IMG/VR virus record: IMGVR_UViG_3300018416_000071
Location: 1-30,378 of that record
Length of the DNA stretch: 30,378 nt
Strand: one strand, 5' to 3'
Origin: a virus
Below the pieces are notes generated by a model, which saw nothing but the letters and a program-made list of their open reading frames with translations, did no database searches and had not been told where the DNA came from. A program made the position numbers and the translations under genes. Shown here piece after piece: positions 1 to 30,378 of the stretch. How positions within the stretch are numbered: the stretch's first letter is position 1; every line of letters starts with the position of its first letter.

Positions 1-533
1 CCAAGTTGACCAAGAAAGGTGTCTTGAACCTTTACTTTGATTCCAAGGGTTTTAGCAATGTCTTTGTGAATTGTAATTCCAGCTTTATCAATCAGTGCGG
101 ATCCGCGCTTTATCTTAGATTCTTCTTTTAGCTTCTCTATTATACCTTCTAATTCTTTGCTTATGCTTGCATTTGCTAAAAGTTGAGATGTTCCATATTT
201 TTCGATCTCGTCTAGGCCATCCAAGATGTTGCTTCTTTGTTCATCATCCAATTGCCCTTTTTCAATCAAGCTTCGCATTTCCATATCTGCTTGTTGTTTT
301 AAGATTTCTACATTTAATTTATTTCGCTCAGTTAGGTCTCCAAGGTAATTAGCATTTGCCCTGAGGAGCTCATTCATTTCTTTTTGTTGCTTTAATTGGT
401 CGGCACCTAAGCCCCTTAGGTCCTTTTTTTTATCGATTAACTTTTCAATTATTTCGATAAGTTCTTTTTTGCTCTTTTTTTCGAGTTCAGTCTGCTCAAC
501 AGACCCTTCGCCTTCTTTTTTATCTTCAGCCAT
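1..533 (-). CDS. Coiled-coil protein, putative tail tape measure (N-terminal part)
   Basis: An open frame starts at the ATG at 533-531 and runs off the low-coordinate edge without a stop (about 177 codons visible). Translated by hand it begins MAEDKKEGEGSVEQTELEKK and continues as a strongly charged helix rich in Lys, Glu, Leu and Ile, with heptad-like spacing over roughly residues 15-125. The next stretch reads as ordinary globular sequence. A helical start, and a position after the tube genes and after a gp26-type gene with a small overlapping-frame partner, is where long-tailed phages normally keep the tape measure, so I infer that role. It has its own candidate promoter at 555-564, and a weak purine stretch (GAGGGATTGCAA) precedes the ATG. 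No diagnostic motif is visible, so another baseplate or tail protein is possible. Confidence 0.6.
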   Translation of the reverse strand, partial: MAEDKKEGEGSVEQTELEKKSKKELIEIIEKLIDKKKDLRGLGADQLKQQKEMNELLRANANYLGDLTERNKLNVEILKQQADMEMRSLIEKGQLDDEQRSNILDGLDEIEKYGTSQLLANASISKELEGIIEKLKEESKIKRGSALIDKAGITIHKDIAKTLGIKVKVQDTFLGQL

Positions 534-554
534 TTGCAATCCCTCGTGTTATGA

Positions 555-564
555 ACTAAATAGT
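555..564 (-). promoter_or_regulatory. ACTATTTA-type candidate late promoter
   Basis: The coding strand reads GAACTATTTAGTTC, with the core 21 nt before the start codon at 533. It lies just after the terminator hairpin at 574-603. The same core precedes six other genes in this window. This copy also forms a small perfect dyad (GAACT/AGTTC). Confidence 0.5.
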
Positions 565-573
565 TCAAGCAAC

Positions 574-603
574 AAAACCCAGAGCGTGTTTATCGCTTCT
601 GGG
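574..603 (-). terminator. Rho-independent terminator overlapping a stop codon
   Basis: On the minus strand CCCAGAAGCG pairs with CGCTCTGGG (one bulged A) around a short loop and is followed by TTTTG. The TAA stop of the small gene at 590-754 lies inside the loop, so the last codons of that gene form one arm of the stem. Confidence 0.65.
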
Positions 604-754
604 CTTTCTTCATCTCTTTTGCTTCATCTTCGAACTGTTTCTTCAGTCTTTCGATAAACCAAGTCCTCAAACCAATGGGTAATGAGTGCATTTCCGTGAA
701 AGACCATCCTCCGAAATGTTTCAGAATAAAGAATCCTTCATAGATGCCCTCCAT
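590..754 (-). CDS. Small protein in the gp51 position; possible frameshifted tail-assembly partner of the gp26-type gene
   Basis: A 54-residue frame can start at the ATG at 754-752, just after the upstream gene's TAA (761-759). Its sequence has a pattern of aromatic and Pro residues (GGWSFTEMHSLPIGLRTWFI) and ends in a basic/acidic helix. Small proteins of this look follow gp26 in marine T4-like phages, before the tape measure. No Shine-Dalgarno-like stretch precedes the ATG, unlike nearly all neighbours, so it is either translated by stop-start coupling or made as an extension of the gp26-type protein by a +1 slip at the T7 run (773-779). The frame is open upstream to 922 inside the gp26-type gene. 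Function is inferred from position only. Confidence 0.6.
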   Translation of the reverse strand: MEGIYEGFFILKHFGGWSFTEMHSLPIGLRTWFIERLKKQFEDEAKEMKKAQKR

Positions 755-758
755 TGCT

Positions 759-1592
759 TTAGGAGTTAGGCCAAAAAAAGTCGGTCCCGAATGGAACCTG
801 AACCTCCTGTTCGTGAGAACAATTTTTGCAAACGAGAGTCTCGGAGATGTTGACCGAGGGTGTTGCGTGCTTGAGGCACATTTTAAAATGAACTGAGTCT
901 GCCATTGGCATGTTATCGACAAATTGATTGATGACCTCTTTATCCGAATGTCCTTCGATTGAAAGAATCATCTCTTTGTATTGCTCTGAGATTGAGAATT
1001 CTTTCTTATCATTGATAAGTACTTGAGCAATCTTTGATTCTTCGATTCCATTTGCAAGACGAAAGTTGATGTTGAACTTTGAGAATGGAAGCTTTGTCGT
1101 AAACACGCCATTATCTGTTAGCTTAACGATATCTTGATCGGGCTGGATGCCACCTGTTACTTCCGGATTACGAAGGTCAAACATCATCGTGTTATTTGTG
1201 TCACAATTTGGACACTTCACACGAGCTTCGTAATCAAAGCCGTAAGCCGTTCCACGAGCTTGGATAAGGATTGCATTCCGGTCGGCGATAAGAAGCGTTA
1301 GAGGGCTAACCTCGTCGTCGAGAATGATGTTTTCAAGCAATCTCTCAAGAGCAACTCCCTTTTTAATCAAAGATTGGTTTGATAGAGTGTCTTCATCTTT
1401 TGCCGTCATGTATCTAATTTCGATCATGTCTTTGCCGTGCAGGGGATGCTCTTTTGAATACCCAATCCCTTTTGATGGTAAGTCAACGAATTCTGTTGGA
1501 GCTGTAAAGCTCAATGGGTTGAACATTTGTGGCGGTGCCTCGCCTGTTTCTGGTTGGCTATTAAGGCCTAACCGGTCTGAATTTCTGCTCAT
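759..1592 (-). CDS. gp26: gp26-type T4 baseplate hub/tail assembly protein
   Basis: This 277-residue protein carries the conserved core of the T4 gp26 family as found in marine T4-like phages. There is an LPSKGIGY segment near residue 38, then HPLHGKDMIEIRYMTAKDED (50-69), then a helical stretch with KKGVALERLLENII. Two CxxC pairs (C127/C130 and C255/C258) can form a zinc-ribbon-like site. T4 gp26 takes part in baseplate hub assembly, and in its position before a tape-measure candidate it may act as a tail-assembly chaperone. The start follows a clear GGAGG. The end reads GAC TTT TTT TGG, where seven T precede the final codons, and the next gene lies in the +1 frame. It is 10 nt downstream of the second tube gene. 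The family call is firm, the biochemical role less so. Confidence 0.85.
   Translation of the reverse strand: MSRNSDRLGLNSQPETGEAPPQMFNPLSFTAPTEFVDLPSKGIGYSKEHPLHGKDMIEIRYMTAKDEDTLSNQSLIKKGVALERLLENIILDDEVSPLTLLIADRNAILIQARGTAYGFDYEARVKCPNCDTNNTMMFDLRNPEVTGGIQPDQDIVKLTDNGVFTTKLPFSKFNINFRLANGIEESKIAQVLINDKKEFSISEQYKEMILSIEGHSDKEVINQFVDNMPMADSVHFKMCLKHATPSVNISETLVCKNCSHEQEVQVPFGTDFFWPNS
773..779 (-). other. T7 run, candidate +1 slippage site
   Basis: The coding strand has GAC TTT TTT TGG in the gp26-type frame. A Phe tRNA on the second TTT could re-pair one base forward on TTT, with the rare-type Trp codon TGG in the A site. It would continue GGC CTA ACT into the frame of the 54-residue protein instead of stopping five codons later. 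This is inferred from sequence only. Confidence 0.4.
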
Positions 1593-1602
1593 TAATCCTC
1601 CA

Positions 1603-2112
1603 TTAGTCTAGGTAAGCATAATCATATGTGATTGTTAATGTGATCGAAATGATTTCATCCGATCCATAGTCAAGGGAGCTAAGTCTAACTTCTGAAATGA
1701 AAGCTCCTTCGAGGGACCATTTCTCAATAACTTCTCCATTGCCATTCAGTTGTTCGATAAAGAAAGCTTTTAAGATTCCATTCTCATAAGACTTCGCTAT
1801 ACCTTTGTCTTTCGAGAGGTCGTTTGGATTATAACCGCCGATTTCTCCTAGTTCGCCAAGAATTACATTAATTGTCTTTCCGACATCTGCAAGTTCGATA
1901 GTTATAGGATTCCACGAGACGATGCCGGGAACGTTGATTTCGTGGTTAATCAATCGATACTTATTTGAATTAATGGTGAAAGAAGGCTTATCGACCTTTT
2001 TTGCATTCCACCAAGTTCCACTAGTATCTTTACCAAGACCTATCGATCCTCCTTTAATTCGGAAGCGATAGGCTCTTTTTGGTTCAAGACTATTACCAGT
2101 CCAGAAGGACAT
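1603..2112 (-). CDS. Second tail-tube-like protein (gp19 paralog)
   Basis: This 169-residue protein starts SFWTGNSLEPKRAYRFRI, matching the start of the gp19 tube protein next door (GFWTKNTTEPKRNFRWRV). Both share a TWW/VWWAK segment followed by a VD(K/T)PS(F/Y)T strand, and both end with an SSLDYGSDE/STLDYTNDD stretch before the last strand. It is therefore a tube-fold paralog. T4 uses several tube-fold proteins (gp19, gp48, gp54, gp3) to initiate, build and cap the tube, and this copy may fill such an initiator or cap role. It lies 13 nt after gp19 with its own AAGGAG site, so the two are co-transcribed. It could also be a second tube subunit. Confidence 0.8.
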   Translation of the reverse strand: MSFWTGNSLEPKRAYRFRIKGGSIGLGKDTSGTWWNAKKVDKPSFTINSNKYRLINHEINVPGIVSWNPITIELADVGKTINVILGELGEIGGYNPNDLSKDKGIAKSYENGILKAFFIEQLNGNGEVIEKWSLEGAFISEVRLSSLDYGSDEIISITLTITYDYAYLD

Positions 2113-2125
2113 CTAAGACTCCTTG

Positions 2126-2728
2126 TTATTTACCAGGTTCAAATTGGGTGCCGAGGGTGCCATTTTCACCATCTCCGCTTGCACAAATTGCCCAGTCGTA
2201 TTTCCAAGTCAAGTCAATCGTTCTCATGTCATCGTTTGTGTAATCAAGAGTTGAGAACTTAACTGAAGTAATAAATGGGTTATTCATTTGCCATGACTCA
2301 ACAACGCTTCCGTTACCAGCGAAGATGTCAATCGTGACTATACCTACTGCTGCATTTGCACCAGACTTAGTGATAGATGTCGGACCAAAGGCTCCTGCTC
2401 TTGGATTACTTCCATTGAATTGATCTTGACTCTTGATAGAATATCCAGAATCTAAAATTATTTGATTGGTAATAAATGCGGCGTTCGGAGAGATTGGATC
2501 AACCAATGTCATGTTCACATCTTGCCATTGCACACGACCTGGAAACTTATATTCGTTATCAAAAAACGAATGGGTTACATCCGTGACTGTGTAGCTGGGT
2601 GTGTCAACTGTCTTTGCCCACCAAACTGCTTTGCTGTCAACGCCATCATAATTGGTTATGTTGTCCATTGTAACTCTCCATCGAAAGTTTCTTTTAGGCT
2701 CTGTTGTGTTTTTTGTCCAAAATCCCAT
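2126..2728 (-). CDS. gp19: Tail tube protein gp19
   Basis: This 200-residue protein has the beta-rich pattern of the T4 gp19 tail tube subunit. It starts with an FWTKN..EPKR motif, followed by AVWWAKTVDTPSYTV, FPGRVQWQDVNMTLVDP and a C-terminal SVKFSTLDYTNDD before a final tube strand ending in KYDWA. The length is close to T4 gp19 (163 residues), with a longer C-terminal tail that ends TLGTQFEPGK. It is made just after the sheath gene, as in T4, and polymerises into the inner tube through which DNA passes. An AGGAG lies 10 nt before the ATG. Of the two tube-like genes, this one is the better candidate for the main subunit because it directly follows the sheath. Confidence 0.88.
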   Translation of the reverse strand: MGFWTKNTTEPKRNFRWRVTMDNITNYDGVDSKAVWWAKTVDTPSYTVTDVTHSFFDNEYKFPGRVQWQDVNMTLVDPISPNAAFITNQIILDSGYSIKSQDQFNGSNPRAGAFGPTSITKSGANAAVGIVTIDIFAGNGSVVESWQMNNPFITSVKFSTLDYTNDDMRTIDLTWKYDWAICASGDGENGTLGTQFEPGK

Positions 2729-2765
2729 GATTTAAAATCTCCTATTTATCTGTAATTAGTGTCTA

Positions 2766-5700
2766 TTAGAATTCAACGCCACTTTGGGTAACGACAAAGT
2801 CGATTACGACGTATTCGATTGCTTTTGCAGGCTTAACGAAGACTTTGGCATACATGATGTTGCGGTCTTGTAAGTCTGGCGTGGTTGTAGATTCATCAAG
2901 AACAACTTTATAGTCTGTGATCCCAAACTCATTTTTTACTTGCAAGAGAACTGGGTTGATTTGAGCCTTAAAGCTATCGTAAGTTGCCTTAACGCCTTGT
3001 TCGAACAAGAATTGGTCTGCGATTCCACCGATGCGCTTCTTCAAGTAGATCATCATTCGACGAACGTTGATGCGATCCAAAGCAGTATCAGTTGGTTGAA
3101 GAGTCTTCTGTCCGAAGATAACAGTGTCACCTGTTGCAGGGAATCGAGCGATTGGGTTAATGTTAACATTGTAAAGGTCATCACGATCAGCTTTGCTCAA
3201 GTGCTCAAGAGTTCCAACGACGCTTGCGCCACCAGTTCCACCGAGAGGAGCAAGTCCGCCACGGTTAAATCCAGCAGGAGCAAACCAAGGCTGTGAGACC
3301 GCCTCAGACTTCGCAATGGCTCCAATGGCAGCAACACTAGGAGGAGCCATCAAAACGCTTCCACGGCCGCTTGACACGTCTGCAATGCGCACATTTGGAT
3401 AGTAAGCGGCAGCATAAGATGAAGCAACGATTCCGCTCTCTGCAGTTGAAACCATTTCTCTAACAGAACCGGTTTCTTCTCCATTACCGTTATCAACCTC
3501 GCTTACAAAGATTCCTTTCATGTCGATGATTGCCAACGCATCTCCACGCTCTTCAGTTTGACGAACAAGTAAAGAGTTGATAGCAGAGTTGGTAACACCA
3601 GGAATTGAAATTAAGTCATAGCGACTTGTGTAATAGTCAGCAACCTGAGAGATTGCAGATTCCATTGAGTACTTTGCGTAACCAGTTGAAAGCTCAGTGT
3701 TGTTAAATGGGTTCTCAATGGTAATGTCGACACCATCGGTTCCACCAAAGAATGGAGCAGCAAATTGCTTGATTCCAGTCACAAGAGCACCAGTTGATGA
3801 ATCATCAAAAGCCACTACGAAAGCATTGGTGTGATAGTAAGTTCCGGTTGTTCCATCTTCGTCGATTCTCTCCAAAGAGAAGACATAGGCAGCATCGGCT
3901 GCTGCTGCGGTGTATGCTAGATGCGGGTCATAAAATGACTTAAGAATTCCGATGTCTGCGAAGTCTTCGTTTCCACGTTGAGCCTCGTAAGACAATCCGT
4001 GCAAAGCAGTTGGAGCATAGTTCGCGCCATTTGCAGAAGAGTTTGCGACACTTAATTGGTGAGTCGGCCAAGAGACAGTGATTGAGTCACCGGTGAATAA
4101 TCCGTCGACTAATTGCGATGCCGTTCCGCCTGGTAATGATTGTGCACCACGAACGAAGCCATTCTGATTTGTGCTATCTGCTTCAGCAACTGTTGCAGCA
4201 TCAATTTCAGCAGGTCCCAAGAAACCAAGAGGAAGGTCGGTCTTATTGACTCCGCCTTCTGCAAGTTCAACACGAATCAAGTTGGATTCATTGTTAAATG
4301 AACCGGTAGAAACAATCTTGCCTGTGGAGCTATTCCACTCTTGTTTGAGGTCTCCGATTTTCTTTAAGATGTAATTTGGAGAGTCTGGGTTTAAAGTAAC
4401 ATTTGCGAACTTCTCGACATACTCAGAAGGACGTTGTCCAGCACGAGCAATTTCGATTGTGAAAGAACCTTCTGGTCGAACAGTTGTTGCCTTACGCAAG
4501 TCTTTGATTCGAACGATGTGAGACTTGTGGAAGTCTGAACCTTCATCCAAAGCAGCAAGTCGGAACAAGCGCTTGTAGTTAGATGCTTTTGATCCAATGA
4601 ACCACCCAGTCTTTGCTGGTGAAAGCTCAACGCGATGGTCTGTAAAGTTCTTGTTAGTTTCTTTAAGAGCCGCAGTCCATGCAACGAGGTTTCCGCTCAA
4701 TCGATTGACGTTGTTCTCGAAGGATTCGCCCAAGAAGATTTTGTGTCCGTTCCAGCCACTGCCAAACAAAGTTGCATCCGTGCTTAAAACATTTCGGATA
4801 AAGTTTTGCGAAGTTGGTTCAAAGTTGAAGTTGAAAGCAAAGTCATCATTGGATGTTCCGTTGTCTAATTTTGCGCTCCAGCTGCCATTAGTAGGCTTGA
4901 TTGCGTGCGCAGTCTTATCGGTAAGAGAGGTGGTTCCATCTCGAGCAGTTCCGCTCAAAGTAACGTTTGAGCCGCTTGAGTAAATGATTGCAGCAAGAAC
5001 ACCATTCAGATCCGTTGCATCTACACCACCAGCGAAGGTTGCTGATGTGGTAAAAGTTGTTGTAATTGTTTTTGAGTCTCCGATAGTCCCCAATGCCACC
5101 ATGGTGATATCTGCATCATTATTTCCGCTGCCATCCGCTGCTGTTACAGAAGAAGCAGGAAAAAACGTGGAAGCAAGAACAAATGCATCTCTGAAGTTTT
5201 CCGCTGTTGGGGTTGTTGTATAATCTAGTCCAACATTAACCGTGCTTGTTCCCAATGGTGTCCCAGAGGCTGTATCGTAAAATTCAACTGTGAATGATTG
5301 AGTGGCACCAGCAGTGTCTACGTATTGAATTGTCATAACACTGTTATCAACGATTGTTGTGTAATCACTGAATGTAAAATTCGCATTTGCAGCAACCGTC
5401 CCGGTCAAGTCAGCATCTTCAGCAACGTAGATTCCAATTGCGCCTTCGATGTCTTCTTCTGCAGAGATTCCAGTGCCTAAAGCAGTATCAGTGTTTGTTG
5501 GAACAAACCATCCAGCTTTTTCATTATCATCAGTAGCAGCGTCATCAGAAGCAACACCAGCCAAGCGGATAAATTTAACGGGACCAACTTCAGCAGCAAG
5601 GTAAGCTTCAGCAGCATATGCAGCCCAGCCACCACCACCGGTGTTTCCTTCACGCCATGGGTCACCGCGTTTAACTCCGTCCATCGGGGTTCCAAAGACA

Positions 5701-5867
5701 GATTGGAAGTCCGCCAATGAGGTAATCTTAATTGGCTTCATTGCGGGGCCTTTCTTGGCTCGTCCGATCAATAATAACCCGTCATTCTCAGGAACTGCAG
5801 CGATAGCTGATTGGTCGATTTCTCTCAGTTCAATTCCTGGAGACAAAAAGTCAAACTTGGTAGGCAT
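2766..5867 (-). CDS. gp18: Contractile tail sheath protein gp18, enlarged
   Basis: This 1033-residue protein is the contractile sheath subunit. The N-terminus (FLSPGIELREID, then GLLLIGRAKKGP and a FGTP segment) and the C-terminal third (SSYAAAYYPNVRI, PPSVAAIGAIAKSEAVSQPW, FAPAGFNRGGLAPLG, TLQPTDTALDRINVRRMMIY) are classic sheath features. T4 gp18 has 659 residues, so this one is much longer. Extra Thr/Ala/Asp-rich beta sequence occupies roughly residues 105-330, with further material in the middle, where T4 sheath carries its surface domains. The core builds the helical sheath that contracts at infection, and the insert should face outward. A candidate promoter at 5898-5907 and an AGGAG precede the ATG. 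The next gene, gp19, begins 37 nt after its stop. Confidence 0.93.
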   Translation of the reverse strand: MPTKFDFLSPGIELREIDQSAIAAVPENDGLLLIGRAKKGPAMKPIKITSLADFQSVFGTPMDGVKRGDPWREGNTGGGGWAAYAAEAYLAAEVGPVKFIRLAGVASDDAATDDNEKAGWFVPTNTDTALGTGISAEEDIEGAIGIYVAEDADLTGTVAANANFTFSDYTTIVDNSVMTIQYVDTAGATQSFTVEFYDTASGTPLGTSTVNVGLDYTTTPTAENFRDAFVLASTFFPASSVTAADGSGNNDADITMVALGTIGDSKTITTTFTTSATFAGGVDATDLNGVLAAIIYSSGSNVTLSGTARDGTTSLTDKTAHAIKPTNGSWSAKLDNGTSNDDFAFNFNFEPTSQNFIRNVLSTDATLFGSGWNGHKIFLGESFENNVNRLSGNLVAWTAALKETNKNFTDHRVELSPAKTGWFIGSKASNYKRLFRLAALDEGSDFHKSHIVRIKDLRKATTVRPEGSFTIEIARAGQRPSEYVEKFANVTLNPDSPNYILKKIGDLKQEWNSSTGKIVSTGSFNNESNLIRVELAEGGVNKTDLPLGFLGPAEIDAATVAEADSTNQNGFVRGAQSLPGGTASQLVDGLFTGDSITVSWPTHQLSVANSSANGANYAPTALHGLSYEAQRGNEDFADIGILKSFYDPHLAYTAAAADAAYVFSLERIDEDGTTGTYYHTNAFVVAFDDSSTGALVTGIKQFAAPFFGGTDGVDITIENPFNNTELSTGYAKYSMESAISQVADYYTSRYDLISIPGVTNSAINSLLVRQTEERGDALAIIDMKGIFVSEVDNGNGEETGSVREMVSTAESGIVASSYAAAYYPNVRIADVSSGRGSVLMAPPSVAAIGAIAKSEAVSQPWFAPAGFNRGGLAPLGGTGGASVVGTLEHLSKADRDDLYNVNINPIARFPATGDTVIFGQKTLQPTDTALDRINVRRMMIYLKKRIGGIADQFLFEQGVKATYDSFKAQINPVLLQVKNEFGITDYKVVLDESTTTPDLQDRNIMYAKVFVKPAKAIEYVVIDFVVTQSGVEF

Positions 5868-5897
5868 TTAGAATTCTCCTTTAAATATTCATTTCTT

Positions 5898-5907
5898 ATT
5901 AAATAGT
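5898..5907 (-). promoter_or_regulatory. ACTATTTA-type candidate late promoter before gp18
   Basis: The coding strand reads GGACTATTTAATAAG, ending 30 nt before the gp18 ATG. It lies in the short gap after gp15, and no terminator hairpin is evident there. Confidence 0.45.
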
Positions 5908-5924
5908 CCTCTGAAACCCCAAAG

Positions 5925-6740
5925 TCATAAATCTCGGTATTTCTCACCGTTCTTATTCCAAGGCTTTTCATCTCCCACAATGACACGCTCTCTGGAGATC
6001 TTGACTTCAACGATGGACTCCTGTCTCTTGATAAGCGGTTCATTGCTTTCGAGGTCGTTTCCGTTGATGTAACCAAGGACTTTGATCTGGACTTTTGCAT
6101 TAAACATTCTTTCGTCTTGACCAAGATTTGCCTGATTGCTGTTAAGCCCATAGTCGTCTTGGATAAAAGCTTCGTATTGATAGCCATTGTTTTCAATGAT
6201 GAAATAGTTTTTCATGCTATTCATGAACAACGGAAGAAGGTGATTCATCTGTTGTTGATATTCTGTTCTTATGTTGACCTCGAACATGCAAGTCAAATAA
6301 GTTGGTTTTGGGATTGAAATTGTCTCGTAGACAATCTTTTTTGTTGAAACAGGTCCCGTATCGTCACCCATTTCCTGACGCTTCCTAGAAGCGTTCTGAA
6401 AATTTTGTGTTTTGTCTTGTTGGATAACCTTGCGGATAACAATTCTTTCACCGTCTCCAACATAAGCTGCTTGGACTGAACCTTTGAATGCATCGTCTCT
6501 AGAGATACTAGCTCTAGAAACAGTAATCAATGGTAAACGAAGCTTTCCAACCTTATCTCTTAGCTCTTTGTTGTTTTTGATCTGAAACGTTCTTTCGGTT
6601 CCCATCCACAAAACATTAACCTTCTCTCGACCAGCGTTTGTAACCGTATGAGGACTTAGCGTCTCGTCGATGAATCGATAAATTGCCGTGTCGATGTTCT
6701 CGAGAGTTGATGGATGTGAGATTTCGTTGTTAGCCTGCAT
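5925..6740 (-). CDS. gp15: Tail completion/sheath terminator protein gp15
   Basis: This 271-residue protein has nearly the same length as T4 gp15 (272). The middle contains a YLTCMFEVNIRTEYQQQMN segment followed by a helix and LPLFMNSMKNYF. That aligns with the T4 gp15 stretch built around an I.TRYEDDM core and ILPYF. T4 gp15 forms the hexameric cap that ends the tail and meets the neck. Its place directly after gp14, with an 11-nt overlap, supports this. The N-terminal third is more diverged. The start at 6740 lies within the end of gp14 and has no strong ribosome-binding site, so translational coupling to gp14 is likely. Confidence 0.82.
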   Translation of the reverse strand: MQANNEISHPSTLENIDTAIYRFIDETLSPHTVTNAGREKVNVLWMGTERTFQIKNNKELRDKVGKLRLPLITVSRASISRDDAFKGSVQAAYVGDGERIVIRKVIQQDKTQNFQNASRKRQEMGDDTGPVSTKKIVYETISIPKPTYLTCMFEVNIRTEYQQQMNHLLPLFMNSMKNYFIIENNGYQYEAFIQDDYGLNSNQANLGQDERMFNAKVQIKVLGYINGNDLESNEPLIKRQESIVEVKISRERVIVGDEKPWNKNGEKYRDL

Positions 6741-7215
6741 TGAATAGTCCGTCTCTTGCTCTTATACACTCTGCGCCAACTTCAAATCTTGTTTCAGGTT
6801 GCCCGAATAGGATTTTTGGCTCGAGTAGCTTCACAATCTCGTAAAAGATTTCTCCGAAACGAACGAAATCACCTTCTCTAACAAATAAGTTTTGATCTTC
6901 TGTCAATCTTCTCTTGTGGAAGTTGACTTTGATCTTCGTCGCCTTATCTAGAGCAATGTTTTCCATGTCCGAAGTCTCGACCCCTTGAAATTCAACTAAA
7001 GCGAACACTCTAATTGGATGCAAGAAGTTTTTCTCGATTGCTTCTCCATAAATAGGGTGGAAATCTGTCGAATCCACATCTATTGGAAAGTAAAGTACTT
7101 GTTGACCGACAACTCTCTCGATAATCTCATCATTTATTTGTTTGACAAGGTTCTTTTCTTTCTCTCCAAAGAACATTGGAGATGGTGGTTGAGTTGGTCT
7201 TTCCCATTCTGACAT
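6730..7215 (-). CDS. gp14: Neck protein gp14 (short form)
   Basis: This 161-residue protein matches the N-terminal two thirds of T4 gp14 by pattern. A YFPIDVDSTDFHPIYGE segment corresponds to T4's YYVPREY..PD.IFGED. It is followed by a FALVEFQGVE stretch, a KVNFHKRR strand and a REGDFVRFGEIFYEI strand, ending in LFGQPE (T4: YQLGQN). T4 gp14 has 256 residues, so the C-terminal extension is missing. It forms the neck with gp13 and joins the filled head to the tail. It starts 5 nt after gp13 and overlaps gp15. The set gp13-gp14-gp15 is in the T4 order. Confidence 0.8.
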   Translation of the reverse strand: MSEWERPTQPPSPMFFGEKEKNLVKQINDEIIERVVGQQVLYFPIDVDSTDFHPIYGEAIEKNFLHPIRVFALVEFQGVETSDMENIALDKATKIKVNFHKRRLTEDQNLFVREGDFVRFGEIFYEIVKLLEPKILFGQPETRFEVGAECIRARDGLFNAG

Positions 7216-7220
7216 CTATG

Positions 7221-8483
7221 TTACCCCACGAAGATCTTTAACGGCGTCTTGCTTACAATTGCGTCCGCGTTTTCAACCATTGCTTTATCGGTCTCTGCCA
7301 ATTTAGCATAAAGCATCTCATCAAGTTGCTTATTGAGTTCTTCACGTAAAGCTGTCTGCTCTGCAGATGCTTGAGACAAAAGGTCTGATGCATTAAGTTG
7401 GATGTTGTCTCCAGGAATTGGAACATTGCCTCCAAACTTTCCTCGGATTTGTCCGAGAGTCTCTTTTGAAAGAGCCAACGAGAATCGTCGAATCCATTGT
7501 TTACCAATTGAGTTAATGCTTTCGTAAGGAAGGTTCTCCATCGGCATTGTGTTCATGTTGTTGACACCATTGAGTCCGGAGTCATACTCTCCTTCTTCAA
7601 ATGCTTGGTTTCCGCCATCAATTGAGAATCTAAACCAAAAGGTCTTACATGTAACACTATCGGGCATTGGATATAATCTGAGCTTGTTGTCGATAATCTC
7701 GTAAGAATAATGAGATGTTCTCGTGTAAAGGTGGTCTTCATAAGCCATTGCTTGCAGCTTATTCTGCCACGCAGGGACGACTTCGAACGTAGAGCCATCA
7801 GCATACTGTCCGTAGTTGTGGAAGTTACCAACGACGTTTAAGCCACCATAGTAGCCATAAAATCTCCACATCTGTCGAGGAGTTACATAAAACATTTGAC
7901 GAATCTTAATTCTATATTTCTTATCTCCGTCTCCTATTGCATCTGCAAATGGAAGCGTAGGATCTGCAGCGGAAAGGTCTTCAACAATCTCTTGAAGATC
8001 GTAGTCTTGCTGTAGAGCGGTAATGTCAAATGATGCAGAATAGATTGGAGTAGTTCCACCCACAACTGATTCAGTTGAGAACTTGTCTGCGATCTTAAAT
8101 GCGTAGTCAAATTGAAACTTTGGATATTTTAAAGCAATGTTTTCACCATCAGTGAGTGCACCCTTCTCATCAAACGACCCTGTAGGAGAGCCTAGGGCGC
8201 TTCCTAAGGCGTTTCTAGCTTGGTGAAGGTTAACTATGTAAGAATACTCTAAACATGCTTCCTCGTAGTGGTTATAGACGTTCTTGGCGGTCAATTCGAT
8301 GTCTAAGACATCTCCACCAAGTCGCTTGTGAGTATAGGCTACTTGAGAAGCAGCACCAGATAAAAATGCGTCAGTTGAGTAGAAACCAATCGCTAGTGTT
8401 GATACAACATCTGCTTCAACTCCATCTTCTGGTAATGTGATGGCCGATGTCGTTGATGCCGGTGTTAATGTTGGGAATGCCAT
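7221..8483 (-). CDS. gp13: Neck protein gp13
   Basis: This 420-residue protein has a helical first part with a YNHYEEACLEYSYIVN segment. A long middle follows (TPRQMWRFYGYYGG), then SYEIIDNKLRLYPMPDSVTC and FWFRFSID strands. This matches the T4 gp13 neck-protein pattern, although it is longer than T4 gp13 (309). It forms the collar on the portal together with gp14. The gene follows a terminator, carries its own candidate promoter and a GGAGG, and heads the gp13-gp14-gp15 run. The C-terminal 100 residues form acidic helices rich in Ala, Glu and Leu. Confidence 0.82.
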   Translation of the reverse strand: MAFPTLTPASTTSAITLPEDGVEADVVSTLAIGFYSTDAFLSGAASQVAYTHKRLGGDVLDIELTAKNVYNHYEEACLEYSYIVNLHQARNALGSALGSPTGSFDEKGALTDGENIALKYPKFQFDYAFKIADKFSTESVVGGTTPIYSASFDITALQQDYDLQEIVEDLSAADPTLPFADAIGDGDKKYRIKIRQMFYVTPRQMWRFYGYYGGLNVVGNFHNYGQYADGSTFEVVPAWQNKLQAMAYEDHLYTRTSHYSYEIIDNKLRLYPMPDSVTCKTFWFRFSIDGGNQAFEEGEYDSGLNGVNNMNTMPMENLPYESINSIGKQWIRRFSLALSKETLGQIRGKFGGNVPIPGDNIQLNASDLLSQASAEQTALREELNKQLDEMLYAKLAETDKAMVENADAIVSKTPLKIFVG

Positions 8484-8500
8484 AGTAAATCCTCCGTCTT

Positions 8501-8510
8501 ACTAAATAGT
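8501..8510 (-). promoter_or_regulatory. ACTATTTA-type candidate late promoter before gp13
   Basis: The coding strand reads TGACTATTTAGTAAG, ending 17 nt before the gp13 ATG and followed at once by GGAGG. It begins right where the U-rich tail of the terminator at 8526-8550 ends, so gp13 needs a new promoter here. Confidence 0.55.
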
Positions 8511-8550
8511 CAAAATAAAAGGAAACCCCCGAGCACCAAGTGTTCGAGGG
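8511..8550 (-). terminator. Rho-independent terminator between the Lys/Glu-rich gene and gp13
   Basis: On the minus strand CCCTCGAACAC pairs with GTGCTCGGGG around a TTG loop (one mismatch, one G-T pair). It is followed by TTTCCTTTTATTTTG. The hairpin stands 22 nt after the preceding stop codon. Confidence 0.75.
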
Positions 8551-8572
8551 AAAGGAGGTTAATGAAACAAAC

Positions 8573-8920
8573 TTAATCTTTTTTCTTTGAGGATTTTTTA
8601 GTTGACTTCTTCTTTGTTGTCTTGCGCTTTGCTTTCTTCTCTTTCACTTCTTCAACAGCTTCCAGCGCTTCTTCGATAACGTCTTCAGTCACCGCTTTGG
8701 CTTCCTCTGCAGCCTCTACAATTTCTTCTTTTACTTCTTCGATCTTCTCTGCGACCAATTCTGCTGCTTCCACAACTTCTTCTTTTACTTCAGTTGTAAC
8801 TTCAGCAATCTTTTCCATTACTTTTTCAGCAACTTCTTTTACTTGATTAGATCGTGCTTTTGCAGCAAGAGCTCGCTCTCTAATCATTCTTCTTTTCATC
8901 TTCTTTCTATTACTAGCCAT
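8573..8920 (-). CDS. Lys/Glu/Ala-rich helical protein with basic tail, unknown function
   Basis: This 115-residue protein is of very low complexity. It has a basic N-terminus (NRKKMKRRMIRERALAAKAR), then about 60 residues of EV/EA/EK repeats that should form one long amphipathic helix, and ends in a Lys/Ser/Thr tail (TTKKKSTKKSSKKKD) like that of histone H1. I do not recognise a family. It follows a small decoration-like gene by 17 nt, has a TAGGAG site and ends at a terminator. The charge pattern suits an internal head or DNA-associated protein, but this is inference from composition only. Such sequences also arise as linkers. Confidence 0.65.
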   Translation of the reverse strand: MASNRKKMKRRMIRERALAAKARSNQVKEVAEKVMEKIAEVTTEVKEEVVEAAELVAEKIEEVKEEIVEAAEEAKAVTEDVIEEALEAVEEVKEKKAKRKTTKKKSTKKSSKKKD

Positions 8921-8937
8921 GTTATTCTCCTAATTTT

Positions 8938-9345
8938 TTAAACTGATTGTGACCACGTCACGCCGTGAGTCATTGCTTGAACATACCACTTGTCTCCATC
9001 GCAAATCAAATCGATATAAGATCCAGCAGTTGCACCAGCGGGCAGTGTCAGTGTTGTTTCGCCACCATCGCCAAGTGACACAATGCCGACTCCGCTATCA
9101 TCGTAGATTGCAACACCTTCCATTGCTGGTAGAATTAAATTTACATCATAAGATGAATCATCAGCTAAGATGATTTTCATGTAAGATCCTTTATCGGCGT
9201 AGTTAACTGTAAGATCGACGACTGCAGTATCAGCAGTTACAAATAAACAATAGCCGGTAAGCTTGCTTGAGATTTGTGATGAAGCCGAGATGTTCTTTGT
9301 AAGCCATCGAGCAGCGTTAAATGGTGTTCTTGCGATTTTAGCCAT
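8938..9345 (-). CDS. Small beta-rich virion module (decoration-like), plain version
   Basis: This 135-residue protein has alternating hydrophobic strands and ends with a GSYIDLICDGDKWYVQAMTHG segment. The pattern of a Gly, a hydrophobic strand, a short turn, an aromatic pair and ATHG or MTHG is also present near residue 130 of the 1253-residue protein upstream (DGCFIQTLSNGNNWFI...THG). The two therefore share a module, and this is the version without added domains. Related short domains occur in virion surface and fibre proteins of marine phages, so a capsid-surface or fibre-base role is likely but unproven. It has its own candidate promoter (9366-9375) and an AAGGAAC site. Confidence 0.65.
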   Translation of the reverse strand: MAKIARTPFNAARWLTKNISASSQISSKLTGYCLFVTADTAVVDLTVNYADKGSYMKIILADDSSYDVNLILPAMEGVAIYDDSGVGIVSLGDGGETTLTLPAGATAGSYIDLICDGDKWYVQAMTHGVTWSQSV

Positions 9346-9365
9346 TGTTTTGAGTTCCTTTTGTT

Positions 9366-9375
9366 ATTAAATAGT
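9366..9375 (-). promoter_or_regulatory. ACTATTTA-type candidate late promoter
   Basis: The coding strand reads AAACTATTTAATAAC, ending 20 nt before the ATG at 9345, in the short gap after the giant Ig/LamG gene. No hairpin terminator is visible between the two genes. Confidence 0.45.
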
Positions 9376-9392
9376 TTGTTTATGTATTTTCT

Positions 9393-12300
9393 CTACACAT
9401 CTCTAATGGATGTCTGTCTTGTTGAGTCTGCGAAAAGAGTTGTGGCTTGGGATGCATCTATGGTCAAATTCTCTGCTATCTCAACTGAATCAATGTAGAC
9501 ATTCTTATCAACCGTATTGGACCCATCGTTTGATGCCCCAAGCGTAAAGGTCGCGGATGAATCGTTCGGAGAACCTATCAGGGATTCGGTCAACTGGTTT
9601 GAGACAGAAAAGCCTGCTACACCGGCACTGTAAACTCCATCAAGGAAAACTAAAATATCACTTCCATCGAAGACTGCCACTATGTGTCTCCAAGAGTCGA
9701 TAGCGAAGGAGGCTGCTGACTCTCCGGAATTTCCATTAAGGTTTTTGGTTCTCCAAGCACCGTTATAGTAGTAGCTAAGCTGAATGGTATAGAAATTTGT
9801 GCTTGATCTCTTAACCAAAAGTTGAACTCCATCTGTTCCAGATGTCTCTCTAGAGGAAAATAGTCTCATGGTGGTGAGGTTGTTGGAAGTAAAATGCTCT
9901 TTTGGATTGAACCATAGAGAAATAGTCATGGAAGTGTAGCTAAAAGATCCACCACTATAGGTCACATAGTCACTCCAATCTCCTTGTGCATAACCTGCTG
10001 TCGTCGCTCCTGGAGGAAAGTTTCTAAATATGATGTTACCGGAATCATCAAACAAATCAGCATCGGCTGTCACCGCTAATGCCCCAGCATTATCTTCTAT
10101 AAATGCGTCTGCCGCATTTGGTAGCGCTGCTGCGGTTGCAATAGTCATCAGTCGATCGCTTTGATTATAAATGGCTGCAACTTGTGATTCTGTCAAGGCT
10201 GTCCCAGAAGCAATTTGCCACGAATCAGAAGAGTGATTAAGAGAGTTTCCACCAACGGCATCTCCAGAGGTGTATCCTCCGAGTGCAAAATCTTTGGTTG
10301 CATTCGTCATCTTCATGAGATTACCGGTTAAGTTCAAATCTTCTTGTACCTTTTCTCCATTTACAAACATCTTTAAATCATGATTTGAACCATTTGCAGA
10401 ATATGTTACGGCAAGGTGATACCACTCACCCACATTCAGCGCACTGGTGCTAGGGGAGTTTTTGTATTGAGTTCCGCTAAAAAAGATGCTTCGAAACTCA
10501 AGAAATCCACCATTGTCGCGAACAGCCAGTTTAAATTCAGTACCAGTGCCTCGGCTGTGCCCACCAATGTAGTACCAATTATCGGCCCACGTCTCATCAG
10601 GTTTAAACCAAAAAGAAACAGTAAGTTCTTCCTCAACTCGAGTACCATCTGGATTAAAAGCAACAATGCTTTCATCTTCTAAATTGAAATTCGCACCATG
10701 TACTCCACCAACGCCGACTTTGTTTCTAGAGAATATGCCTGAAGAGATAGTTGCATTACCATGTAGGATAATGCTGCTTAAGTCTTCTAAGAAGCTAGCG
10801 GCTGCTACAACCTCCACTGTTCTCGTGACCGTAACGGCATCATTATTAGAAGAATCGCTAACGTCATACCTAATAGTGTAAACCCCAGGCGCAGTGGTTG
10901 AATCCAAAACAGCAGTAACGTCAGAAGCATCTACAATTGTGGTGACTATATCGGAAGTGATATCTCCATCAACATCATCTTCGGCAGTGGCTCCCGCATC
11001 TGAATAACTTCCGCCTTCTTCAAAGGATTCTGATGCATTACCCAATAGAGTAATTACCGGAATAACTGTGTCTGGTGCTGCAGCAATGGTTACTTGACTC
11101 GTTTCTTGGCTTGGGCTTGATTCTTCATCTTCTGAATTGACCGTTGTTGCATGGAATGTGTAATCATCTGCACTCAAAGTCAAAGGCGCACTAAACACAC
11201 CAGAATTGACGGGGAACTCAACATCTGTGCCACTTTCTTGGTAAACTGTTTCGAGTCCATTACCATCTGTGACGTAAATCTTAACAACAAGGTTGTCTGC
11301 ATAAGTTCCAGAAACAACTCCGGAAATCGTTGCTGTTCCAACACCTGTTGCGACTGTTAAATCTTCTGGGACAATGACTTCGGTTGAGACGTTCACTGTT
11401 CTTGTTGTGGTTGCAGAGTTGCTAGCAGCATCAGTAGCAGTGTAAGTAACTGTCTTTGCACCTTCGGTTGCATCAACTTGAGTCGACCAATCAGAAGTGA
11501 CAGTTGCTGAAGAGAAATCTGTTGCTGTTGGAATGTTGTCATTGTTTGTTCCGATATTTCCAAGATAGATCGTTAGAGCTCCCAAAGGTGTTCCGCTGAT
11601 TACTGGATCTACACGATCGATCAATAGAGTTTTTGTAATTGATGGAGAAGGGCTGTTAGAGTTAGCTTGAGAAGCCTCGACTGTAAGAGATGAGTTTGAT
11701 TCATCTGCAACATTGATTGTTGCTGACCAATCGGCACCCACATATGTAGGTCCGCTTTGAGGTGTAACAGTTTGATTTCCAGATTTGATTACAATAGTTG
11801 AACCTGCATCTGTTGTTCCTGAGATTTGAATTGGGTTTGTTTGGTTTGACCATGTGTTTGCAGGAGCATTATCAATCGCCAAAGTTGGCCTAGTAAGAGT
11901 TGGAGGAGAATAAACAACGCTCGTTGGATCTGATTCTTCGCTGATATTGTTTTGCGCATCGGTTGCTTGAGCCGTGATGTTAAATGTTTGAAGGAATGTG
12001 AAGGTCTTGGTAAACGTCCATGTTCCTCCTGTCGCAGTAACGGTCCCTTGAGAGGCACCATCAAAGAAAATTTCAACTGTTGATCCGTCTTCGGCATTTC
12101 CTGTTGCTGTGAAGTCGTTGATGTTCACTGCATCGAAAGTAGCTGATGCAATCGTTGGTTTGGCAGGTGCGATTGTGTCCTCGACAACTCCGCTCACCGT
12201 TCTTGTGTAAGGTGTGCCGTTATGTGTAAAGCTGTAAACAATGTCAAACGTTGCTCCGTGAGCAAGACCTGTGTTGTATTGTGAATTGTCAATGTTGAAT

Positions 12301-13154
12301 GGAGTGATTGCAACATTGTTAGTATCTATGGCTGATGCTCCGATTGAGAAATCATAAGCCTCTCCACGCTCTACTGTAAAGCTCGTAGGTGTTGTGAAAC
12401 TAAGAACTCCATCGTCACTGGCAAACTCTTGATCTATTGCGGCTTCTCCGACTGATGGTGTGAAGGTGAAAGTGTAGTCTTCATTTTCTAAATCTGTGAT
12501 TTCATTCGTGCTCCACGTTCCATCTTCTCCCACAACTACTGAAATGTCATCGACAAATCCTGATCCTTCAGAGATGACAATTGTTGCTCCTGGCTCTGCA
12601 TCACCTGAGAAGATGATTGAGTGTCGTGCTTCAAAGTTTGCTTCTGGTGAGAAAGTTGTATTTGTTTGAATAGGATTTAAAGTTACAGGTGCTGAAATCT
12701 GAGTGGTGCTCGACGACGGCGGTGCTGCATCGTCATTGCCATCTTGGCCAATTCCTAATGTTCCATGGGTCGCAACAGACCAAATAAACCAGTTGTTTCC
12801 GTTTGATAATGTTTGAATGAAGCAACCATCTTTGACATCGCTTCCCATTTCGAATGATGTTGTTCCTTGAGGCACTGGAGTGATAGATAAGGTTCCACCA
12901 ATGTGATTCAAGGTTAGACCTTTAAGCGATGCTCCGCCTGATGTTTTGAGAGTAATGGCGCCTGCCATCTCGTCTGTATTGATGATGTTGTAGGTGTAAG
13001 TAGCAGATAGACTTGGAAGTTGAACAAACAAATCATCGGATCCGATTGGAATTATAGTCTCTCCAAAATTTTGGTTTGGAACCAATCTCTTGTTTGATCT
13101 AGTTTTAGAAACAAGATTCTTAAATGATTTATTAGTTGCTTTTGTGGCTTTCAT
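9393..13154 (-). CDS. Giant Ig-like and LamG multidomain virion surface protein
   Basis: This 1253-residue protein begins with a beta module like the small protein next to it (about residues 1-140) and a Pro/Ser linker. A string of bacterial Ig-like domains follows (about 150-690), including one of the HYR type (SNSATTTRTVNV near 580). A further domain of the DUF5011 type comes next (PVITLLGNASESFEEGGSYS and DDVDGDITSD, about 695-785). Two LamG/concanavalin-like domains end the protein (about 800-1015 and 1045-1250). The first LamG holds LKMFVNGEKVQEDLNLTGNL and FALGGY, close to the second LamG of the gene at 16481-18322. Ig and LamG domains usually bind surface glycans, so this is likely an adhesive fibre on head or tail. 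No enzymatic motif is visible. It sits between gp23 and the neck genes, behind a terminator and its own candidate promoter. Confidence 0.8.
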   Translation of the reverse strand: MKATKATNKSFKNLVSKTRSNKRLVPNQNFGETIIPIGSDDLFVQLPSLSATYTYNIINTDEMAGAITLKTSGGASLKGLTLNHIGGTLSITPVPQGTTSFEMGSDVKDGCFIQTLSNGNNWFIWSVATHGTLGIGQDGNDDAAPPSSSTTQISAPVTLNPIQTNTTFSPEANFEARHSIIFSGDAEPGATIVISEGSGFVDDISVVVGEDGTWSTNEITDLENEDYTFTFTPSVGEAAIDQEFASDDGVLSFTTPTSFTVERGEAYDFSIGASAIDTNNVAITPFNIDNSQYNTGLAHGATFDIVYSFTHNGTPYTRTVSGVVEDTIAPAKPTIASATFDAVNINDFTATGNAEDGSTVEIFFDGASQGTVTATGGTWTFTKTFTFLQTFNITAQATDAQNNISEESDPTSVVYSPPTLTRPTLAIDNAPANTWSNQTNPIQISGTTDAGSTIVIKSGNQTVTPQSGPTYVGADWSATINVADESNSSLTVEASQANSNSPSPSITKTLLIDRVDPVISGTPLGALTIYLGNIGTNNDNIPTATDFSSATVTSDWSTQVDATEGAKTVTYTATDAASNSATTTRTVNVSTEVIVPEDLTVATGVGTATISGVVSGTYADNLVVKIYVTDGNGLETVYQESGTDVEFPVNSGVFSAPLTLSADDYTFHATTVNSEDEESSPSQETSQVTIAAAPDTVIPVITLLGNASESFEEGGSYSDAGATAEDDVDGDITSDIVTTIVDASDVTAVLDSTTAPGVYTIRYDVSDSSNNDAVTVTRTVEVVAAASFLEDLSSIILHGNATISSGIFSRNKVGVGGVHGANFNLEDESIVAFNPDGTRVEEELTVSFWFKPDETWADNWYYIGGHSRGTGTEFKLAVRDNGGFLEFRSIFFSGTQYKNSPSTSALNVGEWYHLAVTYSANGSNHDLKMFVNGEKVQEDLNLTGNLMKMTNATKDFALGGYTSGDAVGGNSLNHSSDSWQIASGTALTESQVAAIYNQSDRLMTIATAAALPNAADAFIEDNAGALAVTADADLFDDSGNIIFRNFPPGATTAGYAQGDWSDYVTYSGGSFSYTSMTISLWFNPKEHFTSNNLTTMRLFSSRETSGTDGVQLLVKRSSTNFYTIQLSYYYNGAWRTKNLNGNSGESAASFAIDSWRHIVAVFDGSDILVFLDGVYSAGVAGFSVSNQLTESLIGSPNDSSATFTLGASNDGSNTVDKNVYIDSVEIAENLTIDASQATTLFADSTRQTSIRDV

Positions 13155-13181
13155 TGATGTGCTCCAATTGTTTTTGTTCTC

Positions 13182-13191
13182 AATAAATAGT
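13182..13191 (-). promoter_or_regulatory. ACTATTTA-type candidate late promoter before the Ig/LamG gene
   Basis: The coding strand reads CTACTATTTATTGAG, ending 27 nt before the ATG at 13154 and lying about 20 nt beyond the U-tract of the gp23 terminator. Confidence 0.5.
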
Positions 13192-13210
13192 AGTCTTACC
13201 TCTTAAAAAC

Positions 13211-13243
13211 AAAAAAACCCCAACTCCGAAGAGAAGGGGTTTT
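13211..13243 (-). terminator. Strong terminator after the major capsid gene
   Basis: AAAACCCC (13236-13243 read on the minus strand) pairs with GGGGTTTT (13214-13221), with an inner CTC/GAG pair closing a TTCG tetraloop, followed by TTTTTTTG. The structure is symmetric and could work on both strands. It lies just after the gp23 stop, as expected for the most expressed gene. Confidence 0.85.
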
Positions 13244-13265
13244 GTATTTCCTTTGTGGAAAAGGC

Positions 13266-15146
13266 TTATTCTGCGCCTTGGCCACCAAGAAGATCACGAA
13301 CGACAACCAATCCGTACATATCCGGACGAACCATCTTCTTTCCGTAACGTGTCATAACACCTTTACGAGGAACGAAGTCTTCAGGTCCAAAGATAGTTGG
13401 AGTTGTTTGCAATGGCACGTAAGGAGCGTAAACATATCCACTTTCCAAGAAAGAAGAACCTTTACGACCAACCAAGATTGCGTTACGTGGGAAGTAAGGA
13501 TCAACGATAACGTCGAACTTACGGTTCAAAGAACCAACCTTAACTGCGCCGATGTCGCCTTTGTCAGCGTCAGCAGTGATGTTTGCACGGAAACCAGCAG
13601 TAAACTCAAGAATGTTTGCAACTTCAGGTGAAACAACGCAGAAGTTAGCACCGCCACGCAAAGTCTTACGATGGATTTGTGCAGAAACGTCGTTGATAGT
13701 TTCGATCAAAGTTTCATACCATTCTGAAACAGTACCAGTGAAGTCAGGGGCAGTTGTGCTAGCTCCAACTTCAGCACCAGTCAAACGGTTTACAAACATT
13801 CCAGGTGAACGAGACCAGTAGAAAGTTCCAGCAGTTGCGCCGTTAACCAAGTCAGACAAGATTTCACGGTCGATTTCAAGAGCAATTTGCTCAGAAAGGA
13901 TAGAGGTCAATTCTACTTCAGCATCCAAGTTGTGGTAAGCGTTCAAGTCTTGACCCAATTCTGGAGTCCACTTTGCTTTCAACTTCTTGGTTACCGCTGT
14001 GATTGCGATTGAGTCAACTTTGATGTCGATCTCTGGGATCTCACCTGTCCCTTCGAGTGCCCAATTGGCTCCACCAGCTATTGAGCCAGCACCACCAGTC
14101 GCACTATTATCAATAGTATCTTCAGTTGGATAAGAAGCTTTAGCAACTTTTTCAACACCATCCGTATTGCTGATTGCAGCAGCCGCTAAGTCAATTCGAC
14201 CCAATGTTGTAATATCTGTTGTTCCAACGTAGATAAATGTGAACTTATCAGTTGCACGATCATATTTAGTTAAGCGTCGAACTTGCTTGAAGTTCAAAAC
14301 ACCATCTGAGTCTGAATTGGAAACAGGTGTCCCTGCAGCATTAAAGGTTGCAATTGGAGCGTGAAGTTGAGACAATTGTTGCATGTTGATTCTATCTGCA
14401 GCGGTTTCAACATCAGATTTAGCCAAAGTCAAAGCCAAGAAGTATGCAGTTTGGCCAGCATTTGCATCAGTTTCTGCGATTACGTCTGCGTCAAATTCAA
14501 TAAGTTTCAACAAATCGCTTGTAGGACCAGCAGGGTCTGTTGTCAACAAAGCAGTTGCAGAACCATCAAGTGGTCCAGACTGAACGTCGTTCAAGACAAC
14601 GTAATTTGTGGTAGCAACTAGTTGTGTCGTGTTGAAAGAACCAGTTGGTGAAGAATAAGCAGCTGCAAAACCATATGGTTGCTTGTCTAAAGAGTTAGAG
14701 TTCAATTGAACACCACCAGTTACTTCAGAACCAACAATCCCTTGACCGTAGATTGAATCGTCAGAGTTTTGACCCAAACGAGCTTCAGCTTCACGACCAC
14801 CTAATTCTGATCCGAATGTGAAATCCATGAAGAAGATCAAACCAGAAGGCAAAGACATTGGTTGTACAGAAACCAAATCGTTTGCAATCAATCCAGCGAA
14901 TACACGACGGACGATTGGGAAAGCAACAGCAGCGAAACCTTCAACGTCGCCACCAGCCATAGTGTTAGACTCACGCAATAATTCGCGAGCTTGGTTTTCC
15001 AAAAGACGAGCCATGCCAGCCTTCTGTTCGTCGTTAGACAAGCCTTCCAAAAGACCAGTCTGTGACCATTTATTCAAAAGTGATGCACCTTCTTGTTGCA
15101 TGTTGCGGTGTACCATCCCTTCTGTAAGAGTTTCAATAATAGACAT
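13266..15146 (-). CDS. gp23: Major capsid protein gp23
   Basis: This 626-residue protein is the T4-type major head protein. Diagnostic parts are the N-terminal helical propeptide, FPIVRRVFAGLIANDLVSVQ and PMSLPSGLIFFMDFTFG (about residues 76-112). The core KKLKAKWTPELGQDLNAYHN follows, with ILSEQIALEIDREIL, and the C-terminal part is GAVKVGSLNRKFDVIVDPYF. An LRE|S site (E59/S60) aligns with the T4 gp23 maturation cut (after E65) and fits the LxE rule of the gp21 protease. The protein is about 100 residues longer than T4 gp23 (521), and most of the extra sequence lies at roughly 115-330. It forms the hexameric shell lattice. It follows gp22 by 20 nt with an AAGGAG site and ends at a strong terminator. 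Confidence 0.96.
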   Translation of the reverse strand: MSIIETLTEGMVHRNMQQEGASLLNKWSQTGLLEGLSNDEQKAGMARLLENQARELLRESNTMAGGDVEGFAAVAFPIVRRVFAGLIANDLVSVQPMSLPSGLIFFMDFTFGSELGGREAEARLGQNSDDSIYGQGIVGSEVTGGVQLNSNSLDKQPYGFAAAYSSPTGSFNTTQLVATTNYVVLNDVQSGPLDGSATALLTTDPAGPTSDLLKLIEFDADVIAETDANAGQTAYFLALTLAKSDVETAADRINMQQLSQLHAPIATFNAAGTPVSNSDSDGVLNFKQVRRLTKYDRATDKFTFIYVGTTDITTLGRIDLAAAAISNTDGVEKVAKASYPTEDTIDNSATGGAGSIAGGANWALEGTGEIPEIDIKVDSIAITAVTKKLKAKWTPELGQDLNAYHNLDAEVELTSILSEQIALEIDREILSDLVNGATAGTFYWSRSPGMFVNRLTGAEVGASTTAPDFTGTVSEWYETLIETINDVSAQIHRKTLRGGANFCVVSPEVANILEFTAGFRANITADADKGDIGAVKVGSLNRKFDVIVDPYFPRNAILVGRKGSSFLESGYVYAPYVPLQTTPTIFGPEDFVPRKGVMTRYGKKMVRPDMYGLVVVRDLLGGQGAE

Positions 15147-15166
15147 TTTATTTCTCCTTAAAGTTA

Positions 15167-16339
15167 TTATTTTATGCCTGCAAGCTTTTGCATTTTCTCC
15201 AAAAATGGATCTTTGCTTTGCTTGTTTTCGTTAATGTTTTGTCTCGAATTCAACATAGAACTTAAGTTCGATCTTCGGTTGACTGTCTCGCTAAGTGATT
15301 GTGGACCTTTCTTGCTGTTAGGCGTTGATCCCACTGTAGCTTTGAGTGTCTCGTGAAGTTGTTTAGCTTCCTTCGTAGACTCCGCGTTTGCGATGGCATC
15401 GACAATTTTTGACTTTTGTCGCTCATTCAGGGAGGCATCACCCAGAGTGCGGTTCTGGTATAAAAGTTTTGCGTTGGACAATAAAGCCTCATCTAAATGT
15501 GTCTCGAGTTTTTCGAGCACATTTGCCATTGCTTCATTTTGCTTGGCGAGGGCTTCAATTGTCTCATATAATTCTGTTTGTTTTGATTCAGCTGAATCGT
15601 CTTCTTCTGAAGACTCTTCTTCTGATTCTTCTTCCAACTCTTGTTCGTCTCGTGCAAGTGCTAGATCCTTATTCTTTCTTGCTTCAACGTCCATTGGTCC
15701 TGGATGACCTGTTGGTCTGTAAATATCATCGTCATCGATGTGAAGCTCTTCTTCTAACATGTTGAGGATCTCATCAAGTTGCACATCTTCTTCGTTTATT
15801 TCTTTTCCTTCTTGGAGGGTTGCCAATAGGTCGTCAAGGCTTTCATCACCACCGGAGGTGTCATCACCCTCTGGTTCTGCTGCAAGGTCTCCTGCGGGCT
15901 CTGAGGGAGCATCAAGGCCACCAAGAGCATCATCGTCTGAGCCACCCAATGCTTCTTCTTCCTCTGCTGACATTTCAAACTCGCCGAGATCGAGATCGAT
16001 CATGCCGTCGCTTGTTTGAGGTAAAGAGTCAACAAGAGCATTGAACTTAACTGACATGTCGTCATAGCGAGAGTCCCAAGCTGGTGGTGCTTCTATTGTT
16101 GCACCTTCTTGTCCGCCTGCGAAAGATGCGGGCATTGCGTCTGCTTCTTCGTTTAGCTCTTCTTCTGCTTCTTGTATCATAGAGTTGGCTGCTGTGAGGT
16201 TTTTATTCTCCAGCATTACATCAACAGCTTCCTTAATTTGGTGAGTGTATTTTTCAATAACAGATTGCTCTGCATTTTTAATGGCTTGTTCTCGCAACGC
16301 AGCTGCGTCGGCAATCGCCTGCTCTAGCATGTTTGACAT
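15167..16339 (-). CDS. gp22: Prohead scaffold protein gp22
   Basis: This 390-residue protein, counted from the ATG at 16339 (MSNMLEQAIADAAALREQA), is strongly acidic and helical, with long Glu/Asp/Ser stretches (EELEEESEEESSEEDDSAES) and a basic C-terminal end (DPFLEKMQKLAGIK). It sits directly before gp23, the T4 position of the major scaffold gp22 (269 residues), and the N-terminal LEQAIADAAALREQAI helix and acidic centre suit that role. It fills the prohead and is degraded by gp21; several LxE or IxE tripeptides could be cut sites. The start at 16339 is chosen over a longer one because AGGAG precedes it by 6 nt and the candidate promoter lies inside the longer version. Confidence 0.85.
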   Translation of the reverse strand: MSNMLEQAIADAAALREQAIKNAEQSVIEKYTHQIKEAVDVMLENKNLTAANSMIQEAEEELNEEADAMPASFAGGQEGATIEAPPAWDSRYDDMSVKFNALVDSLPQTSDGMIDLDLGEFEMSAEEEEALGGSDDDALGGLDAPSEPAGDLAAEPEGDDTSGGDESLDDLLATLQEGKEINEEDVQLDEILNMLEEELHIDDDDIYRPTGHPGPMDVEARKNKDLALARDEQELEEESEEESSEEDDSAESKQTELYETIEALAKQNEAMANVLEKLETHLDEALLSNAKLLYQNRTLGDASLNERQKSKIVDAIANAESTKEAKQLHETLKATVGSTPNSKKGPQSLSETVNRRSNLSSMLNSRQNINENKQSKDPFLEKMQKLAGIK

Positions 16340-16366
16340 CAATTTTCTCCTAGAATTCTTTTCTCC

Positions 16367-16376
16367 TTTAAATAGT
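16367..16376 (-). promoter_or_regulatory. ACTATTTA-type candidate late promoter before gp22-gp23
   Basis: The coding strand reads ACACTATTTAAAGG, ending 27 nt before the gp22 ATG and placed just after a double terminator. It would drive the scaffold and major capsid pair. Confidence 0.55.
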
Positions 16377-16387
16377 GTAGCGATAAA

Positions 16388-16444
16388 CAAAACTCCAAAA
16401 GGGAGCTTAAAAAGAAAATGCCCTTGAACCAATTTGGCTCAAGG
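16388..16444 (-). terminator. Tandem terminator before gp22
   Basis: The first hairpin on the minus strand is CCTTGAGCC-AAATT-GGTTCAAGG (16422-16444), followed by TTTTCTTTTTA. A second, smaller hairpin CTCCC-TTTT-GGAG (16393-16405) is followed by TTTTG. It closes the LamG gene that ends at 16481. Confidence 0.75.
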
Positions 16445-16480
16445 ACAAGTCACTTCAAAGTTTAATTGAAATTAACCAGA

Positions 16481-18322
16481 TTAACCTTGCGCAGCAGTCT
16501 CGATAGACATTTGACGATCAGCTTGTCCAGTAATAGCAGCAACTTGTGAATCAGTTAGTGCAGTTCCAGACTTAATCTGAACTGAATCTATAGAACAAGG
16601 TAGAGAACTACCAGTTACGGATCCACCAAAAGCAAGAGCACCCAATGCGAAGTTTCTATTCGAAGCCATCTTCATGAGATTTCTATTTTGGTTTAATAAT
16701 TCTCCACACTTAACACCATCAACAAAAAGCTTCAGGTCATATGTCGAGCCGTTGTAGCTCCAAGTCATTGCAAGATGCGTCCATTCGCCTGCAACAAACG
16801 GCTTGCTACTGATACCCTTTGGAGAACCTGTCCACAAGTCCCACAAAATTGTTTTAAATTCTATGTTACCGGAGCCATCTTTAGATATCGCAAGACGGAA
16901 CTCGTTATTCGAATCTGCTGCGTTACCTGCTATGTATTTCCAACCAGTCCAACTTGTGCTATCAGGATTGAACCACATAGAAAGAGTCATTTCTTCCTCA
17001 GTTCTTGTGCCGTCGACATTAAAGTCAACGATACCATCTGTGTCTAGGGACACCAAAGTAACAGAAGCATTAGCTGGTTTCACAAACACATTGTTTGTAA
17101 TCAATGCACCATTACTGAGGTTGTTAGAAGCTGATGTTAGTTCTTCGATAAAAGTTCCAGCAATGACGTTTCCGCCGCCGCTTTGTTCCTCTTCATAAGC
17201 AGCTGCATCGGCTACAGACCAACCTCGTGTCCCGCTATTATACATAGCCAAGATTTGAGCGTCGGATAGTGTAACATCATCAACCCACTCCATGAAGTCA
17301 AATTGCCCATTACCTTTATAGCTTACAGAACCGTTGTAGTTCTCAGCACCTATGTAGTGCTTAGTTCCATTAGCGATCCCAGCGTAAGCTCTAATTCTCT
17401 TAGAAGAAGAGTTTCCGGTTTTGGTGTAGACTTCTTGACCGTCAATAAACAACTTTACAGTCATAGATTTAGAGCTGGTAGAAGTGTAAGCGATATCCGT
17501 TTCAACAGTAACTAAGGCATGGTGCCACTCATTGAGAGTTAGCGGTGTTGACAAAGTGACCCCATTTGCTCCACCGATTGGAGTTGAAATGTGGAGAAGC
17601 GAAGAACTAAACATTCTTAGTCCAAAGTCAACTTCCGATGGATAGTGTTGATCCGAATATAGTCCCATCTGAGATTGTTCTGGATTGAACCACATTGAGA
17701 ACACTGCTGTTGTTGCAGTTGTGCTCGGAGCAACCATTCCAGACTTCTTGTAGTAAGAAGGGGTCACAGCAGATGTCGAAAGAACGCCATCAGTGAGTGC
17801 TCCTCCTCCAAACATTGTAAACTCTTCCAAGAACGTTCCAGCGCCGGTTGGAGTAGACGATGAACCGCCTTCCTCTGGGACGATGAACGACTCGTTTGCC
17901 AATAGCCAAGCCAATGAGCCATTAGACATGACTGTAAGCATCTTGTTGTGATCATCAGCTGTATAGATAGGGACTTCGTCGATATCATAAAGCTTCGTGC
18001 CTCTATCGATTCCTACTAACAAAGGAGTGGACCCTTGGTAAGATTCTGCTGAGAAAAAAGAAACATTGATAGTCTCTTCGGAACCGGTAAGCGACTTGAG
18101 ATAGTAGCTTTGGTAAGTGTTGTTGAATTGATATTGTGGATCTAAAGAGTTCCACGTGTAGATTGTCGACCAAGATGAACCATCCCATCCGTGAATTGAA
18201 ACATTCTTTCCCTTAAAGACAACAGAGACTTCACCTGAGTGAGTCACTGGTGCAGAGAAAGCGTTTTCAATAACAGGATTGGATGGAAAAGCGGTCAACT
18301 TTAACATTTTTTGCTTTTTCAT
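16481..18322 (-). CDS. Double-LamG virion surface protein with N-terminal attachment module
   Basis: This 613-residue protein has three parts. Residues 1-145 form a beta module with WDGSSWSTIYTW and an IYTADDHNKMLTVMSNGSLA end that resembles the 133-residue protein encoded just before it. A Gly/Ser linker follows (150-162), then LamG domains at about 165-385 and 395-613. The LamG domains have the usual strand signs (FSMWFNPEQ, LFIDGQEVYTK, LKLFVDGVKCGELLNQNRNL, FALGALAFGG). The second LamG resembles the first LamG of the giant protein at 9393-13154 down to the SGTALT(D/E)SQVAAI tail. It is probably a glycan-binding fibre or decoration. A GGAGGT precedes the ATG and the gene lies 15 nt after its small partner. 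Confidence 0.8.
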   Translation of the reverse strand: MKKQKMLKLTAFPSNPVIENAFSAPVTHSGEVSVVFKGKNVSIHGWDGSSWSTIYTWNSLDPQYQFNNTYQSYYLKSLTGSEETINVSFFSAESYQGSTPLLVGIDRGTKLYDIDEVPIYTADDHNKMLTVMSNGSLAWLLANESFIVPEEGGSSSTPTGAGTFLEEFTMFGGGALTDGVLSTSAVTPSYYKKSGMVAPSTTATTAVFSMWFNPEQSQMGLYSDQHYPSEVDFGLRMFSSSLLHISTPIGGANGVTLSTPLTLNEWHHALVTVETDIAYTSTSSKSMTVKLFIDGQEVYTKTGNSSSKRIRAYAGIANGTKHYIGAENYNGSVSYKGNGQFDFMEWVDDVTLSDAQILAMYNSGTRGWSVADAAAYEEEQSGGGNVIAGTFIEELTSASNNLSNGALITNNVFVKPANASVTLVSLDTDGIVDFNVDGTRTEEEMTLSMWFNPDSTSWTGWKYIAGNAADSNNEFRLAISKDGSGNIEFKTILWDLWTGSPKGISSKPFVAGEWTHLAMTWSYNGSTYDLKLFVDGVKCGELLNQNRNLMKMASNRNFALGALAFGGSVTGSSLPCSIDSVQIKSGTALTDSQVAAITGQADRQMSIETAAQG

Positions 18323-18337
18323 TAGATTGTACCTCCG

Positions 18338-18739
18338 TTATCTAGTAATCCAAACAAGGTCGCCGCCTGCGTCAACAGATAGGACTTTCCCAGCATCTGA
18401 TGAAGTAAATGCAGGAACATCACTAACATCAGCGATTGCTGACGGTGCAGGCGCTGCTGCTTTTATCAAAGAGTCTTCCATGAAAACTCCACGTACAAGC
18501 TCTTCTTGTCCTGAATTAGATTTGAAAAAAACCTCTGAATAGGTTGTGAAAGGAACAAATACAACTTTATCATCAGATGTTGTAGTTCCAACTAGTTCCC
18601 ATGAACCAGCATTTTTGCCATAAACTTCGATCTCGACAAAGCCGATACAGATCATAGTGTTGTGGTTTGCTTCTGGAGAAACCCCTTCGGATCCTCCGTC
18701 TGGTGCTGAAACACCAGCAGTATATTTTGTTACAGACAT
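18338..18739 (-). CDS. Small beta-rich attachment module, plain version
   Basis: This 133-residue protein reads VEIEVYGKNAGSWELVGTT, then a YSEVFFKSNSGQEELV strand pair and an Ala/Pro linker. It ends in AFTSSDAGKVLSVDAGGDLV, a motif common at the ends of modules in phage fibre proteins. The order and spacing match residues 30-140 of the LamG protein encoded 15 nt downstream (GSSWSTIYTW, SGSEE-like strand, TADDHNKMLTV). It is therefore that protein's module without LamG domains. It follows a strong terminator and has a GGAGG site, but I see no ACTATTTA motif upstream. Its place on the virion is unknown. Confidence 0.68.
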   Translation of the reverse strand: MSVTKYTAGVSAPDGGSEGVSPEANHNTMICIGFVEIEVYGKNAGSWELVGTTTSDDKVVFVPFTTYSEVFFKSNSGQEELVRGVFMEDSLIKAAAPAPSAIADVSDVPAFTSSDAGKVLSVDAGGDLVWITR

Positions 18740-18769
18740 TCTAAATCCTCCATAGAAATGTGTCTTAAT

Positions 18770-18802
18770 AAAAAAAGGGCCTCAAAGTTTCCTCTGAGGC
18801 CC
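18770..18802 (-). terminator. Strong terminator after the coiled-coil fibre gene
   Basis: On the minus strand GGGCCTCA pairs perfectly with TGAGGCCC and is followed by seven T. It sits 44 nt beyond the stop of the alanine-rich gene and 31 nt before the next ATG. Confidence 0.85.
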
Positions 18803-18845
18803 AGGTCAATACCTCTAAGGCATTATGAACAGGCTAATCAAAAGA

Positions 18846-21362
18846 TTAGAACAAGTACATAACTCCGCCTTTCTTAACCATCATAACAGATGCTCCAGCG
18901 TGAAGAACGATGTTACCATCAGTTTCACCGTCGAAAGACTCACCGGTTCCAGCGTTGAAAGTTACAGACTCAGAACCTTCAGCAACTTTAACCATAATGA
19001 AATAGCTTTCAGTCATTGTTGGAACTGTGAAAGACTTTGCAGTAGACGCGTTAACGATGTAGTGAGTAGCAGAACCCATTGCAGAAGATGTTTCTGTCAA
19101 GTAAGCAACTTCAACTTTACCTTCAAAGTGATCATCAAACTTGCCTTCGATGCGAACTTCTTCAGCTTGTGCACGAGAAACCTCGGTAGCCAAGTTTGTA
19201 GTTAAAACACCTTCAGCAGCAATAGCGCGAGCTTCTTCTGCAGCAATTGCAGCGTCAGCGTCAGCTTCGTTCTGATCAACATCACCTTGAACTACAGCAA
19301 CAGCAGCTAACATTGCAGCATTTTCAGCAGCAACAGCAGCAATTCTTGCAGCTTCTTCAGTAGAGATGGCAGCAGACAAGACACCTTCAGCAGCAAGAGC
19401 ACGAGCTTCTTCAGCTGAGATTTCAGCAGCCAAAATAGCTTCTTGAGCAGTAGCACGAGCTTCTTCATCATCAATGTTGTCTTGAAGAATTACATCAGCA
19501 GCTTTGTATGCAGCATCCATTGCAGCAATAGCAGCATCAGCGTCTGCTTCATTTTGATCAACATCAGACTGAAGAGAAGTGATAGAAGCAATGATAGAAG
19601 TATCAGCTAATTCATAAGCCGCAACCAATTCTACCAACTGGTCCAAATCTACAGAAGAACCACTAAGCAATGCGTCAAATTGAGATTGCAATGCAGCATC
19701 TCCAGAAACACGAAGTGCAGCTTCAGCAGCATCTGCAGCAGCAAATTCTGAGCGAATCGCAGCGCGATCAGTTGTAGCAGCTACGAAAGATGCGTCAGCA
19801 TCAGCTTCGTTTTGATCAACATCAGCTTGGATAGCTTGACGAGCAACCAAAGAAAGGTTAGCTTCGAATGCATCAGCAGACATTCTGTTTGTAACTTCAG
19901 CAGCCAAGTCTGCAGTCAAAACACCTTCAGCAGCAAGAGCACGAGCTTCTTCTGCAGCAATAGCAGCATCAGCATCAGACTCATTCTGGTCTACGTCAGC
20001 TTGCAATGTAGACAATTCACCAGCGAAGAATGTTTCCATTCCTGTTCTTGCAGCAAGAGCAGAAGAAGACAACGCAGTGATGTTACCTTGAAGAACACCT
20101 TCAGCAGCAAGAGCACGAGTTTCCTCAGCATCAATGTTACCTTGAAGAGTAGTATCAGCAGCCAAACGTGCAGCAGCTTCTGCAGCTTCGCGAGTGTCAG
20201 TGTAAGCTTTAGCAGAAACTAAAGTTGCAGCATCACCAGCAATGCGAGCAGTTTCTTCAGCAGTAATGTTTGCTTGAAGAGTGTTATCATTTGCAAGACG
20301 AGTTGCAGCTTCTGCATCAATGTTACCTTGAAGAACACCGTCAGCAGCGATGCGTGCAGTCTGCTCAGCAGAATCAGCAGCAGCGAATTCAGAACGGATA
20401 GCAGCACGGTCAGTTGTAGCAACGCCATCAGCAGCAATTCTTGCAGCTTCTTCAGAAGCCAAGTTTTGTGCTTGAAGAGCATCACCAGCAATGCGAGCAG
20501 CAGTTTCAGTAGCATCAGCAGCAGCAAACTCAGAACGGATTGCAGCGCGATCAGATGTAGCAGCTACGAAAGATGCGTCAGCATCAGATTCATTACCATC
20601 AACATCAGCTTGAAGAGCTGTAATAGAAGCAATGATAGAAGTATCAGCCAACTCATAAGCAGCTACTAATTCAACCAATTGATCCATGTCTACAGCAGAA
20701 CCAGACAACAATGCATCAAATTGACCTTGTAATGCAGCATCTCCAGAAATGCGTAAAGCAGCTTCTGCAGCGTCAGCAGCAGCAAACTCAGAACGGATTG
20801 CAGCTTCTTGACCCAATGCACGAGTCTCTTCAGCAGAGATTGCAGTTGCATTTGCAGCTTCTGCAGCACGAGCGATTACAGCTTCTGCAGCAAGATTGAA
20901 CGCAGCGTCTGCTTTTGCATCAGCTTCTGCTTGATCAGCATATGCTTCCATAGAAGCTTGAAGAGCAGTGTCAGCAGCAGCGAATTCAGAACGAACCAAG
21001 CCACGATCAGTAGCAGCAGCTACGAAAGATGCATCAGCATCTGCTTCATTTTGGTCAACGTCTGCTTGGATAGCATTACGTCCAGCCAATGCAGCTGCTT
21101 CATTAGCATCTACATCAGATTGAATAGCCATACGACCTTGCTCTGCAAAATCGATAGAATCTACCAAGTGTTTTTCTTGAACTAATTTTCCACCACCAGC
21201 TTGTGGCATGTTTGCTGTTCCAAGAAGAACTCCAGCGTCGATTTCTGAGAGGTTCTTGATAGCACCTGTAGGGAGAGTAAGTTTCCCTGCGGTCAAACCT
21301 GACATATCAAATTCTGTAACTTGATCGTCAACCTTGACTTTTCCTAAAAATAATTTAGCCAT
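18846..21362 (-). CDS. Alanine-rich coiled-coil fibre protein with internal repeats
   Basis: This 838-residue protein, counted from MAKLFLGKVKVDD at 21362, has a GGAGG 8 nt upstream. After a globular N-terminus (about 1-75) it becomes a nearly continuous helix of Ala/Glu/Asp repeats, with units such as LQADVDQNEADADA, AAIRSEFAAADAAEAALR and EEARALAAEGVL. Two long copies (about 75 residues each) containing the sequence SVDLDQLVELVAAYELADTS or close to it lie near 19540-19765 and 20580-20805. The last 85 residues are a beta domain ending in HAGASVMMVKKGGVMYLF, a typical fibre tip fold. It is likely a long trimeric coiled-coil fibre. T4 fibre motifs are not visible, so I do not assign it to tail or whisker. 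Confidence 0.75.
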   Translation of the reverse strand: MAKLFLGKVKVDDQVTEFDMSGLTAGKLTLPTGAIKNLSEIDAGVLLGTANMPQAGGGKLVQEKHLVDSIDFAEQGRMAIQSDVDANEAAALAGRNAIQADVDQNEADADASFVAAATDRGLVRSEFAAADTALQASMEAYADQAEADAKADAAFNLAAEAVIARAAEAANATAISAEETRALGQEAAIRSEFAAADAAEAALRISGDAALQGQFDALLSGSAVDMDQLVELVAAYELADTSIIASITALQADVDGNESDADASFVAATSDRAAIRSEFAAADATETAARIAGDALQAQNLASEEAARIAADGVATTDRAAIRSEFAAADSAEQTARIAADGVLQGNIDAEAATRLANDNTLQANITAEETARIAGDAATLVSAKAYTDTREAAEAAARLAADTTLQGNIDAEETRALAAEGVLQGNITALSSSALAARTGMETFFAGELSTLQADVDQNESDADAAIAAEEARALAAEGVLTADLAAEVTNRMSADAFEANLSLVARQAIQADVDQNEADADASFVAATTDRAAIRSEFAAADAAEAALRVSGDAALQSQFDALLSGSSVDLDQLVELVAAYELADTSIIASITSLQSDVDQNEADADAAIAAMDAAYKAADVILQDNIDDEEARATAQEAILAAEISAEEARALAAEGVLSAAISTEEAARIAAVAAENAAMLAAVAVVQGDVDQNEADADAAIAAEEARAIAAEGVLTTNLATEVSRAQAEEVRIEGKFDDHFEGKVEVAYLTETSSAMGSATHYIVNASTAKSFTVPTMTESYFIMVKVAEGSESVTFNAGTGESFDGETDGNIVLHAGASVMMVKKGGVMYLF
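19540..19765 (-). repeat. Second copy of a coiled-coil repeat block
   Basis: This block repeats the segment at 20580-20805 with roughly four fifths of bases matching by eye. Most differences are at third codon positions, so the protein sequence is kept (DQLVELVAAYELADTSIIAS in both). Confidence 0.75.
20580..20805 (-). repeat. First copy of a coiled-coil repeat block
   Basis: This is the upstream copy in reading order. It encodes AAIRSEFAAADAAEAALR, the AALQGQFDALLSGS segment, the VELVAAYELADTS helix and the start of a DVDGNESDADA unit. The copies lie about 1040 nt apart. Confidence 0.75.
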
Positions 21363-21392
21363 TATTAATTTCCTCCAAATAATGATCATAAG

Positions 21393-21441
21393 GCCCAAAG
21401 TACATTGTACTTTGGGCTACACATAACTACAACCTCGTGTA
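21393..21441 (-). other. Structured leader of the coiled-coil gene
   Basis: A perfect 11-bp stem GCCCAAAGTAC-AAT-GTACTTTGGGC (21393-21417) and a 7-bp stem GCTACAC/GTGTAGC (21416-21441) share two bases, so they compete at the junction. No U-tract follows either stem on the minus strand, so they are not obvious terminators. They lie in the 184-nt gap before the ATG at 21362, one of the longest gaps in the window. Confidence 0.5.
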
Positions 21442-21499
21442 GCTAAAGGAAAATAAATTTTTACTAGTTTAGTCTTGAAGATCTAAAACGTCAATAAAA

Positions 21500-21548
21500 A
21501 ATAAAAAAACTTCTATAGTTTCGGTTTAACCGGCAATGTAGAAGTTTT
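21500..21548 (-). terminator. Terminator after the beta-fibre gene
   Basis: AAAACTTCTA pairs with TAGAAGTTTT, with an inner CGGTT/AACCG hairpin, and is followed by TTTTATTTTTTATTG on the minus strand. The stop codon of the preceding gene overlaps the stem base. Confidence 0.7.
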
Positions 21549-23706
21549 ACATGATGAAGAATTTAGACTGGCCATCACAATAAATATTGATGGATGAGCC
21601 TGGAGAAGACAAGGTAATACTTGATCTATTTTCAATGAGTTGATTTGATTGTGGAACGATTGTTAGTGTGTAAACATCTGCGTTTTCTAATTCGTCCTTT
21701 ATGACAAATATTTGTCCGTCAAATAATGATGAGGCACTTGGCAAAGTTATTGTTGTGTTTTGTGTTGCTTGGATGCCTACAAAATAATCATCTGTTGCCA
21801 TTGAGTAGGACTGAGTGGTTACGGTCCTGTTTCTAACTTCTATTCCTGATTGAACAGCAGGTGCCAAGATTACGTTTCCATTAGAGTCTACAGACAGAAA
21901 GTTATTTGCAGATCCCTGTTGAAGATTTGTTAAGTTAAGGTTGGGAATTATCACCTTACCAGACTGTGGTAAGATTTCAAGATCGCCTGTTGAGTTGGTT
22001 TTGAAATCTGTGTATCGATGTTGGCTTATTCCAAAAACAAATTCAGAGTTTGTCAATCTTAATTGTGGGTTCTCGGAGTCTTTGATATCGACCATTCTGT
22101 CGGCTGTTGTCTTGTTGATTGCAAGAGGTCCTCCGATGTTTGCTGCATTTGCAACATTAAGTGAAGTTAGCGTTCCCAAACTTGTTACATTCGGCTGTGC
22201 TGCGGTGCTAAGTGTGCCTCCAAGATTTGTGGAATTTACTGTTGTTGCGTCAAGAGTTGGTGTCACAATGTTGTCACTGTTAATTGTTGTGTTGCCATTC
22301 GTGATTGTTGTCGATGTGATGATTGTAAAATATCCCGCAGCTGAAGAGACGGAGACCGATGATGACACTTGACCAATATTGTCCAAAACAATGTCGCCAT
22401 TAGAACCCACTACGAGCTCTCCAAGCACGTTTGTGTCGTTAGCTATGTCTAAGGTCGAAGTGTTTGTTGAGAGAGTTGTGGAGCCATTATTGACGCTTAT
22501 AGATAGCTTTTCGGTTGTGGTTCCAACTTTAAATTGATTTGATGTTGCTTCGATTTCAAACTTTGCACCATCAGAGTAGTCTCCAACACCAATGAGTCCG
22601 TTGTTAATGAATAGCCCATTGTCAATTGCAAGACCATTTGGTACAGACATCGTGTCTGCATTAACAACAATCGTGTCCGTTGCTTCATCTCCAAGAGTCA
22701 AAGTGTCTGCCGACACTGCGAAGTCTGTTGTGCGGGCTATGAAGGATCCTGTAACCACAAGGTCTCCAGAAACATTAAGATCGCCTGTGACGTTTGTCTT
22801 GCCGTTAGATGGGCTTATGGTGAAGTCGCCATCTGTGTTTGTGTGAAGGTCTGTGTATTCGAGATCTTGAACACCGAACACTCCACGCTGACTTGTCAAT
22901 CGTAATTGAGTTGATGTTGACAGAATCTCTGATGTTGCTTGAGGGTCGGAGACATTTACTCCGACTTTGTTCTCGGCGCTTTTAACATAGAGAGTTCCGT
23001 TGATTGTTGCATCGTTTGCAACGTTTAGACTTGTAAGAGTTCCAACCTCTGTGATGTTTGTTTGAGATGGAGAGGTCAATAACCCTTCGAGAGTTATTGA
23101 TTGAACGTGAGATGCGTTCGCAATCGAGCCTGTTTCAATCGTAAGGGTTCCATCGGTGAATTGTTCAACTTGAATGTCATTAACATCAACTGAATCGAAT
23201 AGCCCAATAGAGCCGCTGAATTGAGATGCATCGATCTCCAATGCTTGAATGTCTCCAACAACATCGAGGATTGCACCATCAAATGTGAGGTTAGCTTCGG
23301 CATTAACCGTGTTATCGTTGACAGAGGTTACAAGACGATTGTCTCCGTGGTTTGTATAATAGTTGATCGGAACGCCATCTAGGTCTCCACCCCAGCCATA
23401 GTAGTTGTGTGCTGTGACGTTGCCTGATGCGTTTAAGGAACCTGTGAACTGGTGTAAGTCGTCTGGCGTGTCTCCAAAGACTGAAGAGCCCGAGACCTCG
23501 AAATGAAAGACTGTTTGAGTTTGATTTTGGATTTCAAAGTTGTGAGCAACAATGTTTCCAGAAACAAGAAGCGAGTTGAGATCATCCGACCAAATAAGAT
23601 TTGGATCGTGCTCAAGTTCAGTACCTGGTCCGGCAAGCTGGATAGATCCTTTAGGACCCGATCCTTGTCGACCGACAACATATGCCCATCCAAATTCCTT
23701 TGCCAT
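21547..23706 (-). CDS. Beta-rich fibre-like structural protein
   Basis: This 719-residue protein starts AKEFGWAYVVGRQGSGPKGS and continues with many short strands of the type SGNIVAHNFEI, LNASGNVTAHNY and LNVSGDLVVTGS. These are repeats typical of fibre shafts in marine myophages. Two longer internal copies share an (Q)LRLT...FG...YTD..TN..GD..I.P..GK core, near residues 265-310 and 545-590. The C-terminus (about 645-719) is a beta domain ending INIYCDGQSKFFIM, similar in pattern to the end of the 135-residue module at 8938. It is probably a tail fibre or fibre shaft. No chaperone or intramolecular autoprotease motif is visible. The ATG overlaps the previous stop by one base, so the genes are translationally coupled. 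Confidence 0.75.
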   Translation of the reverse strand: MAKEFGWAYVVGRQGSGPKGSIQLAGPGTELEHDPNLIWSDDLNSLLVSGNIVAHNFEIQNQTQTVFHFEVSGSSVFGDTPDDLHQFTGSLNASGNVTAHNYYGWGGDLDGVPINYYTNHGDNRLVTSVNDNTVNAEANLTFDGAILDVVGDIQALEIDASQFSGSIGLFDSVDVNDIQVEQFTDGTLTIETGSIANASHVQSITLEGLLTSPSQTNITEVGTLTSLNVANDATINGTLYVKSAENKVGVNVSDPQATSEILSTSTQLRLTSQRGVFGVQDLEYTDLHTNTDGDFTISPSNGKTNVTGDLNVSGDLVVTGSFIARTTDFAVSADTLTLGDEATDTIVVNADTMSVPNGLAIDNGLFINNGLIGVGDYSDGAKFEIEATSNQFKVGTTTEKLSISVNNGSTTLSTNTSTLDIANDTNVLGELVVGSNGDIVLDNIGQVSSSVSVSSAAGYFTIITSTTITNGNTTINSDNIVTPTLDATTVNSTNLGGTLSTAAQPNVTSLGTLTSLNVANAANIGGPLAINKTTADRMVDIKDSENPQLRLTNSEFVFGISQHRYTDFKTNSTGDLEILPQSGKVIIPNLNLTNLQQGSANNFLSVDSNGNVILAPAVQSGIEVRNRTVTTQSYSMATDDYFVGIQATQNTTITLPSASSLFDGQIFVIKDELENADVYTLTIVPQSNQLIENRSSITLSSPGSSINIYCDGQSKFFIM

Positions 23707-24728
23707 TACTCATCGATTCCCGGTCCGGTCAGATCGTACATGCGAGATGCTGGAATGTTTGTAAGAGAAGCACAGACGCTTGCAATGGTTGCATTGTTCG
23801 GACAAGACAAGAAAACTTGCTTGGTTTTGCATTCCATGGTTATCTGCTCTTGCCCAACCAGTTGAATTTTGTGACGTGCTTCGGCGTTTTCGATTAAGCG
23901 ACCATCAACGAATGAAACGTTTGATGTCAAACCATTCAGTATGAGATCGTTACCAGAAACCCTGTCTAAAACAGTTCCCAATGCATCTGGTGTAGAATAG
24001 AATGTCTTATAATTGTTGTCTTCGAAAGCCCAGTAAGAAATGAGAGAAGGGTGTGCTGGTTGAATCATTCCGCCTCCATTCCATAGGCTTCGAACTTCTT
24101 GATCAGTTAGGGCGCTAGAAAACAATGCAACTTCGTCGTAAGTTCCATCCAAGTTAACACCAGAGCCATTATCACCTATTTGAAATTCATTCGCTGAAGC
24201 GAATGGGTTTGTGGATGTTAGTTCCAATTGTCCATTTACAAATAGTTTACTGTCGCTATCTTTAAGAACTAAAGTAAAGTTGTACCATGTATTGGGCGCA
24301 ATAACAGTCGTACCACTGGTTGCAACGCCATCTACCAAAATTCTAATTACTGAAGAGCCATCAGTCCTTATACCAGTACCTGCGCCCACAACCGGTTCAA
24401 AATCTATAATCCTTTGATTGGCAACAGTGGTATCTGTTTTAACCCAAATTGAAACAGTAAGTTCAGACAGGGAGCTAAAGGTTGTTGAGTAATATTCACT
24501 AGTGCCATTAAAACTTATTGCACGCTTTGGCTCACAAAACATAACCTCAAGGATGTGTCCTGAGCCACCTGAGTTGTGGTCGTTGCAAACGTGGATCTCG
24601 CGTGTCACGTTTGGGAACTCCAATAGAACTTTGTCTCCGGATGCTAAGCTTAAGTCTTTTAGCCAAGGTACGCCGGCAACTTGGTAAGAGCCAACATTTT
24701 GAAGACCAACAGAATAGGATGAACTCAT
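23706..24728 (-). CDS. LamG-bearing paralog of the small SVGL module protein
   Basis: This 340-residue protein starts SYSVGLQNVGSYQVAGVPWL and ends ASLTNIPASRMYDLTG, matching the start and end of the 141-residue protein encoded just upstream. Between the halves (about residues 68-283) lies one LamG domain, with LTVSIWVKTDTTVANQRIID, DSKLFVNGQLELTS and the DEVALFSSALTDQEVRSLW tail. The LamG is thus inserted into the small fold rather than added to its end. It should bind a glycan on the host or on another surface, and the flanking fold should fix it to the virion. Start overlaps the previous stop (ATGA), and the next gene overlaps by one base. Confidence 0.8.
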   Translation of the reverse strand: MSSSYSVGLQNVGSYQVAGVPWLKDLSLASGDKVLLEFPNVTREIHVCNDHNSGGSGHILEVMFCEPKRAISFNGTSEYYSTTFSSLSELTVSIWVKTDTTVANQRIIDFEPVVGAGTGIRTDGSSVIRILVDGVATSGTTVIAPNTWYNFTLVLKDSDSKLFVNGQLELTSTNPFASANEFQIGDNGSGVNLDGTYDEVALFSSALTDQEVRSLWNGGGMIQPAHPSLISYWAFEDNNYKTFYSTPDALGTVLDRVSGNDLILNGLTSNVSFVDGRLIENAEARHKIQLVGQEQITMECKTKQVFLSCPNNATIASVCASLTNIPASRMYDLTGPGIDE

Positions 24729-25150
24729 TGCGTAATTCCCTCGAGACCTTCAAGGTCAAACATTCTACTTGCAGGAATATTGGTCAACTCTGCGAAAAGT
24801 TGCACTTCACCAGTCTGACTGTTTGTCGTTGGCGAGAAAAAAACTTCTTTACACTTAAGGTTGAATTCCACTTGTTCACCTGCTAGGATTAAGAAGAAGT
24901 TAGCGTTTGTATTTGCACCTTGAGTAAAGTCAAATGTAGGTACTACCGTCAAGTCATAAGGTGCAAAGTGCATTCTAACATCATGATTGCTTGTAGATTT
25001 GACAATTAGTTTTTTAGTAACAGATCCAAATTGAAATCTAAAGGATTCGTCTTGAGTAGTAGGAATAGCGGAGCTACTAAGATAAGGGACTCCACTTACC
25101 TGATATGCGCCAACGTGATTTAGCCCTACGCTGTAAAAATTTGAACTCAT
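24725..25150 (-). CDS. Small SVGL module virion protein, plain version
   Basis: This 141-residue protein reads NFYSVGLNHVGAYQVSGVPY at the start. A charged beta segment follows (KKLIVKSTSNHDVRMHFAPY), then FFLILAGEQVEFNLKCKEVF, and the protein ends AELTNIPASRMFDLEG. The YSVGL..VG.YQVSG start is one I associate with virion proteins of marine T4-like phages, but I cannot name its place. The gene downstream encodes the same fold with an inserted LamG domain. It has its own candidate promoter, and the ATG lies 20 nt after the motif. It is the plain partner of a co-translated pair (4-nt overlap). Confidence 0.75.
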   Translation of the reverse strand: MSSNFYSVGLNHVGAYQVSGVPYLSSSAIPTTQDESFRFQFGSVTKKLIVKSTSNHDVRMHFAPYDLTVVPTFDFTQGANTNANFFLILAGEQVEFNLKCKEVFFSPTTNSQTGEVQLFAELTNIPASRMFDLEGLEGITQ

Positions 25151-25170
25151 AATTTTCCCCTCTCTTTAGG

Positions 25171-25180
25171 ACTAAATAGT
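25171..25180 (-). promoter_or_regulatory. ACTATTTA-type candidate late promoter
   Basis: The coding strand reads TAACTATTTAGTCC, overlapping the TAA stop of the bS21 gene and ending 20 nt before the ATG at 25150. No hairpin lies between. Confidence 0.45.
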
Positions 25181-25374
25181 TATTGCTTATTCTTCTTGAT
25201 GCGTGCTCGCCATTTTTTACGAGCAAGACGTTTTTTCTCTGATGGAGAAACGAAATGTCTTTGGTCTCGGACTTCTTGCATGATGCCAAGCTTCTTACAT
25301 TTCTTTGTGAAACGTTTGATGAATTTTTCCATCGCCTCGTCTTTGCGAGGTTTCATTTTATAATTGGTAGCCAT
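25180..25374 (-). CDS. rpsU: Phage-encoded ribosomal protein bS21
   Basis: This 64-residue basic protein, counted from MATNYKMKPRKDE at 25374, matches bS21 of the bacterial small subunit. It has an EAMEKFIKRFTKKCKKLGIM helix, EVRDQRHFVSPSEKKRLAR and a Lys/Arg C-terminus (E. coli bS21 has 71 residues). bS21 sits near the mRNA exit and anti-Shine-Dalgarno end of 16S RNA and helps initiation. Phage copies are known from aquatic phages and may alter which messages the host ribosome starts on. The start at 25374 is chosen over the 9-residue-longer one because AAAGGGA precedes it and it lies 2 nt after the upstream stop. Its place between the prohead protease group and surface genes means late expression. 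Confidence 0.92.
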   Translation of the reverse strand: MATNYKMKPRKDEAMEKFIKRFTKKCKKLGIMQEVRDQRHFVSPSEKKRLARKKWRARIKKNKQ

Positions 25375-25376
25375 TG

Positions 25377-25802
25377 TTATCCCTTTGCTAGTTTTGACCA
25401 CACGGCCGAAGATGTTCCAAAAGCAGACAAGTCAACACCTGGATCATTAGGTGCAACGCCATCAAGAGCTTTCGCTCCCTGAGGTGATGTTGCTGATCTT
25501 CCGCTATCTCTGCTAGACATTGGCGTTGTTCCTTCGAACAAGTCGACTCCATTATAAGAGTCTCTACCAATTGAGTCAAGCATTTTGCGGCGTTGCATTT
25601 TGCGTTTACGCTCTTGGGCTTCGTAATCGATTTGTGGTTTTTGATAAGTTGGTTGGGTTTGAGTTTCGACAATGCGTTGACCGCCGGTTCCCTTTACAAC
25701 CTCTGAAATGATTCCAGAGAGAACTCCCTCTTCAAAGATGACCTCTTTTATGCACTCTTTGATGAGTGGCTTAAGTGTCTTTTTTAATTCAGCTTTGTTC
25801 AT
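25377..25802 (-). CDS. Conserved gp21-companion protein, possible prohead core
   Basis: This 141-residue protein starts NKAELKKTLKPLIKECIKEV and continues IFEEGVLSGIISEVVKG, a helical N-terminus of a type seen beside gp21 in marine T4-like phages. The middle is basic (EAQERKRKMQRRKM) and the C-terminal half is Gly/Ser/Asp-rich and probably disordered. Its ATG follows the gp21 stop directly (TAAATG). The size, charge and position recall T4 core proteins gp67/gp68, which also lie near gp21, but the sequence does not clearly match them. LxE/IxE tripeptides (LFE, IFE, ISE) could be gp21 cut sites. I infer a prohead-internal protein with modest confidence. Confidence 0.65.
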   Translation of the reverse strand: MNKAELKKTLKPLIKECIKEVIFEEGVLSGIISEVVKGTGGQRIVETQTQPTYQKPQIDYEAQERKRKMQRRKMLDSIGRDSYNGVDLFEGTTPMSSRDSGRSATSPQGAKALDGVAPNDPGVDLSAFGTSSAVWSKLAKG

Positions 25803-26426
25803 TTAGTCTCCAAGAATCTTCTTAAATAGATTGTCAATGTTATTTTCTTTTTGTTCTCGCAACTTTGTTGAGAAGCGATTTGGCTTTGAGGCCTTCTCTC
25901 CGGGATAAACATAAGCATCTGGAGTTGATGGTTCTGATACAATGTCAAAACAAATTAGTTGAAAGTCTTCTTCAACAATTGTTGATCCCATTGATTCTCG
26001 AACTGATCCAAGTCCTCGTGATGATATCCCAAGTTTCACACCAGCATTGATGAGATCCTTCAGGATTCTACCACTAGGAGTGTCTAGGACCTTGATCTTG
26101 CCCATTACGTCCTTGCCTTCCCACCAACAGTCGGTGACCATGTGAGAAACGTTTTTAAGGTTAATTACAGAGTCGTCAGGGTGATCTAACTCACCACACG
26201 CTCGGTTGTCTTTAACGATAGCCATGTAGTTATCCATCTCTCTCTTGAGAACTTTGTGTGGATACTTACGGCCGTTACCATTCTTTTTGTCTGCTGTCTG
26301 AATGCGTCCAGTTAAGTAGACCACACCTTCTTCGACAACTTCTTTCTTTTCTCTTTCTGTTAGAAGATCCAAGCATCGACCATCGGGGCATAGTGCATGG
26401 AACTCTCTTAATAATTGTTTACTCAT
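25803..26426 (-). CDS. gp21: Prohead maturation protease gp21
   Basis: This 207-residue protein, counted from MSKQLLREFHAL at 26426, is a herpesvirus-assemblin-type serine protease of the T4 gp21 family. The signs are GVVYLTGRIQTADKKNGNGR, KYPHKVLKREMDNYM, ACGELDHPD with the catalytic His at 82, and GVKLGISSRGLGSV with the catalytic Ser at about 135. It resembles T4 gp21 (212 residues) in length. It cuts scaffold and capsid propeptides after LxE motifs inside the prohead. A GGAGAG lies 6 nt before the ATG. A longer TTG-started form is less likely. It follows the structured RNA segment and terminator at 26440-26541. Confidence 0.95.
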   Translation of the reverse strand: MSKQLLREFHALCPDGRCLDLLTEREKKEVVEEGVVYLTGRIQTADKKNGNGRKYPHKVLKREMDNYMAIVKDNRACGELDHPDDSVINLKNVSHMVTDCWWEGKDVMGKIKVLDTPSGRILKDLINAGVKLGISSRGLGSVRESMGSTIVEEDFQLICFDIVSEPSTPDAYVYPGEKASKPNRFSTKLREQKENNIDNLFKKILGD

Positions 26427-26439
26427 TCTTCTCTCCAAT

Positions 26440-26469
26440 AAAAAAGGTGGGCAGAGCTAGGCTCCACCC
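26440..26469 (-). terminator. Terminator before gp21
   Basis: On the minus strand GGTGG pairs with CCACC around an inner AGC/GCT stem and is followed by TTTTTTATTGG. It ends 14 nt before the gp21 ATG, leaving very little room for a promoter. Confidence 0.7.
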
Positions 26470-26541
26470 TTAGCGGGCGTTACCCGCTTGCGCTACGAAC
26501 CTGAGCAGCAGCGACGAACTGGTTGTAACATCCAGCGCGTA
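26440..26541 (-). ncRNA. GC-rich structured intergenic segment, possible small RNA
   Basis: The roughly 100 nt between the CPxC gene stop and gp21 holds 49 G or C in the 80 bases 26461-26540, well above the AT-rich surroundings. On the minus strand there are stems CTGG...CCAG (26519-26535), AGCGGG-TAACG-CCCGCT (26472-26488) and the terminator hairpin. A possible long-range GCGCT/AGCGC pair encloses the first part. It could be a small RNA ending at the terminator or merely a 3' mRNA structure. I do not recognise a family. Confidence 0.4.
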
Positions 26542-26871
26542 CTAATCATCGACATAATCACCCCCTGGTCTCGATGATAGTCTTAGCCCAAAATCATCGA
26601 CTAAGACCGAAATTAAATAAGATGTTCCGGCTGAAATGCAGCCAAGAACAAATGCATTCCCGAAAGAATACTCGAAACTAAATAGTTCCGTAAATGGGGA
26701 AAGGAGCATTAAAACCCAACCTACGTGAAAGCCCATACACAACGGGCAATTAAATAAGGTGTTCCATTTCTTTGTGTAGTCTTTCTTAGGCCGGATGTCT
26801 TCGAAGATTTTTCCGTAGACAATCATAAACGTCATGCCGTATGCGGCTAAAATGAAATGTAATGTGTCCAA
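26542..26871 (-). CDS. Small membrane protein with CPxC-GF motif
   Basis: This 109-residue protein has three hydrophobic segments (about 3-20, 49-63 and 69-92) and a NCPLCMGFHVG motif (C42, C45). The CPxCxGFxxG pattern occurs in a widespread family of small membrane proteins of unknown role, in bacteria and phages. The start is a TTG at 26871, supported by an AGAGGT 6 nt upstream. The gene overlaps the end of the metallopeptidase-like gene by 25 nt, so the two are probably made together. What it does in a virion gene cluster is not known. It may act in the host membrane late in infection. Confidence 0.7.
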   Translation of the reverse strand: MDTLHFILAAYGMTFMIVYGKIFEDIRPKKDYTKKWNTLFNCPLCMGFHVGWVLMLLSPFTELFSFEYSFGNAFVLGCISAGTSYLISVLVDDFGLRLSSRPGGDYVDD

Positions 26872-27206
26872 GCGAACCTCTTTCTGTTTTCTAAGTAGTC
26901 TTCATCTTCATCGTTACAATAAGCCTCTCTCTCAAATGGGATGTTGAAGTAGGCTTCGTCTCCGCCTTGGCCTTTCAAAAGATTCAGTGTCCACCAACCA
27001 AGATATAAAACAATAAATCCAACAAACGCTAGTTCTAGATATTGCTGATAGTGGATTGTTTCATGACGCTTAACTTCCTCGGACATTTCACCACGAGAGA
27101 TGACGATGGGACCAAGAGTAATTGCTCCAATGTCAATAGGTGCCAAATAAGACAACCAAACAGGAATCTTGCTGTTCTCGATAAATAGTGGTTTCCAATT
27201 TTTCAT
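26847..27206 (-). CDS. HExxH metallopeptidase-like membrane protein
   Basis: This 119-residue protein has a HETIHYQQ motif (H48, E49, H52) and a later FEREAY (E92/E94) in the region where gluzincin-type peptidases carry their third zinc ligand. A hydrophobic segment at about 58-77 probably spans or lies in a membrane. A zinc site and a single short membrane helix fit a family of small peptidase-like proteins found in bacteria and phages, whose substrates are unknown. The ATG follows the previous stop without a gap (TGA ATG). It could act on a head, envelope or host membrane protein. Activity is inferred from the motif only. Confidence 0.7.
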   Translation of the reverse strand: MKNWKPLFIENSKIPVWLSYLAPIDIGAITLGPIVISRGEMSEEVKRHETIHYQQYLELAFVGFIVLYLGWWTLNLLKGQGGDEAYFNIPFEREAYCNDEDEDYLENRKRFAWTHYISF

Positions 27207-27944
27207 TCAAACTGACTCATCGTAATTTCTTTTAAAGCTAGCAAACGCAGCTTGGTCTAGGAACTTGTTGAACTCTCGCTCGTTCATGAAGCCTGAATTT
27301 AGAACTTCATCAAGAAAGTCCATATGGTTTGCTTCGTAAGTTGCGATTGACTGTTCATAGATTTGTGGATTCTTGTGGTCTAAACTATAGTCGGTTGCGT
27401 TGTCTGAGTCTGATACTAGAACATCGCAATCATCATCTGGGTCTGGAGTGTCTTCGTCATAATCGAACGTGTCATTACCAGCTGGTGTCTCTACTTTGTC
27501 AAAGGTTTGAGAATTCTTTTCGAATGATTTCCATTTATCAACTGCGTCTTCTTTCGATCCAACGTTCTTGTCTGAGGTAAGACCAGCGTTGTTTTGATCT
27601 GCTACATAAAATGCAAACCCATAAAGTAATCCTCCGTATCCGACATTTCTAAATTTCTCATCAGTGTGGATTGCTTCGATGTGCCAAGATGGATTCATGC
27701 CATCTCCTTTTAAGCACGGGCCATCGCTCTTCAAGCTTGACAAAGTAACTTCTCCGATTATTTGTAAATCAGAAATCATCTGGGCTGCTGTTCCTTTTCC
27801 AGGAGTGTACATTGTGAACTCTGCATCACTGCCGGGCGAAATGCCAACTCTTAAGCAGACTTCGCTATCATCAAGTCGAGTTCCGCGAGCCTTTTCTTCT
27901 TTGAGGAATCGTCTCCATCCTTCCATAATAACGTCTTGTCGCAT
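27207..27944 (-). CDS. GNAT-family acetyltransferase-like protein in the head gene cluster
   Basis: This 245-residue protein has WHIEAIHTDEKFRNVGYGGL at about 87-106, the GNAT motif A pattern with the R-x-x-G-x-G acetyl-CoA loop (R99, G102, G104), followed by a helix (LYGFAFYVADQ) and a strand. The N-terminus DVIMEGWRRFLKEEKARGTR is a short amphipathic helix and the C-terminal 100 residues are acidic, with an Asp cluster (DYDEDTPDPDDDCDVLVSD). The start overlaps the upstream stop (TAATG). GNAT enzymes move acetyl groups to amines of proteins, peptides or small molecules. Its target is unknown. The acidic tail and the location suggest a head or internal protein role. The core GNAT motif is convincing, and the remaining sequence is not diagnostic. 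Confidence 0.7.
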   Translation of the reverse strand: MRQDVIMEGWRRFLKEEKARGTRLDDSEVCLRVGISPGSDAEFTMYTPGKGTAAQMISDLQIIGEVTLSSLKSDGPCLKGDGMNPSWHIEAIHTDEKFRNVGYGGLLYGFAFYVADQNNAGLTSDKNVGSKEDAVDKWKSFEKNSQTFDKVETPAGNDTFDYDEDTPDPDDDCDVLVSDSDNATDYSLDHKNPQIYEQSIATYEANHMDFLDEVLNSGFMNEREFNKFLDQAAFASFKRNYDESV

Positions 27945-28573
27945 TAGTATGTGTACCGTCCATATAAATAAGGTGCAAACAAGTTGCGTTGTCGGATTGA
28001 ACCTTTCTGATCTTCGTGAGGAACTTCTCCAAGCTCTGTGGAGTATTCTCCGTCAGGCTTAACCATGTGATCTTCCATGTCTTCATCGTGACCTTTTAGT
28101 CGATTTACATAAGGAGCTTCATCCTTCATCCATTCGTGAATTGCCAATAGTGTAATCTTGTTGACATCGTGCTCTTTGGCATCCATCAACCTACCTTCCA
28201 TTGATCCATAGATGTTTCCACCTTGAATAGAGTCAAACTCTAGAACTCCCTTTTTTCTAAGAAACTCGAACAAACGAGACTCAGCGCCGTAAACAAAATC
28301 TGAATTCATTTCTTTTGCAAAAGCAGTAACTTTTCGATCTTTTTGATTCAAGACGATGTCGATGTCACGATGAGCGAAAATCATCAAGTCTCCATTGACT
28401 GCTGACTTTGCTTTTAGTTCAAACTCAATTCGTTCTTTGTCTATGATCTCAATCTTGATAGTGGGTTCAGATGGCTCTTCTGGTTTGTCCACTTGTTTTA
28501 TTTTTATCTTTACGTTTGTATCTTCAACTTCTTCAGTTGGTTGATCTTGAGCTATTTGAATTTTAACTGACAT
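27944..28573 (-). CDS. Conserved phage protein of unknown function
   Basis: This 209-residue protein is not recognised. It has an acidic, Lys/Glu/Pro-rich N-terminus with a repeat-like KIKIKQ/IKIEI pattern (1-50), then FELKAKSAVNGDLMIFAHRD and DIVLNQKDRKVTAFAKEMNS, a helical middle (LFEFLRKKGVLEFDSIQGGN, IYGSMEGRLM), a DVNKITLLAIHEWMKDEAPY helix and a Tyr-ending tail (NLFAPYLYGRYTY). It has a GGAGGT 10 nt before the ATG and overlaps both neighbours. Its place between gp20 and the enzymes suggests a head assembly or packaging-related protein. The C-terminal half, with a helix and a short domain, looks globular. Confidence 0.6.
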   Translation of the reverse strand: MSVKIQIAQDQPTEEVEDTNVKIKIKQVDKPEEPSEPTIKIEIIDKERIEFELKAKSAVNGDLMIFAHRDIDIVLNQKDRKVTAFAKEMNSDFVYGAESRLFEFLRKKGVLEFDSIQGGNIYGSMEGRLMDAKEHDVNKITLLAIHEWMKDEAPYVNRLKGHDEDMEDHMVKPDGEYSTELGEVPHEDQKGSIRQRNLFAPYLYGRYTY

Positions 28574-29378
28574 GTCTCTTTACCTCCGCCAAAAGGTCTT
28601 GGATGTAAAAGATTTCTTCAACCACGGCCTCATTTAAAGCTTGAGTTGCATAACTATCCAGCTTTGCCTTAACTTTTTTAAAATTTTCATTTAGAGCAGG
28701 ATCTCGACCTTCTACAATCTCGGTGCTAACGGCTTCTTTGAGTCGTCCAATTTCTGAATTTAGATAAGACTTAAGTCCCAATCCATTATCAGAAAATGAT
28801 GTAATGAAGTTTGTTAAAAGATCTTTTTGCTCTTTCAATAAAGAGTGTTCGTAAGTGCTATTGAATCTGTTGACAAACATGCTAAATTCTAATTTGTCAA
28901 TGTGTTTCATTTCGGTCAAGACCTTTTCTGATCTTCCAAGATACTTTACACAGTTGTCTTCAAGCATAATGCGCTTCTTGGCTGATAGCTTATCTTGCTG
29001 CAAGAACATCCCTACAGTGGCAAGATCTTTATAGTTTGGAACAAAGATACCAAATGAATCACTTCCCAATGACTTGTTAATTCTGTTAATAAGACTTGTC
29101 TGCTCATTAAACACTTCTTTGCGATCAACAGCCTCAAAGTCTTTTTTTGTCTCAGACAACAAGCGACGAGAATAACTTGCTTCCAATTCTTTTGATTCTA
29201 GTAAGGATCGATAAATATCAAGCTCTTGTTTAAGAGCCTTTCCTTTTGAGAAGAATTCTTTTAAAAGACCCTTGACTATTGTTTGTTTGCTTTTGTTTTC
29301 TTGAACAATTGCTTTTGTTAATTCACGAATCAGACATTCGTAAAGAAAAGCGGTATTTCTTTTCTTATTATGTTTCAT
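28563..29378 (-). CDS. Conserved helical protein following the portal, unknown function
   Basis: This 271-residue protein is almost entirely helical, with KRNTAFLYECLIRELTKAIV at the start, a KKDFEAVDRKEVFNEQTSLI segment and a LEFSMFVNRFNSTYEHSLLK stretch. The C-terminal helices are charged. It is not one of the T4 proteins I can name. It follows gp20 with an 11-nt overlap, as do other portal-adjacent genes in T4-like phages, and is preceded by an AAGGAAG. T4 has core proteins gp67/gp68 in this position. The length and composition allow a prohead-core function, but I see no direct match. Its gene overlaps the next by 11 nt. Confidence 0.6.
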   Translation of the reverse strand: MKHNKKRNTAFLYECLIRELTKAIVQENKSKQTIVKGLLKEFFSKGKALKQELDIYRSLLESKELEASYSRRLLSETKKDFEAVDRKEVFNEQTSLINRINKSLGSDSFGIFVPNYKDLATVGMFLQQDKLSAKKRIMLEDNCVKYLGRSEKVLTEMKHIDKLEFSMFVNRFNSTYEHSLLKEQKDLLTNFITSFSDNGLGLKSYLNSEIGRLKEAVSTEIVEGRDPALNENFKKVKAKLDSYATQALNEAVVEEIFYIQDLLAEVKRHVS

Positions 29379-30378
29379 CTGTATCTTCCTTTTTTTTCAA
29401 TGATTCTAGAAGCGTTTTGATTTCTGCTTCAGATTTAAATAGTTCTTTCTCTCCAAAATCAACAGCTTCCGTCACTCCTCTCGAGAGAGAGTCTAATCCA
29501 CCAAAGCCGAGTTTTCCAGGAAATGTTTTTCTCGCTGTGCCTATCTCTCCTGAGGCTGTGTTATTCATTTGCTTTTTCATTCCACCTTTTCTGTAGGTCA
29601 ACTTATGTCTCTTATAAGGTCCTCGAGGTTTTGCGTCGTCATCTCGCTTTGCTGGTGGTTCTGCCATAAGATCTGGTTCTGTGTCTGAACCTGTGTCAGC
29701 TGGTGCTTCATCACCTCCACCAGAGTCTCCACCAAGATCTAGATCTCCACCAGAGTCTCCTCCAAGGTCAAGATCTCCACCGCCACCACCGGAGTCACCA
29801 CCAGAGTCGGCTTCAGCAGCGGCCTCTAGGGCTGCCATGAATTTCTTATCGGAGAACATTTCTCGTTGCATTCGTAGATATTCTTCTTGAGATAATCCCA
29901 ATAGGTTTTCTGAAACCCAACGACGAGAGAAGTAGCCTTCTGTTGCTGCACCAGCAATGTCAAACTTAGTCTTCCAGTGTTCGAGCTCTTGCATCTCTGC
30001 GATCTTTGATGGGTTATTAAGACTTAATTTAAAGTTCAACAAGTCGTCTCCACGATATCCCATTGTGTAAAGATGCACGATGCCGACCTTTTCCAACTCC
30101 GAGATAAGCACTCGCTGAAGTCTTTGAATCGTTCTTGCGAACCTAATGTCTTTCTGTGCGAGAGTTGTTTTATCCTCAGTAGCACCTTCTCCCATCGATA
30201 GATAAGATTGAGGAACTTTTAATGCCGAGAACAATTTGTCTCGAAGATACTTAACGTCTTCAATCTGTGCCGTGAATTGTCCACCAGGAAGGTTGACAAT
30301 GTCCGTAGAAGACTGTCCGTTTCTAATTGGGATAAAGTAGTCTTCCTCAATCGAAAGAGGGTTGTAGCGCAAATCTAC
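29368..30378 (-). CDS. gp20: Portal protein gp20 (C-terminal part)
   Basis: About 336 codons are visible and the start is beyond the window edge. The visible N-terminus reads VDLRYNPLSIEEDYFIPIRN and continues with VNLPGGQFTAQIEDVKYLRD, KLFSALKVPQSYLSMGEGA and the RFARTIQRLQRVLISELEKV helix. These are hallmarks of T4 gp20, the dodecameric portal of the head vertex. The C-terminal 130 residues form an unusual extension: a Gly/Asp/Leu repeat (LDLGGDSGGDLDLGGDSGGG), an acidic Ala/Pro part, a basic PRGPYKRHKLTYRKGG stretch and an acidic helix. The next gene overlaps by 11 nt. Confidence 0.95.
   Translation of the reverse strand, partial: VDLRYNPLSIEEDYFIPIRNGQSSTDIVNLPGGQFTAQIEDVKYLRDKLFSALKVPQSYLSMGEGATEDKTTLAQKDIRFARTIQRLQRVLISELEKVGIVHLYTMGYRGDDLLNFKLSLNNPSKIAEMQELEHWKTKFDIAGAATEGYFSRRWVSENLLGLSQEEYLRMQREMFSDKKFMAALEAAAEADSGGDSGGGGGDLDLGGDSGGDLDLGGDSGGGDEAPADTGSDTEPDLMAEPPAKRDDDAKPRGPYKRHKLTYRKGGMKKQMNNTASGEIGTARKTFPGKLGFGGLDSLSRGVTEAVDFGEKELFKSEAEIKTLLESLKKKEDTDET
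29700..29810 (-). repeat. Gly/Asp/Ser repeat in the portal tail
   Basis: Near-identical short units encoding GGDSGG and DLDLGGDSGG occur several times in tandem in the C-terminal extension of gp20. The tract is likely to vary in length between related phages. Confidence 0.7.

Follow-up and report, generated by a model that had tools for sequence, protein, structure and literature searches.

Two adjacent genes of a marine T4-like virus encode paralogues of one fold, and one of the two carries an added domain. P is a plain subunit of 141 residues, whereas A, encoded in the same operon, is an armed subunit of 340 residues with a LamG domain set into a loop of its predicted jelly roll. The paralogy, the site of the insertion, the predicted fold and the conserved operon with its variants were established directly, and it appears moderately probable that P and A assemble on the particle into a structural hetero-oligomer, a ring or trimer of both proteins, with a glycan-binding LamG head displayed by one of the subunits. 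The DNA analysed (the window) is the whole 30,378-base stretch of an IMG/VR virus record, which carries a T4-like head and tail gene set on the minus strand. Its features are as follows.

29368-30372, minus strand: portal
25803-26438, minus strand: prohead protease gp21 (Peptidase_S77; Pfam 3.6e-33, phrog_207 6e-59)
25180-25401, minus strand: S21-like protein
24725-25150, minus strand: P, plain subunit, 141 aa, with a conserved N-terminal arm (SVGLNHVGAYQVSG.P) and a predicted single jelly roll
24725-24728, minus strand: ATGA stop/start overlap of P and A
23706-24728, minus strand: A, armed subunit, 340 aa, with a P-type arm and predicted jelly roll, LamG lying between strands 4 and 5
23871-24533, minus strand: LamG insert of A (pentraxin-like, concanavalin A-like), residues ~66-286
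21547-23706, minus strand: fibre-like protein, 719 aa, directly downstream of A and syntenic in most related loci
15167-16432, minus strand: scaffold-like protein
13266-15146, minus strand: major capsid protein (MCP) gp23, HK97-type (Pfam PF07068, 1e-74)

Several more large proteins are encoded between the fibre-like and the scaffold-like genes, and the sheath, tube and hub genes lie at the far end of the window, past gp23.

Paralogy of P and A

The initial annotation had proposed that P and A share their first ~60 and last ~57 residues. A BLASTP comparison of the two proteins yielded two HSPs, both significant, in agreement with this claim: residues 1-62 of P were aligned with 1-59 of A (37% identity, E 8e-9), and residues 80-135 with 281-335 (46% identity, E 3e-10). 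A profile constructed from 15 long proteins matched both ends of the window's P with E-values (1.4e-12 and 1.8e-11) that exclude a chance likeness; profiles of the relatives recovered both halves, from P to A as well as from A to P, and hhalign paired the N-terminal halves with a probability of 98.9%. That the likeness of the flanks is due to chance or to an annotation artefact is ruled out by the BLASTP values and by its recurrence in at least 48 distinct armed proteins, which leave this explanation with practically no probability. The 4-nt overlap of the two genes, also pointed out initially, is evident in the sequence, which reads ...ACG CAA TGA / ATG AGT TCA...; among the IMG/VR loci listed, the spacing between the two genes was -1 or -4 nt in all those composed of one P and one A.

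Predicted folds and the inserted domain

The AlphaFold2 model of P, based on 40 relatives, was of modest confidence (mean pLDDT 72.8, pTM 0.67) and contained eight strands, in the order 22-28, 37-40, 43-52, 58-61, 85-88, 93-96, 102-107 and 115-126. A better model was obtained for A with 15 relatives (pLDDT 83.6, pTM 0.82). In this model four strands precede the insert (21-28, 32-37, 40-49, 59-63), the LamG strands span residues 69 to 275, and four further strands follow (287-291, 295-298, 304-311, 314-326). When the predicted models were compared strand by strand, the 4+4 flanking strands of A matched the eight of P one to one. The initial suggestion that the insertion lies inside the fold is thus upheld by the models, and the outcome named at that time as its refutation, a failure of A's flanks to form the fold of P, was absent from the AlphaFold2 predictions. 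Since the first-half strands of a jelly roll pair with those of the second half, the predicted fold suggests that the flanks of A should be able to close as a sandwich around the LamG domain. The ends of this domain are close together, so that it could exit and rejoin the loop and leave the sandwich unbroken.

The N-terminal arm is the best-conserved part of P (3.4 bits per column, compared to ~2.1 elsewhere) and is unfolded in the AlphaFold2 monomer model; this combination fits an intersubunit contact, in which the segment would fold on a neighbour. Among the structural matches listed for the P model, the best were the VP9 penton proteins of SH1 (Z 8.2) and HCIV-1 (Z 8.1), with 85-86 residues aligned; other viral jelly rolls of vertices and turrets among the matches were PM2 P1 (Z 7.4), the HFTV1 turret (Z 6.7) and PR772 chain 6q5u_O (Z 6.3), and unrelated cupins and pilins as well as a baseplate structure (9f4b) were listed also. 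A Z of ~8 for the model of P is the level of a common arrangement and demonstrates no kinship.

The LamG domain itself, placed by the initial annotation at residues 68-283, was recognized by Pfam PF13385 (Laminin_G_3) at residues 75-212 (E 1e-17; 65.1 bits, against a gathering cut-off of 27.6), and the predicted domain extends over residues ~66-286. The insert aligned collinearly with pentraxin-like folds over ~200 residues, the scores being Z 20.8 for PAPP-A (199 residues, 3.1 Å), 19.3 for PTX3 and 17.8 for CRP. By profile and fold it belongs with the Laminin_G_3 and concanavalin A-like domains, including those of phage proteins (PF13385; PHROG 8510 and 701). A circular permutation of the domain, hinted at by the order of motifs, was rejected in view of its collinearity with the pentraxins and PAPP-A. 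Across the at least 48 distinct armed proteins, 337 to 1617 aa in length, inserts of 214-1503 aa occupy the same loop throughout; a Laminin_G_3 match was obtained in 31 of the 34 armed proteins scanned, and some of the armed proteins have two or three LamG stretches.

Locus architectures and phylogeny

Of the 125 distinct IMG/VR loci listed, 68 contain P alone, 22 have P followed by A, and 21 have two plain copies followed by A; fused P-P followed by A, and P+P, were found in two loci each. The remaining loci are cut by contig ends, with the exception of L159, in which an armed copy lies upstream of gp21, apart from the P found at the usual place. The fused plain copies (L160 and L172) had appeared at first as inserts of 172 and 163 aa, respectively, but are in fact tandem fusions of two plain copies. 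In another locus (L205) it is instead the C-terminus of the first plain copy that is extended, by ~700 residues.

A tree was built from the jelly-roll halves, leaving the insert out. One group (support 94) united the plain copy of the pairs, copy 1 of the triplets and the first half of the fusions; a second (support 80) contained copy 2 of the triplets together with the second half of the fusions; and the armed copies of the pairs formed one clade (support 95). The existence of an orthologous group for each copy implies that every subunit keeps its own identity, as would be the case for distinct positions in a hetero-oligomer. The tree places the armed copies of pairs and triplets apart, as separate origins of the LamG insertion would, but a single armed clade was not rejected by an AU test (p 0.61 and 0.47), so that the insertion may have arisen once or more than once.

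One possible explanation for the presence of two such genes is that P and A both occur in the virion but form separate homo-oligomers at different sites, the overlap reflecting duplication and compact packing. Short overlaps are indeed common in phage operons, and the displaced armed copy of L159 is in line with this explanation. The codivergence of P and A does not speak specifically against it either: considered as evidence of contact, it was strong by Pearson (partial value 0.70), but the Spearman values were only 0.25-0.45 and did not exceed those obtained with other neighbours, so that it was set aside. We nevertheless consider separate homo-oligomers rather unlikely, as triplets retain three distinct orthologous copies, the covalent plain fusions bring two distinct jelly rolls next to each other, and A was always accompanied by P wherever the flanks were readable among the loci listed. 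This constant company, the P+P+A operons and the two viruses with fused plain copies make co-assembly of P with A likelier, and it is regarded here as plausible.

Conservation and gene neighbourhood

In the clade of P+A loci, mean identity was 0.88 for gp21, 0.85 for the portal, 0.56 for P, 0.50 for the flanks of A and 0.35 for its insert. The drop from gp21 and the portal through P to the insert is the pattern of exposed parts. A comparison of the window's A with that of a related locus (L001) displayed the same tendency, the flanks being 89% identical and the insert 38%, which indicates that the head changes while the frame stays. An alternative to glycan adhesion, which we judge to be quite unlikely, is that LamG serves as a protein-protein module, which might for instance hold the downstream fibre in the manner of a socket or stabilize the shell as a bump. 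LamG and concanavalin A-like folds do serve protein contacts in laminin, neurexin and PAPP-A, and the identity of the insert slightly tracks that of the fibre-like gene (Spearman 0.41); no other part of the cassette is, however, as poorly conserved as the insert, and some viruses have it multiplied, with two or three copies of LamG. Such variability and multiplication are more to be expected of variable receptor binding than of a fixed internal contact, and glycan adhesion by the LamG domain would be consistent with them.

The gene order portal, other genes, prohead protease, small protein, S21, jelly roll(s) and fibre-like gene was seen in nearly all loci, with the scaffold-like gene and the MCP further along in the same conserved order. 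It is this neighbourhood that suggests that P and A are virion proteins. The fibre-like gene adjoins the jelly-roll genes, following them, in most related loci, and its 719-aa product is possibly a virion partner of P and A. From the same adjacency it may be argued that P and A are located on the tail, neck or baseplate, where they anchor the fibre-like protein, and that LamG is an ordinary tail-side adhesin; jelly rolls do occur in baseplates, as in the listed match mentioned above. This scenario appears to us somewhat unlikely, since the cassette is located between the prohead protease and the scaffold-like and MCP genes, away from those for sheath, tube and hub. P and A would accordingly belong to the head and not to the tail, gene order by itself being weak evidence for either location.

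Distribution and viral lineage

Neither P nor A had a tblastn match at E<=1e-5 in INPHARED (50,697 phage records), nor did two of their relatives (L044 and L037), and in cultured phages tblastn yielded chance-level matches only, up to E 10. The jelly-roll part was matched by no entry of PHROGs v4 or Pfam, its profile matched none of the PDB sequences up to E 1, and in a scan of 84,980 prokaryote genomes no relative was confirmed. Scans of IMG/VR, on the other hand, returned 66 and then 80 loci, and a third the best 78 of 345 relatives; after removal of repeats these comprised at least 125 distinct loci. The jelly-roll family is thus undescribed in the libraries searched, yet common in IMG/VR.

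The best matches of gp23 among cultured viruses were Flavobacterium phage immuto, Microcystis phage Mel-JY01 and Rhodothermus phage RM378, ahead of the cyanophages. These sequence matches are in line with the Far-T4 groups, for which an association with Bacteroidetes of the sea has been described (PMC4360716, PMC7198788). Promoters of the Flavobacteria type were examined as a sign of the host and discarded, since TAnnTTTG was not enriched (17 occurrences, 23 expected). Immuto and Mel-JY01, the cultured phages with the nearest MCPs, have no annotated counterpart of P or A at the matching place, suggesting that the subunit is dispensable for such capsids.

Proposed assembly

In the assembly that we favour, P would be a small structural subunit with a single jelly roll and a conserved N-terminal arm. 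A would have originated as a duplicated P-type copy, into which a pentraxin-like LamG domain entered at the loop that joins strand 4 to strand 5 and is called EF in jelly-roll convention. The two proteins would be translated in tandem via the ATGA overlap, and P with A (or P1 and P2 with A) would assemble on the particle into a single ring or trimer of mixed composition, the arm docking each subunit on its neighbour or on the shell. The armed subunit or subunits would hold out the glycan-binding head, with plain subunits occupying the places where such a bulky head would clash, and the heads may bind surface glycans for first attachment, by analogy with the turrets of HFTV1.

A broader and more tentative scenario, which we regard as possible though doubtful, is that in an HK97-type lineage of tailed phages frequent in the ocean a jelly-roll decoration subunit was duplicated into an asymmetric hetero-oligomer of two to three paralogues, one of them armed. 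Its EF loop would be a docking site for one to three replaceable LamG domains (inserts of up to 1500 residues), and the whole a modular platform for glycan adhesion. If true, this would point to a way in which T4-like viruses that are abundant in the ocean, but uncultured, may first contact their polysaccharide-coated hosts, namely via a subunit family which is unnamed in the protein-family libraries searched. The natural series of one to three paralogues, fused pairs and one to three inserted domains would then trace, step by step, how a symmetric homo-oligomer could turn asymmetric, with just one of its members armed, and a loop that takes inserts ten times as large as the fold around them would offer a testable natural display scaffold.

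Comparison with known systems

No precedent for the gene pair, a small jelly-roll subunit that harbours a LamG domain and adjoins its plain paralogue, was found among the papers listed in the literature searches, and we know of no described case. Phage shell or tail-tube subunits armed with Ig domains (frameshift products, Hoc) combine plain and armed forms in one particle and display a sticky beta-sandwich; their extra domain is usually C-terminal and supplied by a frameshift or as a separate protein, whereas A displays gene duplication and a loop insertion. VP9 of SH1 and HCIV-1 is a single jelly roll, the N-terminal residues of which clamp a neighbour, and acts as an adaptor to spikes of different kinds (PMC6414509). 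In contrast to the virus described here, SH1 and HCIV-1 are archaeal, membrane-containing and tailless, and their VP9 has no inserted domain. The capsid turret of HFTV1 consists of a base hexamer and a head trimer, and its carbohydrate-binding domains have been proposed to mediate a reversible first attachment (PMC12494034). P and A would resemble it as a two-protein assembly on the capsid of a tailed virus, if they are indeed located there; base and head of the turret are, however, separate proteins and not copies of one subunit, and the host of HFTV1 is an archaeon.

PR772 has a double-jelly-roll MCP, and the appendage of its P5 is C-terminal, unlike the T4-like virus of the window with its HK97-type gp23 and an appendage inside a loop. 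Sequence similarity of P and A to the penton proteins of PR772 and PRD1 was looked for and not found; considering this and the HK97-type MCP, we do not assign P and A to the PRD1-type pentons. By analogy, it is nevertheless the PR772 penton that P and A appear to resemble most. Three armed P5 and two plain P31 subunits are joined there in one ring, held by their N-terminal arms, and a relief of crowding has been ascribed to the plain ones (PMC6750898). P31 and P5 of PR772 and PRD1 are, as are P and A, plain and armed paralogues of one small fold, P5 being the one with the receptor-binding part, and a co-assembly of P with A would extend this likeness from the subunits to the ring.

Variation in the jelly-roll genes of related loci

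The jelly-roll products and neighbouring genes concerned are:

L205:5011-7500, jelly-roll copy 1 of 3, C-terminally extended
L159:7971-9104, armed copy with a divergent N-terminus
L160:5793-6671, fused plain-plain jelly-roll polypeptide, 293 aa
L172:7548-8399, fused plain-plain jelly-roll polypeptide, 284 aa
window 25180-25401, S21-like ribosomal protein gene
L212:22429-23595, unrelated 388-aa protein of Microcystis phage Mel-JY01

The first of the three jelly-roll copies in the related virus L205 carries approximately 700 extra residues at its C-terminus, and this extension gave a weak Ig-like match (Pfam 0.0012). This copy is armed through C-terminal fusion and not, like the LamG-bearing subunit, by loop insertion. 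In the related locus L159 an armed copy is located upstream of the prohead protease gene, with a plain copy at the usual place; this armed subunit is either displaced or was gained independently. In two further loci (L160 and L172) a single polypeptide comprises two plain jelly-roll copies, and the armed copy comes next.

The S21-like gene between the prohead protease and jelly-roll genes is kept in nearly all related loci. No jelly-roll-type gene was found among the annotated genes at the matching place in Flavobacterium phage immuto; in the related phage Mel-JY01 the position after S21, that of the jelly-roll genes, is taken by the unrelated protein.

Other head-region proteins and candidate packaged cargo

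Three additional products of the window were considered:

13266-15146, major capsid protein (MCP), 626 aa
16481-18322, 613-aa protein, LamG at 432-595, weak sialidase-N-like stretch at 268-346
27207-27944, protein with N-terminus MRQDVIMEGWRRFLKEE and acetyltransferase-like stretch FRNVGYGGLLYGFA

The 613-aa protein is a second LamG carrier in the head region, besides the armed jelly roll. In the MCP, approximately 200 residues (roughly 102-303) fall outside the best stretch of both gp23-type PHROG profiles and are possibly an insertion domain.

The MRQDVIMEGWRRFLKEE-type N-terminus was also observed on unrelated neighbouring ORFs of four related loci (L009, L016, L068 and L071), as was a second kind, MKLNKETLKRIIKEEL. 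In T4, capsid-targeting sequences are cut off by the gp21 protease. Both kinds of N-terminus are, in our view, reminiscent of these sequences, and because of this resemblance the ORFs bearing them may encode cargo packaged in the head.
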